In this document: one piece after another, positions 1 to 64,000 of the stretch
Layout of the letters: the number at the start of each line of letters is the position of its first letter
Numbering within the stretch: the first letter of the stretch is position 1
Source of the DNA: Streptomyces sp. MMG1121
Lineage (GTDB): Bacteria; Actinomycetota; Actinomycetes; Streptomycetales; Streptomycetaceae
DNA: 64,000 bases
Assembly: GCF_001280015.1 (NCBI RefSeq)
Contig: NZ_LGDV01000190.1
Coordinates: 248,001-312,000 of the forward strand
Reading direction: 5' to 3'
Position numbers and translations under genes: made by a program
The notes under the pieces: generated by a model
The model's input: the letters and a program-made list of their open reading frames with translations, nothing else
What the model was told of the DNA's origin: nothing
Database searches by the model: none

Positions 1-1442
1 ACCGGGTTGAGCAGGACGGCGACCGCCCGCAGCGACTCCGCCGCGGTGTAGAGGATGGTCGCGAGGCGCGCCCGGCCCTCCTCGGAGTCGTCCTTGGCCA
101 CCTTCCACGGCTCCTGCTCCGTGATGTAGCCGTTGACCTGCTTGACGAAGTCGAAGACGGCCAGGATGCCGCCCTGGAAGTCCAGCTCGTCGCCGATGCG
201 CCGGTCGGCCTCGGCGACCGCCTTCGCGAGACCGTCGTGGACCGCCTTCTCGGCCTCGCCGTCCGCGGTCGCCGCGGGCAGCGTGCCGTCGAAGTACTTG
301 CCGACCATGGCGGCGACGCGGGAGGCGAGGTTGCCGAAGTCGTTCGCCAGCTCGCTCGTGTAGCGGGCGGAGAAGTCCTCCCAGGAGAAGGAGCCGTCCT
401 GGCCGAAGGCGATGGCGCGCAGGAAGTACCAGCGGTAGGCGTCGACGCCGAAGTGCGAGGTGAGGTCCTGGGGCTTGATGCCGGTCAGGTTCGACTTCGA
501 CATCTTCTCGCCGCCGACCATCAGCCAGCCGTTGGCGGCGACCTTGCCGGGCAGGGGCAGGCCCTGTGCCATCAGCATGGCCGGCCAGATCACCGCGTGG
601 AAGCGGAGGATGTCCTTGCCGACCAGGTGGACGTCGGCCGGGAAGGTGGTCTCGAACTTCTCCTGGTTCTCGTTGTAGCCGACCGCCGTGGCGTAGTTCA
701 GCAGCGCGTCGACCCACACGTAGATCACGTGCTTGTCGTCCCAGGGGATCGGGATGCCCCAGTCGAACGTCGAGCGGGAGATGGACAGGTCCTGCAGGCC
801 CTGGCGGACGAAGTTCACGACCTCGTTGCGCGCGGACTCGGGCTGGATGAAGCCGGGGTTCGCCTCGTAGTGGGCGAGGAGCTTGTCGCCGTACTCGCTC
901 AGACGGAAGAAGTAGTTCTCCTCGCTGAGGATCTCCACGGGCTTCTTGTGGATCGGGCACAGCTTCTGGCCCGCGTACTCGCCCTCGCCGTCGAGCAGCT
1001 CGCCCGGGAGCTTGTACTCCTCGCAGCCGACGCAGTACGGGCCCTCGTAGCCGCCCTTGTAGATCTCGCCCTTGTCGTACAGGTCCTGCACGAACTCCTG
1101 GACGCGGTCGGTGTGGCGCTTCTGCGTGGTGCGGATGAAGTCGTCGTTCGCGATCTCCAGGTGCTCCCAGAGAGGCTTCCAGGCCTCGGTGACGAGCTTG
1201 TCCGCCCACTGCTGGGGCGTCACCCCGTTCGCCTCGGCCGTACGCATGATCTTCTGACCGTGCTCGTCCGTGCCGGTGAGGTACCACACCTTCTCGCCGC
1301 GCTGACGGTGCCAGCGGGTGAGCACGTCGCCTGCGACGGTCGTGTAGGCGTGGCCCAGGTGAGGAGCGTCGTTGACGTAATAGATGGGCGTGGAGACGTA
1401 GAACGCCTTACCCGCCTGCTTCTCGGATCCAGTGGCCGCCAT
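1..1442 (-). CDS. metG: Methionyl-tRNA synthetase (3' end outside window)
   Basis: Class I synthetase that charges tRNA-Met in the cytosol. The frame begins at ATG 1442 (MAATGSEKQAGKAFYVSTPI) and runs off the left edge with about 480 residues visible. The HIGH-type signature reads HLGH at residues 28-31. The zinc knuckle CxxC...CPIH lies near residues 137-170 and the KMSKS loop is present as GGEKMSKS near residue 313. The anticodon-binding domain begins before the edge. No damage is seen, and it is read away from the downstream vWA gene's start. Family assignment is secure; only the C-terminus is missing. Confidence 0.97.
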   Translation of the reverse strand, partial: MAATGSEKQAGKAFYVSTPIYYVNDAPHLGHAYTTVAGDVLTRWHRQRGEKVWYLTGTDEHGQKIMRTAEANGVTPQQWADKLVTEAWKPLWEHLEIANDDFIRTTQKRHTDRVQEFVQDLYDKGEIYKGGYEGPYCVGCEEYKLPGELLDGEGEYAGQKLCPIHKKPVEILSEENYFFRLSEYGDKLLAHYEANPGFIQPESARNEVVNFVRQGLQDLSISRSTFDWGIPIPWDDKHVIYVWVDALLNYATAVGYNENQEKFETTFPADVHLVGKDILRFHAVIWPAMLMAQGLPLPGKVAANGWLMVGGEKMSKSNLTGIKPQDLTSHFGVDAYRWYFLRAIAFGQDGSFSWEDFSARYTSELANDFGNLASRVAAMVGKYFDGTLPAATADGEAEKAVHDGLAKAVAEADRRIGDELDFQGGILAVFDFVKQVNGYITEQEPWKVAKDDSEEGRARLATILYTAAESLRAVAVLLNP

Positions 1443-1532
1443 AAGTCGGAATCCTACTGGGCTCGCGGTGATCGACTCACACGCGTTTCGGGGGGTGGAC
1501 GGTGTGGTCCACCCCCCCGGGGCGCCGTGGGC

Positions 1533-3416
1533 CTACGGCCGCCAGGCGGCCAGTACGCCCTCGTACAGCTCGGTGTCCGTCAGCTCGCGTGGGGTGGGGC
1601 CCGCGTGGAAGAAGGACGTGTTGCCGGTCTTCAGCTTGCGGAGGTAGTCGAAGGCCTTGTTGTCGTGCTCTCCGAAGGCGACGAAGGAGAAGAACACGGT
1701 GGGGTGGGACGCCGCGGCCTCGGTGAGGGCCTGGGTGGCGGGGGTCTTCGCGTCGGGGGCACCGTCGGTCTGGAAGACGACGAGGGCGGGATCGCTGTTG
1801 TTCTTGTTGCTCTTGTGCTGGTCGTAGTGGGCGAGTACGGCTTCTACGGCGGCGTGGTAGCTGGTACGGCCCATGCGGCCGAGGCCCGCGTGCACGTCGT
1901 CGATCTTCGTCTCGTGGTCCGGGGTGAGGGTCAGGTCGGTGGTGCCGTCGAGCTCCGTGGAGAAGAAGACGACGTGGACCGTGGCCTCGGGGTCGAGGTG
2001 GGCGGCGAGGGCGAGGGTCTGGTCGGCGAGGGCCTGGGCCGAGCCGTCCTTGTAGTACGGGCGCATGCTCGCGGAGCGGTCCAGCACCAGGTAGAGCTTT
2101 GCTCGGGTGGCGGTGAGGTCGGTGTTCTCGAGGGTGGCCGTGGCGGCCTTGTAGGCGGTGGCAAGAGTGGCGGGGATGGCCGGGGCGGGCTGGTCCTGGC
2201 CGTCGGCGCCTTGCGGGGAGATCGATTCTTCGGCCGGTGTGGCCGCCTCTTCTGCTGGTGCAACAGCTTCGTCGGCCTGCGCGGCAGCTTCGTCGGTTGT
2301 CGGCTCCGCTTCCGTGGTCGCCGGTGCGGCTGCCTCCGCCGAGATCGGCTCCGGCTCCGTCGCCCGTGCCGGTTCGTCTGTCTCCGGCTCCGGCTCCGCC
2401 GCTTCCGGCTCGATGACCTCCGGCTTCTGTTCTGACACCGGCTCCGTCGTCGGCTCCGGTTCGATGGCTTCCGGCTGCGGCTGGGCTGCTGCTTCGGGCT
2501 TGGTCTCCGGCTTCTCTTCCGTTTCCGGCTCGGGCTCGGGCTCGGTCTTCAGGGTGGTGGAGCCGGCCTCGGGCTCCGTTTCCGTTTCCGCTTCCGTTTC
2601 CGGGGCGGTGGTGTCGGCCGTCGGTTCTGCTTCCGAGGTCGACTCGACCGTCGCCGTCGCTACTGGCTCCGGCTCCGAGACCGGCTCGGGCTCGGTCTCC
2701 GGCTCCGGTGCGATGGTGTCGGCCGCCGCCTCGGGCTCCGGCTCCGGTTCGGTTGCTTCCGGTGCGGCCGGCTCCGTCGGCTGCTGCGGCTCGGCCGCCG
2801 CCTCGGGCTCCGTTTCCGCTTCCGTTTCCGGGGTGGTGGTGTCGGCCGTCGGCTTCGCTTCCGTGGTCGCCGGTTCGTCTGCCTCCGCCGCGATCGGCTC
2901 CGGCTCCGGCTCCGGGTCCGTCGCCCGTGCCGGTTCGTCTGCCTCTGCCTCGACCTCTGCCTCGACCTCGACCTCTGCCTCGACCTCTGCCTCGACCTCT
3001 GCCTCTGCCTCGACCTCTGCCTCGACCTCGACCTCTGCCTCCGGCTCGCTCGATTCCTCGGCCTTCTCCGTGGTCGGCTCCTCGGCCTTGGGCTCGGTGG
3101 TGCCCTCGGTCGGCGTCTCGGCCTCGGTGGTGCCCTCGGTCTTCTTCGCTGCGGGCTCCTCGGTGAGGGTCTCGGCCGGGTCCGTCTCCTCCGATGGCGA
3201 CGGGTGGGGGACCTTCACCTTGTCGAAGGCCTGTGCCACCAGGTCGTGCGTTTCGGGGGTCGAGCGGCGGGGCTCGGGGATGGTGGAGGACTCGGTCGCC
3301 GGAGCCGGAGTGGTGGGCTCGGGCTGGGGCGGGCGGCGGGTCGCACCCTCTGCCTCGGCGGCTCGTCCCTTGCGTGAGCGGCCGAATGCGTTCCGCAGGA
3401 GAGTGAGAATGCCCAT
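1533..3416 (-). CDS. TerF-like vWA-domain protein with acidic repeat linker
   Basis: A 627-residue protein. The N-terminus [18 protein letters not shown] is the short basic head typical of actinobacterial TerF/vWA proteins linked to tellurite/stress (ter) systems. Residues about 60-400 are a very long Glu/Pro/Thr/Ala-rich linker. The last ~200 residues are a von Willebrand A domain whose MIDAS motif reads VLDRSASM (DxSxS) at about residue 443, with later conserved [10 protein letters not shown] and FVAFGEHD segments. The domain should bind a divalent metal and a partner protein. The role is inferred from the family only; no other ter gene is seen within 5 kb. The linker length is probably strain-variable. 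Confidence 0.88.
2939..3043 (-). repeat. In-gene hexamer repeat coding (Glu-Ala/Val)n
   Basis: Alternating hexamers GAGGTC and GAGGCA on the coding strand encode a run of E-A/E-V dipeptides inside the vWA protein linker. The near-identical short units are likely to expand and contract by slippage. Confidence 0.85.
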
Positions 3417-3489
3417 GTGCGCAACCCTTCGCGTGAGTTGATGCCCGTAGATCCCTGGCCAGGACGGACACGTAAGGTTAGCGAAGGGC

Positions 3490-5439
3490 TCAGTGTGGGG
3501 ATGCGATCGACCGGGCCGCCGCGACTTCCTGGCGGAGCGGTTCCAGAACGCTACCGGCCGGACCGGTGAGATCCGTGCGAACCGGGGTCAAAGTCTCGGC
3601 GTTGCGTACCCCCTCCGACAGCTCTCCGAGCTGCAGTGTGATCTGGGCGACTTCGGCCGTCGACGGCTGCGGCGCGCCGTGCTTCACGCGGACGCGGGCC
3701 GCCGTCGTGGCGTCGACGATGCGTTCGACGGCGACGACCAGCGGCCACCAGGCGGCGGCGCGGCGGCCGGTCGGCGGTGGTTCGGTCAGGGCCCGCTGGA
3801 ACTCCGTACGGATCACCGACAGGTCACGGTAGAGGCGGCGGCGCATACGGGCCCGGGCGGCGGGGTCGGTCGCTGTGCCGGTGGTGAACGCCGTCTCCAC
3901 GTACGCGGCCGTGTCCCGCACCGCGTCGGCCAGGCGGTCGCCGACCCGGGTGTGCCAGCTCTCCGGCCACAGGAGGTAGCCGGCGATCAGCGCGATCGCG
4001 CAGCCCAGCAGCGAGTCCGCCAGACGGGGCAGGAGCAGGGCGGTGCCCTGGTGGTTCAGGATGTGGGAGAGGAGCAGGATCACCGGGGTGATCGCCGCCG
4101 TCTGGTAGCCGTAGCCCCGGGGGGTCAGGGCCGGGATCAGCGGGGCCAGGAGCAGCATCACCGGTACGTCCCACCAGCCCAGGGGAACCTCCGCCAGGAC
4201 CACCGCCGCGATCACCAGACCCGCCACCGTGCCGAGCGCGCGCAGCAGGGCGCGGGAGAAGACCGAGCCGAAGTCGGGCTTCAGTACGAAGGTGATCGTC
4301 AGGGCCACCCAGTACGAGCGCGCGACCGGGATCAGCGAGACGAGGGCCTGGGCGATGCCGATGCAGACCGCCAGGCGCAGGCCGTAGCGCCAGGAGGTGG
4401 CGGAGACCATCACGTTGCGGGCCGCTCTTGCCGTGCGGTTGCCCAGCGTCGCGGGGCGTCCCAGGCGGTCGTCGATGCCTCGTGGGTCCATGTCCGGGCA
4501 CGCGACCACCTCGGCCGTGTGCCGCAGGGCGTGGTCCACCGCGCGGGCCGTTTCCGTGGTGGCCAGGGGCAGGGAGAGCGCTGTCGGGCCCGTGTAGCCC
4601 GTCTCGACCGCATGGGCCAGCTGGGCGACCGCGTCCGGGATCTGCGGGGGGAGGGGGCGGGCTGCCAGATGGGCGGCGGGGGCCGCCTCGACCACCGGGG
4701 TGATGGCGTTCAACTGGGCCAGCAGCCGGGTGAGTTCGTGGCTGCGGCCGTGCTGGCGGGCGCGCCGGGCCAGGATCAGGTCGTAGGACTGGTTCAGGGA
4801 CTGGGTGACGGTCCGGCGGGCCTCGTCGTACTCCTCGGTGCGGTCCGTGCCGGAGACGGTGAGGAGTGCGGCGACCGTTCGGTAGGTGGCCGCGACCGCC
4901 GCGCGTTCCGGGATGCCCGAGCGCAACGGCCAGGCCAGCAGGGCGAGGAGGAGGACGAGGAGGCCGCCGCCGGTCATCAGGGCCGGCGCCACCCACCAGG
5001 GGCGGGGCAGGGGGAGGCCGGCTCCCACCACGCAGTTCAGGAGGAGCAGCAGGCCGGAGACCGAGGCCACCGCGCCGATCGTCGAGATCATGCCGGACAG
5101 CAGTGCCACGCCGGTGACGGCGGCGACCGCGTACCAGCCGTGGCCGTACACCAGCGCGCCGAGTGTGACACCGACCGCGCCGAAGAGCTGCGGTACCGCG
5201 ATGTTGAGGATGCGCATGCGGTAGGCGTCGGCGGTGTCGCCGATGACGCCGGAGAGGGCGCCCATGGAGGCGAGGGCGCCGTAGGCGGGGTGGCCGGCCG
5301 CCAGGCCGATCACCAGGGGCAGGGCCATGGCGACGGCGGCGCGGGCCACGGCGGGCCCGTTGACGGGGGCCCGCTGGGGTTGGAGGTTCCGGACCAGCCA
5401 GTCGGGAGGGGTGAGGCCGATGGGGAACTCTCGGGGCAT
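3490..5439 (-). CDS. FUSC-family inner-membrane protein (aromatic-acid exporter type)
   Basis: A 649-residue protein with two blocks of hydrophobic helices: about residues 30-165 and 345-500, the second being the FUSC_2-like bundle ([20 protein letters not shown] is typical). A cytosolic region separates them and a soluble tail follows. FUSC proteins resemble the AaeB aromatic carboxylic acid efflux family; the substrate here is unknown. It starts at ATG 5439 and ends 73 bases before the start codon of the vWA gene on the same strand, so the two may be cotranscribed. Confidence 0.85.
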
Positions 5440-5504
5440 GGGGCCATTATCCGGCTCGGCGTCCTACGCCCGGCGGCGTCCCCGGCGTGGGGCTGTGGCG
5501 CCCC

Positions 5505-6434
5505 TCAAATCCGCGACCGTGCCCGCTCCGTCGGCGGTGTGGGGGTCGGCGGTCGGCGGCGGGCGGGGCGGGTCACTCGTACGTAGCGGGTCAGCCAGGT
5601 CGTGAGTGCCGCTGTCAGGCCCAGGGCCAGCAGGAGCCAGGCCGTGGTGCGCAGGGTGGAGGTGAGGGCGTCGTAGACCGCGGCCGCGGCGGGGTGGGGG
5701 ACGTCGGGCGGGAGGCCGGACAGGGTCAGGGTGCGGCCCACCGACAGGGCCAGGGCCAGCAGGGCGCCGCCCAGGGCCGTGCCCAGGGCGGTCGCGGTGA
5801 TGGCGCGGCGGCGGTGGACGGCCAGGCCGATTCCCGTCGCGGCGAAGACGACCGCCGTCACCGGCAGCCAGAAGCCGGCGACCTCCAGCACATGGAACCC
5901 CTTCCGGAACGTGGCCAGTTCCTCGGCCGGGAACACGGCGACCGCGGTGTGCTGCACCGGGATGCGCGCGGCGAGCGGTACGTGGTCGTGGGTCAGCCGG
6001 CGCTTGACCGGGTCGGTGACGGAGGCGAGGTCGACGGTGACCGGCTGCCCGGCCCTCGTGCCCCGCCCGTCGCGCAGGGCACGCAGGACCGCGTCGTGGG
6101 TGACCTGGTTGACGGTGTCCCAGGCCAGCCGGAAGGCCTCGGTCTGGGTGAAGGAGCGCACCGCGTCGTGCACGAACGGGCGCACGGAGCCACCGTCCGG
6201 GCGGACGCCCATGTGCTCGTCCACCGCGCGCAGGATCCCGTCTCCGACGGTGTCCGCGACGGCGTCCCGCACGTCCGGGTCGCCGGCGAGCGGGGCCATC
6301 GCGGTGACGTACCGGCCCGTGTCCACGAGCCCGTACGCCGCCCAGGCCGCCAGCGCGCCGAACGGCACGAGGAGGCAGGCCAGGGTGATCAGCACGGCCG
6401 ACAGGGCGCTCCTGATCCTCAGACGTGGGGGCAC
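5505..6434 (-). CDS. Hypothetical membrane protein, 4 probable TM segments
   Basis: About 309 residues from GTG 6434 (a TTG four codons upstream at 6446 is possible). One N-terminal TM helix (ALSAVLITLACLLVPFGALA) is followed by a ~130-residue extracellular region, and then three hydrophobic segments (about residues 185-205, 215-240 and 270-295). The C-terminal tail is Pro/Arg-rich. This architecture recurs in uncharacterised Streptomyces integral membrane proteins; I recognise no catalytic motif. It lies 65 bases before the FUSC gene on the same strand. Confidence 0.75.
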   Translation of the reverse strand: MPPRLRIRSALSAVLITLACLLVPFGALAAWAAYGLVDTGRYVTAMAPLAGDPDVRDAVADTVGDGILRAVDEHMGVRPDGGSVRPFVHDAVRSFTQTEAFRLAWDTVNQVTHDAVLRALRDGRGTRAGQPVTVDLASVTDPVKRRLTHDHVPLAARIPVQHTAVAVFPAEELATFRKGFHVLEVAGFWLPVTAVVFAATGIGLAVHRRRAITATALGTALGGALLALALSVGRTLTLSGLPPDVPHPAAAAVYDALTSTLRTTAWLLLALGLTAALTTWLTRYVRVTRPARRRPPTPTPPTERARSRI

Positions 6435-6662
6435 GTTTCCAGGCAACGGCCTTCGGGGCGCGGGCGCGAGCCGGGCGGGGCATCGGGGGGACCCCTCTCG
6501 AACCCGCCTCGCACCCGCCCCCGTAGCCCTTGGGCCCGTACCCCCTGGCCGGAGCGGGGATTTCGGTCTCCGGTGGAGGGTTCGTCCGAACGGGTGTTTC
6601 CTGGTGCTGGGGAGACGGAAACCGGCTCAAGGGGCCGGTGTGGGAAGAGGGGATACAGGGGA

Positions 6663-6700
6663 GTGCGTGGGTCCCGGCCGGGTGGCCGGGGCCCACGCAC
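6663..6700 (-). terminator. Strong hairpin terminator after the 163-aa membrane gene
   Basis: A 17-bp stem (6663-6679 with 6684-6700, one G-U pair) and a 4-base loop, starting about 20 bases beyond the stop codon at 6721. Streptomyces terminators often lack a U tract, and none is obvious here. The remaining bases 6435-6662 hold no recognised gene. Confidence 0.7.
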
Positions 6701-6720
6701 ACACCGTCGGCGTCCCCCGC

Positions 6721-7212
6721 TCAGCGGGTACGGCGGCCGGACGCGTCCTCGCGTGTGTAGTAGCGGTAGAAGAACACGATGAACGTCGCCGCCGCCACCG
6801 CGAGCGCCATCAGTATCGACCGCAGGACCGTCGCGCCGGTCTGGCTGTAGACGAAGCCGAACGCGCAGCCGGCGAACGCCGTCCACAGCAGCGCGTGCAT
6901 CTCCCGCCGCATCCGCGGGGCCAGTGTCAGCAGGGCGGTGCACACCACCGCGAACACCAGCGCGCTGGCGAACCCGAGCAGCAGGTTCCAGCCGGTGATG
7001 GCGCCGCCGGAGCGGTTGTTGGCCGCGACCCAGTAGCCGTAGACCAGGCCGAGCACGACCGGGACGGCGATGTGGGCGACGCGATGGGTGCGCGCGTCGA
7101 AGACGTCCGGGGGCACGGGCGTACGGCCGCGCGCGCCGGATCCCCGTCCCTCGACCTCCGGCATACGCCCGGGACGGGACATCCCACCGGGCGCGGGTGC
7201 CGCTTGAGCCAT
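6721..7212 (-). CDS. Hypothetical integral membrane protein (163 aa)
   Basis: Starts at ATG 7212 (MAQAAPAPGGMSRPGRM), with a purine-rich GGAG site just upstream. An N-terminal soluble Pro/Gly-rich stretch is followed by four hydrophobic helices: HIAVPVVLGLVYGYWVAA, LLLGFASALVFAVVCTALL, MHALLWTAFAGCAFGFVY and ILMALAVAAATFIVFFYR. No motif gives a function. It is divergent from the SpoIIE-type phosphatase gene across a 156-base promoter region and is followed by a strong terminator, so it is probably monocistronic. Confidence 0.78.
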   Translation of the reverse strand: MAQAAPAPGGMSRPGRMPEVEGRGSGARGRTPVPPDVFDARTHRVAHIAVPVVLGLVYGYWVAANNRSGGAITGWNLLLGFASALVFAVVCTALLTLAPRMRREMHALLWTAFAGCAFGFVYSQTGATVLRSILMALAVAAATFIVFFYRYYTREDASGRRTR

Positions 7213-7368
7213 GGGAGGACTCCTCTCTCTGCGTCTCCTTCTCCGTCTCTTCCTCCGTCCAGAGCACACCTGGGGGCACCGCCCGGCAAGTCGGCCGGGC
7301 GGGTGACGGGGCCCGGATGCGGGCGGTTGTCCGCCGTGTTTCGCTGGGTGCATGGAGGGCTGCCCGCC

Positions 7369-8559
7369 GTGACGGAGATGGAGTACGGGCGGGAGCGCCA
7401 GCTGCTGCGCTTCCGGGGCCGGAGCATCGCCTGGGTGCCGCCCCTGCTGCTGCTCGCCGGGGTCGTGCTGGTGGACTACAACACCACCGAGCAGTTCCGG
7501 ATCATCTCCTGGATCGTGCTGGTGCCCGGTACGGCCGCCGCGATCTGCGGGGTGTGGACGACGGGCGCCTTCGTCGTGCTGGCGGTGGTGACGTACGTCG
7601 TCGTGGACAGCGCCTGGCCCGACCAGTTCCAGGCCGGTCTCGGCGACTTCGTGCTCGTCGCGCTCGGCGGCCTGCTGGCCACGCTGGCCTGCGCCGTGCG
7701 CGTGCGCCGGGAGCGGCAGATCGTGCACATCCGGGACATCGCCGAGACCACCCGCCGTACCGTGCTGCGCCCGCTGCCGCCGCGCTGGGCCGGGCTGGAC
7801 CACGCGGGCGTGTATCTGGCTGCCGAGGTCGACGCCCGGGTCGGCGGCGACTTCTACGACATCCAGCCCGGCCCGCACGGCACCCGCGTCCTCGTCGGCG
7901 ACGTGCAGGGCAAGGGGCTCGGCGCGGTGGAGGCCGCCGCGGCGCTGCTCGGCACCTTCCGTGAGGCCGGCTACCACGAGAAGGACCTCGCGACCGTCGC
8001 CGAACGCCTGGAGATCCGGATGCTGCGGCACTGTATGCACACCACCGCACTCGGCCACGACGACGGCGACCGGTTCGCCACCGCCGTGCTGATCGGCTTC
8101 CCGCAGGACACCCCGGGTCTCGTCGAGACCGTCAACTTCGGGCACGAGGCGCCGCTCGCCGTCGGCCCCCACGGCGTGCGCGAACTGCCCAGCGGGGACG
8201 GGCTGCCGCTCGGCCTCGGCGACCTCGGGCAGGGGGTGCCGCCCGTGCACCGGGTGCCGCTGGCCTTCGACGAGACGCTGCTGCTGGTCACCGACGGGGT
8301 GACCGAGGCCCGTGACCGCAGCGGTGTCTTCTATCCGCTGGCGAGGGAGGTCACCCGTGCGGTCGCCGCCGAGCCGGGCCGTGCCGAGCCCCGGCGGCTG
8401 GTGCGCACGGTCCGCGACGGCGTGCTGCGGCACAGCGGGGGGCGGCTCGGCGACGACACCACGGTGTTCGCCGTACGGCGCATGGAGCCCGAGGGCCCGG
8501 TGGAGTCCTCCGAGGAGCGCGGGGGCGAAGGCACCGAACAGGGACGTTTGCGGTCCTGA
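7369..8559 (+). CDS. Membrane PP2C/SpoIIE-type serine phosphatase
   Basis: A 396-residue protein from GTG 7369, chosen because GGAGGG sits 9 bases upstream; ATG 7378 is an alternative. Three or four TM helices span about residues 20-110, then a SpoIIE/RsbU-like PP2C domain shows VGGDFYDIQP, GDVQGKGLGAVEAAA, NFGHEAPL, LLLVTDGVTEARD and DDTTVFAV. The acidic metal ligands are in place. Such phosphatases usually dephosphorylate anti-anti-sigma factors; there is no STAS or anti-sigma gene beside it, so the target is unknown. The next gene starts 82 bases downstream on the same strand. Confidence 0.92.
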   Translation: MTEMEYGRERQLLRFRGRSIAWVPPLLLLAGVVLVDYNTTEQFRIISWIVLVPGTAAAICGVWTTGAFVVLAVVTYVVVDSAWPDQFQAGLGDFVLVALGGLLATLACAVRVRRERQIVHIRDIAETTRRTVLRPLPPRWAGLDHAGVYLAAEVDARVGGDFYDIQPGPHGTRVLVGDVQGKGLGAVEAAAALLGTFREAGYHEKDLATVAERLEIRMLRHCMHTTALGHDDGDRFATAVLIGFPQDTPGLVETVNFGHEAPLAVGPHGVRELPSGDGLPLGLGDLGQGVPPVHRVPLAFDETLLLVTDGVTEARDRSGVFYPLAREVTRAVAAEPGRAEPRRLVRTVRDGVLRHSGGRLGDDTTVFAVRRMEPEGPVESSEERGGEGTEQGRLRS

Positions 8560-8641
8560 GGCGCGCGTGCGCAGTCGTAGCGGTTACGGTGCTGACTGGA
8601 AGCCGGTCCGCCGGCTGCACAGGGTCGACAGGGGAGGGACG

Positions 8642-9754
8642 ATGCCCGGAACCGTGCTGCTGCTCGCGGCCGCACCGCTCGGCCGGGGGCGCCTGGTGGA
8701 CGCGGCCGGCGTGCTGCCGGTGCTGGCCGCCGTCGCCCCCGCCGTGCTGTCCGGCACCGACACCGCCAACGTGGTCGAACTCGCCGATCCGCTGGAGCCG
8801 CAGGCGGTGCTGACCCGGTTGCGCGCCGCCGCGGCCGCGCCCGGACCGCTGACCGTGTACATCACCGGCCAGCTCCAGCTGGACCGCAAGCAGCATCTGC
8901 CGCATCTGGCGCTGGCCCGCACCACCGCGCCCACCGTGCGCTACACCGCGCTGCCCTGGCACTGGATCCGCGAGGAACTGCGGCTGCGCTCCGCCGTGGA
9001 CACGGCGCTCGTCGTGGACCTGCACGCGGAGGCGGACGCCTGGCAGTACGTCGCCGGGCGCGGCCTGGACTGTGGGCCCAACGCGGCGGTGTACGGGCGG
9101 ATCGCCCCAGGGGCCGGCCGCCGGGGCCTGGCCGAGCCGCTGTACATGAAGGCCGTGGCCACGCTGCTGCGCAGTGGACAGCGGCCGCCGCTGCCCGTGT
9201 TGCACGAGCAGGCGATGGCCCGGATCGCGCAGTCGAGTGCGGGCCGGGACCTGGTGCTGGCCCTCCCCGGGGGCTCCGGCCCGATACCCCCGTTCGCCCC
9301 GCCGCCCACCGGTCCCGGCCGGCCCGGGGAACAGGACCCGCACGCCGCCATCAGCGCCGCCGTCCAGTCCGGGCGGCACGGTGACGCCGATGCGCTCGCC
9401 GCCCGGTATGAGCAGCTCGCCGCACGGGCCCATGGCCCCGCCTCCGACGAAGCCCTGCACTGGGTGGAGGTCCGCGCCGATCTCGCGATGTTCGCGGGGG
9501 ACGCGGGTCGCAGCTGCCGGGCGTGGCTCACGGTCGCCGGACTGCGGCTGGCCGCCGGGCAGCCGGCGGACTCGGCCGCCGTGGAGGCGGCCGTGGACCG
9601 GGCCCACCATCAGTGGGGGCAGGTCGAGGACCCGGTCCTGGCTCGTGAACTGGGCTCCACCCTCGCGGAGTTGAGGCTACGGGTGCCGGGCCGCCGGAGC
9701 GGCGCGCTGGACCATGTCAAAAAGCAGCTGCGCCAGCTCCAGGCGGCTCCCTAG
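8642..9754 (+). CDS. Conserved hypothetical protein (370 aa)
   Basis: Starts at ATG 8642 with GGGGAGGGAC directly upstream. Residues 1-150 are hydrophobic/alternating in the manner of an alpha/beta domain (LTVYITGQLQLDR, ALVVDLHAEADAWQYVAG), loosely like the caspase-like or receptor folds found beside actinobacterial effector genes, but no His/Cys dyad can be assigned. The C-terminal 130 residues are helical and Ala-rich and resemble TPR-like repeats (ISAAVQSGRHGDADALAARYEQLAARAHG). The function is unknown. It may be cotranscribed with the upstream phosphatase. Confidence 0.8.
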   Translation: MPGTVLLLAAAPLGRGRLVDAAGVLPVLAAVAPAVLSGTDTANVVELADPLEPQAVLTRLRAAAAAPGPLTVYITGQLQLDRKQHLPHLALARTTAPTVRYTALPWHWIREELRLRSAVDTALVVDLHAEADAWQYVAGRGLDCGPNAAVYGRIAPGAGRRGLAEPLYMKAVATLLRSGQRPPLPVLHEQAMARIAQSSAGRDLVLALPGGSGPIPPFAPPPTGPGRPGEQDPHAAISAAVQSGRHGDADALAARYEQLAARAHGPASDEALHWVEVRADLAMFAGDAGRSCRAWLTVAGLRLAAGQPADSAAVEAAVDRAHHQWGQVEDPVLARELGSTLAELRLRVPGRRSGALDHVKKQLRQLQAAP

Positions 9755-11722
9755 TCACTTGGTGAAGGTGAAGTACTTCCAGGCGCCGTTCGTTGTGGAG
9801 TTCACCGTGTCACCGGAGGTGCCGTTGATGTACGAGGAGCGGACCCTGAAGCGCCAGCCGACGTCCTTGCCGTGGTCGCCGGTGATCTGCACCCGGGAGA
9901 CGCCGTCGCCGCCGAGCTTGAAGTAGGCGGGGTCGCCCGGGTACCACTTGCCCTGGTAGTACACCTGGAACTCGAACTTCTGCGCCCGGCCCGGGTAGTA
10001 CGTCATCCTCGTCGTGATCAGCGGGTTCTTGTTCTTGTGGAAGTAGGCGTACGTCTGGCCCCAGACGTGCGCCGACTTGTACTGGTTGCCCACCGAGGTG
10101 GAGACGCTCACCCGGTCGTAGGCCACGCTGTGCACGGAGGCCGGCTGGTAGCGGGAGTCGCCCGCGAACTTCGCGCTGACCGTGGTGTCCCGGTACAGGT
10201 TCAGGGTGACCGACAGATTGCCGTGGGAGTCGGCCTTGCCGGACTTCACCAGCTTGCTGGGCCGGTCGGGACCGTAGGGGTCGGCCCAGATCTCCACGGT
10301 GCGGTTCTTGTACGTCGTCCCGAGGTGGGCGGTGAACTTCACGGCCTTGCCGTAGTCGTACACCTTGCCGTTGTTGTCGATCGACAGCGCGGTCCTGGCG
10401 CGCGAGACGGCCGTGGTGTCGGAGGCGGAGACCGCCGTGTGGCCGGCGTCGCCGGCGTAGGCCACGGTGTACTTCACCGTGCCGCCGGCCGGCGGAGTGT
10501 CGGTGAAGGAGAACGTGCCGTCGGCCTTGACGGCGACCGGGGCGAGGGCCTTGCCCTTCGGGGAGTCCAGGTCGGTGCGGGTGACGGTCAGTTTGGTGCC
10601 CGCGGGCAGCGGCACGGTCGAGGCGGCCCTGCCCTTGACGGTGAGCTGCTTGGCGCGGGTGGCGGTCGCCGGGGCGTCCACGGTGAGCGTGGTGGCCGCC
10701 TTGGTGGGCGCGCCGAACACGCGCAGTGAGTAGACGCCGTTGCTGTTGTACGACACCGCGAACAGGCGGGAGGCGTCGGGCGCCCAGGCGAGGGCGGAGG
10801 CGGCGAGTTCGTCGGCGCCGCTGCTGCTGCCCGTGTTCGGGAAGTCGTAGGTGCGCACGGCGGTGGTGGCGCCCGGCTTGTAGACGAAGATGTCGGGGTT
10901 GTACCAGCCGTCGACGCCCGCCGCGACCGTGCCGTCCGGGGCGACGGCCACCGCGTTCGGGTAGGTGGCGCTGGCGTACGCGCCGTCCGGGGTCATGTCG
11001 GCGGTCTTGAACACCGGGTGCTTGTACGGCGCTCCGCTCGCCGTGATGACGTCCTTGCCGTCGGGTGTGACGGCCAGGTCCCGGAGGTTGTCGCCGACGT
11101 CGGCGCTCGCCAGGCGGGTGGGTGTGCCGGAGGTGACGTCGTACGAGGTGACCGGGCTGGGGCTGCCGCCCGGCTCCCCGGTCAGCAGGGTGTTCGAGCC
11201 GGGCGCCGCGTCCAGGAGCGGGGCGACGGACCAGCCGTCCGCCTGGTCGAGGGTCACCTGGTGCTGGACGTCGGCGAGGTCGACGGAGCCGACGTGGCCG
11301 GTGCCGGAGGTGCCGTAGCCGAACCACAGCCGGCCGCCGGCGAGTGCGACGCTGACCGGCTGGTCGCCCACGGTGAACGGGGTGCCGGGCGTGTCGGTGG
11401 CGGTGTCGATGACCGCGATCTGGTCCGCGTCCCGCACGGCCGCGTACAGCGTGCCGGAGTCGGCGGACAGTTCCAGGCCGGTGACGCCGGGCAGCGAGGT
11501 CAGCTGTTTGACGACCTTGCCGTTGTAGTCGGTGACGACGATCGTGCCGCTGGCCGGGTCGCTGATGAAGACCTGCTGGTGGGCGCCGTCGACCACGAGG
11601 TCGCCGGTCTGCTTGACCGGCAGGACGGTGCTGGAGTCGGCGAAGGCCGGGGTGGCGGCGAGAGCCGCCGAGCTGAAGAGGACCGCCAGAGTGGTGGCGG
11701 CCGTGAGAGAGCGCTTGCGCAC
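9755..11722 (-). CDS. Secreted beta-propeller / Ig-like repeat protein
   Basis: A 655-residue exported protein starting at GTG 11722 behind a G-rich site. A Sec signal (RKRSLTAATTLAVLFSSAALAATPAFA) ends near residue 30. Residues about 35-350 are YVTN/WD-like propeller blades (VFISDPASGTIVVTDYNGKVV, TLYAAVRDADQIAVIDTATD). Residues about 350-540 form two Big-3/5-type Ig-like domains (PAGTKLTVTRTDL, VKYTVAYAGDAGHTAVSASD). The C-terminal ~110 residues are a Tyr/Lys-rich beta domain (FEFQVYYQGKWYPGDPAYF). It is probably an extracellular or envelope-associated binding protein. Confidence 0.87.
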   Translation of the reverse strand: MRKRSLTAATTLAVLFSSAALAATPAFADSSTVLPVKQTGDLVVDGAHQQVFISDPASGTIVVTDYNGKVVKQLTSLPGVTGLELSADSGTLYAAVRDADQIAVIDTATDTPGTPFTVGDQPVSVALAGGRLWFGYGTSGTGHVGSVDLADVQHQVTLDQADGWSVAPLLDAAPGSNTLLTGEPGGSPSPVTSYDVTSGTPTRLASADVGDNLRDLAVTPDGKDVITASGAPYKHPVFKTADMTPDGAYASATYPNAVAVAPDGTVAAGVDGWYNPDIFVYKPGATTAVRTYDFPNTGSSSGADELAASALAWAPDASRLFAVSYNSNGVYSLRVFGAPTKAATTLTVDAPATATRAKQLTVKGRAASTVPLPAGTKLTVTRTDLDSPKGKALAPVAVKADGTFSFTDTPPAGGTVKYTVAYAGDAGHTAVSASDTTAVSRARTALSIDNNGKVYDYGKAVKFTAHLGTTYKNRTVEIWADPYGPDRPSKLVKSGKADSHGNLSVTLNLYRDTTVSAKFAGDSRYQPASVHSVAYDRVSVSTSVGNQYKSAHVWGQTYAYFHKNKNPLITTRMTYYPGRAQKFEFQVYYQGKWYPGDPAYFKLGGDGVSRVQITGDHGKDVGWRFRVRSSYINGTSGDTVNSTTNGAWKYFTFTK

Positions 11723-11867
11723 GCTGATTCGAACCCCCCGGAACGAATGAAGATTGGGACGCCACGCGGGCACGGCGAATCCGTGGCCCCCCGGTGAGCC
11801 GTGCTGCGGGCTCCCGCGAACCGTGTGGATCGTGTGCGCCTCGTGTGGCGAGTGCGGAAAGACTAGG

Positions 11868-13112
11868 TCATGCCACTGACAACAGCGCCAGGGCCCCCGA
11901 GACGAGGGTGCGGACGCCCGGGGCGATCGTGCACAGATCGGGCGCGAAGTGCGGGCTGTGGTTGCTCGGCACGGCCGCGAGCTTCTCCGGGAGGGTGTCG
12001 CCGGGTGCCCGGTCCCACACCTGCGGCGGGGTGGTCGTCACGAACCAGTACGAGTACGGGACGGTGCCGTCCAGCGCGAGCTGGGGGAAGTCCTCGCTGC
12101 CCATCGCCGGGCCCGGGTCGAACACCGTGCCCGCGCCGAACACCTCACCGTGCACGGCGGCCACGGTGGTATCGGTGGCCGCGTCGTTCACGGTCACCGG
12201 GAAGGTGTTGCCGACGGTGATTTCGGGCTCGCGCGGGCAGTCGGCGGCCAGGCACTCGCCGCGCGCGATGCGCTCGATCGCCGCGAGCATCCGGCGGCGG
12301 ACCTCCTCCGACTGGCTGCGCAGGTTCAGCGAGATGCGCGCCTCGGACGGGATGATGTTGTGCCGGGTGCCCGCCTCGATGCGGCCCACGGTCAGTACGG
12401 CCGACTCCCCGGCGGCCAGCTCCCGGGAGACCACCGTCTGCAGCCGCGTGACGAGATAGGCGGCGGTCACCACCGGGTCCACGGTCGCCTCCGGGCGCGA
12501 GCCGTGCCCGCCCCGGCCGTGCACGACGATGTCCACGTCCGTCGCCGCCGACATGATCAGGCCCGGTGCGTGCGGGTACAGGCCGGCCGGTCCGGGGGCC
12601 GCGTGCTGCCCGAGCAGGACGTCCGGCCGCCCGAACCGCTCGTACAGCCCGTCCTCGATCATCCGCCGGGCCCCCTGCCCGGTCTCCTCGGCGGGCTGCC
12701 CCACCACCAGCAGGGTGCCGCGCCAGGCGTCCCGCCCGGCGGCCAGCGCCGCGGCGGCGCCGGTCAGCCAGGTGACGTGCAGATCGTGCCCGCAGGCGTG
12801 CATCACGCCGTCCGTCTCGGAGGCGTACGGCAGCCCGGTCTCCTCCCGTACCGGCAGCGCGTCCAGGTCGGCGCGCAGCAGCACCGTCGGCCCGTCCCCG
12901 TTGCGCAGCCGGCCCACGACACCGGTGCCGCCGACGCCCGCGGCGGTCTCGTAGCCGGCCGCCGCGAGGTGTTCGGCGAGCTGCCCGGCGGTGCGGTGCT
13001 CGCGCAGGGACAGCTCGGGGTGGCGGTGCAGGTCCCGGTAGAGATCCGTCAGCCGCGCCACCGGCAGGTCGGCGGTGAGGTCCAGGGCGGCACGCGCGGC
13101 TGCGGAGGTCAC
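11868..13112 (-). CDS. M20-family amidohydrolase (hippurate hydrolase/aminoacylase type)
   Basis: A 414-residue metal-dependent amidohydrolase that would cleave N-acyl amino acids or similar amides. The metal-site segments are HACGHD at residues 105-110, PAEET near 138 and a late MGSEDF. The insert dimerisation domain (VDIVVHGRGGHGSRPEATVDP) is present and the length is standard. No signal peptide is seen, so it is cytosolic. The C-terminal His (SNHSPHF) is also present. It is monocistronic by position; its substrate cannot be read from the sequence. Confidence 0.93.
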   Translation of the reverse strand: MTSAAARAALDLTADLPVARLTDLYRDLHRHPELSLREHRTAGQLAEHLAAAGYETAAGVGGTGVVGRLRNGDGPTVLLRADLDALPVREETGLPYASETDGVMHACGHDLHVTWLTGAAAALAAGRDAWRGTLLVVGQPAEETGQGARRMIEDGLYERFGRPDVLLGQHAAPGPAGLYPHAPGLIMSAATDVDIVVHGRGGHGSRPEATVDPVVTAAYLVTRLQTVVSRELAAGESAVLTVGRIEAGTRHNIIPSEARISLNLRSQSEEVRRRMLAAIERIARGECLAADCPREPEITVGNTFPVTVNDAATDTTVAAVHGEVFGAGTVFDPGPAMGSEDFPQLALDGTVPYSYWFVTTTPPQVWDRAPGDTLPEKLAAVPSNHSPHFAPDLCTIAPGVRTLVSGALALLSVA

Positions 13113-13188
13113 GGGCGCAAGCGTAGGCCGCCGGCGGGGCAGGGGGGAGGGGCGCGCTGCCGGTGGGGCGGTGCCGGCCGGGCGGCCG

Positions 13189-13419
13189 TCAGCGATGCGC
13201 CTGTGAGGCCGTCGCCGTCGCCGTCACCGGTGAGGTGTCCGCGCGGGCCGGGCCGGCGTTGGCCGCGAGGATGAGGGTCGCCGCGGCGATCACGGCGGCC
13301 GCGACGGCCCGGGCGGTCGAGGTGCCTGCGGGCACGCGAATCCGGGAAGGGATCACTTCGGGGGTGGGGCGTCCGTAGGGTGCGGATGTACGTCCGGGCA
13401 CGGCGACCTCGCAACACAA
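13189..13419 (-). CDS. Possible small exported peptide (up to 76 aa)
   Basis: A short frame with a clear signal-like segment (STARAVAAAVIAAATLILAANAGPARA) and a short Thr/Ser-rich mature end. The start is uncertain: ATG 13419 has no ribosome site, and an in-frame GTG at about 13356 gives a more usual signal-peptide length. It lies divergent to the HTH-TPR gene. Many Streptomyces genomes have such tiny exported proteins, but chance openness in high-GC DNA cannot be excluded. Confidence 0.4.
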   Translation of the reverse strand: MCCEVAVPGRTSAPYGRPTPEVIPSRIRVPAGTSTARAVAAAVIAAATLILAANAGPARADTSPVTATATASQAHR

Positions 13420-13433
13420 CGCAACAACAACGT

Positions 13434-13449
13434 ATTAAGCGCGCTTAAT
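13434..13449. promoter_or_regulatory. Perfect 16-bp palindrome, candidate operator
   Basis: ATTAAGCGCGCTTAAT is a perfect AT-flanked palindrome in GC-rich DNA, 71 bases upstream of the HTH-TPR regulator and close to the divergent small gene. An autoregulatory operator for the XRE-type regulator or for another repressor is plausible. Confidence 0.5.
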
Positions 13450-13519
13450 CCGCCGTTTAACCTAGAGCCGTACGGGGCGAACGGCAAGTGCTGCCAAGTG
13501 AGTTGGGGGGAAGCGGCGG

Positions 13520-14863
13520 ATGCGGGAACGGGACGACCCGGCGGTCATCGGGCGGCGCGTACAGCAACTTCGCACCGAACGGGGACTGACCCAGCGGCAG
13601 TTGGCGGAGCCCGCCTACACACCCGCCTACATCTCCACCCTGGAGGCGGGTCGGGTGCGGGCCTCCGACGAGGCGCTGCGGCACATCGCCGGCCGGCTCG
13701 GGGTGGCCTTCGAGGAGCTGGCCGTCGGCCGCCCCGCCCGCCTCGCCACCGACCTCAGGCTGCGCCTCACCGAGGCCCAGCGGGTGCTCGCCGACGGCCG
13801 GGCCGAGGAGGCGGCGCAGGCGTACGCGGCGCTGCTCACGGAGGCCGGGACCCATGGCCTGGCCTGCGAGCAGGCCACCGCGCTGCTCGGGCTCGGCGAG
13901 TGCGCCCTGGAGACCGGCGAGCTGGCGAAGGCCCGCGACTGCTTCGAACGCGCCGAGCGGCACCTGGCCGGCGAATCGCTCCCGGTGCGGGCGCCCGCGC
14001 TGCGCGGGCGCGCGGTCTCCCACTATCTGGCCGGCGAACTCCGTTACGCCGTATACCTGTTGGAGTCCGCCCTCGACGAGTTGAACCGCGGCGGACTGCA
14101 CGACCCCGACGCCCTGCTGCTCCTCTACGCCAGCATCATCGGCCCGTACATGGACATGGGCGCGCACGCCCGCGCCGCCCAGGCCGCCGAGTTCGCCCTC
14201 GCGCTCGCCCCGCAGGCCGGCGAGCCCGCGCTGATCGCCCGGATGCACCGCTCGGTGGCCCGCACCCTGCTCGCCGAGGGCCGCCTCACCGAGGCCGACG
14301 CCTCCCTCGCCAAGGCGGCCGAGCTGTACCGCCGGCTGCGGCTGCGCACCGAGCTGGCCAACTGCCACTGGATGCGGGGTTACGTCTGCGCCCAGAACGG
14401 CGAACTGGAGCGCGCGGAGGCCGAGTTGCGCCAGGCATACACGATGCTGTCCGAGAGCCGGGCCGCCCTCTACCGCAGCCAGGCCACGGTCGAACTGGCC
14501 GACGTGCTGCACCGGCGCGGCAAGTCGGCGGAAGCAGCCGGTCTGCTGGAGGGCGTCCTCGGTGACTTCTCCTCCGAGCGGGGCGCGGTGCACGCCGCCG
14601 CGGCCCACCGCCTGCTCGGCATCATCGCCGAGGACGCCCGGGACACCGAGGCCGCCGAGGAGCACTACGTCCGCGCGCTCAGCCTGCTGGAACGCGCGGG
14701 CGCCGCCGGGGATCTGGCCGACCTGTGCCGTCTGCTGGGCGACCTGCTGCGCCGCACGGGCCGCACCGAGGCGGCCCTGGACGCCTACCGCACCGGCCTC
14801 GGCCACCGCACGGCCCCCGGCACCACGACTCTCGGCCCGGCCCCGGCCCAGCCACCACTGTGA
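13520..14863 (+). CDS. XRE-family regulator with TPR domain
   Basis: A 447-residue protein. The N-terminal Cro/C1-type helix-turn-helix spans about residues 9-65 (IGRRVQQLRTERGLTQRQLA ... YISTLEAGRVRASDEALRHIA). It is followed by about nine TPR helical hairpins to the C-terminus (ALLGLGECALETGELAKARDCFERAERHL and later units). GGGGGGAAG upstream of ATG 13520 is the ribosome site. HTH-TPR proteins of this layout regulate secondary metabolism or respond to peptide or protein signals; no cognate peptide gene is obvious, although the small exported frame at 13189-13419 is divergent from it. Confidence 0.92.
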   Translation: MRERDDPAVIGRRVQQLRTERGLTQRQLAEPAYTPAYISTLEAGRVRASDEALRHIAGRLGVAFEELAVGRPARLATDLRLRLTEAQRVLADGRAEEAAQAYAALLTEAGTHGLACEQATALLGLGECALETGELAKARDCFERAERHLAGESLPVRAPALRGRAVSHYLAGELRYAVYLLESALDELNRGGLHDPDALLLLYASIIGPYMDMGAHARAAQAAEFALALAPQAGEPALIARMHRSVARTLLAEGRLTEADASLAKAAELYRRLRLRTELANCHWMRGYVCAQNGELERAEAELRQAYTMLSESRAALYRSQATVELADVLHRRGKSAEAAGLLEGVLGDFSSERGAVHAAAAHRLLGIIAEDARDTEAAEEHYVRALSLLERAGAAGDLADLCRLLGDLLRRTGRTEAALDAYRTGLGHRTAPGTTTLGPAPAQPPL

Positions 14864-14954
14864 GCCCCTGGGGTTCCTCTCGCGGCCCGGCCCGGGGGCC
14901 GCTGCCGAGGCCCGGTCCTCCTTTGGCGCCCGCGCCCGCCGGGCCTGCCGCGGG

Positions 14955-15770
14955 TCACACCTGTGCCCGGCCCTGCCTGCGCACGTCCGCCAGGCGCAGT
15001 GCGCCCACCTGGACGGCCGCCTGGGTCGCGTCGTTCGGCACGTTGCCCAGGCCGCCGTTGGTGAGGGTGAAGGCGTCCTGGCCGACCCGGACGGCCGCCA
15101 CGTCCAGCGTCAGTTCGGTCTCCTGGCCCTCGGACGTCGTGGTGGCGAGACTGACCCGCAGGCCCTGGCGGGCGTCGCCGACCTCGGGGAGCGGGGCGTC
15201 GTCGACGCGTACGTCCTCCTCCAGCCCCTCTTGGGTGGTGGCCGTGAACCGGGCGCATTGCACCGGCATCGTCTTCAGCCAGGCGAGCGCCGCGTCGACG
15301 TCGGCGGGTCGGCGGGCGCCGATCTGGTAGCGCAGCTGGGCGTCGGTGTCGGCGTCGTCCAGGCCGATGGCGACGCGGCCGGGGCCGCCGAGGAGTTCGT
15401 CGGAGTAGAGGGCGTCCATCAGCCGCCCGCACTGCCCGGCCGAGCTGGTCGCCTTCAGCAGCCAGTCCCGCCAGGTGGCCGCCCCGCGCGTGGCCGTCCA
15501 GGGGGCGCCGAGGTCGGTCTGGGTGATCAGCGCGGCCTGCGCCTGCCCGTCGGTGAGCGCGGCGACGTTCGTACCCGCCTTCGGCGTCGGGGTCGGCCTG
15601 TCGATCGTCGGCAGCGGCTGGGGCGCGGTCGCCGGATGGTTCAGACCGAAGGCCGCGCAGCCGCCGACGGCTATGAGGCCGGCGGCCGTCAGGGCGAGCT
15701 GGAGGCGGGCGCGGGAGCGTATCGCGTCGATCAACGAGGTCAATGAGGTCAACGAGGTCATCGACGGCAT
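14955..15770 (-). CDS. Lipoprotein, function unknown (271 aa)
   Basis: Starts at ATG 15770, where GGAGG lies 8 bases upstream; an in-frame ATG further up (15839) lacks a site. The N-terminus MPSMTSLTSLTSLIDAIRS comes from a small 9-base direct repeat. It is followed by a hydrophobic segment ending in a lipobox-like VGGC near residue 37, predicting lipidation and a surface location. The mature part has LTDGQAQAALITQTDLGAPW, found in sensor-like Streptomyces lipoproteins, and two Cys residues. The function is unknown. Confidence 0.82.
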   Translation of the reverse strand: MPSMTSLTSLTSLIDAIRSRARLQLALTAAGLIAVGGCAAFGLNHPATAPQPLPTIDRPTPTPKAGTNVAALTDGQAQAALITQTDLGAPWTATRGAATWRDWLLKATSSAGQCGRLMDALYSDELLGGPGRVAIGLDDADTDAQLRYQIGARRPADVDAALAWLKTMPVQCARFTATTQEGLEEDVRVDDAPLPEVGDARQGLRVSLATTTSEGQETELTLDVAAVRVGQDAFTLTNGGLGNVPNDATQAAVQVGALRLADVRRQGRAQV

Positions 15771-15972
15771 CGAGGTGCCTCCTGGACTGCGAGCCGGTGG
15801 GGACCGGGGCGGGGTGCCCGCTGGAGTGTCTGCTCTCACGGCATCACCGCCCCGCCCGCCTCACCAGCGCTCTGGGCCGTCCGGGTGAGCGCTCCGCCGG
15901 ATCCGGGCGAGCGGCGACGGCGGCCGGTGCGTGCCCCGGCGAAAATGCCTCGATCCGCGGCTTCGGCCCTGT

Positions 15973-15984
15973 TACGGTCGCCGC
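15973..15984 (+). promoter_or_regulatory. Probable -10 element for the Thr leader transcript
   Basis: TACGGT lies 6 bases before the leader-peptide ATG (15985). This predicts a transcript beginning at or near that ATG, i.e. a leaderless leader peptide. No convincing -35 is seen. Confidence 0.35.
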
Positions 15985-16047
15985 ATGCAGCGCGCCCACT
16001 CGTGTCCGTCGAGCACGACGACGCCGGAGACCGTCCCGGCGCGCTGA
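15985..16047 (+). CDS. Threonine-rich leader peptide (20 aa) of thrS-like gene
   Basis: ATG 15985 to TGA 16047 encodes a 20-residue peptide containing SSTTTPET: three consecutive ACG codons (16015-16023) and a fourth Thr codon ACC at 16030. It lies 90 bases upstream of a threonyl-tRNA synthetase gene, with strong competing hairpins in between. This is the classic layout of ribosome-mediated attenuation, in which stalling at Thr codons under low charged tRNA-Thr would alter hairpin choice. The codon content is read directly; the regulatory function is inferred. Confidence 0.72.
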   Translation: MQRAHSCPSSTTTPETVPAR

Positions 16048-16063
16048 CACCTGACCAGCATCG

Positions 16064-16115
16064 AAGCCCCGGGGCGAACGCCCCGGGGCTTCTGGCGTGT
16101 CCCGGGGCGTTCGCC
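16064..16115 (+). promoter_or_regulatory. Mutually exclusive hairpins (attenuator) before thrS-like gene
   Basis: Hairpin 1:2 pairs 16064-16076 with 16079-16091 (13 perfect bp). Segment 2 can instead pair with segment 3: 16073-16087 is exactly complementary to 16101-16115 (15 bp). The two structures cannot coexist. The following CTCC (16117-16120) can also pair with the GGAG of the ribosome site (16127-16130). Control could therefore be by transcription termination or by blocking translation. No long U tract follows either hairpin. Confidence 0.68.
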
Positions 16116-16136
16116 TCTCCCACCGAGGAGGACCCC

Positions 16137-17363
16137 GTGCACGACCAGCTTCCCGACCACCGCCGCCTCGGCCGCGAACTCGGCCTGTTCGACACCGACC
16201 CGCTCATGGGCGCCGGCCTGCCGTACTGGCTGCCCGACGGCGCCCTCGTCCGGCACACCCTGGAGGAGTACGTCCGCGAGGCCGAACGCCGGGCCGGGTA
16301 CCGGCACGTGTACTCGCCCGCGCTCGGCAAACGCGAGCTGTACGAGATCTCCGGGCACTGGGACCACTACCGCGACGACATGTACCCGTCGATGCGGATC
16401 GGCGCGGAGGAGGTCGTGCTGCGCCCCAGCCTCTGCCCCCACCACGCACTGATCTACCGCTCCCGCTCCCACAGCTACCGTGAACTGCCGCTCCGCATCG
16501 CCGAGTTGGGCGGCATGCACCGCTCCGAACGCTCCGGTGTCCTCGGCGGTCTGACCCGCGTCCGCGCCATCCAGCTCAACGACGCCCATATCTTCTGCAC
16601 CCTGGAACAGGCGGTGGACGAGGCCCGCGCCGCGCTGGAACTGATCGCCCGCGCCTACGCCGACCTCGGCATAGAGGCCGTACGCCACCGGCTGTCGCTG
16701 CCCGGCGAGGGCGGCAAGTACGTCGCCGACCCAGAGCTGTGGCGGCGGGCCACCGCCCTGCTGCGGCAGGTGCTGGAGGAGTCCGGCATCGCCCACGAGG
16801 AGGCCGAGGGCGAGGCCGCCTTCTACGGCCCCAAGATCGACGTGCAGATCGCGGACCCCGCCGGCCGGGAGTCCACCCTGTCCACCGTACAGATCGACTT
16901 CCACCAGCCGGCCCGCTTCGACCTGCACTACATCGGCGCCGACGGCGCGAGGCACCGCCCGGTGATGGTCCACCGCAGCATCATCGGCAGTGTCGAACGG
17001 GCCGTCGCCCACCTGGTCGAGGCACACCGCGGCGCCTTCCCGGCCTGGCTGGCGCCCGTGCAGCTGGTCGTGCTGCCCATCGCCGAGGAGCAGGCGGAGC
17101 AGGCGGCGGAACTCGTCCGGGAGGCGGTCGGACTGGGGCTGCGCGCCGAACTCGCCGGCCCCGAGCAGGGCACCCTCGGCGCCCGCATCCGGGCCGCGCG
17201 CCTCGTGCCGTACCAGGCGGTGATCGGCGCCCGAGAGGCCGCCGCGGGCCTGGCCGCCGTACGTCTGCGCGACGGCCGCCGCCCCGGCGCGCTGCCCGGC
17301 GCCGAGCTGCTGCGCCGGATCGCGGACCGGGTGGCCGCCCGCGGCACCGTGCTCTGGAACTGA
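16137..17363 (+). CDS. thrS: Compact threonyl-tRNA synthetase without TGS/editing domains
   Basis: A 408-residue class II synthetase starting at GTG 16137 behind GAGGAGG. The catalytic core is complete: motif 1 region (DPLMGAGLPYWLPDGALVRHTLEEY), motif 2 (RIAELGGMHRSERSGVLGGLTRVRAIQLNDAHIFC) with zinc ligands C (LRPSLCPHH), H and H, and motif 3 (HRPVMVHRSIIGSVERAVAHLVE). The C-terminal anticodon-binding domain follows (WLAPVQLVVLPIAEEQ). The TGS and N2 editing domains of the usual ~650-residue enzyme are absent, so mischarged Ser-tRNA-Thr could not be hydrolysed in cis. It is presumably a second, conditional ThrRS; a full-length copy should exist elsewhere. Some such extra copies confer resistance to ThrRS inhibitors. 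Confidence 0.93.
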   Translation: MHDQLPDHRRLGRELGLFDTDPLMGAGLPYWLPDGALVRHTLEEYVREAERRAGYRHVYSPALGKRELYEISGHWDHYRDDMYPSMRIGAEEVVLRPSLCPHHALIYRSRSHSYRELPLRIAELGGMHRSERSGVLGGLTRVRAIQLNDAHIFCTLEQAVDEARAALELIARAYADLGIEAVRHRLSLPGEGGKYVADPELWRRATALLRQVLEESGIAHEEAEGEAAFYGPKIDVQIADPAGRESTLSTVQIDFHQPARFDLHYIGADGARHRPVMVHRSIIGSVERAVAHLVEAHRGAFPAWLAPVQLVVLPIAEEQAEQAAELVREAVGLGLRAELAGPEQGTLGARIRAARLVPYQAVIGAREAAAGLAAVRLRDGRRPGALPGAELLRRIADRVAARGTVLWN

Positions 17364-17426
17364 TGGCCGCCGGGAACTGATCTAGGGTTTTGGCGTCGGA
17401 ACGTCCGTACGACGAAGGAGTCCGCT

Positions 17427-18395
17427 GTGACCGGTCAGCCCGTACCCGTGATCATCGACTGCGACACCGGCGTCGACGACGCCCTCGCACTGCTGTTCGC
17501 CGTACGCCATCCGGGCCTCGACCTCAGGGCGGTGACCTGTGTGGCCGGGAACACGGACGTCGACGGCGTGGTCCGCAACACCCTGACCGTGCTGGAGCAG
17601 GCGGGCGCCCCGGACATCCCGGTGGCCCGGGGCGCCGCCCGCCCGCTGATCGAACCGGCCCGCTCGGCGAAGCACGTGCACGGTGCCGACGGCATGGGCG
17701 ACCTCGGCCTGCCCGACCCGGCCCGCACCCCGGCCGACGTCGACGCCGTCACGCTCCTGCACCGCGAGATCCTCGCCTCCCCGCGCCCGGTCACGCTCAT
17801 CCCCACCGCGCCCCTGACGAACATCGCCCTGCTGCTGCGCACCCATCCGGAGGTGACCCGCAACATCGAGCGGATCGTCTTCATGGGCGGGGCCGTGGCC
17901 ACCGGGAACGCCACGCCGGTCGCCGAGTTCAACGTCTGGCACGACCCGGAGGCGGCCGCGGTCCTGCTCACCGCCGGGGTGCCGATCACGATGTACGGCC
18001 TCGACGTCTTCACCCAGGTCGTCGTGGACGGCCCGGACGTCCACCGGCTGCGCGCGAGCAGCGACCCCGGCACCCGGCTGGCCGGCGAACTCCTCGCGCA
18101 CCGGCCGACCGCGGTGGGCGAGGACCCGGAGGCGGAGGAGGCGGGCGGCCTCGGCGACGCCGGTGCGGTGTGCGCGGTCGCCGATCCGCAGGGCATCACC
18201 ACCCGCCGGCTGCCGGTCGAGGTCTCCCTGGCTCCCGGCCCGTCCCGGGGCCAGACGATCGTCGACCTGCGCCCCCGCCACGGCGAGTCCGAGATCCACG
18301 AGGGCAGCCGCGAACAGGCCCTGGTGGACGTGGCGTTGGCGGTGGACGCGGAGCGGTACGTGAAGCTGTACTTGGAGACGGTGGCGCGGCCCTAG
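17427..18395 (+). CDS. Inosine-uridine preferring nucleoside hydrolase family
   Basis: A 322-residue enzyme that hydrolyses the N-glycosidic bond of ribonucleosides in salvage. The calcium-binding N-terminal DCDTGVDDALAL motif (residues 11-22) is intact, as are GNTDVDGVVRN, the PTAPLTNIALLLR segment and EFNVWHDPEAA. A late HD-like active-site segment (AEEAGGLGDAGAVCAVADPQ) is present in modified form. GTG start with GAAGGAG 6 bases upstream. It begins 63 bases after the ThrRS gene and ends 31 bases before the glucosidase, so one transcript is likely. Confidence 0.92.
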   Translation: MTGQPVPVIIDCDTGVDDALALLFAVRHPGLDLRAVTCVAGNTDVDGVVRNTLTVLEQAGAPDIPVARGAARPLIEPARSAKHVHGADGMGDLGLPDPARTPADVDAVTLLHREILASPRPVTLIPTAPLTNIALLLRTHPEVTRNIERIVFMGGAVATGNATPVAEFNVWHDPEAAAVLLTAGVPITMYGLDVFTQVVVDGPDVHRLRASSDPGTRLAGELLAHRPTAVGEDPEAEEAGGLGDAGAVCAVADPQGITTRRLPVEVSLAPGPSRGQTIVDLRPRHGESEIHEGSREQALVDVALAVDAERYVKLYLETVARP

Positions 18396-18426
18396 GGCCG
18401 CGTGGACGCGTCCGAACGGAGCCCGC

Positions 18427-20085
18427 ATGGCAGACGTCTCGCCGGACCTCTCCGCCAAGAACCCCGACTGGTGGCGGCAGGCCGTCATCTACCAGGTCTA
18501 TCCCCGCAGCTTCGCCGACGCCGACGGTGACGGCCTCGGCGATCTGCGCGGCATCACCGAGCGGCTGAACCACCTCGCCACACTCGGCGTCGACGCCCTG
18601 TGGCTGAGCCCCTTCTACCCGTCCGAACTCGCCGACGGCGGCTACGACGTCGCCGACCACCGGGACGTCGACCCCCGCCTCGGCACCCTGGACGACTTCG
18701 ACGCGCTGGTCGCCGAGGCCCACCGGCTCGGTCTGAAGGTGGTCGTGGACATCGTCCCCAACCACACCTCGCGGCTGCACCCCTGGTTCCAGGAGGCCCT
18801 GCACGCGGCCCCCGGCTCCCCGGCCCGCGACCGCTACGTCTTCCGCCCTGGCAAGGGCGCGCACGGCGAACTCCCGCCCAGCGACTGGCAGTCCGTCTTC
18901 GGCGGCAGCGCCTGGCGGCGGACGGCGGACGGCGACTGGTACCTCCATCTCTTCGCACCCGAGCAGCCCGACCTCAACTGGGCGAACGAGGAGGTCCGCG
19001 CCGACTTCCGCAGCACCCTGCGCTTCTGGTCCGACCGGGGCGTCGACGGCTTCCGGATCGACGTCGCCCACGGCCTCGCCAAGGACCTCGCCGAGCCGCT
19101 GCGGGACATCGGGGACATCGGCGCGACCGGCGAGCAGGCGCTGCAGCGGGTCGCACCGGGCGGCCATCCGTACTGGGACCGCGACGAGGTCCACGAGATC
19201 TACCGCGACTGGCGCACGATCTTCGACACCTACTCCCCGCCGCGCACCGCCGTCGCCGAGGCCTGGGTCCCCGGCGCCCGCCGCGTCCGCTACGCCCGCC
19301 CCGACGAACTCGGCCAGGCCTTCAACTTCGAGTACCTGGAGGCGCCTTGGCACGCCGACGAGTTGCGTGAGGCGATCACCGTGGCCCTGGCCGGCGCCCG
19401 CGCCGCCGACGCCTCCGCCACCTGGGTGCTGTCCAACCACGACGTCGTCCGGCACGCCTCGCGCCTGCTGCTGCCGCCCGGCACCGACCCGGCCGCCTGG
19501 CTGCTCTCCGACGGCACCGAGCCCGCCCTCGACACCGGCGCCGGGCTGCGCCGGGCCCGCGCCGCGACCCTACTGATGCTGGCGCTGCCCGGCTCGGCGT
19601 ACCTCTACCAGGGTGAGGAACTGGGGCTGCCCGAGGTCGCCGACCTGCCCGCCGACGCCCTCCAGGACCCGATCTGGGAGCAGACCGGCCACACCCGCAA
19701 GGGCCGCGACGGCTGCCGGGTGCCGCTGCCGTGGACGACGAGCGGACCGTCGTACGGCTTCGGGCCGGGCCCCGGCTGGCTGCCGCAGCCGCCGTCGTTC
19801 GCGTCGTACTCCGTCGAGGCGCAGACCGGTGCCGAGGGCTCGACCCTGGAGCTGTACCGCACAGCCCTGCGGCTGCGCCGCAAGCTGCTGGAGGGGGAGA
19901 CGCTGAGCTGGACGCCGGATACCCCCGCAGGCGTCCTGGACTTCAGCCGCTCGACGGCTTGGCGGTGCGTCACCAACCTGTCCGGTGTTCCGGTTCCACT
20001 GCCGCCCGGTGAGGTGCTGCTGGCCAGCGGGCCGCCGGCGGGGAGTGCGGTCCTTGCGCCGGATACGACGGTCTGGCTGGCCTAG
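18427..20085 (+). CDS. GH13 alpha-glucosidase
   Basis: A 552-residue retaining alpha-glucosidase (oligo-1,6-/alpha-1,4-glucosidase group), cytosolic, acting on maltose, isomaltose or trehalose-type sugars. The conserved regions are: VDIVPNHTS (region I), DGFRIDVAHG with the Asp nucleophile near residue 212, AVAEAWV with the acid/base Glu near 279, and LSNHDVVRH near 337. The N-terminus (WWRQAVIYQVYPRSFADADGDGLGDLRGI) is canonical. It is the last gene of the run starting at the Thr leader; no transporter genes are adjacent. Confidence 0.95.
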   Translation: MADVSPDLSAKNPDWWRQAVIYQVYPRSFADADGDGLGDLRGITERLNHLATLGVDALWLSPFYPSELADGGYDVADHRDVDPRLGTLDDFDALVAEAHRLGLKVVVDIVPNHTSRLHPWFQEALHAAPGSPARDRYVFRPGKGAHGELPPSDWQSVFGGSAWRRTADGDWYLHLFAPEQPDLNWANEEVRADFRSTLRFWSDRGVDGFRIDVAHGLAKDLAEPLRDIGDIGATGEQALQRVAPGGHPYWDRDEVHEIYRDWRTIFDTYSPPRTAVAEAWVPGARRVRYARPDELGQAFNFEYLEAPWHADELREAITVALAGARAADASATWVLSNHDVVRHASRLLLPPGTDPAAWLLSDGTEPALDTGAGLRRARAATLLMLALPGSAYLYQGEELGLPEVADLPADALQDPIWEQTGHTRKGRDGCRVPLPWTTSGPSYGFGPGPGWLPQPPSFASYSVEAQTGAEGSTLELYRTALRLRRKLLEGETLSWTPDTPAGVLDFSRSTAWRCVTNLSGVPVPLPPGEVLLASGPPAGSAVLAPDTTVWLA

Positions 20086-20864
20086 CCCGCCGTCGGCGCC
20101 GGACTCGCCCCCGGCGAAGCGCCCGTGCCGCCCCCCGCGATCCCGTTGATGTCCACCGGCGTCGACGTGGCGTTCGGCGGCGGTGTGAGGACCACCTCCG
20201 GCTGTCCCGGTGCCGGGGGTGGCGGGGTCAGGTCGGAGCTGGGGAGCTTCGGCGGGGTCGTCTGCTGGAACAGCGTCTGGTCGAAGTCGACCAGGCCGGT
20301 CTTCTCCATCACCGTGATGTGGTCCAGCACGGTGTTGTTGGCCTGGTCGGCGAGGGCGCGGACCAGTGTGTTCTTGGTGGTGGAGCGGATCTTCGCGATC
20401 GTGTTGAAGATCGCGCCGTGCGTCATCCGCAGGATGTTGGCGAAGTCGCTGTCGAACTTCTTCCCGCTGTCGGCCGTCAACTGCTTGACGAATCCCTGCT
20501 GTTGGGGGCTCGGCAGGTCGGGCAGCGTGATGTTCAGCATCGGCGCGATCTTGCGGCAGGTCGTGTCCAGCGCCGCGTGCCCGTCGACCAGGTGCTTGCT
20601 GGCCGTGATGACGCCCGGCGTGGTGCCCTTCTGCAGCCCCATCTGCCCCACCGGGTACTCCCACAGGCCGGCCGCACGCACCTTCACCACGAAGTCCCGG
20701 TCCTGCTCGGTGAGCGGCCCCCACTGGGTGTTGGCGATGACGCGGTCCTGGGCGGTGGCCACCTTGCTCATGCCGAGCATGCCCGGGTAGGCCAGCGCCG
20801 CGAGCGTCAGAGCCATCGCACCGCCCACGAAGAGAGTTCCCGTCGCGTTCCGCGAAAAGCGCAC
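20082..20864 (-). CDS. DUF4142-family exported protein
   Basis: A 260-residue protein starting at GTG 20864 with CAGGAGG upstream. The N-terminus has a signal/anchor (TGTLFVGGAMALTLAALAYPGML). The middle is a helical ferritin-like DUF4142 domain: LTEQDRDFVVKVRAAGLWEYPVGQMGLQ, ASKHLVDGHAALDTTCRKIA and the C-terminal helices. A Pro-rich tail with P/T/A repeats suggests cell-wall spanning. Members are putative outer-membrane or exported stress proteins of unknown function. Its stop codon overlaps the stop of the convergent glucosidase gene by four bases. Confidence 0.87.
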   Translation of the reverse strand: MRFSRNATGTLFVGGAMALTLAALAYPGMLGMSKVATAQDRVIANTQWGPLTEQDRDFVVKVRAAGLWEYPVGQMGLQKGTTPGVITASKHLVDGHAALDTTCRKIAPMLNITLPDLPSPQQQGFVKQLTADSGKKFDSDFANILRMTHGAIFNTIAKIRSTTKNTLVRALADQANNTVLDHITVMEKTGLVDFDQTLFQQTTPPKLPSSDLTPPPPAPGQPEVVLTPPPNATSTPVDINGIAGGGTGASPGASPAPTAG

Positions 20865-21025
20865 CGTGCCTCCTGCCCGGTCGTGGAGCCGCCCCCGTGA
20901 CGGCGCGGGCGGTTCGGACACACAGCGGTACGGACGCGGAAGGCGTTCGTATCTATGCGCGAGGTAAAGAAGAGTTGACCATTCCTCGGGAGAGGCGAGG
21001 GGAAACGCTGCCATAGATTCGCCGC

Positions 21026-21712
21026 ATGCCCCCACAGCCGCCCCCCAGGATGCCCGCCGCGCTGCCCGTCCTGCCGTACCGCAAGCCCACCAAGGGCCGC
21101 GACTACTGGGTCTTCGACGACGTCCTGCCCGACGTCGACGCCGTACGGGAGCGCTGTCTGGCCAAGGACGACTGGGTCGAGGGCTACCCGTACACCTCCG
21201 AGACCTGGCCGGGGCTGCGTGCCATGCCCGGACTCGAACCGGCCGAACTGGCCCGTATCGAGCGGCTGGTGAAGCAGGCGACCGGGGCGAAGGAGCTGTG
21301 GGTGCAGCGGGCGCCCGGCGGCGGCACCCTGAACCACAACTGCGTCCAGGTGGTCGGCGAGGGCGAGAGCGAGCCCCGCCCGCACACCGACTCCCGCGCC
21401 CTGTGCCGGTACGCGGCCGTGCTCTACCTCAACCCCGGTGTCCCCAAGGACTGCGGCACCGCCTTCTACCGCCAGTCGCTGTCCGGCGGCCGGCTCGGCG
21501 GCAACATCGTCCAGGCCCCGCACAACAACCTCGTCGAGGCCCTCGGCACCCGGTTCGTCCCGGGCGACCACTTCGAGGAGGACGTCCGCGTCCCGCACAA
21601 GTACAACCGCCTGCTCCTCTACAACGCCAACCTCGTGCACAGCGCGACCGGTTACTGCGGCAAGGCGCTGGAGGAGAAACGCATGACTGCGGTGTTCTTC
21701 TGGATGGCCTGA
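21026..21712 (+). CDS. DUF6445-like 2OG-Fe(II) oxygenase-type protein
   Basis: A 228-residue protein with features of a small prolyl-hydroxylase-like double-stranded beta-helix. An HTD metal motif (RPHTDSRALCRYAAVLYLN), a central CGTAFYRQ and a distal His (YNANLVHSATGYCG) fit an HxD...H iron triad. Close homologues are annotated DUF6445. The substrate is unknown. It is divergent from the DUF4142 gene over a 161-base promoter region. Confidence 0.8.
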   Translation: MPPQPPPRMPAALPVLPYRKPTKGRDYWVFDDVLPDVDAVRERCLAKDDWVEGYPYTSETWPGLRAMPGLEPAELARIERLVKQATGAKELWVQRAPGGGTLNHNCVQVVGEGESEPRPHTDSRALCRYAAVLYLNPGVPKDCGTAFYRQSLSGGRLGGNIVQAPHNNLVEALGTRFVPGDHFEEDVRVPHKYNRLLLYNANLVHSATGYCGKALEEKRMTAVFFWMA

Positions 21713-21739
21713 CGGCCCACGGCCTTCCTCCCGTCTTCC

Positions 21740-21924
21740 GTCGGGCTGTCTTGTGTCGGGCGGGGCCGGGCGGCGGCTGGACCGTCGTGATCAGGTGGCA
21801 GGTCCCGGGCACCGGGATGCCCGAGGGCGTCGGCCAGCCGGACCGGGGTGCCCTCGCCGACCTGGGTGCGCCGGCCGGGTTCCGACAGGGACAGGCCGGC
21901 CCGGCGCAGGCCACCGCCTGACAT
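21740..21924 (-). pseudogene. Possible degraded XRE HTH remnant
   Basis: On the minus strand from ATG 21924 the frame reads LRRAGLSLSEPGRRTQVGEGTPVRLADALGHPG, which resembles an XRE helix-turn-helix (LRRxxGLSLSELARRxGVGxGTxxRLADALGVP) with substitutions that would break helices (Pro for Leu). The frame continues without a clear domain. It lies between the DUF6445-like and DUF4328 genes. Weak similarity only. Confidence 0.25.
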
Positions 21925-21933
21925 CATGAACCG

Positions 21934-22611
21934 ATGACCGAACAGATGGACCAGTTCTCCGCCCGCTCGTTCGCGCTCCGGCCGATCCAGGTGTCCGGAC
22001 GCCTGGCAACGGGGGGACTGCTGCTGGCCGGGCTCGCCTGGGTCGTACGGGCTGTGTGGGAGATCCGGCTCTCCGTCGCGGGCGAACCGGCCTCGGGGCC
22101 GCCGGACCAGGGCAACGGGGTGCACCGGCCGCTCAACTCCCTTGAGAACTCGTACCACGTGGTGACGTCGGTCGTCGGTGTGCTCGTCGTTCTCTGCGCG
22201 CTGGTCTTCGTGTCCTGGCTGTGGCAGCTGCGCGACAACGCCCGTGCGCTGTCGGGGCAGGAGCCGAAGTACCTGGGGATCTGGGTGTACCTCGGGTGGA
22301 TCGTGCCCGTGGTCAACCTGTGGTTCCCGCGGGGGATCGTCGTCGACGCGTTCCGCAGCAGCGCCCCCGGCGGCAGGGTGCCCGCCTCCGTCAACGTGTG
22401 GTGGGGGCTGTGGCTGGTCGGCATGCTGAGCGGGGTGGGGATCGTGGCGCGCGACTCCACGGACCAGATCATCGCGCGGGCCTACAACGGGGTGTGGCCG
22501 CTGCTCCTGTCCGACGCGGCCGTCGTCGGCGCGGCGATCGCCGGGGTCTTCGCCGTGCGTGCCGTGACCGCCGCACAGGTGGAGCGGCTGCGGGGCGGCC
22601 CGGCGTCGTAG
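21934..22611 (+). CDS. DUF4328-family integral membrane protein
   Basis: A 225-residue membrane protein with four TM segments: LATGGLLLAGLAWVVRAVW, VVTSVVGVLVVLCALVFVSWL, WVYLGWIVPVVNLWFPRGIV plus NVWWGLWLVGMLSGVG, and LLLSDAAVVGAAIAGVFAV. The diagnostic WxxPVVNLWFPxxVVxDxxxxS core and WxWW pair of DUF4328 are present. The start at ATG 21934 has no clear ribosome site. The function is unknown in the family. Confidence 0.85.
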   Translation: MTEQMDQFSARSFALRPIQVSGRLATGGLLLAGLAWVVRAVWEIRLSVAGEPASGPPDQGNGVHRPLNSLENSYHVVTSVVGVLVVLCALVFVSWLWQLRDNARALSGQEPKYLGIWVYLGWIVPVVNLWFPRGIVVDAFRSSAPGGRVPASVNVWWGLWLVGMLSGVGIVARDSTDQIIARAYNGVWPLLLSDAAVVGAAIAGVFAVRAVTAAQVERLRGGPAS

Positions 22612-22667
22612 CCCCGGGCCTGGCCGCGGAGGTGTGGGGCGGCGCCGGGTGCGGTACGGATGGCCGC

Positions 22668-23333
22668 ATGAGCAGTGTCGCCATCGTGGGTGCCGGGCCA
22701 GGGCTGGGGGCCGCTGTCGCGCGCCGGTTCGGGCGGGAGGGCTTCGCCGTCGCCCTGGTCGCCCGGCACCGGGAGCGGCTCGACCGGATGGTGGACGAGC
22801 TCGGCGGCCAAGGGGTCCGGGCCGGTGGGTTCGTCGCCGATGTGCGCAGGCCCGAGGAGCTGGCCGGGGCGTTGCGGCGGGCCGCCGGTGAGCTGGGGAC
22901 CGTGGAGGTGTTGCAGTACAGCCCGGTGCCGCACCGGGACTTCATGCGGCCCGTGCTGGAGACCGGGCACCGGGATCTGGTCGCGCCCCTGGAGTTCTCC
23001 GTGTACGGGCCGGTCGCCGCCGTGCAGCAGGTGCTGCCGGGGATGCGCCGGCTCGGGCGCGGGACGATCCTGTTCGTCAACGGCGGGACCGCCGCCGTAC
23101 CGCACCCCGAGCGGGCGGGGACGTCCGTCGCGTTCGCCGCGGAGAGCGCGTACGGGCACCTGCTGCACGAGCGGCTCGCCGGGGAGGGCATCTACGTCGC
23201 ACAGCTCGTGATCCCGGGGGCGATCACCCTCGGGCACGCCCGGAAGGACCCCGGCGTGCTCGCAGAGGTGTTGTGGGGCCTGCATCTGGAGCGGCACGGG
23301 TTCCGGCACTTCGCCGACGATCTCGACAGCTGA
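22668..23333 (+). CDS. SDR-like Rossmann protein with atypical active site
   Basis: A 221-residue protein with an N-terminal nucleotide-binding motif (VAIVGAGPGLGAAVARRF) and SDR order of strands (FAVALVARHRERLDRMVDELG, GGFVADVRRPEEL). The Rossmann half is standard, but the region that should hold Ser...YxxxK reads NGGTAAVPHPERAGTSVAFAAESAYGHLLHERL; the Lys of YxxxK is not seen. It may be a non-canonical reductase or a non-enzymatic NAD(P)-binding protein. It is shorter than most SDRs (~245). Confidence 0.82.
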   Translation: MSSVAIVGAGPGLGAAVARRFGREGFAVALVARHRERLDRMVDELGGQGVRAGGFVADVRRPEELAGALRRAAGELGTVEVLQYSPVPHRDFMRPVLETGHRDLVAPLEFSVYGPVAAVQQVLPGMRRLGRGTILFVNGGTAAVPHPERAGTSVAFAAESAYGHLLHERLAGEGIYVAQLVIPGAITLGHARKDPGVLAEVLWGLHLERHGFRHFADDLDS

Positions 23334-23416
23334 CGGGGCACCGTCAGACTGCGGGACCACGGTTTGTACGCCAATATGGTGGCGTTGGCCGCATTGCTCT
23401 CTTCAAGGGGGCCTCC

Positions 23417-24364
23417 ATGGCTGTCGAAATCCCCGCGATCATCAAGCCGTCCCGGCTGCGCAGCAGGGGCGGGCTGCTCGGGGAGTGCCTCGCCGAGTTC
23501 CTCGGCACCTTCGTGCTCATCTCCTTCGGCTGTGGTGTGGTCGCGATGGCCGTCGCGGCGCTGCCCGGTTCGGGCCGCGCCGCGACGCCCACCACGATCT
23601 TCCTCGCGGCGGGCGACTGGCTGCTGATCGCGTGGGGCTGGGCGTTCGCCGTCGCCTTCGGCGTCTACGTCGCCGGCGGCGTCAGCGGCGCCCATCTCAA
23701 CCCGGCGGTCACCCTGGCCATGGCCGTGCGCCGCGGGTTCTCCTGGGCCAAGGTCGTGCCGTACTGGTTCTCGCAGGTCGTCGGCGCCTTCGCCGGGGCG
23801 GCCCTGGTCTACCTCGTCTACCACGACGCGATCCACGCCTACGACCAGGCGGCGCCGGGCCCGAAGGTGAACGGGCACACGAACGCCACCTTCTCCATCT
23901 TCGCGACCTTCCCCGCCGCGTACTTCCACGGCGGCTACTGGGGGCCGCTGATCGACCAGATCGTCGGTACGGCCTTCCTGCTCATGCTGATCGCCGCCGT
24001 CCTCGACGCGCGCAACCAGGCCGTGAAGTCCAACCTCGCCCCCCTGGTGGTGGGTCTGGTCGTCGCCGCGGTCGGCATGTCCTACGGCGCCAACGCGGGG
24101 TACGCGATCAACCCGGCCCGTGACTTCGGGCCGCGGTTTTTGACCTGGGTCGAGGGCTGGAAGAGCCTGGCCTTCCCGGGGAGCGTGTCCGGCTCGTTCA
24201 GCGGCTACTGGTGGATCCCGATCGTCGGGCCGCTGATCGGCGGCGTGGTCGGGATCGTCGTGTACGACCTGTTCGTCGGTGATGTCCTGCTGCTCCGGGC
24301 GGAGTTGCAGGAACTGCCGGAGCCGGGCCGGTCGAGGCAGGTACGGACGACCGACGAGGAGTAG
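23417..24364 (+). CDS. MIP-family aquaglyceroporin
   Basis: A 315-residue channel with six TM helices and two NPA half-helices: GAHLNPAVT near residue 97 and YAINPARDFGPR near residue 235. Asp directly after the second NPAR is the mark of glycerol facilitators rather than water-only aquaporins. An unusual periplasmic loop (KVNGHTNATFSIFATFPAAYFHGG) precedes helix 4. The start is ATG 23417. No glycerol kinase or regulator lies beside it, so the physiological solute is inferred only. Confidence 0.93.
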   Translation: MAVEIPAIIKPSRLRSRGGLLGECLAEFLGTFVLISFGCGVVAMAVAALPGSGRAATPTTIFLAAGDWLLIAWGWAFAVAFGVYVAGGVSGAHLNPAVTLAMAVRRGFSWAKVVPYWFSQVVGAFAGAALVYLVYHDAIHAYDQAAPGPKVNGHTNATFSIFATFPAAYFHGGYWGPLIDQIVGTAFLLMLIAAVLDARNQAVKSNLAPLVVGLVVAAVGMSYGANAGYAINPARDFGPRFLTWVEGWKSLAFPGSVSGSFSGYWWIPIVGPLIGGVVGIVVYDLFVGDVLLLRAELQELPEPGRSRQVRTTDEE

Positions 24365-24374
24365 GCGCAGCACG

Positions 24375-24722
24375 TCAGGCGGTGTCGGGCGGGCCCTCGG
24401 TGCAGGCGCCGGCGGCCCGGCGGGCCGCCGCGGCGATCTCCTCCAGCGCCGCCAGATGGCGGGCCAGCGACCGGCGGCCGGTGAGCGTGAGCGAGGCCCA
24501 GGTGCGCGGACGCTTGCCCAAGTACCCCTTGCGGACACTGACATGGCCCGTCTTCTCCAGCGCCGAGAGGGTCTTGCTCAGCGTGGAGTCGGAGATCTGG
24601 CAGTAGTCCCGCAGGACGGCGAACTCCGCCTCGCCGCACGCCGAGAGATAGGCGGCGAGGGCCAGCCGGGTGGGATGGTGGAGTTCGCGGTCCAGGGGCG
24701 GTGGCGAGGCGGGTTCCCTCAT
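24375..24722 (-). CDS. Winged-helix transcriptional regulator (HTH_34/MarR-like)
   Basis: A 115-residue DNA-binding protein: LDRELHHPTRLALAAYLSACGEAEFAVLRDYCQISDSTLSKTLSALEKTGHVSVRKGYLGKRPRTWASLTLTG is the helix-helix-wing arrangement of the PF13601-type family, cytosolic. Its ATG overlaps the TGA of the upstream membrane gene (ATGA arrangement), so the two are translationally coupled. It probably represses its own operon. Confidence 0.88.
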   Translation of the reverse strand: MREPASPPPLDRELHHPTRLALAAYLSACGEAEFAVLRDYCQISDSTLSKTLSALEKTGHVSVRKGYLGKRPRTWASLTLTGRRSLARHLAALEEIAAAARRAAGACTEGPPDTA

Positions 24723-25198
24723 GCGGTGCCGCCCAGACGCCAGCGGATCCCGCGCAGCACGTAGTCCGCGCCCGACGCCACGCCGAAGGTGACGAGCCAG
24801 CCCGCCACGCCGTACGGGATCCAGGCCAGCAGGCCCAGGGCGGTCGGGACGAGCGGCACCACCCAGGCGTACCAGGCCGGACGGCCCGGTCCGCGGTTCC
24901 GGTCGAACCAGCCGGTCACACCGCCGTGGTGGGCGCCGAACCAGATCAGCGCGAAGAAGCCGGCCAGGCTCGCCAGACCGGCGAGCACCAGCCAGATCCC
25001 GTACCGCGGCATCCGGTCGGACAGCCCCAGCGCGATGAAACCGGCCGCGAAGGTCAGGCCCTGGCCGATGGCGTACCCGAAGGGCCGGTCGCGCGCCCCG
25101 GCCTTCCGCGCCGCCGCCTTCGCGGCACACGCGGCGGCGAGCGCGTCCCGCGCCCGGCGGGCATCCATCACGTCCGTGGGTTCCCCCGTACTGTCCAT
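24719..25198 (-). CDS. Integral membrane protein coupled to winged-helix regulator
   Basis: A 159-residue protein with a charged N-terminus and four or five TM segments (YAIGQGLTFAAGFIALGLS, YGIWLVLAGLASLAGFFALIWFG, WYAWVVPLVPTALGLLAWIPYG, WLVTFGVASGADYVL). The function is unknown; homologous two-gene units with a winged-helix partner are common in Streptomyces. ATG 25198 follows a GGAGG-like site. The tiny overlap with the regulator start indicates coexpression. Confidence 0.82.
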   Translation of the reverse strand: MDSTGEPTDVMDARRARDALAAACAAKAAARKAGARDRPFGYAIGQGLTFAAGFIALGLSDRMPRYGIWLVLAGLASLAGFFALIWFGAHHGGVTGWFDRNRGPGRPAWYAWVVPLVPTALGLLAWIPYGVAGWLVTFGVASGADYVLRGIRWRLGGTA

Positions 25199-25260
25199 GC
25201 GTCAACCTCCGTGAGGGGTGGGGTGGTTGGTCGGACCACCCCGGATTCGTACTGTCAGCA

Positions 25261-25295
25261 TGGACATTACTTTCCAAGAATGCAAGTACTTTCCG
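25261..25295. promoter_or_regulatory. Candidate regulatory repeats upstream of the membrane/regulator operon
   Basis: Two direct TACTTTCC copies (25267-25274 and 25287-25294), with ACTT...AAGT half-symmetry between them, lie about 65-95 bases upstream of the membrane gene. They are AT-richer than their surroundings and could be the winged-helix regulator's site. Confidence 0.35.
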
Positions 25296-25324
25296 TCGGT
25301 TGTGATCCCTGCCGGGTCCGCCGC

Positions 25325-26386
25325 TTACAGAGGCCGGTTCGGCCAGTCCAGGAGGCGGGCTCCTATGACCGCCGTCTGGAGCGTGTAGCGGTGGGCCGGG
25401 TCGGCCGGGTCGGCGGCGGTGAGGTGGTGGATGCGTTCCAGACGGTAGGTGAGGGCCCGGACACTGAGGCTGAGGCGGCGGGCGGCCTCGGCGGCCACGC
25501 AGCCGGAGTCGAAGTACGCCGTCAGGGTCTCCAGCAGCGGGGCGGCTCCGCCGCGCGCCTGGGTGAGGGGGCCGAGGGTGTGCCGCACCAGGTCGGCCAT
25601 CGCCTGGCGGTCGCGGGCCAGTACCGGGTAGACCAGCAGGTCGGCGGCGCGCAGGACCGGCTCGGCCAGATCGAGGCGTTCGGCCATCTCCAGGGCGGCC
25701 AGGGCCTCTTCGTAGGACTGCACGACACCGCCGGCGCCGTGCTGCGGGCGGCCGATGGCGACCCGGCCGCCGTCCGTCGCCGCGTACGCCTGCTTGGCGA
25801 AGTGGAGGAGGATCTCGTCCTCGTCGCCGGGCGCGATGCACAGCAGCCGGCCGTTCTTGGTGGTGAACAGGATGCTGTGGGCGTCGTACCGGGCGAGGAC
25901 GGCGGCCTCCACGCGGCGGGCGACCGGGCCGCCCTCGGTGTAGGCGCTCGGGCCCTCGGCGACGGCCACCGCGTGCGCCCGGGAGAGCCGCAGGCCGAAG
26001 CGTTCGGCGCGCTCGGCTAGCCGGCCCAGGTCGCTGCGGCCGTAGAGCAGGTCGTCGATGAACTCCCGGCGCGCGGCCTCCTCACGCCGCACCGCGAGCC
26101 GCTGGGCGCGCTCGTAGCCCTCGGCGAACGCGTCGACGGCCTGCTGCACGGCGGCCAGCGCGCTGTCGGCCGAGCCGGGCGCGGCGGGCCAGGCGGCGCG
26201 GGCGGCGGCGAGGTGGGCGACGACCAGGGCACGCAGCCCGTGCCCGTCGTCGGCGGCCTGCTCGCCCAGGGTCCGCCGGTTCTTCAGTTCCTCCCTGGTC
26301 AGCCGCCGGCCGCTGGCCGCGACCTCGGCCAGCGTCTGTGTGAAGCCGTTCAGATAGCGCCCGTACACGGCCTGCTGTTCCGGCAT
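25325..26386 (-). CDS. PucR/CdaR-type transcriptional regulator
   Basis: A 353-residue regulator. Residues 1-130 are helical (LNGFTQTLAEVAASGRRLTREELKNRRTLGEQAA). Residues about 130-270 are a GGDEF-like/sensor domain without catalytic motifs. The C-terminal PucR helix-turn-helix is clear: LLETLTAYFDSGCVAAEAARRLSLSVRALTYRLERIHHLTAADP. Relatives control purine, sugar-diacid or amino-acid use. It is divergent from the flotillin gene across a 282-base region; a link to the flotillin/ATPase genes is possible but untested. Confidence 0.9.
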   Translation of the reverse strand: MPEQQAVYGRYLNGFTQTLAEVAASGRRLTREELKNRRTLGEQAADDGHGLRALVVAHLAAARAAWPAAPGSADSALAAVQQAVDAFAEGYERAQRLAVRREEAARREFIDDLLYGRSDLGRLAERAERFGLRLSRAHAVAVAEGPSAYTEGGPVARRVEAAVLARYDAHSILFTTKNGRLLCIAPGDEDEILLHFAKQAYAATDGGRVAIGRPQHGAGGVVQSYEEALAALEMAERLDLAEPVLRAADLLVYPVLARDRQAMADLVRHTLGPLTQARGGAAPLLETLTAYFDSGCVAAEAARRLSLSVRALTYRLERIHHLTAADPADPAHRYTLQTAVIGARLLDWPNRPL

Positions 26387-26442
26387 GCGTCGACGCCCCC
26401 CCGTTCCCCCGTGTCCCCGTTCCCCCGTGTCGCCGTGGGATC

Positions 26443-26471
26443 TTGACGCTCCGGTGACGCTTTCTTAGCGT
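26443..26471 (+). promoter_or_regulatory. Vegetative-type promoter upstream of the flotillin gene
   Basis: TTGACG (26443-26448), 17-base spacer, TAGCGT (26466-26471). This resembles the principal-sigma consensus and would start a ~190-base leader. Confidence 0.45.
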
Positions 26472-26568
26472 CCGTCCGGCATCCAGACCCTAGTCAACAC
26501 TGCCGGAAACCGGCAATGCGCCGGCATGCGCCCGTCCCGCACCATTCCTTGCGGGGAGCACTACGGAG

Positions 26569-26623
26569 GGTCGCGGTGCCGGGGTCCGGCAACCAGCCGG
26601 TACGGGGGTCCGGCACCGCGACC
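26569..26623 (+). promoter_or_regulatory. Terminator-like hairpin with U run in the flotillin leader
   Basis: A 14-bp perfect stem (26569-26582 with 26610-26623) encloses a second small GCCGG-type hairpin and is directly followed by TTTTGGGG. It lies between a probable promoter and the flotillin start 45 bases on, in a divergent intergenic region where no upstream plus-strand gene needs a terminator. This suggests an attenuator or a processed 5' element. Confidence 0.5.
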
Positions 26624-26668
26624 TTTTGGGGGGCTCCGTATCTCATCGTCTGACGCAAGGACGTAGTC

Positions 26669-28978
26669 ATGGAAGCCCTCGGCGTGCTGGTCGCCGTATG
26701 TCTCGTCGTCGTGTTGCTCGCGGTGCTCGGGTTCTCCCGGCTGTACCGCAAGGTGGACCAGAGCCAGGCCCTGATCGTCTCGAAGACGCGCAGGGTGGAC
26801 GTGTCCTTCACCGGACAGGTCGTCCTGCCGATCCTGCACAAGGCCGAGGTCATGGACATCTCGGTGAAGACGATCGAGATCAGCCGGGCCGGCCGGGACG
26901 GACTGATCTGCCGCGACAACATCCGTGCCGACATCCGGATCCTGTTCTTCGTGAAGGTCAACAAGACCGTCGAGGACGTCATCAAGGTCGCCCAGACCGT
27001 CGGCACCGAGCGCGCCAGCCACCAGGACACCCTCCAGGAGCTGTTCCACGCGAAGTTCTCCGAGGCGCTGAAGACCGTCGGCAAGCAGCTGGACTTCACC
27101 GACCTCTACACCAAGCGCGAGGAACTCCGGTACCACGTCATCGAGTTGATCGGCATCGACCTCAACGGCTACCACCTCGAGGACGCGGCGATCGACTACC
27201 TGGAGCAGACCCCGCTCACCCAGCTCGACCCGGCCAACGTCCTCGACGCCCAGGGCATCCGCAAGATCACCGAGCTGACGGCGGTCGAGCACGTGCGCAC
27301 CAACGAGGCGCAGCGCACCGAGCAGAAGGAGATCACCCGGCAGAACGTCGACGCCCGCGAGACCATCCTGGAGCTGGAGCGCCGGCAGGCGGACGCCGAG
27401 ATCAAGCAGAAGCGGGAGATCGAGACCTCCCGCGCCCGCGAGGAGGCCGAGACCGCCCGCGTGGTGGAGGAGGAACGGCTGCGCGCCCAGGGCGCCTTCC
27501 TGCGCACCGAGGAACAGCTCGGCGTGCAGCGCGAGAACCAGGCCCGGGAGATCGCCGTCGCCGCGAAGAACCGCGAGCGGGTCATCGCCGTCGAGAACGA
27601 GCGCATCGAGAAGGACCGGCTGCTGGAGGTCATCGCCCGGGAGCGGGAGACCCAGCTGACGAAGATCTCCGCCGAGAAGGAGGTCGAGGCGGAGAAGCGG
27701 GAGATCGCCGAGGTCATCCGGGAGCGGGTCGCGGTGGACCGTACGGTCGCCGAGCAGGAGGAGTCCATCAAGAAGCTCCGCGTGGTCGAGGAGGCGGAGC
27801 GGGAGCGGCAGGCCCTCGTCATCGCCGCCGAGGCGGAGGCGCAGGAGAAACTGGTCAAGGACATCAAGGCGGCCGAGGCCGCCGAGCAGGCCGCGACGCA
27901 CCGGGCGGCGGAGGAACTGACGCTCGCCGAGGCCCGGATGAAGACCGCCGACCTCGACGCCCGGGCCAAGCTGCGGCTCGCCGAGGGCGTCCAGGCCGAG
28001 GCCGCCGCCGAGGGGCTGGCCGCCGTACAGGTCCGCGACAAGGAGGCCGAGGTCACCGTCAAGGCCGGCCGCGCGGAGGCGGAGGCCACCGAGGCACGGC
28101 TGCGGGCCGAGGCCGAGGGCACCCAGGCCAAGGCGCTCGCCGAGGCGGAGGGCGCGCGGGCCAGGGGGCTCGCCGAGGCGGAGGGCGCGCGGGCGGCGGC
28201 GGAGGCCACCGTGGCCCGGCTGAAGGCCGAGGCCGAGGGCGCGCGGGCGAAGGGCCTTGCGGACGCCGAGGGAACCAAGGCCAGGTCGCTCGCGGAAGCG
28301 GAGGGCGCGCGGGCCAAGGGGCTCGCCGAGGCGGAAGGCGCGCGGGCGGCGGCGGAGGCCAACGAGGCCCGGCTGAAGGCCGAGGCGGAGGGCGCCCGGG
28401 CGAAGGCCCTCGCGGAGGCCACCGGCATCGGCGAGAAGCTGAAGGCCGAGGCGGCCGGTCTGACCGAGAAGGCCGCCGCGATGGCCGCCCTCGACGAGGC
28501 CTCGCGCGGGCACGAGGAGTACCGGCTGCGGCTCCAGGCGGAGAAGGAGATCCGGCTGGCCGGCCTGGAGACGCAGCGGCAGGTCGCCGAGGCGCAGGCG
28601 GCGGTCCTCGCGACCGGGCTGGAGCACGCCGACATCGACATCGTCGGCGGCGACTCCGTCTTCCTCGACCGGCTGGTGTCCTCGATCTCGCTCGGCAAGA
28701 GCGTGGACGGCTTCGTCGACAACTCCCACACCGCCCAGGTACTGGGGAAGTCCTGGCTGGACGGCTCGGGCAGCTTCACGGAGGACCTGGGCAGCGTTCT
28801 CGGCTCGCTCGGCACGGCGGATGTGCGCAACCTGACGGTGTCCGCGCTGCTGATGAAGCAGATCAAGGGCGGCGGCCCGCAGGCGGGCCAGCTCCAGAAA
28901 CTCCTGGACAGGGCGAGTGAACTGGGCCTGTCGGACACACCGGTGACGGCGCTGAACGGGAGCGCGGCGCAGAACTGA
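26669..28978 (+). CDS. Flotillin-family SPFH protein with long coiled coil
   Basis: A 769-residue membrane-associated scaffold protein. An N-terminal hydrophobic anchor (LGVLVAVCLVVVLLAVLGFSRLY) is followed by the SPFH/band-7 domain at about residues 28-190 (IVSKTRRVDVSFTGQVVLPILHKAEVMDISVKTIEI). A Glu/Ala/Lys coiled coil runs from about 215 to 650 and contains near-identical AEAEGARAKGLAEAEGARAAAEA-type units. The C-terminal ~110 residues are globular. Flotillins organise membrane microdomains. RBS AAGGA lies 8 bases before ATG. The giant ATPase gene follows 149 bases later in the same orientation; this pairing is conserved in my recollection of other bacteria and suggests a joint complex. 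Confidence 0.93.
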   Translation: MEALGVLVAVCLVVVLLAVLGFSRLYRKVDQSQALIVSKTRRVDVSFTGQVVLPILHKAEVMDISVKTIEISRAGRDGLICRDNIRADIRILFFVKVNKTVEDVIKVAQTVGTERASHQDTLQELFHAKFSEALKTVGKQLDFTDLYTKREELRYHVIELIGIDLNGYHLEDAAIDYLEQTPLTQLDPANVLDAQGIRKITELTAVEHVRTNEAQRTEQKEITRQNVDARETILELERRQADAEIKQKREIETSRAREEAETARVVEEERLRAQGAFLRTEEQLGVQRENQAREIAVAAKNRERVIAVENERIEKDRLLEVIARERETQLTKISAEKEVEAEKREIAEVIRERVAVDRTVAEQEESIKKLRVVEEAERERQALVIAAEAEAQEKLVKDIKAAEAAEQAATHRAAEELTLAEARMKTADLDARAKLRLAEGVQAEAAAEGLAAVQVRDKEAEVTVKAGRAEAEATEARLRAEAEGTQAKALAEAEGARARGLAEAEGARAAAEATVARLKAEAEGARAKGLADAEGTKARSLAEAEGARAKGLAEAEGARAAAEANEARLKAEAEGARAKALAEATGIGEKLKAEAAGLTEKAAAMAALDEASRGHEEYRLRLQAEKEIRLAGLETQRQVAEAQAAVLATGLEHADIDIVGGDSVFLDRLVSSISLGKSVDGFVDNSHTAQVLGKSWLDGSGSFTEDLGSVLGSLGTADVRNLTVSALLMKQIKGGGPQAGQLQKLLDRASELGLSDTPVTALNGSAAQN
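28100..28430 (+). repeat. In-gene repeats encoding AEAEGARA(K) units of flotillin coiled coil
   Basis: Tandem 30- to 60-base units rich in GAGGGCGCGCGGGC encode repeated AEAEGARAKGLAEAEGARAAAEA-like segments. The high nucleotide identity between units indicates recent duplication; length variation between strains is likely. Confidence 0.75.
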
Positions 28979-29019
28979 GGGCCGGCGGTACAACCTCCCA
29001 GGGCCGCGGGGCCGTATCG

Positions 29020-29105
29020 ATATGCGGCTCCGCCGCGATGGGGGCACCGGGTTCGAGCGAAGCCGAGAACCTGGGGGAGCGACCAGCCACGAAGCACCCG
29101 CACAT
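29020..29105. repeat. Streptomyces dispersed palindromic element
   Basis: The segment has TGCGGCTCCGCCGCG, a GGGGGCACC...GGGTTC/GAACCT hairpin and ends GCGACCAGCCACGAAGCACC. From memory this is a widely dispersed intergenic repeat in Streptomyces genomes. It sits between the flotillin and the ATPase genes and may process or partly terminate their common transcript. Confidence 0.55.
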
Positions 29106-29127
29106 GATCACGAAGGGAAACACCCCC

Positions 29128-32100
29128 ATGGCCACCGTCGACGCCGGTACCTACGAGGTGCTCCGCGACCGGCTGGCAGCCCGGGCGGCGGAGCTGGGCC
29201 GGCGGGCCGAGACGCTCAACGCCCGCCGCGCCGAGGAGTTCGGCTCGGCCCGGGTGGAGCTGGCGGCCACCGCCCGGCTCGCCACCGGCCACCCGTGCGT
29301 GCCGTGCGACATCGTGGCCGTGGGGGAGGCGCTCCTCTTCGGCGGCACCGGCAGGACGGCCGGCGGTACCGACACCGCCGAGGCCGCCGTGGCCGACGTC
29401 CTCGCGCTCTACGACCGGGACGGCGCGCGGCTGCCCGAGGACGCCGTGCCCGGTCTGCTCGACGACCCGGCGTTCGTCCGCGAGTTCACCGCCCTGCACC
29501 GCTACTACCGGCAGGCCCGGCTGCTGCGGCTGCGCCGGGTCGACGGCCGGCTGCTGGCCGTGTTCCGCACCGGTGAGAAGGCCGACGACGTCCGCGTGCT
29601 GCGCTGGAGCGTCGCCGACGACGGCCGGGTGGCGTTCCTGGACGCGCGCGGTGACCGCGACGACGTCTTCCCGCCCGGCCAGGACGTGACCTGGACCGAG
29701 ACCACCCGCGAGGACCACGTCCTCGGCCGGGACCCGTACGTGGCCGTGCCCGGCGGGCTCGGTGTGACCACCGTCGGCGGCGCCCTGACCGTGCGCACCC
29801 CGGACGGGGCGACGCTGTACGCCGAGCCGGTGCAGGAGCCGCTCCAGGCGCTCGCCGACGCGGCCGTCGCGCACGCCCAGGCCGGCCCGCTGGTGCTGCT
29901 GCGCATCCGGCCGTACAAGGAGGACGCCGACCGTCATCTGGTCTTCGACACGCTGACCCGGACCGTCGTCCGGCTCGACGGCATCGGACAGGCCTGCCGC
30001 CGGCTGCCCGAGGAGCAGGGCATCGTCTTCCCGGGCGGCTACTGCCTGGCGGGCGGCACCCACAAGACGTACGAACTCGACGTGCACGGGCTGGAGTTCG
30101 AGCGCGAGACGCGGGCGCCGAACGGCGAGGACGTGCTGTACGCGTTCCGCTCCCGGGCCGGCGGCCGCACGCTGCTGCTGCCGTACAACACCCTGCGCAA
30201 GGAGGTCGCGACCCCGCTGTCGTGCCGGGGCTGGGCGCTGTTCGAGGACGGCGCGCTCGCCGTGCTGCGCGCCGACGGCGACGAGCCGGCGCACACCCAT
30301 CCGCTCCAGTGGTGGACCTCGCCCTACGTCTCCGACACCCACGCGGCCGCCCTGCGCACCGGCACCGGGGCCCTGGCCAGGGTCGGCAACGCGGACCTGG
30401 TGCGCGGGCTCGCCGACTGTCTGTCCGTGGCCCGGCTGGTCGCCGACGGTATCGAGACCAGCGAGGGCTACCGGGCGCTGGCCGCCGCCTGTGTGCGCGC
30501 CGCCGACACCCATCACTGGCTCGCCGACGACGAACTCGGCTCCCTGGCAGACCCGTTGGCCGAGGTGCGGGACACCGCCGAGCAGGTGCTGGCCGAGTTC
30601 GAGACGGTACGAGAGCTGACCCGGCAGGCCGCCGAGGCCCTCGACGAGGCCGCCGAGCGGATCTCCTCGGCGGTGCGCCGGCTGCGCGGCGAGGCCCCGC
30701 GCGAGGCCGCCGCCTGGGTGCGCGGGCTGACCGAACTGCGGCACGCGCACGGGCATGTGCTGACCCTCACCGAGCTGCGCCACGCCGATGCCGCCCGGGT
30801 GGCGGAGCTGGCCGCCGGTGCCGAGGCAGACCTCGCCGCGTTCGGGCGGCGCGCGGTGGCGTTCCTGGCCCGCGAGGACGCCTTCACCGGCCAGCGGGAG
30901 GAGGTCGAAGGGCTCGTCGCCGAGGCCGCGGCCATCGAGACGGTCGCCGCGGCCGCGCCCGTCGCCGCCCGCCTCGACGACCTCGCCGAGGGCCTGCGCA
31001 CGGTCACCGAGGTCGTCACCGGCCTCGACATCGCCGACGCCACCGTCCGTACGGCCGTCCTGGAGCGGATCGCCGACGTGCTCGGCGGCGTCAACCGGGC
31101 CCGCGCCACCCTCGACGCCCGCCGCCGCGGCCTCAAGGACCACGAGGGGCGTGCCGAGTTCGCCGCCGAGAGCGCCCTGCTCGCCCAGGCCGTCACCGCC
31201 GCGCTGGCCGGGTCCGGCACCCCGGAGGAGTGCGACGACCAACTGGCCTCCGTACTGGGCCGCTTGGAGGATCTGGACGGCCGGTTCGCCGAGTTCGACG
31301 ACTTCCTCGCCGAACTCGCCGACCGGCGCACCGAGATCTACGAGGCCTTCGCCGCGCGCAAGCAGTCCCTCGCCGACGCCCGCGCCCGCCGCGCCGAACA
31401 GCTCGCCGTCTCGGCGGGGCGGATGCTGGAGACGATCGGCCGCCGGGCGGGCACGCTCCCCGACACCGACGCGGTCACCACCTACTTCGCCTCCGACCCG
31501 CTGGTCGCCAAGGTCCGCCGCACCGCCGACGACCTGCGCGCCCTCGGCGACAGCGTGCGCGCCGAGGAACTCGACGGGCGCCTGAAGTCCGCCCGTCAGG
31601 AAGCGGCCCGCGCCCTGCGCGACCGCACCGACCTGTACGCCGACGGCGGCCGCACCCTGCTCCTCGGCGCCCACCGCTTCGCCGTCAACACCCAGCCGCT
31701 CGACCTCACCCTCGTCCCGCACGGCGACGCCCTGGCCTTCGCGGTGACGGGGACGGACTACCGCGCCCCGGTCACCGACCCCGACTTCGCGGCGTACCGC
31801 CCCTACTGGGAGCGCCACCTGCCCTCCGAGTCGCCGGAGGTGTACCGCGCCGAGTACCTGGCCGCCCGCCTGCTCGCCGAGCACGGCCCGGCCGCCCTCG
31901 CCGCCGCCGACGACCTGCCGGACCTGGTGCGCCGGGCGGCGCAGGAGTCGTACGACGAGGGCTACGAGCGCGGTGTCCACGACCACGACGCGACGGCCCT
32001 GCTGCGCGCGCTTCTGCCGCTGTACGAGGGTGCCGGGACCCTGCGCCACGAGCCGGCCGCCCGGGCCGCCGCCCAGCTGTTCTGGGCGCACGGAACGACG

Positions 32101-33960
32101 CGGGAGGCCCGTACGGCCTGGACCCGGCGGGCGGTGTCGCTGGCCCGCGCCCGGGACACCTTCGGCGCCGTACCGGCCGTCGGCGAGCTGGAGCGGGAGC
32201 TGGCGGCGGCGATCCAGGAGCGGGACCCTTCGGCGCCGGGCGGCCCGGCCGCCGCGTACCTCTTCGAGGAGCTGACCGGCGGTCCCGAGGGCTTCGTGCT
32301 CGGCGTCGTGGCGCGCACGCTGCTGGAGAAGTTCCGGCAGGCCGCCGGGAGTTACGGCGACGACCTGGAGGGCCTCGCCGATCTCGCCGCGCGCAGGCAG
32401 GTGGTCGGGGCCTGGCTCGGGGCGTACACGGCCGCCACCGGCACCGAGGCCGGACCCGGTGAACTGGCCGAGGCGGTGGCCGCCGAACTCTGCCCCGACC
32501 TGCCCCGCTACGACGGCGACGCCCCGCTCACCGCGGCGGCGGAGGGCCTGCTGGGCACGCACCCACGCGTGAGCGCCGGTCAACTCCCCTTGCGCATCGA
32601 TGAGTTCCTCGCCCGGACGACACGCTTCGCGGCCGAGGAGGTACCCGCCTTCCGTGCCTACCAGCGCCGCCGTACGACCCTGGTGGCGGCCGAACGCGAC
32701 CGGCTCCGTCTGGCCGACCACCGCCCCCGGGTGATGTCGGCGTTCGTCCGGGGCCGGCTGGTGGACGAGGTGTACCTGCCGCTGGTCGGCGACAGCCTGG
32801 CCCGGCAGCTGGGCACCACCGGCGCCTCGAAGCGCACCGACACCGGCGGGCTGCTCCTGCTGGTCTCCCCGCCCGGCTACGGCAAGACGACGCTCATGGA
32901 GTACGTCGCCGACCGGCTCGGCCTGATGCTGGTGAAGGTCAGCGGCCCGGCGCTCGGCCACGGTGTCACCTCGCTGGACCCGGCCGACGCCCCGAACGCC
33001 ACCGCCCGCCACGAGATCGAGAAGATCAACTTCGCGTTGGCGGCCGGCAACAACACGCTCCTGTACCTGGACGACATCCAGCACACCTCGCCGGAGCTGC
33101 TGCAGAAGTTCATCCCGCTGTGCGACTCCACGCGCCGGGTGGACGGCGTGTGGGACGGCGAGCCGCGCACCTACGACCTGCGCGGCAAGCGGTTCGCGGT
33201 CTGCATGGCCGGCAACCCCTACACCGAGTCCGGCGAACGCTTCCGCGTCCCCGACATGCTCGCCAACCGGGCCGACGTGTGGAACCTCGGCGACGTCCTC
33301 ACCGGCAAGGAGAACGTCTTCGCGCTCAGCTTCGTCGAGAACGCCCTCACCGCCAACCCGGTCCTCGCCCCGCTCGCCGCCCGCGACCGGGCCGACCTGG
33401 ACCTGCTGGTCCGGCTGGCGTCCGGCGACCCGACGGCGCGCGCCGACCGTCTGGCCCAACCGCTGCCGGCGGCCGAACTGGACCGGGCGGTAGGGCTGTT
33501 GCGCCATCTCCTGGCGGTCCGCGAGACGGTGCTGCGGGTCAACGCGGCCTACATCGCCTCCGCCGCCCAGGCGGAAGCCGCCCGGACGGAGCCCCCCTTC
33601 CGGCTCCAGGGCTCCTACCGCGACATGAACAAGATCGCCCAGCGGCTGCGTCCGGTCATGAACGACGCCGAGCGCGAGGCCGTCGTCCACGACCACTACA
33701 CGGCCGAGGCCCAGACCCTGACCACGGGCGCCGAGGCCAACCTGCTGAAACTGGCCGAACTGCGCGGCACGCTCGACGCCGGGCGTGCCGAGCGCTGGGC
33801 CGAGGTGAAGACGGCCCATGTCCGCGCCCGCGCCCTCGGCGGGCCCGAGGACGACCCCTTGACGCGGGCGGTGGCGGCGCTGGGGCTGCTGGCGGACCGG
33901 GTGGCGGCGGTGGAGTCGGCGATCACGCGGGTGGGGCGGGGGACCGGCTCTACGGGGTGA
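29128..33960 (+). CDS. Giant DUF3686-type AAA+ ATPase ('DNA repair ATPase')
   Basis: A 1610-residue protein started at ATG 29128, which has GAAGGG upstream (ATG 29038 and 29104 are alternatives). Residues ~1-60 are coiled coil, ~95-400 a beta-propeller-like DUF3686 region (GKADDVRVLRWSV, YELDVHGLEFERETRAPNGED) and ~440-800 long helices. The C-terminal AAA+ module has Walker A SPPGYGKTT near residue 1248, Walker B NTLLYLDDIQ near 1310 and a sensor-1-like CMAGNPYTES near 1360. Its annotation as DNA repair is a family label without proof. It directly follows the flotillin gene; a membrane-scaffolded unfoldase or remodelling machine is my inference. Confidence 0.92.
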   Translation: MATVDAGTYEVLRDRLAARAAELGRRAETLNARRAEEFGSARVELAATARLATGHPCVPCDIVAVGEALLFGGTGRTAGGTDTAEAAVADVLALYDRDGARLPEDAVPGLLDDPAFVREFTALHRYYRQARLLRLRRVDGRLLAVFRTGEKADDVRVLRWSVADDGRVAFLDARGDRDDVFPPGQDVTWTETTREDHVLGRDPYVAVPGGLGVTTVGGALTVRTPDGATLYAEPVQEPLQALADAAVAHAQAGPLVLLRIRPYKEDADRHLVFDTLTRTVVRLDGIGQACRRLPEEQGIVFPGGYCLAGGTHKTYELDVHGLEFERETRAPNGEDVLYAFRSRAGGRTLLLPYNTLRKEVATPLSCRGWALFEDGALAVLRADGDEPAHTHPLQWWTSPYVSDTHAAALRTGTGALARVGNADLVRGLADCLSVARLVADGIETSEGYRALAAACVRAADTHHWLADDELGSLADPLAEVRDTAEQVLAEFETVRELTRQAAEALDEAAERISSAVRRLRGEAPREAAAWVRGLTELRHAHGHVLTLTELRHADAARVAELAAGAEADLAAFGRRAVAFLAREDAFTGQREEVEGLVAEAAAIETVAAAAPVAARLDDLAEGLRTVTEVVTGLDIADATVRTAVLERIADVLGGVNRARATLDARRRGLKDHEGRAEFAAESALLAQAVTAALAGSGTPEECDDQLASVLGRLEDLDGRFAEFDDFLAELADRRTEIYEAFAARKQSLADARARRAEQLAVSAGRMLETIGRRAGTLPDTDAVTTYFASDPLVAKVRRTADDLRALGDSVRAEELDGRLKSARQEAARALRDRTDLYADGGRTLLLGAHRFAVNTQPLDLTLVPHGDALAFAVTGTDYRAPVTDPDFAAYRPYWERHLPSESPEVYRAEYLAARLLAEHGPAALAAADDLPDLVRRAAQESYDEGYERGVHDHDATALLRALLPLYEGAGTLRHEPAARAAAQLFWAHGTTREARTAWTRRAVSLARARDTFGAVPAVGELERELAAAIQERDPSAPGGPAAAYLFEELTGGPEGFVLGVVARTLLEKFRQAAGSYGDDLEGLADLAARRQVVGAWLGAYTAATGTEAGPGELAEAVAAELCPDLPRYDGDAPLTAAAEGLLGTHPRVSAGQLPLRIDEFLARTTRFAAEEVPAFRAYQRRRTTLVAAERDRLRLADHRPRVMSAFVRGRLVDEVYLPLVGDSLARQLGTTGASKRTDTGGLLLLVSPPGYGKTTLMEYVADRLGLMLVKVSGPALGHGVTSLDPADAPNATARHEIEKINFALAAGNNTLLYLDDIQHTSPELLQKFIPLCDSTRRVDGVWDGEPRTYDLRGKRFAVCMAGNPYTESGERFRVPDMLANRADVWNLGDVLTGKENVFALSFVENALTANPVLAPLAARDRADLDLLVRLASGDPTARADRLAQPLPAAELDRAVGLLRHLLAVRETVLRVNAAYIASAAQAEAARTEPPFRLQGSYRDMNKIAQRLRPVMNDAEREAVVHDHYTAEAQTLTTGAEANLLKLAELRGTLDAGRAERWAEVKTAHVRARALGGPEDDPLTRAVAALGLLADRVAAVESAITRVGRGTGSTG

Positions 33961-33969
33961 GGGCGAGGC

Positions 33970-34374
33970 TCAGAACTCCCAGCCCGGGTTGTCCAGGCTG
34001 TGCTTCAGGCAGACCAGCGTCACGGCCCAGACCGCGAGCGTGCCGAGCAGCGCACCGGCCGCCGCCCACAGCCCGGCCCGGCGCCGCAGCAGCCCGCCGG
34101 TGACGCCGAGCACCGCCGCCCCGCAGAGCGGCCCGCCGACGAGTGCCAGGCCCGCGTGCACCACCGACATCACTGCCGCCCGGTTCCCGCGGCAGCCGGC
34201 CGGCCGCGAGAAGCAGGCGAGGGTGTCCTGGCTGACGTAGTACAGCCCGTACAGCAGGGGCAGCAGCAGGAACGCGGTCAGCACCAGCAGGGCGACGACC
34301 GGGCCGCGGTCCGTGGCGGGCGAGGAGGAAGAGGTCACGGCGGCATCGTGGCCGCCTGCCGGGCGACGGCGCAT
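33970..34374 (-). CDS. Small membrane protein (134 aa)
   Basis: Three TM segments (VVALLVLTAFLLLPLLYGLYYV, SVVHAGLALVGGPLCGAAVLGV, GLWAAAGALLGTLAVWAVTLVCL) with a paired-Cys extracellular loop (DTLACFSRPAGCRGNRAA). The start is uncertain: ATG 34374 or GTG 34338; neither has a strong ribosome site. It overlaps nothing and lies 24 bases from the lipoprotein gene upstream on the same strand, so the two are probably coexpressed. Function unknown. Confidence 0.7.
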   Translation of the reverse strand: MRRRPAGGHDAAVTSSSSPATDRGPVVALLVLTAFLLLPLLYGLYYVSQDTLACFSRPAGCRGNRAAVMSVVHAGLALVGGPLCGAAVLGVTGGLLRRRAGLWAAAGALLGTLAVWAVTLVCLKHSLDNPGWEF

Positions 34375-34398
34375 CCGCTGTCGTACTCAGGTGGGCGA

Positions 34399-34926
34399 TC
34401 AGCAGCCGTTGTCCGGGAACACCGGGACGAAGCGCAGCCGGGCCCGGTCGTCGGCGGTGCTCGCCGTGTCGTAGTCGGTGCGGGTGACCCGGAACCAGAC
34501 GTCGTCCCGCCCGGGGTCGCCGTTCACGTCGTCCAGGCGGACGCACCAGCGCTCCGGACGGACCTCCCGCCGGTATGTCTCGGTGCCGTGCCGCACCTGG
34601 TGGCAGTCCTGGTAGTGGTCGTCGGTGTACCAGGTGCGGGTGTGGCGCTTTTTGCCCGAGCCGGAGCTGGTGGAGTGCCTGACCTCCCGGGTCTTGGTCG
34701 TGCAGGTCTTGACCAGGTGCGGCCGGGTGGCGGTGGTGGTCCTCCTGGTCACGTGGCGGACGCTGTCCCTGAGACCGGCGACGGCGTCGGGGGTCGGCCG
34801 CGGGGAGGGGGTGGCGGAGCCGCCGTTCGCGCTCGCCCCGGCGGCACCTCCGTGGCCGCCGCCGCACGCGGTGAGCGCGGCCAGCAGCAGCGCCGTACCG
34901 GCCGTGGACCATCGCCTGCCGAGCAT
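34399..34926 (-). CDS. Lipoprotein, function unknown (175 aa)
   Basis: A lipoprotein signal MLGRRWSTAGTALLLAALTACGGG with lipobox LTAC (Cys 21), then a Gly/Ser/Pro-rich spacer and a basic, His/Thr-rich folded part (KTCTTKTREVRHSTSSGSGKKRHTRTWYTDDHYQDC) with four further Cys residues. The ending RLRFVPVFPDNGC is typical of a Streptomyces lipoprotein group. Surface location is inferred from the signal. Function unknown. Confidence 0.85.
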   Translation of the reverse strand: MLGRRWSTAGTALLLAALTACGGGHGGAAGASANGGSATPSPRPTPDAVAGLRDSVRHVTRRTTTATRPHLVKTCTTKTREVRHSTSSGSGKKRHTRTWYTDDHYQDCHQVRHGTETYRREVRPERWCVRLDDVNGDPGRDDVWFRVTRTDYDTASTADDRARLRFVPVFPDNGC

Positions 34927-35005
34927 CGTGCCTCTCCCCCGGTTGTCGGACGCGCAGCGTAACCGATCGGCGGGGGCGCGTCCCGCCGCGGGCCTGGTGC
35001 CTGGA

Positions 35006-35869
35006 TCAGCCGAGGCAGATCAGGACCAGGCAGAGCTGGTTGGACGAGGACGACGAGGAGGACTGGCCCGTTCCGGAGGAGTTGCCGGACGAGCTGCCGG
35101 TGCCGGTGCTGGGCGCCGGGTCCGTCGTCGTACCGGTCGTACCGGTCGTACCCGTCGTCCCCGTAGTTCCGGAGGCGGACGGGGCGGTGCTCTGCGGTGC
35201 CGGCGCGGCCGTGGTCCCCGTGGGCCGGGGAGTCGAGGGGATGCTGTCCGGCCGGCCGGCGGGTACGGCGGTGCGGGGCGCGGAGGCGAGGGACTGCTGC
35301 TGCGGGAAGTTGGTGTGGGAGTGCGGGGAGCCGACCGGTGTGCGTGCCGTGGACGTGCCGGGCGTGGCCGCCGTGTGGCGGTGTGCGGCAGGCGAGGTCG
35401 GCGCGGCGGTGGCCGGCAGGCTGGGGGAGGCCGGCTGTCCCTCGCCGAGGTCCATGCTGCGGTTGTCCGGCGCGGTGGCCGCCTGGGCGCGGTCGCCGGA
35501 GCCGCGGTCCATCGAGGCGAGCGTCAGCCCGCCTCCGACGAGTGCGACGGCGGTCGCCACCACGGCCCGGCGCTGGCTCTTCTTCCAGCGTGCCAGCTGC
35601 CGCCGCCGGGCCGCCCGTCCCTGCGGCGCGGGCGGAGCGTCCACGACATCGGTGCCGTGCGCGACCGTGTCGTCCGGCGAGGCGTGGTCGAACCAGGAGT
35701 CGGCAGTGCAGGGCGCGACGGTGGCAGCCGGTGCGCGGAGGGCACTGACCGTCGCCGTACCGGCGAACCCGTCGGTGCCGGGCGGGGCGATGTCCGGGGC
35801 GTAGGCGCCGCACCCGGGACAGACCAGGGCGCCGTTGAGGTGTCGGCGGCACGAGGAGCAGTAGTCCAT
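35006..35869 (-). CDS. Zinc-ribbon membrane protein (SCO2400-family-like)
   Basis: A 287-residue protein from ATG 35869, preceded by AGGAAG. The N-terminus MDYCSSCRRHLNGALVCPGCGAYAPD is a CxxC...CxxC zinc ribbon typical of proteins I recall as 'SCO2400 family'. A single TM helix follows near residue 125 (AVVATAVALVGGGLTLASM), then a ~130-residue Pro/Thr/Ser-rich extracellular stalk with (GTT)n repeats and a Cys-containing C-terminus. A signalling or envelope role is possible but unproven. Confidence 0.8.
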   Translation of the reverse strand: MDYCSSCRRHLNGALVCPGCGAYAPDIAPPGTDGFAGTATVSALRAPAATVAPCTADSWFDHASPDDTVAHGTDVVDAPPAPQGRAARRRQLARWKKSQRRAVVATAVALVGGGLTLASMDRGSGDRAQAATAPDNRSMDLGEGQPASPSLPATAAPTSPAAHRHTAATPGTSTARTPVGSPHSHTNFPQQQSLASAPRTAVPAGRPDSIPSTPRPTGTTAAPAPQSTAPSASGTTGTTGTTGTTGTTTDPAPSTGTGSSSGNSSGTGQSSSSSSSNQLCLVLICLG

Positions 35870-35962
35870 CTGCGGTCTTCCTGAGTTGACTGCGCCGTCG
35901 GCCACCGGGGCCACGGCCTGGTCACGCTCGCACGGGGGATCGAGCGATCAGTCACGCTAACG

Positions 35963-35978
35963 AGCCTTTCGAAAGGCT
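35963..35978. promoter_or_regulatory. Perfect 16-bp palindrome in divergent region
   Basis: AGCCTTTCGAAAGGCT lies between the divergent zinc-ribbon protein and VOC genes, 94 bases from the first start and 127 from the second. It is a candidate operator; the regulator is unknown. Confidence 0.4.
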
Positions 35979-36104
35979 GTGTGCAGCCGATGTGGCGCTC
36001 CTGCGCAGATTCGACGCCGACGGTGCGCCGTGTCCCGCCCCGTCCCGCCGGGTCCGTCGGCATAGTGGCGGGCGGCTCCGCACCGGATCGGCAGGAGGAA
36101 ACGC

Positions 36105-36878
36105 ATGCTCGGCACAGACTTCCGCACCGGCTCACCCATCTGGATCGACCTGGGCAGCCCCGACATCGAAGGGACCGCCGCGTTCTACGGCGCCGTCTTC
36201 GGCTGGCGGTTCGTGTCCGCCGGTCCCGAGGCGGGCGGCTACGGCTACTTCCAGAAGGACGGCAAGACCGTCGCCGCCGCCGGCGCGCTGACCGAGCAGG
36301 GGGCGCGGCCCGCCTGGATGACGTACTTCCGTACCGTGGACGTCCACAGCGCGGTCGGCGCGGTGACCGCGGCCGGCGGCGCGCTGCGCGCCGAGCCCGT
36401 GAACCTGGGGGAGGCCTGGATGGCCCAGGTCACCGACCCGCAGGGCGCGCAGTTCGCCGTGGCCCAGTCCGGCGACGGCATTCAACTGGCCTCGCGGGAC
36501 GACACGTTGGTGTGGGTCGAACTGCACACGCGCGACCCGGAGGCGGCCGTCGCCTTCTACCGCGGTCTGTTCGGCTGGCGCTCGCAGGAGATGTCGGCGC
36601 CGGGCATGACGTACCGGGTGCTCAGCGTCGCCGACGGCGACCAGCAGGAGGGCTCCTTCGGCGGCGTGGCCCCGCTCCAGGGCGGTCAGGAGGAGGCGCG
36701 CTGGGTGCCGTACTTCGCCGTGGCCGACACGGACGCGACCGTCACGGTGGCGCGGGACAACGACGGCACGGTCCTGATGCCACCGGCGGACGTCCCCGGC
36801 GTCGGCCGCATCGCCTGGCTGACCGACCCGAGCGGGGCGGTCTTCGCGATCCTGAGGCCGAATCCCCGGCAGGCCTGA
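36105..36878 (+). CDS. Two-domain VOC-superfamily protein
   Basis: A 257-residue protein with two tandem glyoxalase/bleomycin-resistance folds: residues ~8-118 (PIWIDLGSPDIEGTAAFYGAVFGWRF) and ~130-252 (VWVELHTRDPEAAVAFYRGLFGWRSQEM). Both have the typical FYxxxFGW turn. The consensus metal ligands (His/Glu) are only partly present (ELHT in domain 2), so enzymatic activity is uncertain. AGGAGGAAACGC before ATG is an excellent ribosome site. Members include hydroxylases and antibiotic-binding proteins. Confidence 0.9.
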   Translation: MLGTDFRTGSPIWIDLGSPDIEGTAAFYGAVFGWRFVSAGPEAGGYGYFQKDGKTVAAAGALTEQGARPAWMTYFRTVDVHSAVGAVTAAGGALRAEPVNLGEAWMAQVTDPQGAQFAVAQSGDGIQLASRDDTLVWVELHTRDPEAAVAFYRGLFGWRSQEMSAPGMTYRVLSVADGDQQEGSFGGVAPLQGGQEEARWVPYFAVADTDATVTVARDNDGTVLMPPADVPGVGRIAWLTDPSGAVFAILRPNPRQA

Positions 36879-36921
36879 CCCGCGCCCGAGGGGCCACTTC
36901 CCGGTCCCCCGGGTCGTGGCC

Positions 36922-36966
36922 CCTTCGGTCCTTCGGTCCTTCGGTCCTTCGGTCCTTCGGTCCTTC
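36922..36966. repeat. 8-bp tandem repeat (CCTTCGGT)n
   Basis: Five exact CCTTCGGT units plus a partial one in the non-coding gap between converging genes, continuing in degenerate form to about 36990. Likely slippage-prone; it has no coding role. Confidence 0.9.
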
Positions 36967-37009
36967 CGGCCTTCGCGCCTTCGGGTCTTCGGATCGAGAG
37001 CCCGGTCGG

Positions 37010-38068
37010 TCAGACCGCCGTGCCGGAGTTCGTCTGCCGGCGGCGGCGGACGGTGAACACGGCGCCCGCGCCGAGTGCGACCGCGGCGCCGCCCGCCAGG
37101 GCGATCACCGGGAGGGCCGAGCTTGAGCCGGTCTGGGCGAGGTGGCCCTGCGGGGCGATCTCGGTGTTGCCGGCGGGCTGCTTGGGCAGCGGCTTCTTGC
37201 CGCCCTGCGGCTTGGCGTCACCGGGGTTGCCGGGGGCGGAGCCCGCCTTGAGGATGTCGAACTCGTAGTAGCTGTCGTCGCCGGAGAAGACGCAGTTGCC
37301 CTGGTCGTCGGCGTACATGCCGATGCTGATGGCGTAGCCGAGACCGGCCGGTGCCTTCTTGTCGACGCTCAGCCGCATGTCGATGGAGAAGGACTCCTTG
37401 GCCTTGACGCCGGTGTAGCCGACGTAGCCGGCGCCCGCGTCGTTCTCGTCCAGGGAGACGCCGACCCAGGCGCCGGAGGACGGGTCCTTGTACTGCAGGG
37501 TGAGGTGGCTGGTGTCGATGAAGTAGTCGTCCTCGTTCACCTGGGCGGCGAACACGCCGAGGTCGACCCGCGGGTAGGAGCGGTCGCCGGTGTTCTTCAC
37601 GTTCAGCCGGAAGCCGTGGAAGCCGCTGCCGGCGACGATCTTCGACGGCAGGCCGGAGACGGTGGTGTGCAGGTTCTTGTCGAACTTCGGCTCGTCGCTG
37701 TCGTCGCACTGGCCCGGGAAACCGCTGGGCGAGGACGAGGGGGAGGGCGAGGCGGAGGTAGAGGGTGAGGCGGAGGACGAGGACGAGGGCGAGGGCGAGG
37801 CGGAGGACGACGCCGATGCCGACGCGCTCGGCGAGGCCGACTCGGAGGTCGCCGGTCCGGACTCCTCGCCCGCCGGGGTGCTCTCCTCTCCCGTCGGAGT
37901 GGTCTCGTCCGCCGCGGGCGTGGACTCCCCCTCGGCCGGGGCCGATTCGGTGACCGTGGGCGTCGGGCTGGTGTCGTCGGACGCGTAGGCGACCGGAGCC
38001 GCGAGCAGGACGGCCGGCGCGATGGCGGCCGTCGCGGCGGCGAGGGCCAGGGAACGGCGAAGCTTCAT
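37010..38068 (-). CDS. LAXTG-anchored cell-wall surface protein
   Basis: A 352-residue exported protein from ATG 38068. The signal peptide MKLRRSLALAAATAAIAPAVLLAAPVAYA is followed by a long Ser/Glu/Thr/Pro region (SASPSASASASSSASPSPSSSSSA), then a ~140-residue beta domain (LPSKIVAGSGFHGFRLNVKNTGDRSYPRVDLGVFAA). The sorting signal LAQTG comes next, with a hydrophobic helix and RRRR tail. This is a class E sortase substrate type in Streptomyces. A role in aerial surface or adhesion is possible; its partner sortase is not in the window. Confidence 0.92.
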   Translation of the reverse strand: MKLRRSLALAAATAAIAPAVLLAAPVAYASDDTSPTPTVTESAPAEGESTPAADETTPTGEESTPAGEESGPATSESASPSASASASSSASPSPSSSSSASPSTSASPSPSSSPSGFPGQCDDSDEPKFDKNLHTTVSGLPSKIVAGSGFHGFRLNVKNTGDRSYPRVDLGVFAAQVNEDDYFIDTSHLTLQYKDPSSGAWVGVSLDENDAGAGYVGYTGVKAKESFSIDMRLSVDKKAPAGLGYAISIGMYADDQGNCVFSGDDSYYEFDILKAGSAPGNPGDAKPQGGKKPLPKQPAGNTEIAPQGHLAQTGSSSALPVIALAGGAAVALGAGAVFTVRRRRQTNSGTAV

Positions 38069-38157
38069 GCGAACCTCAGGGCAGGAGTGACCAGTGTGTT
38101 CGCAGACATGACCTGTACACACCGTAAAGAGTTGCCCAAAGCCTCACAGGCTCTTTA

Positions 38158-38173
38158 TGTGACCTGGCTCACA
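38158..38173. promoter_or_regulatory. Crp-like binding site (TGTGA-N6-TCACA)
   Basis: TGTGACCTGGCTCACA is a perfect match to the Crp/cAMP-receptor consensus. It lies between the divergent surface-protein gene (start 38068) and the exported protein gene (start 38374). Streptomyces has a Crp homologue with a similar half-site; binding here is inferred. Confidence 0.5.
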
Positions 38174-38373
38174 TTCTGTCCGGTTCGGTGAAGCCCGGGC
38201 GGGTCCGGTGCGCAGGCGGGCGGCCAGGGGTTCCGGGTGACAGCCGGGGCGTTGCCGCCTCGGGGGTTCAAGACACGTGTCACCCGCCGTTCACCGCGCC
38301 GCCCGCCGTCCGCGTGACGATCCGGTGCGATCACGACCTCTGCTTCTCCTTCTGCGACGGAAGGCACGACCTC

Positions 38374-39156
38374 ATGGAACGACGCGACTTCGCCGCCGCC
38401 CTGACAGCGGCTCTCGCCGCCCCCGCCGTCCTCGGCACCTCAGCGGCCCAGGCCGCCGAACGCCCGGCCGCGGGCACCGCTGCCGGGCTCACCGAGCACA
38501 TGCGGACAGTGCTGGGGCGGGAGATCGACGACCGGGCGACGGCCCGCGCGCTGGTGCCGTACCTGTACGACGTCGGCTTCGAGTGGGACCCGGAGACGGC
38601 GCCGCTGGACCGGTTCGACTTCATCGTCGCCTACTCCTTCGGCAACCGGCCCGCCAAGCCCGGCGACCCGGCGAAGACGCTCGCCGAACCCGGCCCGGTG
38701 AACGAGGAGTTGGCCGACACGATCGCCCGCATCCGCCGGCAGCGGAAGGTACCCGTGTACGCGCAGTGGGAGATCGCCCGCTTCCTGCGGTCCAAGTACC
38801 GCATGGACGACGTGACCTCCGTCGAGCCCGTCGTCGCGGCGGACGGCACCATCACCTACCTCAGCACCGACGGGGTCGCCGAACAGGTTCTGAACGACCG
38901 GAAGAACGCGCCCGGCGGCATCGGCACCGCCTGTGTCGTCGGCTTCCGCGATCACCACAAGCGGTGTGTGCAGACCACGCGGGACCGGGGCATGACCGCC
39001 TACGCGCCGCGCGGCTTCGCCATGCCGCACACCTACGACCCGCAGTCCGGGCAGGCGTGGACGCGGCGCCGCGATCTGTACCTGGTGCACGACATGGCCG
39101 CGCAGTGGCAGGTGGTGCGCGCGAAGCTGATCGCCGCGGAGTACCCGAACGGCTAG
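38374..39156 (+). CDS. Exported protein with YdcF/DUF218-like fold (tentative)
   Basis: A 260-residue protein from ATG 38374 behind GGAAGG. The N-terminus MERRDFAAALTAALAAPAVLGTSAAQA is a Tat-like signal (RRDF, then a hydrophobic stretch and an AQA cleavage site). The mature part has FDFIVAYSFGNRPAKPGDPAK, VPVYAQWEIARFL and ACVVGFRDHHKRCVQTTRDRGMTAY, reminiscent in order of the DUF218 (ElyC/SanA/YdcF) pattern. That match is my inference and not certain. It may share the Crp-like site upstream. Confidence 0.78.
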   Translation: MERRDFAAALTAALAAPAVLGTSAAQAAERPAAGTAAGLTEHMRTVLGREIDDRATARALVPYLYDVGFEWDPETAPLDRFDFIVAYSFGNRPAKPGDPAKTLAEPGPVNEELADTIARIRRQRKVPVYAQWEIARFLRSKYRMDDVTSVEPVVAADGTITYLSTDGVAEQVLNDRKNAPGGIGTACVVGFRDHHKRCVQTTRDRGMTAYAPRGFAMPHTYDPQSGQAWTRRRDLYLVHDMAAQWQVVRAKLIAAEYPNG

Positions 39157-39187
39157 GCGGCCAGGGCGGACGGGACCGCGGAAGACG

Positions 39188-39514
39188 TCAGCCGGGCTCG
39201 TCGATGGGGGCACGCTCTGCCTGGAGACGGCCGGAGAGCGGGACCCTCGGGGCGTTGCCGGTGTCCACCGTGAGACGCAGCAGGGTGCCGCGTCCGTCCG
39301 TGCCGGCGGGATAACCGCGCGGTTCGTCGCTGCGGAAGTTCTCCCGGAGGAGCTGGGCCACCCGTTGGGCGCTGTCGGGATTCGCCGCGATGATGCGGAC
39401 CTCGGCGAGTCCGCCCACGGGCGGGTCCTCGTAGGCTCCCGGCCGGGACGGCGTGCCCATGTCCGGCGGCGGGGCCGTGTCGGTGCCGCGGGTGCGGCGG
39501 GACCGCCAGTGCAT
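39188..39514 (-). CDS. Conserved small hypothetical protein (108 aa)
   Basis: Begins at ATG 39514, with AGAGG 9 bases upstream; an in-frame GTG at 39523 is the alternative. It is cytosolic and mostly hydrophilic. The segment LAEVRIIAANPDSAQRVAQLLRENFRSDEPRGYPAG looks like an alpha/beta ACT-like fold found in Streptomyces small proteins. No function is known. The 266 bases to the next plus-strand gene contain only a minor CCGTAC/GTACGG inverted repeat at 39654-39672. Confidence 0.65.
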   Translation of the reverse strand: MHWRSRRTRGTDTAPPPDMGTPSRPGAYEDPPVGGLAEVRIIAANPDSAQRVAQLLRENFRSDEPRGYPAGTDGRGTLLRLTVDTGNAPRVPLSGRLQAERAPIDEPG

Positions 39515-39780
39515 GAGCGTCACCTCTGATCCGGGCGGGTGCGGCCGGCGAAGACCGCGTGCCCCGTCGGCATCTCCACCGTACTCCGCCGCCCCGGCCC
39601 ACGAGCCGCCGTACGGTGCCCCCGCCGCCTGTGCTCCGAGCGTCGCCGGGTGCCCGTACCCCGGGAGTACGGTGGACCTACCGAGGGCTTCCCGCGCACC
39701 GGCTCCCGTGCCGTTGCCGCTCTCGGCGCTGGACTACGCCGGGCGGCGGACGCTTCCGTTCCCGGAGCGGGGTTCGTTCC

Positions 39781-40455
39781 ATGACCGTGCGCGCACCGGA
39801 CCGGTCCGGGTCCGCGGACCCGGGGCAGGATCCGGTGCGGTGCCGTGCGCAGGGCGGGGAACCGTGGCCCTCGCAGCAGGGGAAGGGGCCCTCGCCCTGG
39901 GCCGCGGAGTGCCTGCGTCCGTTGAGCCGGGGTCAGGTCGCGGACCGGCTGGGGGAACTCGGCGACCTGTACGCGGAGAACTCCGGGGGAGGGCCCTGGG
40001 AGTGGAACGAGGGCCGCGGCCTCTTTCTGCACCGGCTCGTGCTGGACCTGCGGCGACCGGGCTTCGCCCTGCTGATCGCGGAGGCCGCCACCATGACGGG
40101 ATGCGCCTACGGCTTCCCCGTGTGCGACGACGGTCCCCGCTGGCGCGGCCTCGACGGGAACTGTCCGCCGGCCCTGCACCGGCTCGCCGCGTCCGGGCGG
40201 CTCTTCGCCGTCCCCGCGATCGTCGTCCGGCCCTGGGTGTGTACGCAGTACCCGGGCCGCGACTGGAACCTCGCCCGGCGTCTGCAACGGCGGCTGCTGA
40301 CCGACCACGACGCGGCGCTCGGCGTCACGGTGGTGGCGCGCGGTGATGTGCGGACCCTGCGGGCGCTCAGGTCCTGGGGATGGCGGTCACCCACACCGGG
40401 CGCCCGCGCGACGCCCCGGCACGCCCCCTGCCGCGTGCTGGTCCTCGACCGCTGA
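39781..40455 (+). CDS. GNAT-like hypothetical protein (224 aa)
   Basis: Starts at ATG 39781. Residues 40-224 follow the order of a GNAT N-acetyltransferase relative (PGFALLIAEAATMTGCAYGFPV as beta4 with the usual GxAYGFP, then VRPWVCTQYPGRDWNLARRLQRRLL in place of the acetyl-CoA loop). The pyrophosphate loop is poorly conserved, so enzymatic activity is doubtful. The assignment is by pattern only. It lies 155 bases upstream of the MerR-type gene. Confidence 0.65.
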   Translation: MTVRAPDRSGSADPGQDPVRCRAQGGEPWPSQQGKGPSPWAAECLRPLSRGQVADRLGELGDLYAENSGGGPWEWNEGRGLFLHRLVLDLRRPGFALLIAEAATMTGCAYGFPVCDDGPRWRGLDGNCPPALHRLAASGRLFAVPAIVVRPWVCTQYPGRDWNLARRLQRRLLTDHDAALGVTVVARGDVRTLRALRSWGWRSPTPGARATPRHAPCRVLVLDR

Positions 40456-40610
40456 GCCCCTGCCCCGGTGCCCGCCCCTGTGGTCCCGTCTGCCCACGGC
40501 ACATCTCACACCGCCGCCGTAGAGTTCCCGCGCGGGCCGACTAGAGTTTTCGCCAGGGGAAGACCTCCCTGTGGCGGGCCGTCTCCCGGGCGGGCCGCGG
40601 GAAGGAGCAC

Positions 40611-40955
40611 ATGCCCGAGGAAGACCGGACGGACGCCGCCGACCGGCTCGACGACGACCACTTTCCGGCGTACACCATGGGCCGTGCCGCCGAGCTGATC
40701 GGCGCCACGCCCGGTTTCCTCCGGGCACTCGGAGAGGCGCGGCTCATCACGCCCGTGCGGTCGGGGGGCGGCCACCGCCGTTACTCGCGCCAGCAGCTGC
40801 GGCTCGCGGCCCGGGCCCGTGAGCTGGTCGACCAGGGAACGCCGGTCGAGGCGGCCATCCGCATCATCAGCCTGGAGGACCGGCTGGAGGACGCCCTGCG
40901 GGCCAACGAGGAGCTCCGCCGGGCGGCCGGGGAGCCCGCAGCCGGAGCGGAGTGA
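40611..40955 (+). CDS. MerR-family transcriptional regulator (short form)
   Basis: A 114-residue protein; residues ~20-95 are the MerR winged helix (YTMGRAAELIGATPGFLRALGEARLITPVRSGGGHRRYSRQQL), followed by a short helix. There is no effector-binding domain or metal-binding Cys. Such short MerR proteins are global or co-regulators (compare BldC-type and SCO-type small MerRs). GGAAGGAG lies just before ATG. It converges on the cold-adaptation block (SCO5918-family gene). Confidence 0.9.
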   Translation: MPEEDRTDAADRLDDDHFPAYTMGRAAELIGATPGFLRALGEARLITPVRSGGGHRRYSRQQLRLAARARELVDQGTPVEAAIRIISLEDRLEDALRANEELRRAAGEPAAGAE

Positions 40956-40967
40956 GCGACCCGGGCG

Positions 40968-41246
40968 TCAGTCCCAGGCCGGGGGAACGTCCGGCTGCAC
41001 GTGCACGGGGATCGGGGCGTCGTGGCAGGTGAAGCCGAGCCGGGTCAGCGCCCGGCGGACCTCGCCCGCGGTGAAGTCGCGCCGGTCCTGCCTGGTGATC
41101 ACTTCCCCGACCTGCATGACGGGGTAGGTGCGACGGCCGATCGTGACGGACACCCCGGTGACGGGTTCGGGCTTGATGCCCTCCATCGACTGCTCCACCT
41201 CGGTCTTGGTGAGGTCGAAGGGGAATCGGGCGATGACACAGCGCAT
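40968..41246 (-). CDS. SCO5918-family protein
   Basis: A 92-residue cytosolic protein, MRCVIARFPFDLTKTEVEQSMEGI...VMQVGEVITRQDRRDFTAGEVRRALTRLGFTCHD, matching by eye the small family that follows DEAD-box helicase genes in Streptomyces. The function is unknown. It lies 75 bases downstream of the helicase gene on the same strand, with a weak GC hairpin (41287-41305) between them, so it is probably coexpressed. Confidence 0.9.
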   Translation of the reverse strand: MRCVIARFPFDLTKTEVEQSMEGIKPEPVTGVSVTIGRRTYPVMQVGEVITRQDRRDFTAGEVRRALTRLGFTCHDAPIPVHVQPDVPPAWD

Positions 41247-41321
41247 GATGCCTCACAGTGTGGTGAAGAGAACGCCGGATGGGGTCGGCCCCGGGGGGCG
41301 GGGCCGGGTCAGCGGTCGGTT

Positions 41322-42938
41322 CTACGCGGTCGGACGGGGCTTCCTGCTCTTCCCCGCGTTCGGCTTCGTGTTCGTCCTCGCGTTCGTCCCCGTCTCCGTC
41401 CTCGTCTCTGTCCTCGCGTTCGGCTGCGAGGAGGTGCGACGGCCCCGGGCCGGCCGGCCCCTGCGGCCGCGAGCGGACGATCCGGTGCCGCTGCGCTTGG
41501 GCTGCTCGGCGACCGGGGCGGCCACGATGACGGGCACCCCGGAGGGAGCCTGGGCACCGGTGATCCGGCTCAGCTCGGCCTCGCCGGGGCGGACCCGGGT
41601 GGTCCGCGGGGCGATCCCGGCGTCGTTCATCAGCCGGCTCATCGCGCCCCGCTGGTGGGGGAGCACCAGCGTGACCACGGTGCCGGACTCACCGGCGCGC
41701 GCGGTGCGTCCGCCGCGGTGCAGATAGTCCTTGTGGTCGCCGGGCGGATCGACGTTGACGACCAGGTCGAGGTCGTCGACGTGAATGCCGCGGGCCGCGA
41801 CGTTGGTGGCGACCAGGGCCGTGACCTGGCCGTCCTTGAACTGGGCGAGGGTCCGGTTGCGCTGTGACTGGGACTTGCCGCCGTGCAGGCCCGCGGCGCG
41901 CACGCCGATGGCCAGGAGTTTCTTCACCAGCCGGTCCACCGCGTGCTTGGTGTCCAGGAACATGATCACGCGCCCGTCGCGGGCGGCGATGTGCGTCGTG
42001 GTGTCGTGCTTGTCGTCGTCGTCCACGTGCAGCAGGTGGTGCTCCATCGTGGTGACGGAGCCCGCGGACGGGTCGACCGAGTGGACCACCGGGTCGTGCA
42101 GGTAGCGCCGTACCAGCAGGTCGATGTTGCGGTCCAGGGTCGCCGAGAACAGCAGGCGCTGGCCGCCCGGACGCACCTGGTCGAGCAGGGCGGTCACCTG
42201 CGGCATGAAGCCCATGTCGGCCATCTGGTCCGCCTCGTCCAGGACCGTGATGGCGACCTGGCCGAGTTCGCAGTCGCCGCGGTCGACGAGGTCCCGGAGC
42301 CGGCCGGGCGTCGCGACGACGACCTCGGCCCCGCCGCGCAACGCGCTCGCCTGGCGCCCGATCGACAGGCCGCCCACCACCGTGGCGAGGCGCAGGCGCA
42401 GCGCGCGGGCGTAGGGGGTGAGGGCGTCGGTGACCTGCTGGGCCAGTTCCCGGGTGGGCACGAGGACGAGCGCCAGCGGTCGTCGGGGCTCCGCCCGCTG
42501 CCCCGCGGTGCGGGCGAGCAGGGCGAGTCCGAAGGCGAGGGTCTTGCCCGAACCCGTACGACCCCGGCCCAGCACGTCCCGTCCGGCCAGGGAGTTCGGC
42601 AGCGTCGCACCCTGGATGGGGAACGGCACGGTCACGCCCTCGGCGTTCAGCGCGGTCAACAGGCCCTCGGGCAGGGCCAGTTCGGCGAACGTCTCGACGG
42701 CCGGCAGGGCCGGGGAGACGGTGGTGGGCAGCGCGAAGTCCGTGCGCGTGGGAGTACGACGGTCCTTGGACCCGCCGCGCCCGGCCGTGGCCGAACGGGT
42801 GGGAGCGCTGCGGCGCCCCGCGTCGGCCGAACGGAAGCGGGAACGCGCGCCGGATCCACCGGATCCACCGGAGCGTCCGCCCGTCCGGGATCGGGACGAG
42901 CCGTCGGTCGTGCGAGCAGTGCGGTCCAAGCGGGCCAA
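41322..42938 (-). CDS. DEAD-box RNA helicase
   Basis: A 538-residue cold-adaptation-type RNA helicase. The start is TTG 42938, chosen because GAGGAAGG lies 6 bases upstream; the frame is open further up without a ribosome site. The motifs are GRTGSGKTLAFGLALLA near residue 123, PTRELAQQV, VLDEADQM near 230, SAT, IMFLDTKHAVDRL, ATNVAARGIHVDD and HRGGRTARAG (usual HRIGRTAR with Ile to Gly). The C-terminus is Arg-rich and disordered (RGRRGRPARGRRTSSQP). It is preceded by a cold-shock protein gene. It unwinds structured mRNA during cold or stress. Confidence 0.95.
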   Translation of the reverse strand: MARLDRTARTTDGSSRSRTGGRSGGSGGSGARSRFRSADAGRRSAPTRSATAGRGGSKDRRTPTRTDFALPTTVSPALPAVETFAELALPEGLLTALNAEGVTVPFPIQGATLPNSLAGRDVLGRGRTGSGKTLAFGLALLARTAGQRAEPRRPLALVLVPTRELAQQVTDALTPYARALRLRLATVVGGLSIGRQASALRGGAEVVVATPGRLRDLVDRGDCELGQVAITVLDEADQMADMGFMPQVTALLDQVRPGGQRLLFSATLDRNIDLLVRRYLHDPVVHSVDPSAGSVTTMEHHLLHVDDDDKHDTTTHIAARDGRVIMFLDTKHAVDRLVKKLLAIGVRAAGLHGGKSQSQRNRTLAQFKDGQVTALVATNVAARGIHVDDLDLVVNVDPPGDHKDYLHRGGRTARAGESGTVVTLVLPHQRGAMSRLMNDAGIAPRTTRVRPGEAELSRITGAQAPSGVPVIVAAPVAEQPKRSGTGSSARGRRGRPARGRRTSSQPNARTETRTETGTNARTNTKPNAGKSRKPRPTA

Positions 42939-43118
42939 GTGAAACCTTCCTCGATGCGGCGATGCGGCACGTATCGAGGAATTCCTATCGGCCGTGAACA
43001 GCCGTACCGGGATTCGCAAGAATGAGCCGAAGAAAAGCAAAAAGGGCCGAGAAACGGCCGGGGTCCGCACGGTGAAGACCGGCAGACCAGAAGAAAGACA
43101 GACGGGGGAAACGCAAAG

Positions 43119-43156
43119 GGCCGGGGCCCGCACCCCCAGGAGTGCGGGCCCCGGCC
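43119..43156 (-). terminator. Terminator after the cold-shock gene
   Basis: A 14-bp stem (43119-43132 with 43143-43156) and 10-base loop, followed on the minus strand by CTTTGCGTTT. It lies just beyond the stop at 43175 and separates the abundant csp transcript from the helicase. Some read-through could feed the helicase. The 180 bases to 42939 hold only the helicase leader. Confidence 0.8.
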
Positions 43157-43174
43157 GAGTGCTACGCGTCGGCG

Positions 43175-43378
43175 TCAGGCGGGAACGATGTTCTCGGCCT
43201 GCGGGCCCTTCTGGCCCTGCGTGACGTCGAAGCTGACCTTCTGGCCTTCCTGAAGCTCACGGAAGCCGGACGTGGCGATGTTCGAGTAGTGGGCGAACAC
43301 GTCAGCGCCGCCACCGTCCTGCTCGATGAAGCCGAAGCCCTTTTCCGCGTTGAACCACTTCACGGTGCCAGTCGCCAT
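43175..43378 (-). CDS. CspA-family cold-shock protein
   Basis: A 67-residue OB-fold RNA chaperone: [18 protein letters not shown] is RNP1-like, DVFAHYSNI is RNP2-like, ending [17 protein letters not shown] lies 7 bases before ATG. It has a long leader with a hairpin and lies directly upstream of the DEAD-box helicase on the same strand, a classic cold-response pairing. Very high confidence. Confidence 0.96.
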
Positions 43379-43381
43379 ATT

Positions 43382-43530
43382 AAATCTCCTTAGGGGCAGT
43401 GCCCGGGCTCCACACCGTGTGTGCCCGGAGTCGCCGCGATGATCACGCCTTCGGAGATGTCCGACGAGTACGCGAAGTCTCTGGTTGACCAAAACTGCAA
43501 CTTTTCTCAAGGTAGCACAGGCCCCAGTGT
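43382..43530 (-). promoter_or_regulatory. Structured 5' leader and promoter region of csp
   Basis: The minus-strand leader has a CCGGGC...GCCCGG hairpin (43403-43428) about 25 bases before the start, next to the ribosome site (43385-43391), and an AT-rich stretch near 43490-43510 fitting a promoter. A temperature-responsive leader is plausible by analogy with cspA, but not shown. Confidence 0.45.
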
Positions 43531-43689
43531 GCCGCCTCGTGCTTTCCGGAATTCCAGACCGCGCGGGCAGCGAAGCTGGCGACACCCCGCACATATTTCT
43601 GTGTTCGCTGCGGTAGATATTCGTCGAGTGGAGCGCAGGGTTGCGGCCCCTTGATCGTGAAGGTTCCGCTGGACCAGCTCGCCCTGGCG

Positions 43690-44015
43690 ACACGCGGCCC
43701 GGCGCACCGCTCTGGTGGTGGCCACGCTCGCCGCACACGCTCCGCACGTTGCGGTGACCGGGTCGGCGGCGGCCTTCCACGCGGTCGCGCGTCTCGCCCC
43801 GGCCGCGGACGAGGAGGCCGTCGTCGCCGCGGTGCGGGAGCGGGCCGTGGGCCTGTACGGCATGAGCGTGCCGTACGTCCCGGACCGCCGCACCGGCGCA
43901 ACTCGTCCTGGGCTTCGGCAAGGTGAGCGACCACGCCCTGATCTCCGGCATCGAGGCGGTGGCCGGCCTGCTGCGCGCTGACGGCGGCGCACCGCGCGAC
44001 CGTCGTTCCAGCCAG
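43690..44015 (+). pseudogene. MocR-family (GntR/PLP aminotransferase) C-terminal remnant
   Basis: The plus-strand frame from 43715 reads [52 protein letters not shown], the C-terminal part of MocR regulators. The continuation ([29 protein letters not shown]) is in another frame, so there is a frameshift near 43905. The N-terminal HTH and PLP lysine regions are missing. It is a decayed fragment next to a PLP enzyme gene that MocR proteins often control. Confidence 0.7.
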
Positions 44016-44029
44016 GCGCCGGCGCAGGG

Positions 44030-45175
44030 CTACCAGCCGCCGACACGCTCCCAGAAGGCTCGGACGGCGGGTGCGTCGGTCGCCGGCTCGGTGCTGTCGA
44101 TGACGTGGTAGCCGCGGTGCTGGGCCGCGGTCGCGCACGCGTGGTTGGGCAGGACGCGCAGCCGGGTGCCGACGGGCAGGTCGGGCAGGACGGCGCCGTC
44201 GCGGGCGGTGAGGGTGCCGTGTTCCTGGCTGGCGTCGCTCATGACCAGACCGGGGACGAGATTCCCCCGCAGGTCGGTGACGAGGCCGTAACCCTGGTCC
44301 TGGGGCTGACCCGCGGTGCCCCGGTCGCGGGACATGGCCATCCACCCGCCGTCGGTGAGGATCCAGCCGTACTCCGGGCGGTGGCCGATGACGGTGACGA
44401 CGACCGACAGGGCGAGGTCGTCGACCTGGCAGACGCCGAGCCCGGCCATGACGAGATCGAAGAACACGTAGGTGCCGGCGCGCAGTTCGGTGACGCCGGT
44501 GAGATCCTCGGCGGCGTGGGCGGTGGGAGTGGAGCCGACGCTGACGGTGTGCACCGGCAGCCCGTGCGCGCGCAGTCTCTCCGCGGCGGCGACCACGGCG
44601 TCCCGCTCGTTCCTGGCAGCCAGGCACCGCTCGTCCGCCGTGTGGGCGAAATAGGACTCGCCCGCGTGGGCCAGTACGCCGTCCAGGCAGCCGGCGTCGT
44701 GCAGGGTGCGACCGATGCCGACGAGCGCGGGGGCGTCGGTCCGCAGGCCGCCGCGGTGTCCGTCGCAGTCGATCTCGATCTGCGCGGGGATGCCGATGCC
44801 CGCCTCGCGGGCGGCTTCCGCCACGCATGCCGCCTGCTCGGTGCTGTCCAGGAGGATGCGCAGGGTGGTCCCGCGGCGCAGGAGGGCGATCACCCGGGGC
44901 AGTTTGTGGGGGGCGATGCCGACGGCGTAGGTGATGTCGGTGTACCCGCCGTCGGCGAACGCCTCGGCCTCGGCGAGGGTCGAGACGGTGACGGGGCAGG
45001 GGGTGCCGCCGTGCAGGAGGGCGGCGACGTCCAGGCTCTTGGCCGTCTTGACGTGCGGGCGCAGGGTGACACCGAGTCGTTCGGCCTTGGCCGCGAGGCG
45101 GTCGATGTTCCGCCGGGCTTTGCGCACGTCGACGACCGCGAACGGAGTGTCGGGGTCGGCCAGGGTGCGGTTCAC
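44030..45175 (-). CDS. DSD1-type PLP-dependent D-amino-acid/3-hydroxy-amino-acid lyase
   Basis: A 381-residue alanine-racemase-fold (type III) enzyme from GTG 45175. The PLP lysine lies in LRPHVKTAKS (Lys 43). The C-terminal metal site PNHACAT (His-x-Cys) is typical of D-serine dehydratase (DSD1) and D-threonine aldolase; GSTPTAHAAEDLTGVTELRAGTYVFFD is also family-typical. It would remove or cleave D-serine, D-threonine or erythro-3-hydroxyaspartate; the exact substrate is not readable. The upstream DauR-like regulator probably controls it. Confidence 0.92.
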   Translation of the reverse strand: MNRTLADPDTPFAVVDVRKARRNIDRLAAKAERLGVTLRPHVKTAKSLDVAALLHGGTPCPVTVSTLAEAEAFADGGYTDITYAVGIAPHKLPRVIALLRRGTTLRILLDSTEQAACVAEAAREAGIGIPAQIEIDCDGHRGGLRTDAPALVGIGRTLHDAGCLDGVLAHAGESYFAHTADERCLAARNERDAVVAAAERLRAHGLPVHTVSVGSTPTAHAAEDLTGVTELRAGTYVFFDLVMAGLGVCQVDDLALSVVVTVIGHRPEYGWILTDGGWMAMSRDRGTAGQPQDQGYGLVTDLRGNLVPGLVMSDASQEHGTLTARDGAVLPDLPVGTRLRVLPNHACATAAQHRGYHVIDSTEPATDAPAVRAFWERVGGW

Positions 45176-45254
45176 AGGATGACGTCCCTTTCTCGGGCAG
45201 GGTCGCCGGTCACCGGGCGCCGCGGGAGGAGCCCCGGGGGGCATGGAAAACCCC

Positions 45255-45935
45255 TCACTTGGTGTAGTTGTAGACGGTCGCCCGGGACACGCCGAGCAGG
45301 TCCGCGATGGTCTGCGCGGCGTCGCGCGAGTCGAAGTAGCCGTCCCGGTGCAGCTGTCGTACGAGCGCCTTCTTGTCCTCCCGGCTCAGCGACCTCGGCG
45401 TACCCGCGCGCTCCGCGGACAGCGCCTCGACCGCCTGGCGCAGCTCGCGCGCATTGCGGTTCCGCAGCGTCTCCAGGGGCTGGTCGCGATGCTCGGTGTC
45501 CGTGGCGACCAGGTTGGACAGGGCGAGCGTCACCGGTGACAGCACGGAGACGTCGAGGTTCAGGCACAGGGCCGCGATGTACTCGCCCGCCGCGTTCTTG
45601 ACGCCGATGGAGGTGCTCTTCGCGGGGCGCCCGTCGGGGAACTGGTTGGGGTAGTTCTGAATGACGCTCGGATACTGCGGGTCGGCGATGCGGGCCAGAC
45701 CCAGCTCGGTCGCGGAGTCCCCGACCTGGCGGCCGGAGAGATTGTTCTCGATCGCCCGGATCGCATGCTGCGGATCACGCAGGTCGTGCAGAACGACTTC
45801 ACACAGCCCGGGGAACATCCGCCCCAGGGCGACGGCGATCCTCTCGACCTCCTGGACGAGATGCTCATCGGCTCCGGCTCCCGCTGCGTCGGCTCCGGCC
45901 GGGGCGGACTCCTCGGGGTTGGCGGCGTGGTCCAT
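45255..45935 (-). CDS. DauR/YheO-family transcriptional regulator
   Basis: A 226-residue regulator with an N-terminal YheO-like PAS domain (residues ~28-140: LVQEVERIAVALGRMFPGLCEVVLHDLRDPQHAIRAIENNLSGRQVGDSATELGL) and a C-terminal HTH_22 (REDKKALVRQLHRDGYFDSRDAAQTIADLLGVSRATVYNYTK). DauR represses D-arginine catabolism in Pseudomonas. Its gene directly precedes the D-amino-acid-type lyase on the same strand, with 79 bases between. It probably senses a D-amino acid or its product. Confidence 0.93.
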   Translation of the reverse strand: MDHAANPEESAPAGADAAGAGADEHLVQEVERIAVALGRMFPGLCEVVLHDLRDPQHAIRAIENNLSGRQVGDSATELGLARIADPQYPSVIQNYPNQFPDGRPAKSTSIGVKNAAGEYIAALCLNLDVSVLSPVTLALSNLVATDTEHRDQPLETLRNRNARELRQAVEALSAERAGTPRSLSREDKKALVRQLHRDGYFDSRDAAQTIADLLGVSRATVYNYTK

Positions 45936-45953
45936 GGAAGGAACGGTAGCCTG

Positions 45954-45976
45954 GATCTAGCTTTATTGTCTAGATC
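45954..45976. promoter_or_regulatory. Inverted repeat operator for the DauR-like regulator
   Basis: GATCTAG-N9-CTAGATC with perfect 7-bp arms (45954-45960 and 45970-45976) lies 19 bases upstream of the regulator's ATG, overlapping its likely promoter. The arms are AT-rich against a GC background. Autoregulation is inferred. Confidence 0.6.
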
Positions 45977-46070
45977 TGCATTCGCAGTCTAAGTCCATGA
46001 CTCCCCGCACGGACCCGCCGCCCAGCGGGGCCCTGGGGGCTGTCCCGCATCGCCCGGACCGGGCCGGCCG

Positions 46071-48203
46071 TCAGGCGGGTCCGTCCGGGCTCCGGGAGAA
46101 GGCCGTGTCGCCGGCCATCGCCACGATCGCGTCCTTGACGAACAGCACGCACGGCGGGTAGCCCTGCGCCTTGTCCCCGGGATCGGCCAGTGCGGAGGTG
46201 CGCCAGACCTCCGCTCCGGTGCGGCTGTCCAGCGCCAGCAGACGGCCGAAGCGGTTGGAGAAGTAGACCCGCTTGTACGTCGCCGACACCGCGGGCGCGG
46301 ACAGACTCTCCACGTCCGTCACCTTCTGCCAGAGTTGTCTGCCGCTGTCCGCCGAGACCGCGGTGACCGACCCGTCGGACCGGACGAAGTAGACGACGCC
46401 GTCCACCAGGGTGGCCGCGCCGGTCAGCGGATGTGCCAGCGGTATCCGTCTGACCTGCCCGGTTCCCGGGGCCACCCGCAGCAGCGCGTTGTACGGTCGT
46501 TCGTACCCGGCTTCGTACACGTCCTTCGCGGTCTGGGGGGCGAGGAAGAGGGGTTGCCCGCCGACAGCGCCGAGCGCTTCCGCCTTCTTGGGCAGTGTGG
46601 CGGTTTCGCTGCTGCTGCCGGGTCCGAGCTTCATCAGCTCGACCGGGGCCTGGCCGGGCTCGGTGCCCTGCGAGCACAGGGCGTAGGGGAGGCCTCCCAG
46701 CGCCGACGGGGTGCAGTTCTCGTCCAGCGAGGGTGCCTGCCACAACTCCTTGCCGGAAGGCCCGTAGGCCACGAACGACGAGTAGTCGGGAGACAGCGTC
46801 AGCAGCCCGCCGTCGTACAGGACCGCGTCCTGGGACTTGTTGATGTCGCGTTGCCACCGCCGGTGCCCGGTAGCGGCGTCGACGGCCACCACGCGCCTGG
46901 TCCTGTCGTCCGGATCCTCGTACACATAGACCAGTCCGTCGCGAACGCCGATCGGCTGCGCCCCCTGCGGGCGGGTGCCGGTCCGCCACAGGGTGTGGCC
47001 GGAGGCCGCGTCGATCCTGGCGGCCGTGAAGCCCGTACCGCCGCAGAACAGGGCGCTTCCCTCTGCCACGCATCCGGGGCTGCCGTAGTCGAGAGGAACA
47101 CCCTTCACGTCGTACCGCAGCTCCTTCTGCCACGGCCGCCAGCCGGCGGGCAGTGACGCGGTACGGGCGGCGGCCCCGGAGGCGGTGGTCCGGGAGGCGG
47201 TGGCGGCCGGATCGGAGACGAAGACACCCACCCCGATACCCAGCCCCGTGACGGCCAGCGCCGCACCGAGGCCGATGAGCAGCATCCGGGTTCGACGTCG
47301 CTTGCCGGTGCCGGTGGAGGCGGTGGTCGCGCTCCGGGGCGCGGGGCGGAACCGGGGCTTCGCGGACTGGGTCTTCGGGGGCCCGGTGGCGTCGGATTCC
47401 GGCAGCGCCTGGAGCATGCGGTGTATGTCCGTCAGTTCCGGCCGTGCGGCCGGGTCCTTGTCCAGGCAGCGCTCGACAATGCCCAGGAGCGCTGCGGGCA
47501 CCCCGCTGAGGTCCGGTCTCCCGTACACCACCTGATAGCCGGTTATGTACGGGCTGTCGGCGTCGAACGGTCCCGTGCCGACGGCCGCGAACACCAGCAG
47601 CGACCCCAGCGAGAACACGTCCGAGGCCGGGGTGACGTCTCGGGGAGAGGCCAGTTGTTCCGGCGACATGAAGGGCGGGGTGCCGATCATCCGCCCGGTC
47701 GTGGTGAGGCGCTGGTTGTCAGGAGCGTGCGATATGCCGAAGTCGATGACGCGCGGCCCGTCGTCGGTCATCAGGACGTTGCGCGGTTTGAGGTCCCGGT
47801 GCACCAGGCCCGCCCGGTGGATGTCGCGCAGCGCCTCGGTGAGCCCCAGGCCCAGCGCGCGCAGTTCCCGCTGGCCCAGCGGGCCGTCCTTCTCCACGAC
47901 CTCGGCAAGGTTGATCCCCGGCACGTAGAGCGTCGCCATCCACGGCCGGTCGGCGTCCGGGTCGGCGTCCACGACAGGCGCGGTGAAGGCGCCGCTCACT
48001 CTGCGCGCTGCCCCGATCTCCTGTCGGAAGCGCGTCCGGAACTCCTCTTCCTGGGCGTACGGGCCGTGTACGAGCTTGACCGCGACCTGCCGTCCCGAGG
48101 CGGAGACTCCCAGATAGACGACTCCCATGCCGCCCGCCCCGAGCCGACCGAGGAGGGTGTACCCGCCTATGGACTCCGGGTCCCCGGTGCTCAGGGGCGT
48201 CAT
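46071..48203 (-). CDS. Ser/Thr protein kinase with PQQ-like extracellular domain
   Basis: A 710-residue receptor kinase. The intracellular kinase domain shows the glycine-rich loop GAGGMG (22-27), Lys 43, HRDLKP (135-140), DFG (154-156) and GTPPFMSPEQL. A basic juxtamembrane region is followed by one TM helix near residues 308-333 (MLLIGLGAALAVTGLGIGVGVFV). The extracellular ~370 residues form PQQ-type propeller blades (LVYVYEDPDDRTRRVVAVDAATGHRRWQ, VYFVRSDGSVTAVSADSGRQLWQ). It is a Hanks-type kinase sensing an unknown ligand; no cognate phosphatase is adjacent. Confidence 0.95.
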   Translation of the reverse strand: MTPLSTGDPESIGGYTLLGRLGAGGMGVVYLGVSASGRQVAVKLVHGPYAQEEEFRTRFRQEIGAARRVSGAFTAPVVDADPDADRPWMATLYVPGINLAEVVEKDGPLGQRELRALGLGLTEALRDIHRAGLVHRDLKPRNVLMTDDGPRVIDFGISHAPDNQRLTTTGRMIGTPPFMSPEQLASPRDVTPASDVFSLGSLLVFAAVGTGPFDADSPYITGYQVVYGRPDLSGVPAALLGIVERCLDKDPAARPELTDIHRMLQALPESDATGPPKTQSAKPRFRPAPRSATTASTGTGKRRRTRMLLIGLGAALAVTGLGIGVGVFVSDPAATASRTTASGAAARTASLPAGWRPWQKELRYDVKGVPLDYGSPGCVAEGSALFCGGTGFTAARIDAASGHTLWRTGTRPQGAQPIGVRDGLVYVYEDPDDRTRRVVAVDAATGHRRWQRDINKSQDAVLYDGGLLTLSPDYSSFVAYGPSGKELWQAPSLDENCTPSALGGLPYALCSQGTEPGQAPVELMKLGPGSSSETATLPKKAEALGAVGGQPLFLAPQTAKDVYEAGYERPYNALLRVAPGTGQVRRIPLAHPLTGAATLVDGVVYFVRSDGSVTAVSADSGRQLWQKVTDVESLSAPAVSATYKRVYFSNRFGRLLALDSRTGAEVWRTSALADPGDKAQGYPPCVLFVKDAIVAMAGDTAFSRSPDGPA

Positions 48204-48612
48204 CGCCGATCATCCTTCCCAGCGCCTGCCTGCCTCACGGGGATCAGAGTAGGGCCTGCCGCCCCGGAAACGGAGCCGCTCCTCGCGCGCACCGTGTCCC
48301 TGTGCCGTGGTGCCGATGTCGGTGTCGATGTCGAGCCGATGTCGAGGTGCGGCGAGGCGTTCAGGCCTGCGCGTTTCGCCGGAGCCGACGGTCTCGGCAA
48401 CCGTCACCCGCGGTCCTCCATTCCAATCGGCGTCCCAGGAAGGCCACTTCTTTGCAGGTCAGAGCCAGTGCGGGCGTTCCAGCATTCCGAAACTCCCGAG
48501 GGGAATGGCGGGCGGGACGCCTCGGGGCACAGGCTTGGGGCATCCGAACGCGGCACCTCGCCGGACACGGTGATCGGACCCGTTCAACTCCGCGTTCACG
48601 GCCCGCGCTTGC

Positions 48613-48643
48613 GGCCCTGCCGCACACCGCACGCGGCAGGGCC
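48613..48643 (+). promoter_or_regulatory. 11-bp hairpin in leader of the DUF4232 gene
   Basis: A perfect stem GGCCCTGCCGC/GCGGCAGGGCC with a 9-base loop lies 72 bases upstream of ATG 48716. The 512-base gap 48204-48715 otherwise shows no gene; the first part is the promoter side of the kinase gene. The hairpin may be a leader structure or a short terminator. Confidence 0.4.
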
Positions 48644-48715
48644 AAGAGAAGCCCGACCGGCACAGCCCACAAGTCGTAGACCCCCTTCCTGGTGTTCAGA
48701 GAAAGCAGTCCACTC

Positions 48716-49261
48716 ATGCGTATCGCCACTCGGTTCGTCTCCCGCGCGACCGCCTCCTCCATGGTCGTCGCCGCCCTCGCGCTCGTCGGCTTCCAGGCCA
48801 CCGTGCAGACCGCCTCCGCCGCCACCGCGGGGGCCCCCTCGGTCGTCACCTGCACCACGGCGAACACCAAGCTGACCGTCACCGAGGTGTCCCGCCCGAT
48901 CAACCACCTGCTGCTCAAGGCCACCAACACCGGCACCAAGCCCTGCTACGCCTACATCGCCCCCTACCTGAGGGCCGGCGCCGACGCCCAGGCCCCGGTG
49001 TCGTGGGCCGAGGAGACCACGCCGCAGGCCGTGGTGACGCTGGAGCCCGGCCAGTCCGCGTACGCGGGCATCACGACGTCCACCCCCGACGGCGAAGGCG
49101 GGGCCAAGGAGAAGACCCTGGGCGTGGTCTTCGCCGACAGGAACGGCCACGCGATCAACAAGGAAAAGACCCTGAAGCTCCCGAAGGACGGTGTCTTCTT
49201 CAACAGCGCTGCCACCGTCACCTACTGGCAGGACAACGCGAAGGACGCCCTCGCCTGGTAG
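48716..49261 (+). CDS. DUF4232-family exported protein
   Basis: A 181-residue protein. The signal peptide (MRIATRFVSRATASSMVVAALALVGFQATVQTASA) ends near residue 35. The mature part is the DUF4232 beta-sandwich: CTTANTKLTVTEVSRPINHLLLKATNTGTKPCYAYIAPYLRAGADAQ with two Cys residues able to form a disulfide, and VTLEPGQSAYAGITTS. Members are common in Streptomyces, lipidated or secreted, of unknown role. The stop is 32 bases before the diverged tRNA fragment. Confidence 0.9.
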   Translation: MRIATRFVSRATASSMVVAALALVGFQATVQTASAATAGAPSVVTCTTANTKLTVTEVSRPINHLLLKATNTGTKPCYAYIAPYLRAGADAQAPVSWAEETTPQAVVTLEPGQSAYAGITTSTPDGEGGAKEKTLGVVFADRNGHAINKEKTLKLPKDGVFFNSAATVTYWQDNAKDALAW

Positions 49262-49265
49262 CCGC

Positions 49266-49340
49266 CCCGGCCACTGACCTTGTTCTTCTCTCTGGAGCGG
49301 GGGACGGGAACCGAACGCGCGCTCCCCGCTCGGGAAGCGG
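49266..49340 (-). repeat. Diverged copy of tRNA-Gly(CCC) 3' half and flank (candidate att remnant)
   Basis: On the minus strand 49293-49340 matches the 3' half of the tRNA-Gly at 56066-56139 (anticodon loop TTCCC, T-arm with GTTCG, acceptor and CCA) with about ten changes. The downstream flank GGCCACTGACCT also matches, at the same 12-base distance from the tRNA end. The 5' half is absent. This is the pattern left by integration at a tRNA gene, or a degenerate tRNA duplicate. Confidence 0.65.
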
Positions 49341-49382
49341 CGGAGCCCTCATGGGCACGACGTCCTGACCTGCCCGGCCCGG

Positions 49383-49940
49383 TCATCCCGCAAGAACCGC
49401 GTGCGCGGAACCGGGCCCCAGCAGATCGAGGGCTTCCACGTCCGGGGGTTCCGCCTCTGCTGCCACCGCGACGACGACTCGGGTTGCCACCGGAGGCGAC
49501 GCAGCGCTCACCAGGTGCACGTCGTCCCCGGCCCGTCCCGTCCGCTGCATCAGGTTCACGGCCCAACACGGTCGTTCCAGCCGTACGAGTTCCGTCGCAC
49601 TCGCACCGGAAAACGACAGGACCTCCCGTTCCCTCACCTCATGCAGCACACCGTCGACGCGCAAGGAGACGTCGCCTCCGAGGGGCGAGAACTCCCTGCG
49701 CACATCGGGAAGGGGCGAGAACGGGCCGACAGCGGTGAGCCGTGCGACGCTCAGCCGCCACGGCGCGCCCTCGGGGTCCAATCGCACACTCGCCGGAAAG
49801 GACACGAACTCCGAAGTCTCACCAGCCCCGTTCGCCCACGGGAGCGGCGAGACGTCCCGGAAACGTCGAACGGTCCGGAGGACGTCGCTTCCGCCGCCGG
49901 CCACCGCCCGGACGACCAGCAGTCGATGCTCTCCACCCAT
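49383..49940 (-). CDS. HutD/Ves-family protein
   Basis: A 185-residue cupin-like protein: RRFRDVSPLPWANGAGETSEF is the hallmark HutD start, then FSPLPDVRREFSPLGGDVSLRVDG and HEVREREVLSFSGASATELVRLERPCWAVNLM. HutD is linked to histidine use, but its biochemical role is unproven. ATG 49940 follows a TGAGG site. There are no other hut genes here, and it abuts an L,D-transpeptidase remnant upstream. Confidence 0.85.
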   Translation of the reverse strand: MGGEHRLLVVRAVAGGGSDVLRTVRRFRDVSPLPWANGAGETSEFVSFPASVRLDPEGAPWRLSVARLTAVGPFSPLPDVRREFSPLGGDVSLRVDGVLHEVREREVLSFSGASATELVRLERPCWAVNLMQRTGRAGDDVHLVSAASPPVATRVVVAVAAEAEPPDVEALDLLGPGSAHAVLAG

Positions 49941-49963
49941 TGCCTCAGCGTCCCACACCCACG

Positions 49964-50530
49964 GACAAAGGCCCAGGTCATCATGTCCGTCCTCGTGTCG
50001 ACAGTGGCGACTTGCGACCGGCCGGTGGTGCCGCGGCTCACGCCGTGCGAGCCGCGGCTGAGAGTGCTCTCGGTGCCCGGCTTCCAATAGGCGGTGCTGG
50101 GGCGGAAGTCCACACGCTGCCCGGCCAGGAGGTTCTGGTCCTGCACCCAGTTCCAGGCGGATACCGGCATGCCCACACCCACCGTGTCCCCGTCGGTCAG
50201 GTGCACCTGCGCCCGCGCGAATACGGCGGGCTCCGGCACGGACGGAGCCGGGCGGGTGTCGGACGCCTTGCCCGTACCGCTCTTGTCCCCGACCACGTTC
50301 TTCGCGGCGACCGCGGCGACCGCGGCGACCGCGGCGACCGCGGCGACCGCGGCGACCGCGGCGACCGCGGCGACCGCGGCGACCGCCTGGGCATCCGGTG
50401 CGTAGGCAGCCACCCGGACGCCGGTACCCGCGTTCGCCGAGCAGCCGACGGCCGGGAGCAGAGCGACACAAGCCGCGGCAGCGGCCCCGATACGGCCGGC
50501 GGTCCGACCGGCCGAACGGTTCGAGTGCAT
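49964..50530 (-). pseudogene. Truncated L,D-transpeptidase (catalytic domain lost)
   Basis: From ATG 50530 the frame has a lipoprotein-like signal (AACVALLPAVGC) and an alanine-valine repeat, then pieces of the Ig-like domain of actinobacterial Ldt proteins: AQVHLTDGDTVGVGMPVSA joined directly to WNWVQDQNLLAGQRVDFRP and STAYWKPGT, GRSQVATVDTRTDMMT. The ~40 residues normally between GMPV and WxW are gone. The YkuD domain with its SHGC active-site cysteine is absent, with sequence running into the hutD upstream region. It is non-functional as a transpeptidase. Confidence 0.72.
50304..50384. repeat. Nine tandem copies of 9-bp GCGGCGACC
   Basis: Exactly nine GCGGCGACC units, encoding (Val-Ala-Ala)n in the L,D-transpeptidase remnant on the minus strand. 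Spacerless, so not CRISPR; a slippage-type minisatellite. Confidence 0.92.
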
Positions 50531-50984
50531 GCGGATCCCCCTGGAGGTGTGGTTGTCGACTCCTCTACGCACGGGCTCGGCGCCGGTTTGCATCGCAGCG
50601 AAGCCTTTTTCCTCGGGGCGGCCGACGCGTAGGCCGGCTGTGAGCAGGCGTCGGGACTGCACAGGGACGCCCGTCCCGTCCCGGATCCGGAAGATCACAA
50701 AATGCCGCTCCTGGGCCGCGGACTCCGGCTGGACAGCTCTACCGCTACTACGCCGGCGACACGGAGGACGAGCGGCACCGGAGAACCGGTGGTGCGACGG
50801 CTGAACCTCTCGCAGCTTCGGTATGCACGGCTCGGACAGGACGGCCGGGTGTGTGTCCGGTTGGGTGGCCCGTTTCGCGTGCCGCCGGGGCCGGCCCCAA
50901 ACGGGTCCGGCCCCGGCTCGCCGGCCGGCCGGAAGATGCCGGCCGGCTGCCGGGGTGCGCGGTGTCCTCGCGGCGTGGGGGTGG
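50531..50984. other. No recognised gene
   Basis: This gap between the L,D-transpeptidase remnant and the NTF2-like gene has open frames on both strands but none with a ribosome site or a recognisable domain. It may be further decayed sequence. Confidence 0.6.
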
Positions 50985-51377
50985 TCAGCGGGCGCTGCCG
51001 AGGTTGCGGTCGGCGTCGGAGCCCTTGAGCATCAGGGTGGTCTCCTCGATGCGCTGGAAGAGGCCCTCGGGGGAGAGGTCGGCGAACACGTAGACCTCCA
51101 TGCTCACGGTCGAGCCGTCCTTCTTCGTGATGTGGCAGGTGTGCCGGTCGGCGTACTTTGCACCGTCGTAGAGCTCCTCGTGCACCTCGATCTCGCCGTC
51201 GGCGACGAGCGTGCGCAGGTGGGCGATGTGGTCGAGGAACTCGGCCCGGTCGGCCCATTCGCCGTCGGTGCGCTGGCGGTAGTCGGGGGTGAAGTGGCGG
51301 TCGGCGGCCTCGGTCAGGGTGATGTCCTCGTTGAGGAGCAGGTCGGTGAGAGCGGCCTTGATGCCGGTGCGGGTCAT
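50985..51377 (-). CDS. NTF2/SnoaL-like protein
   Basis: A 130-residue cone-shaped NTF2-like fold: ALTDLLLNEDITLTEAADRHFTPDYRQRTDGEWADRAEFLDHIAHLR then VHEELYDGAKYADRHTCHITKKDGSTVSMEVYVFADL, as in SnoaL-like polyketide cyclases and ester-hydrolase-like proteins. GGAGG lies a few bases before ATG 51377. It lies just downstream of the deleted hydrolase gene, under the same divergent TetR-controlled promoter. Confidence 0.85.
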   Translation of the reverse strand: MTRTGIKAALTDLLLNEDITLTEAADRHFTPDYRQRTDGEWADRAEFLDHIAHLRTLVADGEIEVHEELYDGAKYADRHTCHITKKDGSTVSMEVYVFADLSPEGLFQRIEETTLMLKGSDADRNLGSAR

Positions 51378-51440
51378 GGGAGGTCCTCCAAGTGGATTCA
51401 GAAGAGAGGGATTCGCGGCGGTGCCTGGTGGGCCGGGGCC

Positions 51441-51872
51441 TCAGGTGCCGGCGCCGGCGACGGTGTCGTCGGGCCAGTTGTAGACGCGGGCTTGGGACAG
51501 GCGCATGGTGCCTGGGTGGCAGTGGGCGCCGGCGCCTTCTTCGGCGGTGCCCACCATCAGGGTCTTGGTACAGGGCAGGTGGTCGTGGAGCTGCTCGGGC
51601 CGGCCCTTGAAGAACTCGTCCGCGGTGCCGTCGAAGCCGTTGTGCATGGTCAGGGTCGGCCGCGGCGCTCCTGTGGTGTCCGCCGGGTAGAGGTGGCCGG
51701 GCAGGGTGGTGTCCTCGTAGGGGATCTCGACCGGTTCGATGACGCCCTCGGCGATGCGCTCGCTGGTGGAGACGACCTCGCCGAAGTCGGCGCCGTCGTA
51801 AGCGATCTGGCTCGTCGGGCGCAGGGTCTCGTACCAGAACCGGGTGTTGTTCGGAAACAGCAGCTGCTTCAC
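51441..51872 (-). pseudogene. Internally deleted alpha/beta hydrolase
   Basis: From GTG 51872 the frame begins like DUF1100/2,6-dihydroxypseudooxynicotine hydrolase-type proteins (MKQLLFPNNTRFWYETLRPTSQIAYDGADFGEV) but jumps from SERIAEG to VIEPVEIPYEDTTLPGHLYPADTTG and again from NGFDGTADEFF to KGRPEQLHDHLPCTKTLMV...EEGAGAHCHPG. These remove the cap and the nucleophile (GxSxG) region. 143 residues remain of about 370. Both deletions keep the frame. A good ribosome site and the operator upstream remain. It cannot be catalytically active. Confidence 0.75.
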
Positions 51873-51891
51873 GGCACTCTCCTCCCCTCCA

Positions 51892-51911
51892 TAAGCACAG
51901 ATCTGTGCTTA
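51892..51911. promoter_or_regulatory. TetR operator 1: perfect 20-bp palindrome
   Basis: TAAGCACAGATCTGTGCTTA is a perfect palindrome 20 bases upstream of the hydrolase remnant and 61 bases from the divergent TetR gene. Confidence 0.75.
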
Positions 51912-51942
51912 CGAGGACCACTGTAGATCCATGAGCGTCGCG

Positions 51943-51960
51943 AAGCAAACATCTGTGCTT
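51943..51960. promoter_or_regulatory. TetR operator 2: imperfect copy
   Basis: AAGCAAACATCTGTGCTT repeats operator 1 with two changes in the left arm; its centre is exactly 50 bp from the centre of operator 1 and it lies 12 bases before the TetR start, fitting autorepression. Confidence 0.7.
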
Positions 51961-51971
51961 ACGATGGGGGG

Positions 51972-52574
51972 GTGGCTCCGAAACAACCGACCGCTCGCAT
52001 CCGCAAGAGTTCCGAGCAGGTCCGCTCGGCCGTCCATCAGGCGGTCATCGACCTGCTGTCCGACTCCGAGGGCGCGGACCTCACCATCCCCGCGATCGCG
52101 CAACGCGCCGGGGTCAACCACACCAGCATCTACCGGCGCTGGGGCGGTCGTGAGGCTCTCCTGGTCGACGTGGTCACCACCCGCCTCGAACGGGACTGGC
52201 CGCTGAAGGACACCGGCACCCTGCGCGGGGACCTCACCGCCTGGGTGGAAGCGGGGGTGGCGAGCATCCGCACACCCGAAGGCCGGCTCCTCGTACGAGC
52301 CGTTGCCCTGTCCATGCCGAGCAGCGCCCACACGCAGGCGGAACGCGCACAGCACTTCCAGCGCCGGATCCACTCCATCGAGCGCATCCGCGAGCGGGCC
52401 GCAGCCCGTGGCGAGACCCCGCCGCCCCTGGAGGAGATCCTCGACCAGCTCATCGCACCTCTCTACCTGCGGGCGATCTTCGGCATCGACCCGCCGGCCT
52501 CCGGCTACGCGGAACTCCTCGTGGGCAGACTCCTCGGCGACACGGGTGCGGCGGGTGCGGCGGGTGCGGCGTAA
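51972..52574 (+). CDS. TetR/AcrR-family repressor
   Basis: A 200-residue repressor from GTG 51972. The N-terminal HTH is SSEQVRSAVHQAVIDLLSDSEGADLTIPAIAQRAGVNHTSIYRRWGGREALLVDVV (residues ~13-68). The C-terminal domain LTAWVEAGVASIRTPEGRLLVRAVALSM...LDQLIAPLYLRAIFG is the TetR_C type of AcrR-like proteins. The end AGAAGAAGAA comes from a small repeat. Paired operators in the divergent promoter suggest it controls itself and the (now broken) hydrolase operon. Confidence 0.93.
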   Translation: MAPKQPTARIRKSSEQVRSAVHQAVIDLLSDSEGADLTIPAIAQRAGVNHTSIYRRWGGREALLVDVVTTRLERDWPLKDTGTLRGDLTAWVEAGVASIRTPEGRLLVRAVALSMPSSAHTQAERAQHFQRRIHSIERIRERAAARGETPPPLEEILDQLIAPLYLRAIFGIDPPASGYAELLVGRLLGDTGAAGAAGAA

Positions 52575-52720
52575 GCGTGTCGCACCCAGCGCGATGCGGC
52601 CGGGCTGGACGACATGGCTCGCGTCGGGCGTGGGAAGCGCCACAGGGGTTGGCATGGGCGGTACCGCAAGGGCGGGAGTGCGCGCCACGAGGAGGAGTCC
52701 ACAGGCAGCCGGCCCGGCTC

Positions 52721-53011
52721 TCAGAGGGTGCCGGCGTCGGCCTTGACCACGTAGACCTCCCAGGGCTCCTTGCCGGGGCATGAGGTGTCGTTCTCCTCGA
52801 AGGTGGCCGGGCCGGCGTCCTTGAGGCGGGTGGTGGCGGCGTTGACCTGGTCGGTGGACTCGACCTCCACGCCGAGGCGGTCCAGGCGGGTCTCCTCGCC
52901 GGGCCCGCCCTCGATGAGTACGAGCTTGAGCGGAGGTGGCTCGGTGACGGCGAAGTCGGCGTAGTCGGTGTTCGCGCTGTCCGGACGCCCGGCACCCGAA
53001 CGCACCGGCAC
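52721..53011 (-). pseudogene. ArsI/CadI-type VOC protein fragment
   Basis: The minus-strand frame reads DYADFAVTEPPPLKLVLIEGGPGEETRLDRLGVEVESTDQVNAATTRLKDAGPATFEENDTSCPGKEPWEVYVVKAD. The ArsI/CadI family has about 20 more residues between the second part's ENDTSC and PGKEPW (normally CCYALQDKVWV) and an N-terminal ~45-residue half-domain, both missing here. The metal/thiol residues of that segment are therefore lost. The deletion is in frame. Confidence 0.72.
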
Positions 53012-53089
53012 CGCACCGCTTCAGGGCGAACCCGAACCGGCCGCCCCCGCACTCTCCTGACCAGCCCGCTCCCAGGAAAGACACCCGCC

Positions 53090-53197
53090 ATGAACACCCC
53101 TGCCGAGCGTTCGTCCGTGCTGTTCGTCTGCGTTCACGACGCCGGGCGCTTCGGCGCTCCCGGATGGCGACCTGGCCACGGCGGGAACGCGAACTGA
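53090..53197 (+). pseudogene. Arsenate-reductase (ArsC, LMW-PTP type) N-terminal fragment
   Basis: ATG 53090 opens MNTPAERSSVLFVCVHDAGRF, close to the CVHNAGRS active-site loop of thioredoxin-coupled ArsC. After 20 residues the similarity ends and a TGA follows at 53195. A ribosome site (AGGAAAG) remains. Together with the adjacent ArsI-type fragment it marks a lost arsenic-resistance locus. Confidence 0.5.
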
Positions 53198-53286
53198 CGG
53201 GGCAGGGCACCGCTGATGACCGTGGCAGGCCGCTCCGCGGACGCGCCGTCGTCGAAGGCCCCCTGAGGGTGCGTGGTAGTGTCCGT

Positions 53287-53299
53287 ATACAAGCTGTAT
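53287..53299. promoter_or_regulatory. GntR-type operator candidate ATACA-AGC-TGTAT
   Basis: A short inverted repeat resembling FCD-subfamily GntR sites. It covers the ATG at 53298 and lies 20 bases before the preferred GTG start, as expected for autoregulation. Confidence 0.5.
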
Positions 53300-53318
53300 G
53301 CGAGAGCTGGGGGCTGCC

Positions 53319-53948
53319 GTGACGTCCGGTCGGGAGAAGGCGTACGCGTATCTCAAGGACACGGTGCTGACGGATCCCGAGATGCAGGGCACCTTCCTGT
53401 CGGAGCAGGAGCTCGCGGACCGTATCGGCGTCTCACGCACGCCCGTCAGGGAAGCGTTGCTGCAGCTCTCGGCCGAGGACCTGGTCGAACTGGTGCCCAA
53501 GCGGGGCGCCCGGGTGTCCCCGCTGACGGGCCGGGAGATCCGCGAGCTCATGGAGCTGCGGGGCATCGTCGAGCGATACGCCGCCCAGCAGCTCGTCTCC
53601 GGGGGAGCAGCGCCGGTGGTGGCGGGGCTGCGATCCCTGCTGGAACGGCAGCGCGAGCTCACCGGCGCCGACCAGGCGCGGGAGTTCATCGCCGTGGACC
53701 ACTGCTTCCATTCGGCCCTGGTGTCCGCCGTCGGCAACGCCCTGCTCGACCGCCACTACGACGGCCTGCGCAGCCGTCAGGTCCGTGCCGGAGTGGTCGC
53801 TCTCTTCAACCAGCAGGGACGTCAGGAAGCGGTGCTGGAGGAGCACGAGGCCATCCTGGACGCTCTGGCGGCCGGTGACGCGCAGGCCGCGTGTGCCGCC
53901 ATCGACCACCATCTGGAGTCGACGCTCAAGGTGCTGCTCGCGGGCTAG
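53319..53948 (+). CDS. GntR-family (FadR/FCD) transcriptional regulator
   Basis: About 209 residues from GTG 53319, preferred because GGGGG lies 7 bases upstream and because ATG 53298 overlaps the operator-like repeat. The winged helix spans residues ~5-70 (EKAYAYLKDTVLTDPEMQGTFLSEQELADRIGVSRTPVREALLQLSAEDLVELVPKRGARV). The helical FCD domain carries Asp/His metal or ligand positions (DHCFHSALVSAVGN, EEHEAILDALAAGD). The effector is an unknown small acid; no obvious target gene lies beside it. Confidence 0.93.
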   Translation: MTSGREKAYAYLKDTVLTDPEMQGTFLSEQELADRIGVSRTPVREALLQLSAEDLVELVPKRGARVSPLTGREIRELMELRGIVERYAAQQLVSGGAAPVVAGLRSLLERQRELTGADQAREFIAVDHCFHSALVSAVGNALLDRHYDGLRSRQVRAGVVALFNQQGRQEAVLEEHEAILDALAAGDAQAACAAIDHHLESTLKVLLAG

Positions 53949-54317
53949 GCGCGACCGGTCCGGACCTGCTCCCGCCCCACGCTCGAACCGCCCCTCACCG
54001 AGGCGAGGTCGTCGAGGCCGGGGACGATTTCGTGGTCCTTTCCCGGGAAGCACCAGGCAGCTCCGCGCGACGTGAGCCTGGTCGGGCCCGCCCCCCGGAT
54101 GGCGGCAGGAGCCGGAACCGTACCTGCGCAAGGCGGGTCCGGCGTACTCGACGCGAAACCTCGAGTGTCGCCGACGCAGGTCGAGTTGATTGGCAACGCC
54201 GCGGCGCTGGGCGATCACTGCACAAAGACGTTGAGGCCGCTGACGCCTCCTGCGTACCGCCAGGCGGCGGAGGACGGGGGGACTTCTGGGAGCCGTCGAA
54301 TTGGACGAGGTGATCGG
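53949..54317. other. No recognised gene
   Basis: Open frames exist on the minus strand but carry no domain that I recognise. The stretch separates the GntR gene from the transposase remnant and is probably decayed DNA. Confidence 0.55.
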
Positions 54318-54775
54318 CTACACGCTGTCGATGCCGAGGATCTCGCGGTGGCCGTCGGCATTGACGCCGACCGCTATGAGGGCATGGACGTTGATGACAC
54401 GCCCGCCCCCGCGGCCCTTCTGCGTGAGCGCGTCGCCCCAGACGAACGCAGATGACCCGGCGTCCAGGGGCCGGTAACGGAGGGCGGCGACCTGCTCGTC
54501 CAGGTGCCTGGCCATCACGCTGACCTGGGACTTCGGCAGCTGGTGACGCCGAGGCTCTCGGCGAGCTTCTCGACATGGCGGGTGGACGGACCCAACAGGT
54601 AGGCGGTGGCGACCACGCTGATGAGAGCCTGCTCGGCCCGCCGCCGACGTTCCAGGAGCCAGTGCGGGAAGTAGCTGCCGGACCGGAGCGTGGGGATGGC
54701 CAGTTCGACGTGCCGGCCCTCGTGTCCCACTCGCGCGGGCGATATGGACCAGCCGGTGGCCGTTCGTCCATGCGG
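54318..54775 (-). pseudogene. IS256-family (Mutator) transposase remnant
   Basis: Minus-strand pieces match the middle of IS256 transposases: HVELAIPTLRSGSYFPHWLLERRRRAEQALISVVATAYLLGPSTRHVEKLAESLGV in one frame, then LPKSQVSVMARHLDEQVAALRYRPLDAGSSAFVWGDALTQKGRGGGRVINVHALIAVGVNADGHREILGIDSV in another. The frameshift lies near 54540. The DDE domain is cut after its first third; no terminal inverted repeats were found. Confidence 0.82.
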
Positions 54776-55498
54776 GCATCATCCCGACGCCGGAGTAAAC
54801 CCCCGGATCAGGTGGGAGCCCGTGCACCACTTCTCAGGACGCAACCTCGTCGCGTTGTCAGGCAGTTGGACACTCACCACCGCTGCCGCCTCCTGGAGGC
54901 GTTTGCGGGGGAGCAGCATCTGATCCGTAGCCCTGCCCTGCCCTGCCCTGCCCTGCCCTGTCCTGTCCTGTCCCGTACCGTCTTCACCTCCGATCTCTTC
55001 GCGACCGGAAACGACAGCGCCAACCGTGCCGCCGTCCGGGCCGTGCCGACGGAGAAGCTGGACCTGATGGGGCTGGCGGTGCACGGGCCGCGGAACGCGG
55101 TGAACAAGGTACTGAAGGGCGCACGGATGCATACGTGGCCGAATCTCCACAGCGAATGCGCAACTGCGGCACGGGTGCATTCGATTGGTGCGGAGTTGTC
55201 CTGGTCGGAACTGCCGTGGCAATAGCTGTCGGTTTCCTATGCGGGGCTCCATGTAGAGAAGCTGCCCTCAATTCGTGTGCATGCGCGCATGGATGAGTAG
55301 TCGACTGCTTCAACTGCCCCGCTGGGAGCAGTGAGCGACTGGATGCCGGGCACGCTCCGTGATTTGATCCTGCGCACCGCCGGGATCGCGCCAAGGCGTC
55401 CGGAAACGGATGGCGCGGGCCTGAGGTCGCGGCCCACCGGCTATCCCCAGCTTGGCCGCTCCCCCTTGTGGAACATCCATACGAAGGGCAGTTTCATC
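54776..55498. other. Non-coding/decayed stretch with pentamer repeat
   Basis: No gene is supported here. The notable element is a CCCTG pentamer run (54931-54960, six copies) continuing as TCCTG twice. An open frame over 54990-55225 (DSANRAAVRAVPTEKLDLMGLAVHGPRNAVNKVLKG) resembles a protein fragment that I cannot name. The right end holds the leader of the peptide gene. Confidence 0.6.
54931..54970. repeat. CCCTG pentamer microsatellite
   Basis: Six CCCTG units and two TCCTG units in direct tandem. Confidence 0.9.
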
Positions 55499-55708
55499 AT
55501 GAACTCCGCTCCCCAGGTTCAGACCCTTGAAATCTCTGACGCCGAACTCGACACCGTTTCCGGCGGTCTGAGCCCGCAGGTCGGCATCGCCGCCGGCCCC
55601 ACGGCGATCAGCAGCTCGGACCTCGTGGCTCAGTTCGGCGCGGTCAAGGACGGGGTCCTGGACACCGTCAGCCAGTACCACCAGGTCGGCATCACCGTCT
55701 CCTTCTGA
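55499..55708 (+). CDS. Orphan double-glycine leader (RiPP-like) precursor peptide
   Basis: A 69-residue peptide from ATG 55499 with GAAGGG upstream. The leader MNSAPQVQTLEISDAELDTVSGG has the acidic EISDAELD...GG pattern of class II lanthipeptide/bacteriocin leaders cut by C39 peptidases. The 46-residue core begins LSPQVGIAAGPTAISSS, ends VGITVSF, and has Ser/Thr but no Cys, so ordinary (methyl)lanthionine is impossible. No LanM, C39 transporter or other modifying enzyme lies in the window. Some databases label relatives 'type A2 lantipeptide'. It could be dehydrated, otherwise modified, or a plain bacteriocin or signal. Confidence 0.75.
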   Translation: MNSAPQVQTLEISDAELDTVSGGLSPQVGIAAGPTAISSSDLVAQFGAVKDGVLDTVSQYHQVGITVSF

Positions 55709-55786
55709 TCGTCAGAATCGCGGGACTTCCTCATCGCGGGATCGCCGATACCGGCAGCCTGACCGCCGATCGGCGTCCACGGCGAC

Positions 55787-55824
55787 AGGCCCCCTACCCG
55801 CGGGTCCTCGCGGGCAGGGGGCCT
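55787..55824. terminator. Terminator after the peptide gene
   Basis: A 16-bp stem (55787-55802 with 55809-55824, one A-C mismatch) and 6-base loop, 78 bases after the peptide stop. It should end transcription in either direction. Confidence 0.7.
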
Positions 55825-56035
55825 GATCATCAGGGGTTGCTTCTTCTTGTCCCGGGTCTTGCCGGGGATCTTGGTGACCCGTGCTTCCCTGCTCAGCAGG
55901 GGGTAGGCCCTTGCGTCTGATGGTCGTCCTTGAGCGGCTTGGAGTGACACCGGAGCACCCCTCGGGCGGCCCACATGACTGAACCTAGGACATGCAGAGG
56001 GGCGCCTACCCCGGATTGGACTAGACAACAAACAA
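55825..56035. other. Intergenic, no gene
   Basis: Minus-strand KIPGKTRDKKKQPLMIRPPAREDP in this stretch resembles a basic recombinase or ribosomal-type tail, but nothing is assignable. Confidence 0.5.
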
Positions 56036-56058
56036 CCCCCAGGCCACTGACCTGGGGG
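56036..56058 (-). terminator. Rho-independent terminator of tRNA-Gly
   Basis: CCCCCAGG (56036-56043) pairs with CCTGGGGG (56051-56058), 7-base loop, followed on the minus strand by TTGTTTGTTG. Confidence 0.85.
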
Positions 56059-56065
56059 TTTCGCA

Positions 56066-56139
56066 TGGAGCGGGTGACGAGAATCGAACTCGCGCTCTCA
56101 GCTTGGGAAGCTGATGTTCTACCATTAAACTACACCCGC
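56066..56139 (-). tRNA. tRNA-Gly (anticodon CCC)
   Basis: A 74-base tRNA including an encoded CCA. Acceptor GCGGGTG/CACCCGC, D-arm GTTT/GAAC, anticodon stem TCAGC/GCTGA with loop TTCCCAA giving anticodon CCC, T-arm GCGAG TTCGATT CTCGT. The 3' end faces the putative island; a diverged copy of its 3' half is at 49293-49340. Confidence 0.95.
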
Positions 56140-56421
56140 GTAAGTACGGACGGGTCGACTCCGAGGAGTCGGGGTCCGGACGTTGCTCACTGTACATCAT
56201 CGCAGACCCCTGGTGCCGAGGCCCGGGGGTCTGAGGCTGTTTCAGGGGTGGGATCCGGCTGCGGGCGGCCGGAGTTGGGGCGTACCGTGGAGGCCCGGGG
56301 GAGGGTGCGGGCAGGGCCGGAGTGCCGCCTGGAGAGTCGTCTCTTTGATCCCGTAATGTGGCTTTTGTCGTCAGGGCGGGAAGCCCGATGAGGCTCTTGG
56401 GGAAGGGACTTAAGGGACTTG

Positions 56422-56580
56422 ATGGAACGCACCGTTGTCCGCTGTGCGGACGGGCACGTCTTCAGCGCCGCTTCGTTCCCGATGCAGAAGGCCGAGCGGC
56501 TCGGCCCCGGCCGGCTCGTGAGGTGTCCCCGGTGTGCTCGGCTCCGCAGTGTGGTGCCGGTCGCCCTGGAGAAGCGGTAG
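56422..56580 (+). CDS. Small zinc-ribbon protein (52 aa)
   Basis: MERTVVRCADGHVFSAASFPMQKAERLGPGRLVRCPRCARLRSVVPVALEKR: CADGH and CPRC give a C-x3-H...CxxC-type treble-clef site. AAGGGACTT lies before ATG 56422. Such tiny proteins are conserved among streptomycetes in my recollection. The function is unknown; it probably binds zinc. Confidence 0.75.
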   Translation: MERTVVRCADGHVFSAASFPMQKAERLGPGRLVRCPRCARLRSVVPVALEKR

Positions 56581-56679
56581 AGCGGTAAGCCGGCCGAAGC
56601 AGTAGGGGTAGTAGGAGCAGTGCGTAAGCGGTAGCGGCTTCGGCACTGAGGGTTACCCGGGCGCGCGGAGTCGTCACGA

Positions 56680-56717
56680 TTGTCACGGCTCCGCGCGCCT
56701 TGCGTATCCTCGCTACG
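56680..56717 (+). promoter_or_regulatory. dcd promoter (leaderless)
   Basis: TTGTCA (56680-56685), 19-base spacer, TATCCT (56705-56710), then GTG 56717 seven bases later with no ribosome site: transcription should start at the GTG. Confidence 0.55.
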
Positions 56718-57292
56718 TGCTTCTCTCAGACAAGGACATCCGGGCCGAGATCGACGCCGGGCGGGTACGGATCGATCCCTACGACGAAACCATGGTGCAG
56801 CCGTCGAGCATCGACGTACGGCTGGACCGGTACTTCCGGGTGTTCGAGAACCACCGGTACCCGCACATCGACCCCGCGGTCGAGCAGCGCGATCTGACCC
56901 GGTTGGTCGAGCCGGAGGGCGACGAGCCGTTCATCCTCCATCCCGGGGAGTTCGTGCTCGCCTCCACGTACGAGGTGATCTCCCTGCCCGATGATCTTGC
57001 CTCGCGACTCGAGGGGAAGTCCTCGCTCGGGCGGCTCGGGCTCGTCACCCACTCCACCGCCGGGTTCATCGACCCCGGTTTCAGCGGGCACGTCACCCTC
57101 GAGCTGTCCAACCTCGCCACGCTGCCCATCAAGCTCTGGCCCGGAATGAAGATCGGCCAGCTGTGCATGTTCCGGCTGAGCTCGCCCGCCGAGTTCCCGT
57201 ACGGCAGTGAGCGCTACGGCTCGCGGTACCAGGGACAGCGCGGGCCGACCGCCTCGCGGTCCTACGTCAATTTCCATCGGACCCAGGTGTGA
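56717..57292 (+). CDS. dcd: dCTP deaminase
   Basis: A 191-residue enzyme converting dCTP to dUTP in thymidylate synthesis (cytosol, homotrimer). The signatures are [17 protein letters not shown] at the start, [44 protein letters not shown] with the catalytic Glu, and the C-terminal [11 protein letters not shown] lid. It begins at GTG 56717, with no Shine-Dalgarno sequence, and is probably leaderless. It lies 13 bases upstream of the phosphoribosyltransferase gene, forming a nucleotide-metabolism unit. Confidence 0.97.
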
Positions 57293-57305
57293 GGGCACAG
57301 GCAGC

Positions 57306-57803
57306 ATGAGTGATGTACGGGAGAATCTGACGTACGAGCGGTTCGGCCTCGCCGTCCGTGAGCTGGCGCAGACCATCGCCGACGACGGGTACGAGCCCGA
57401 CATCGTGCTCAGCATCGCCCGGGGTGGGGTGTTCGTCGCGGGTGGGCTCGCGTACGCCCTGGACTGCAAGAACATCCATCTCGTGAACGTCGAGTTCTAC
57501 ACGGGAGTGGGTGAGACGCTCGAGATGCCGGTGATGCTGGCCCCCGTCCCGAACGCGATCGACTTCACCGACAAGAAGGTGCTGATCGCCGACGATGTCG
57601 CGGACACCGGCAAGACCCTGAAGCTCGTGCACGACTTCTGCCTCGACACCGTCGCCGAGGTGCGCTCCGCGGTGATCTATGAGAAGTCCCACTCCCTCGT
57701 GAAGTGCGAGTACGTCTGGAAGCGGACGGACGAGTGGATCAACTTCCCGTGGAGCGTCGAGCCGCCCGTCGTGAAGCGGGCCGGGCAGGTTCTCGACGCC
57801 TGA
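57306..57803 (+). CDS. Phosphoribosyltransferase
   Basis: A 165-residue type I PRTase. The PRPP-binding loop is VLIADDVADTGKTLKLV near residues 95-111. The hood and flexible loop are typical of XPRT/HGPRT-like enzymes (VLSIARGGVFVAGGLAYALDC, HLVNVEFYTGVGETLEMPVML). The exact base (xanthine, guanine or other) is not decidable. It lies 13 bases after dcd and ends just before a strong terminator, so it is the last gene of a two-gene operon. Confidence 0.92.
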   Translation: MSDVRENLTYERFGLAVRELAQTIADDGYEPDIVLSIARGGVFVAGGLAYALDCKNIHLVNVEFYTGVGETLEMPVMLAPVPNAIDFTDKKVLIADDVADTGKTLKLVHDFCLDTVAEVRSAVIYEKSHSLVKCEYVWKRTDEWINFPWSVEPPVVKRAGQVLDA

Positions 57804-57819
57804 GAACCCCGGACACGCG

Positions 57820-57851
57820 AAGGGCCCCCGGCAGCAGTGCCGGGGGCCCTT
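57820..57851. terminator. Bidirectional terminator between converging genes
   Basis: AAGGGCCCCCGGCA/TGCCGGGGGCCCTT, 14 bp, 4-base loop, followed by TTCCC on the plus strand. It separates the dcd operon from the converging Yip1-family gene. Confidence 0.88.
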
Positions 57852-57907
57852 TCCCGTGCCCGTCCCGGGAATCCGGGAAATCCGGGGAACCCGGGGAACC
57901 CCGGGAC

Positions 57908-58855
57908 CTAGAACGTACCCAGCTTCACTATCGACAGCAGCGCGACCAACTGGATCGCCGACGCGCCCAGCGCCTTCGGCCAGGGCAGGTCGTGGGAGCG
58001 GGAGACCATCAGGGTCAGCAGGGCGCCGGCGCCGATCCAGGTGGCCCAGCCGAGCAGCTGGACGAAGCCGGCGTCGCCGCCGAAGAACATGGCGACGATC
58101 AGGCGGGGCGCGTCCGTGAGGGCCGTGATCAGCATGGACAGGCCGACCGTCGGCTGCCAGGCGCCGTCGCCGCCGAGCTGGCGGGCCAGCGTGTGGGTGA
58201 CCACGCTCAGGACGAACAGTCCCAGCACCATCACGACCGCCGTGATCAGCACGATCGGCACCGTGGTGGAGAACGGGGAGTCGATCGCGTCCTTGCGGGC
58301 GGCGTCGAAGCCGAAGACGGCGAGCAGGCCGTAGAGGAACGTGGTGATGAGCGCCGGGGCCCACATCGTGTAGTCCCGCATGCGCAGGAAGGTCTGGTCG
58401 GGGGCGAGGACGATCCCCTTCAGCAGTTCCTTCCAGTGCAGCGGCGGGCCGAGCGGGGCCGCGGGCGCGGCGGTCGAGCCGGCCTGGTAGGTCGAGCCCT
58501 GGGTGTAGCCGGCGGCCTCGTCGATCGAGAACGCCTGGGTACTGCCCGGGTTGTTGGCCGCGTACGGGTCCGGGCCGCCGCCCGCGTAGCCCCCGTCGCC
58601 GAAGTACTCCGGGCCGTCCTCGCCCGGACCCGGGTAGCCGTACGACTGTCCCGGCCGGGCGTACGACTGCTGCGGGTAGGGCGGCTGCGGTGCCGACGGG
58701 TAGCCGTACGACGGCCCCGGCGGCTGCCCGTGCGAGGGCCCCGCGGGCTGCCCGTACCGCGGTCCCGGCCGGCCCTGCGGCGGTCCCTGCGGTGCCTGCT
58801 GTCCTTGGGGGGTGCGGTTGTCCCGGCCCCCGCGTCCGATCCTGAATCCAGCCAC
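57908..58855 (-). CDS. Yip1-family membrane protein
   Basis: About 315 residues from GTG 58855 (VAGFRIGRGGRDN is the recurring start of the family). Residues 1-160 are a Gly/Pro/Gln/Tyr-rich disordered domain with (PGPSYGYP)n-type repeats. Residues ~165-315 hold five TM helices of the Yip1 type (WAPALITTFLYGLLAVFGF, VLITAVVMVLGLFVLSVVTHTLARQLGGDGAW, AMFFGGDAGFVQLLGWATWIGAG). There is no ribosome site; TACGTT lies 7 bases before the GTG, so a leaderless mRNA is possible. Function unknown. Confidence 0.88.
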   Translation of the reverse strand: MAGFRIGRGGRDNRTPQGQQAPQGPPQGRPGPRYGQPAGPSHGQPPGPSYGYPSAPQPPYPQQSYARPGQSYGYPGPGEDGPEYFGDGGYAGGGPDPYAANNPGSTQAFSIDEAAGYTQGSTYQAGSTAAPAAPLGPPLHWKELLKGIVLAPDQTFLRMRDYTMWAPALITTFLYGLLAVFGFDAARKDAIDSPFSTTVPIVLITAVVMVLGLFVLSVVTHTLARQLGGDGAWQPTVGLSMLITALTDAPRLIVAMFFGGDAGFVQLLGWATWIGAGALLTLMVSRSHDLPWPKALGASAIQLVALLSIVKLGTF

Positions 58856-59061
58856 GTCATCGAACGTACCTGGTCCCGGAGAGCCGCGTGCCGGGCCCGG
58901 GCTTCCGGGCCCGGCTTTGCGGCCGACCTGTGACATCCCCTAAGGGGCCGTCAGGGTCCCGGCCAGGGCTCTCTCAGGGTTTTCCATGTGGCCCGCCCCA
59001 GGCGTCCACGTCTGCGACGTGGTCCGCATGAGACGGAACGCGGTACTGAAACAATGCGGCG

Positions 59062-59400
59062 CACCGGTTCTCGTTCCTCCTGGAGGAATCGGTCCTCCGC
59101 TACCGGCTGAGCACCGTCGAGACGACGGCGGCACAACTCGGTCACTCCTGGGGTCATGGACCTCCAGAACGTGGCCGTCGGCATCGTTCCGTTCTCGTCG
59201 CAGCGAACCATCTGGCCCATGCCGACCTTCACCATCTTCGACGACGCGAGGGCGCACGCGGACACCCTGGACGCCGCGTCCACGCTGACGCATCCGGGTC
59301 AAGTCGAACTGTACGCAAGGGCCTTTGACCGGCTGTCCCAGGTATCGGCGCGGGGAGCTGCTGCCCGCTCACTCGTGATGTCCGCCCTGTCATTCGCTCG
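59062..59400 (+). pseudogene. DUF5753-domain XRE regulator remnant
   Basis: HRFSFLLEESVLRYRLSTVETTAAQLGH is in one frame; MDLQNVAVGIVPFSSQRTIWPMPTFTIFDDARAHADTLDAASTLTHPGQVELYARAFDRLSQVSA in the next. The frame changes near 59145, apparently by loss of two bases in CTCCTGGGGGTC-like sequence. Both halves match the DUF5753 ligand domain of Streptomyces XRE regulators. The HTH domain is missing, and an in-frame stop lies just upstream. Confidence 0.75.
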
Positions 59401-59807
59401 ACTGACCGCCGACCGACTGCGGAAGCGCCCCGCCTGTGTGTTCGCCCCGGGCTCATGTTTGGCTCAGCGCCCGCCGCGTGCTGTCAGCTCGGGGCACCCG
59501 GGGACGGAGCAAGGAGGGCGGGGTCTCCGCGGCATGGGTGGGGACCACCTCCAAGGGGCGGGGGAATGTGCCATCGGCGCGAACAATCCCGAGAAACCGG
59601 GCAGTAATGAGCGCATGGCCAAAAGTGCTTTGAGGCTGGCGTGTTCGGTTTCACTCACGCGAGTGAAGTGCTATTTCGTGACGCGCGGCGCATGAGTAGA
59701 TTGGCAGTCGAAAGTCTGGGGTCGGTCAAGTATCGCCTCGGAAAAGTTGACCCCTTGGGGGGCAAAATGCAGCGACCCGCGCATTCGAGTTCTCCGACCG
59801 CCCGTCA
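59401..59807. other. AT-richer intergenic stretch
   Basis: Lower GC than the flanks, with no gene. Bases 59630-59770 look like a promoter region for the following reading frame. Confidence 0.55.
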
Positions 59808-60209
59808 GTGCGCGAAGCTCCGCAAGCGGTTCGGCCTCGCGACCTGCGCAGCCATGTGGCGTACGTGACCGTCAAGAGTGAAGGAAAGTGGCGCTACACC
59901 TTCACGGGAACCCTCCTCGGTGAATGCAACAACCGTAGCGGCCCTGCCCAGGAGATGGCGCTGGACTATGGCAGCATCAAGGAGCTCGACGACAATCCGT
60001 CCCCGTGGGGCGGAGAGAATTGGACCAGCCTGAAATTCGACTGCAATTCCAACCCGAACAGCCACGTAATCACCGTCACCGGGAAGGGCTCAGTGGGTAC
60101 TGACCGAGAGCTCCACGTCAAGGCATGCGCCTACGGTGGAGCCCTTCCGTGGATCGGGGCCTGGAACTGCGGTGACGTGACGACCGTCCGCGTCGAGCCG
60201 GAAGAGTGA
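59808..60209 (+). CDS. Possible secreted-type beta protein, 5' end uncertain
   Basis: The frame to TGA 60209 encodes HVAYVTVKSEGKWRYTFTGTLLGECNNRSGPAQEMALDYGSIKELDDNPSPWGGENWTSLKFDCNSNPNSHVITVTGKGS...CAYGGALPWIGAWNCGD. It has four Cys residues in spaced pairs and beta-strand rhythm, as in small exported proteins, but no signal peptide precedes it in frame: GTG 59808 gives an odd Arg-rich start. Either the 5' end is broken by a frameshift or the protein is not exported. Codon use is less GC-biased than its neighbours. Confidence 0.5.
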   Translation: MREAPQAVRPRDLRSHVAYVTVKSEGKWRYTFTGTLLGECNNRSGPAQEMALDYGSIKELDDNPSPWGGENWTSLKFDCNSNPNSHVITVTGKGSVGTDRELHVKACAYGGALPWIGAWNCGDVTTVRVEPEE

Positions 60210-60420
60210 CAGGTGTCCAGGGCGGCTTCCGCCCTGACTCCCGTCCGTGTCGGTCCCTCCCAACGCGAGGGGCCGCACGTGGTCCACGTCCACCCCGTCC
60301 GCGGGGAAGTCGCCCAAGCGCCAGTCGCACGAGCCCGAGCCCCGCTCCTGCGCTCGCCGGCGGAGCCTCGCCCTCTTCAAGGGGCGCGTCTCTTGCCGGT
60401 CGGGCTGGGCGGGCTTGTTG
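60205..60420 (-). pseudogene. HNH endonuclease fragment
   Basis: The minus-strand frame reads RRRAQERGSGSCDWRLGDFPADGVDVDHVRPLALGGTDTDG: the first half of an HNH nuclease with the VDVDHVRPLALGGTD core. The second Cys/His half is missing and the frame continues into unrelated sequence. Fragment only. Confidence 0.65.
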
Positions 60421-60553
60421 CTGTTCCTGTCGCTGAACAGGACCTGCGCACTGCTACGTACTGTGATTACATGATTACGTATCGTCTTGGTGGTGCGACC
60501 GCGTCTGTGACGGCCGGGGGCACCACGGCCCACGCTTGTTTTAGGGAGTGCCC

Positions 60554-60766
60554 ATGACCGACCGGCAGAGCGGTACGGTGAAGTTCTTCAACGACGAAAA
60601 GGGATTCGGGTTCATCGCCCCGGATGCCGGAGGTGACGATCTCTTCGTGCATTTCAGGGCAATCGAGTCGGACGGGTTCAAATCCCTGAAGGAGGGGCAA
60701 CGCGTGTCCTTCGTCGCCGCGCGGGGTCAGAAAGGCATGCAGGCCGAGTACGTGCGGCCGGAGTGA
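60554..60766 (+). CDS. Second CspA-family cold-shock protein
   Basis: A 70-residue OB-fold protein from ATG 60554, with AGGGAG upstream: [73 protein letters not shown]1 is KGFGFI; RNP2 is DLFVHF. It differs from the first copy in several core residues. It is the only intact gene in a decayed stretch; the ~75 bases upstream are AT-rich and include ATTACATGATTACG, fitting a promoter. Confidence 0.93.
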
Positions 60767-60959
60767 CGCGCTGACAGTTCGGCACGGTGGGGACCGCGCG
60801 CTTACAACCCCCTTCGGCGCCCCCGGTCAAGGGGCGGTTACTCATGGGCGGTGCGGTCACCGCGCGTTGCCTCGCGACTCCTGCGGCCACCCTGGTAGGG
60901 GGTGCGTGGTGCACGGGCAGAGCTGCGAGAAAGCGACGGGCAACAAGGCGACGAGGCGC

Positions 60960-61444
60960 GGAAGCGCCGAACGGTCCGCCACCGGGTGTCCCCGGCAACG
61001 GGCCGGTAGTTCCGGCCCCTGCCGACGGACTTCGCGATCCTCACGGAGTCGATGAACAGCGCCAGGAACTCCCGCTTCTTCTCCGAGTCCCACGCCGCCC
61101 ACGTCGAACCTCCCCGAGGGGATCTCCGTTCACGCTCGTCCACTCGTTGGGGATCTGGATGGTTCGGTCGCCGGTCGCCTCCAGTTGCGCCACCGTTCGA
61201 CCGTCCGCTCCTCGCGGGCAGCCAATCGCGCCATGGACTCCGACTCCCCCAGTGACTCCGCCTCCGTGGGCACGCTGTCCTCGTCGAGCCGCTTGGCGAT
61301 CTGCGAGACGCATCGTTCGCGCTGCGCCGGAGGCGACGCCTGGGAGTCGTCCTCACGTCGTTTTGACCGGCGGATATAGGAGACTGCACGCACGTGATCA
61401 AGGCTAGGTGCGGTGCCCAGCCTGTGCTTCCTGAGAGGTGTCAT
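60960..61444 (-). pseudogene. Serine recombinase remnant
   Basis: From ATG 61444 the frame reads MTPLRKHRLGTAPSLDHVRAVSYIRRSKRREDDSQASPPAQRERCVSQIA, the start of a large serine recombinase including its Ser catalytic region. It then jumps straight to C-terminal coiled-coil-like RLDEDSVPTEAESLGESESMARLAAREERTVERWR; the last piece (WDSEKKREFLALFIDSVRIAKSVGRGRNYRPV) is in another frame. The core catalytic and zinc domains are deleted, so it is inactive. Confidence 0.7.
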
Positions 61445-61774
61445 GTGCCTAGTGTGGTAAAGATCAACGTACTGACCGTGCCCGCCGAGCAGCGGGAGGT
61501 GCTGGAGAAGCGGTTCGCCTCGCGCGCCCACGCGGTGGAGAACTCCGACGGCTTCGAGTGGTTCGAGCTGCTGCGGCCCGTCGAGGGCACCGACACCTAC
61601 CTCGTCTACACGCGCTGGCGTGACGAGGAGTCCTTCCAGGCCTGGATGGAGGGGCCGATGAAGGCCGCGCACCAGGGGGGCGGGGAGGGCGCCGAGCGGC
61701 CCCGCCCGGCCGCTTCCGGCTCCACCCTGTGGTCCTTCGAGGTGGTGCAGCAGGCGGGCCCCAAGGGGGCCTGA
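61445..61774 (+). CDS. Antibiotic-biosynthesis-monooxygenase (ABM) domain protein
   Basis: A 109-residue ferredoxin-like ABM protein from GTG 61445, with GAGAGG upstream: VVKINVLTVPAEQREVLEKRFASRAHAVENSDGFEWFELLRPVEGTDTYLVYTRWRDEESFQAWMEG. Relatives are heme-degrading (IsdG/HmoB-like) or quinone-forming monooxygenases. Its start directly abuts the dead recombinase start on the other strand. Confidence 0.9.
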   Translation: MPSVVKINVLTVPAEQREVLEKRFASRAHAVENSDGFEWFELLRPVEGTDTYLVYTRWRDEESFQAWMEGPMKAAHQGGGEGAERPRPAASGSTLWSFEVVQQAGPKGA

Positions 61775-61788
61775 CCGGCGGTCCGGGC

Positions 61789-62532
61789 TCAGGCGTCGGC
61801 ACGCACCAGGTCCAGCTTCGGGAAGCTCACCAGCTCCGGGGCGCGGCCCGCCTGCAGCACATACGCCCGTCCCGTCTCCTCGCCCGCCGCGATCCCGGCC
61901 ACCGACGCCGCGATCTCGGCGGGCTCGGCCACCGCGAAGCCCTGGCCGACGATGTGGTCGACGGCTTCCGGCGGCAGGATCGGCGTGCGGACGAAACCCG
62001 GGCAGATCGCGTTGATCCGCACCCCCTTCTCCTGCCACGTCGGGGCCAGCGAGCGGACCAGGCCGATCACCGCGTGCTTGGTCGCCGTGTACACCGGGTC
62101 GAAGACGGCCGCACCGACCCCGGCCATGCTGGAGGTCACCAGCAGCGAGCCCCCGCCGTGCGCGGCCAGTGCGGGCAGCGCCGCGTGCAGTCCGTACATC
62201 ACGCCGTGCAGGTTGACCGCCAGTACCCGGTGCTGGCGCTCCGCGTCGTAGTCGTCCTCACCGAAGCCGCCGCCGTCGCCGATCCCGGCGTTCAGGTGCA
62301 CCAGGTCCAGCCCGCCGTAGGCCGCCAGGGCGGCGGCGATCAGCGCCTGGTTGTCCTCTTCCCGGGTGGTGTCGGTACGGACGAACAGCCCGTCGACCTC
62401 CCGTGCCACGGCCGTGCCGTCCGCCTCGTCGATGTCCGCCACCACCACGCGCGCCCCGAGCCCGCCGTAGTGCCGGGCGACCGCCGCGCCGATCCCGCTC
62501 GCCGCCCCCGTGACCACTGCCACTTGCGCCAT
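61789..62532 (-). CDS. SDR-family NAD(P)-dependent oxidoreductase
   Basis: A 247-residue classical SDR: TGAASGIGAAVARHYG cofactor motif, HLNAGIGDGG (NAG), catalytic SSMAGVGAAVFDPVYTATKHAVIGL (Ser...YxxxK, here YTATK) and ICPGFVRTPI. ATG 62532. The substrate is unknown. It is convergent with the ABM gene, and the VC0807-family gene lies upstream on the same strand, so both may be one operon. Confidence 0.93.
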   Translation of the reverse strand: MAQVAVVTGAASGIGAAVARHYGGLGARVVVADIDEADGTAVAREVDGLFVRTDTTREEDNQALIAAALAAYGGLDLVHLNAGIGDGGGFGEDDYDAERQHRVLAVNLHGVMYGLHAALPALAAHGGGSLLVTSSMAGVGAAVFDPVYTATKHAVIGLVRSLAPTWQEKGVRINAICPGFVRTPILPPEAVDHIVGQGFAVAEPAEIAASVAGIAAGEETGRAYVLQAGRAPELVSFPKLDLVRADA

Positions 62533-62573
62533 GTCCCTGCTCCTTCGTGGTTCCGACGCGGTCCGGGTGCCGC

Positions 62574-63269
62574 TCACGCCGCGGCCGCGGCCTCGCTGCG
62601 GATGGCGGCGACACGGGCCGGTGTGCGCCCGTAGCGCCGGCTGAAGACCTCCAGGGACACGAACAGCGCCACGTACTGGAGCGTCGTCACCAGCATCACG
62701 GAGTCGACGGGCAGCGTGTACGCGATCACCACCCGGACCACCGAGTCCAGCAGCAGCCCCACGCCCCAGACCGCCGTCAGCAGCCGCATCAGGTGGCGGA
62801 AGGTCGGCGACGTCTCCCAGTCGCGTTCGATCTGCGCGCGCTTGTCGCCCCGCGTCACCGACGACAGGATCCGGTGGATGACCGGCCGTCCGCGCAGCGT
62901 GCACAGGAACACCAGCCCGACGATCCCCGTCATCCAGCCGTCCTTGGCGAACATGAACCGCGGGCTCCCCGTCACCACCGACAGCGCCGCGCCCAGGGCC
63001 ACCATGCTGAGCACCAGGATGCCCAGCATCCCGACGCGCCGCTCCCGCACCACCGTCAGCAGCGCCTCCAGCGTCGGCGGCAGGGCGCTCGCCAGCACCG
63101 CCCACCACAGGCCGGCCCCGGCCGCCCGCAGGCCGTAGAACACGGCCAGCGGCGCGGCGACGTTCAGCACCACGCCCTGCACCAGCGGGCCGTTCGCCGC
63201 CGTCACCTTCGTCCGCCGGTCCGCGCCGGCGTTCGTCCCGGCCGTGTCCGTCGCCTTCGTCATCCTCAT
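62574..63269 (-). CDS. VC0807-family integral membrane protein
   Basis: About 231 residues from ATG 63269 (ATG 63263 is a second choice), with GAGGGGGACC upstream. About six TM segments: VVLNVAAPLAVFYGLRAAGAGLWWAVLASALPPTLEALLTVV, LGILVLSMVALGAALSVVTGSP, WMTGIVGLVFLCTL, RLLTAVWGVGLLLDSVVRVVIAYTLP, LVTTLQYVALFVSL. The pattern FxKDGWxTGxxGLxFLxTL is family-typical (septation-inhibitor-like intracellular protein group). Function unknown. It ends 41 bases before the SDR start on the same strand. Confidence 0.87.
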   Translation of the reverse strand: MRMTKATDTAGTNAGADRRTKVTAANGPLVQGVVLNVAAPLAVFYGLRAAGAGLWWAVLASALPPTLEALLTVVRERRVGMLGILVLSMVALGAALSVVTGSPRFMFAKDGWMTGIVGLVFLCTLRGRPVIHRILSSVTRGDKRAQIERDWETSPTFRHLMRLLTAVWGVGLLLDSVVRVVIAYTLPVDSVMLVTTLQYVALFVSLEVFSRRYGRTPARVAAIRSEAAAAA

Positions 63270-63363
63270 CACCGTGGTCCCCCTCGGTCCGTGTCCGTTC
63301 CCGATGTCTTCGACGCTACGGAGCCGCAGGGCGGCGGACATTGCGTCCAGCCGCCGAGCGGGG

Positions 63364-63402
63364 GTGGGGCCAGACCCACCCCCCGGTGGGGTCTGGCCCC
63401 AC
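63364..63402. promoter_or_regulatory. 14-bp inverted repeat in divergent promoter
   Basis: GTGGGGCCAGACCC (63364-63377) and GGGTCTGGCCCCAC (63389-63402), 11-base spacer, between the VC0807-family gene and the sensor gene; the spacer can also pair (CACC/GGTG). Candidate operator or response-regulator site. Confidence 0.55.
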
Positions 63403-63466
63403 ACCGCCCGGCCGCGGGCCGCGCCACACTGGGGGCCGGTGCGAGCCCCTCCAGGAGGTAAGGCAC

Positions 63467-64000
63467 ATGACCACGACCGGCGGACGCGTCGTCGGTACCG
63501 CCCTGCGCCGCCTCGGGCGGCGCCACCGGGCGCTCGGCTACTGCTGGACGATCGGCTGGTGCAGCCTGGCGGCCCTGGCGATGGTGCTCGTCTGCGCGCC
63601 GGCCGGCCTCTTCACGCAGGGCGACCCGGACCGCGGCCGGCTGCGCGCGTCGCGCCAGCTGACCGGCGTCTACCGCAAGCTGCCCGGACGTTGGGGCGGT
63701 ACGGCCGTCCCCAGCCCCTATCTCCGGGACCGTTCGCCGGGCGAGGACCCGGCCACCCGCCGCGACCTGCTCTTCCTCGCACTGGAACCGCTGGTCGCAC
63801 TGGTCCTGCTGCTCGTCCCCAGCGCGATGGCGTGGTACGGCCTGTTCGGCCTGCTCGCCCCGGGCAGCGCCGCGCTCCTCGGCGGCGACCACAGCCTGTT
63901 CTACGGCGCGGTGTGGGACTCGCCGGTCATGGCGCTGCCCGCCGGCCTCCTCCTCTACTACGCCGCCCTGCTGCTGGCCGGTCCGGCCTCCCGGCTGCAC
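63467..64000 (+). CDS. Sensor-domain membrane protein, probable histidine kinase (5' part)
   Basis: ATG 63467 follows CCAGGAGGTAAGG. 178 residues are visible before the right edge. MTTTGGRVVGTALRRLGRRHRALGYCWTIGWCSLAALAMVLVCAPAGLF is the characteristic start of actinobacterial 'putative sensor' (PF13796-type) histidine kinases. TM helices lie near residues 28-50, 100-125 and 155-175. The kinase domain would lie beyond the window. The gene cannot be closed here. Confidence 0.72.
   Translation, partial: MTTTGGRVVGTALRRLGRRHRALGYCWTIGWCSLAALAMVLVCAPAGLFTQGDPDRGRLRASRQLTGVYRKLPGRWGGTAVPSPYLRDRSPGEDPATRRDLLFLALEPLVALVLLLVPSAMAWYGLFGLLAPGSAALLGGDHSLFYGAVWDSPVMALPAGLLLYYAALLLAGPASRLH

Follow-up and report, generated by a model that had tools for sequence, protein, structure and literature searches.

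The short threonyl-tRNA synthetase (ThrRS) gene of the window, by which we mean the whole 64,000-nt stretch of Streptomyces sp. MMG1121 DNA analyzed here, is preceded by a leader that is likely to act by synthetase leader-peptide attenuation, with threonine codons as the sensor and access to the Shine-Dalgarno (SD) sequence as the controlled step. Our model, built from sequence comparison, predicts that when charged tRNA-Thr is in short supply, the leader probably switches the short ThrRS on.

The gene (16137..17363, forward strand, as are all features given below) has a GTG start and encodes 408 amino acids, in which only the Pfam domains PF00587 and PF03129 are found, i.e., a class II catalytic core and an anticodon-binding domain; the protein scores above the TIGR00418 (thrS) cut-off. 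The preliminary description of this DNA had assumed a Thr-codon leader ahead of a ThrRS without editing domain, and both the conservation of the leader and the domain content support this. Another locus of the genome encodes a full-length ThrRS of 670 amino acids that shares 41% identity with the short one in the core region, and the closest relatives of the window’s thrS, among the matches listed, are found in Streptomyces.

The leader frame, MQRAHSCPSSTTTPETVPAR, runs from an ATG at 15985 to a TGA stop at 16045-16047 (15985..16047) and, as read from the sequence, has the 20 codons and the Thr-codon run that had been claimed for it. The sequence ACG-ACG-ACG-CCG-GAG-ACC spans 16015-16032, and the putative control codons ACG ACG ACG, identified from codon counts in 180 leaders, lie at 16015..16023. 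One mark of a ribosome-mediated leader-peptide attenuator is a short ORF with clustered codons of the amino acid tied to the downstream gene, and a predicted ORF of this kind is found here ahead of thrS. Upstream, a -10 element TACGGT (15973..15978) is placed 6 nt 5' of the leader ATG. In 172 of 180 loci, such a TANNNT element precedes the leader start by 6-7 nt, compared with 0.2 in shifted windows, and this placement agrees with the -10 motif and its average distance (6.3 nt) given for S. lividans in the accessible part of PMC8079986. Together with what that source says of the S. lividans thrL leader, it indicates that the leader transcript is apparently leaderless, as the preliminary description had it.

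A script located the leader in 180 of 183 distinct loci. L130 was missed by the search pattern, though its leader is visible, and L137 is interrupted by a contig end. The DNA core of the leader, ACGACGACGCCGGA-N4-GTCCCGGCGCGCTGA, shows almost no variation across the class. Specifically, ACG stands at the three positions of the Thr run in 174, 179, and 173 of the 180 leaders, the run being shifted by one in seven leaders with an extra codon, and the Pro, Val, Pro, Ala, and Arg that follow keep one codon in 173, 168, 172, 173, and 179 leaders, respectively. Three Thr codons in a row are present in 174 leaders and only two in the other six. Departures from the core codons are mostly a one-codon insertion, so that each of the eight core positions (three Thr, Pro, Val, Pro, Ala, Arg) carries one codon in 93-99% of the leaders. 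For comparison, the thrS coding sequence (128 loci) has 67 four-fold columns with a conserved amino acid, at which the median share of the top codon is 70%, and only 7 of the 67 reach about 93% or more. The leader core is frozen at synonymous sites, unlike most four-fold columns of the gene that it precedes. In two loci (L067 and L198) the reading frame of the core is shifted with a thrS match still downstream; these are natural variants or sequencing errors.

The DNA core was found at 81 of 81 thrS loci (80 among the matches listed and the window’s own copy), L067 with its shifted leader frame included. Within the order, 123 of 293 genomes have a short ThrRS (matches listed with E below 1e-110), and all 293 have some ThrRS match with E up to 0.001; the core with up to three mismatches occurs in 135 of 286 order genomes, a count that includes chance hits, against four for a reversed control. 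In the class, the core with up to two mismatches is present in 53 of 344 genomes and 16 of 115 genera, and the reversed control pattern has no hit among the matches listed. When 20 class-level core matches were taken as loci, the 18 exact ones preceded thrS and the two with two mismatches did not. Conversely, 25 of 148 class-sampled genomes encode a short ThrRS, and all 25 have the leader core, which lies beside the gene in 24 and contains a 3-nt insertion in the 25th (G006). The comparison across loci that the preliminary description had proposed as a check shows conserved Thr codons and a core in 25 of 25 genomes with a short ThrRS, as well as the covarying stems described below.

More distant relatives keep TTTP, and most change the end of the peptide. 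L301, a locus on a Mycobacterium intracellulare plasmid, encodes a protein with relatives (E below 1e-110) in 11 of 201 genomes of family f6, taken to be a mycobacterial family. Each of the 11 is accompanied by an upstream TTTP-containing ORF, whose end differs from VPAR in nine; the ends in this family and in L301 include ...AGALTMN, ...AGAFVMD, ...FRRIV, ...FRRRVAHC, and ...YIRS. Among the matches listed, 10 of 15 records of plasmid-filed thrS relatives are 60-80% identical, and no relative was found in viral contigs. The plasmid-filed loci L298, L299, L300, and L301 all have a TTTP leader, with a changed core in L299 and a different C-terminus in L301. Elsewhere, a leader stands beside a truncated thrS in which only query residues 346-408 are matched (L206, genome G222), and three further leaders (L207 in G104, L208 in G071, L209 in G033) lack a convincing thrS match within the stretch retrieved; these four are apparent relics after gene loss, to judge from the sequences.

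These patterns bear on the idea that the nascent peptide TTTPExVPAR itself, and not codon supply, stalls the ribosome. In its favor, most of the 180 leaders share the peptide TTTP(E/D)xVPAR-stop, yet the Val of VPAR is swapped for Leu, Ile, Pro, or Ser in five of them, the leaders of family f6 and L301 combine TTTP with other C-termini, and a peptide signal does not account for DNA that is frozen at synonymous sites. We give arrest by the peptide only a very slight chance, and return to codon sensing coupled to SD access.

Downstream of the leader frame, the RNA can be folded into competing structures, and the leader region of the window folds more stably than shuffled sequences (z = -4.5). 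Hairpin 1:2 pairs arm 1 (16063..16075) with arm 2 (16080-16092) in 13 bp around the apex GAAC (16076-16079; apex and arm 2 together, 16076..16092). The preliminary description was right about the presence of this hairpin, although its coordinates were one base off and would leave a 2-nt loop; its 15-bp pairing 2:3, of 16073-16087 with 16101-16115, is exact. Segment 3 (16101..16115) can pair with the apex and arm 2 (2:3) or with the SD region (3:4). The latter gives a predicted hairpin (16105..16136; 16105-16117 with 16125-16136) that would hide the SD sequence GAGGAGG (16125..16131) through the helices 16105-16107/16134-16136, 16109-16112/16130-16133, and 16114-16117/16125-16128; the CTCC at 16117-16120 and the ribosome site that it had been said to cover are both present. 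Since segment 3 is common to 2:3 and 3:4, the two helices are mutually exclusive, and both covary, which upholds the earlier claim of mutually exclusive helices and points to control of translation.

To quantify covariation, we used an alignment (A2) of 150 loci drawn from the 183 distinct ones, omitting L067 (leader frameshift), L073 (collapsed hairpin), 17 near-duplicates, and 14 loci removed by hand to reach 150. In this alignment, 2:3 joins GGCGAGTG, in the apex region of the hairpin, to the segment 3 sequence CACTCGCC; 93.6% of its cells are paired, compared with 22-58% in slid controls, and six of the eight pairs show changes on both sides. Double-change cells number 57, against 5.3 in shuffled alignments, and none of 500 shuffles scored as high. 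For 1:2 and 3:4 together, 86.9% of cells are paired, with 123 double-change cells against 62 in shuffles; double changes fall in 15 of 24 pairs, a number reached by 14 of 500 shuffles, and some poorly aligned 3:4 helices are paired in just 57-71% of cells. In L176 and L185, both helices are changed together, as judged by eye. A deletion in L073 removes the apex and shortens hairpin 1:2 while the SD hairpin remains, so that this locus is a natural variant without the usual 2:3.

The apex itself may resemble the SD sequence. In L301 and in two loci of family f6 (L302 and L303), it has the SD word or a close copy of it, and segment 3 is by eye complementary to apex and SD alike: the L303 apex holds the SD word GGAGCAG, and that of L302 differs from the SD by one base. 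In the related loci L304-L310, the match between apex and segment 3 does not clearly exceed that in shuffles. Over 191 loci, the ungapped apex:3 match is strong (mean 9.2 nt vs 6.2 shuffled) and the 3:SD match modest (6.3 vs 5.5), and the test for one pairing core common to all three gives a value only slightly above chance (4.7 vs 4.4; 4 of 195 loci, among them the window’s own, were left out because a segment was too short). Consequently, the idea of an SD-like apex is drawn from the covariation and from the clear single cases L301, L302, and L303, and not from the shared-core test.

Autorepression is a further account. If ThrRS bound the leader RNA as a mimic of tRNA-Thr, in the manner of E. 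coli thrS, whose autoregulation is mentioned in the accessible text of PMC2965389, the leader ORF would be secondary; an apex that is frequently GAGU with an NGU triplet speaks for this. However, the apex varies (GAAC, GCAC, GUAC) and covaries with segment 3, and the frozen ACG codons are left unexplained. Moreover, the E. coli thrS operator needs the N-terminal domain of ThrRS, and the short ThrRS consists of the core and anticodon-binding domains only. We therefore regard autorepression as highly improbable.

A second way for an attenuator to work, other than the SD masking that we prefer, is at the level of transcription: hairpin 1:2 would be an intrinsic terminator without U-run, formed under the control of the leader ribosome as in trp and leuS leaders. 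Hairpin 1:2 is indeed a very stable, conserved GC hairpin, and Streptomyces terminators can lack U-runs. In addition, the Streptomyces trp and leuS attenuators are described with terminators in the available part of PMC1262725. Nevertheless, a consensus scan of the window found no terminator-like site and no U-run terminator after the GC hairpin; S. lividans thrL is reported as having one hairpin, no uridine-rich sequence, and a termination that is not clear (PMC8079986, accessible part); and a 3:4 helix that covaries with the SD would be unnecessary for termination. Transcriptional attenuation is thus an unlikely, though not far-fetched, account. Among described RNA families, neither the T-box covariance model nor the E. 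coli-type Thr operon leader model of Rfam matches the window’s leader, for which no Rfam model reaches its curated threshold.

How would a ribosome on the Thr codons be coupled to SD access? In the mechanism that we favor, 3:4 would mask the SD and 2:3 would compete for segment 3, and the link to the leader ribosome would be segment B, GTCCCGGCGCGC (16033..16044), whose possible partners are segment Z, segment A, and arm 1. Segment A (CGCCGG, 16022..16027) overlaps the last Thr codon. With a ribosome on the Thr codons, A would be covered and B free; at the stop codon, the ribosome would cover B. With the usual ribosome footprint, the covered region ends about 30 nt short of arm 1 in the first case and a few nucleotides short in the second, so arm 1 would be covered in neither.

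Five of the six A:B pairs are formed in 150 of 150 loci of A2 and the sixth in 149, without covariation; A:B and B:1 are almost devoid of covariation because A, B, and arm 1 hardly vary, the segment B codons GTC, CCG, GCG, and CGC each being constant in 168-179 of the 180 leaders. In related leaders among L304-L310, the pre-stop segment is complementary by eye to arm 1 with changed bases (CUUCCGG with CCGGGAG), which is suggestive support for B:1; such complementarity is not clearly kept in L302 and L303. Segment Z (CAGCGCGCC, leader codons 2-4, 15988..15996) is complementary to B and pairs with it in the predicted fold of the window. Arg codon 3, within Z, ends in C or T in 156 of 158 loci and in G in none, compared with G at 45% across the variable codons of the leader; a control limited to Arg is small and gives a weaker contrast (G in 2 of 21 variable Arg codons), and for this reason the evidence for Z:B is suggestive only.

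Equilibrium folding supports the masking of the SD and shows no switch. The SD is paired at 0.84 on average, against 0.73 with a shuffled upstream segment, and more so in 67 of 79 loci, but in the same 79 loci it stays unpaired at only 0.15-0.17 on average at all eight 5' boundaries, including those with B free. With B free, a fold forced to contain 2:3 lies a median of 10.3 kcal/mol above the minimum, and less than 2 kcal/mol above it in 8 of 149 loci; without arm 1, the probability of 2:3 exceeds 0.5 in 71 of 149. In the window, the probability of 2:3 is 0.90 when B is covered and only 0.30 when B is free, which is opposite to the model. With B free and the RNA extending up to segment 3, the minimum-energy fold of the window combines B:1 and 2:3 (-51.7 vs -51.1 for forced 1:2), helices that share three bases, whereas the ensemble prefers 1:2 (0.69), and 2:3 disappears when the RNA is extended to take in the SD. 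As a proof of the switch, equilibrium folding therefore failed, with the SD paired on average everywhere and 2:3 mostly unfavored with B free. Given this, we infer the coupling of the stalled ribosome to the SD from the geometry and from the frozen segment B, and it would need to be kinetic. A pairing of B with segment 3, a simpler route that appears in some minimum-energy folds (e.g., L083, L163), was rejected, as by eye it is not kept in A2 where segment 3 changes.

The second line of evidence is a partition of Thr codons between leader and gene. The Thr codons of the 180 leaders are 536 ACG, 54 ACC, 2 ACT, and 2 ACA, the run of three being ACG. By contrast, all nine Thr codons of the window’s short thrS are ACC, and in 117 distinct loci the 1,084 Thr codons of short thrS comprise 1,073 ACC, 7 ACT, 2 ACG, and 2 ACA; the thrS relatives in family f6 and L301 have 0-2 ACG each. 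In the matching region of 20 housekeeping ThrRS genes, ACG makes up 73 of 345 (ACC 269, ACT 3), and the background is 33.7% ACG among Thr codons (200 ORFs, part of the window’s genome). Thr is itself depleted, at 2.3% of residues in short ThrRS (117 loci) vs 4.3% in the housekeeping region (20 genes), and the Ala, Pro, and Val codons of short thrS show no comparable skew. Elsewhere in the window, the minus-strand ORF 44033-45244 has ACG in 2 of 31 Thr codons, the second lowest of 166 ORFs.

Within a subset of 70 tRNA hits, there are at least two tRNA-Thr genes with anticodon GGU and at least one each with CGU and UGU. According to the accessible part of PMC1183508, E. coli attenuators use the control codons that are most sensitive to supply, and selective charging is verified in the Thr family. 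The ACG run of the leader and the scarcity of ACG in the thrS coding sequence agree with this theory if tRNA-Thr(CGU) is the first to lose its charge here. Our model then predicts that the run would sense tRNA-Thr(CGU) charging while the thrS mRNA would stay readable. That proteins needed in starvation should avoid supply-sensitive codons is our own extension of selective-charging theory, and here both halves of the codon-choice idea would be joined, in strong contrast, in one short, natural, class-wide module.

As to the role of the enzyme, the short ThrRS is auxiliary and patchy, is sometimes on plasmids, and has about half the housekeeping Thr content; our best guess from the sequences is a rescue enzyme that would serve when ThrRS is inhibited or threonine is scarce. 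At the position of E. coli ThrRS L489, a borrelidin resistance hot spot (PMC4389257, accessible part), short ThrRS of 117 loci has Ile in 108, Val in 7, and Leu in 1, with one not matched, compared with Leu in 17 and Val in 3 of 20 housekeeping enzymes, a difference that is no more than a hint. The obvious precedent for an auxiliary, inhibitor-related synthetase is the indolmycin-resistant TrpRS1 of S. coelicolor (PMC9437257, accessible part). Taken jointly, the data could describe an isoacceptor-specific rescue switch, a reading to which we give somewhat less than an even chance: the ACG run would report tRNA-Thr(CGU) charging; the rescue synthetase, purged of ACG and Thr-depleted, would remain translatable when induced; the anti-SD segment would pair with the SD or an SD-like apex in most lineages; and the module, spread across Actinomycetes and sometimes on plasmids, might protect against natural ThrRS inhibitors. 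It would suggest a regulated rescue enzyme for lost ThrRS activity, which is relevant beside makers of such inhibitors as borrelidin, and a covarying RNA element without an Rfam model at threshold would help to annotate many thrS genes.

Several known systems resemble this one in part. S. coelicolor TrpRS1 is controlled by leader-peptide attenuation. With TrpRS1 and the trpS and leuS attenuators, the thrS leader shares a Streptomyces synthetase gene behind a short leader of cognate codons (PMC1262725), and with TrpRS1 also the auxiliary status of the enzyme (PMC9437257); those systems, as far as the accessible text of these sources goes, are described with terminators, whereas the thrS leader has predicted SD masking and a class-wide conserved core. 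The E. coli thr operon leader likewise has Thr control codons, but ACC instead of ACG (PMC1183508, accessible part). It also governs a different gene, with a transcriptional output. To our knowledge, T-boxes have no leader ORF, unlike the thrS leader. Actinobacterial ileS T-boxes, which are thought to act on translation, have SD masking before a synthetase gene, as is predicted here, and the same source, in its available part, reports no conservation of RNA structure ahead of actinobacterial threonine operons (Seliverstov et al., PMC1262725). The closest relative is thrL. The comparative survey of synthetase attenuators by Lopatovskaya et al. (2010) may also bear on the thrS leader. The preliminary description knew of no described leader of this type, which does not hold: the S. 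lividans TK24 reannotation lists eight leader peptides, among them a threonine-dependent thrL, MKRVRPFLETTPGFVPAR, upstream of thrS (SLIV_19410) and transcribed leaderless, and since our locus L203 encodes exactly this peptide, the leader was already known in one strain (PMC8079986, accessible part); no other description was found in the accessible open-licence literature. The window’s leader belongs to the same peptide family before thrS, and is likewise, as it appears, leaderless, with one hairpin and no U-run, but has three Thr codons plus one where thrL has two. The thrL account, in the part of PMC8079986 that is accessible, concerns one strain and does not include SD sequestration, alternative pairing, conservation, or codon bias. 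New with respect to it are the class-wide core, the covarying helices 1:2, 2:3, and 3:4, and the partition of ACG between leader and coding sequence.
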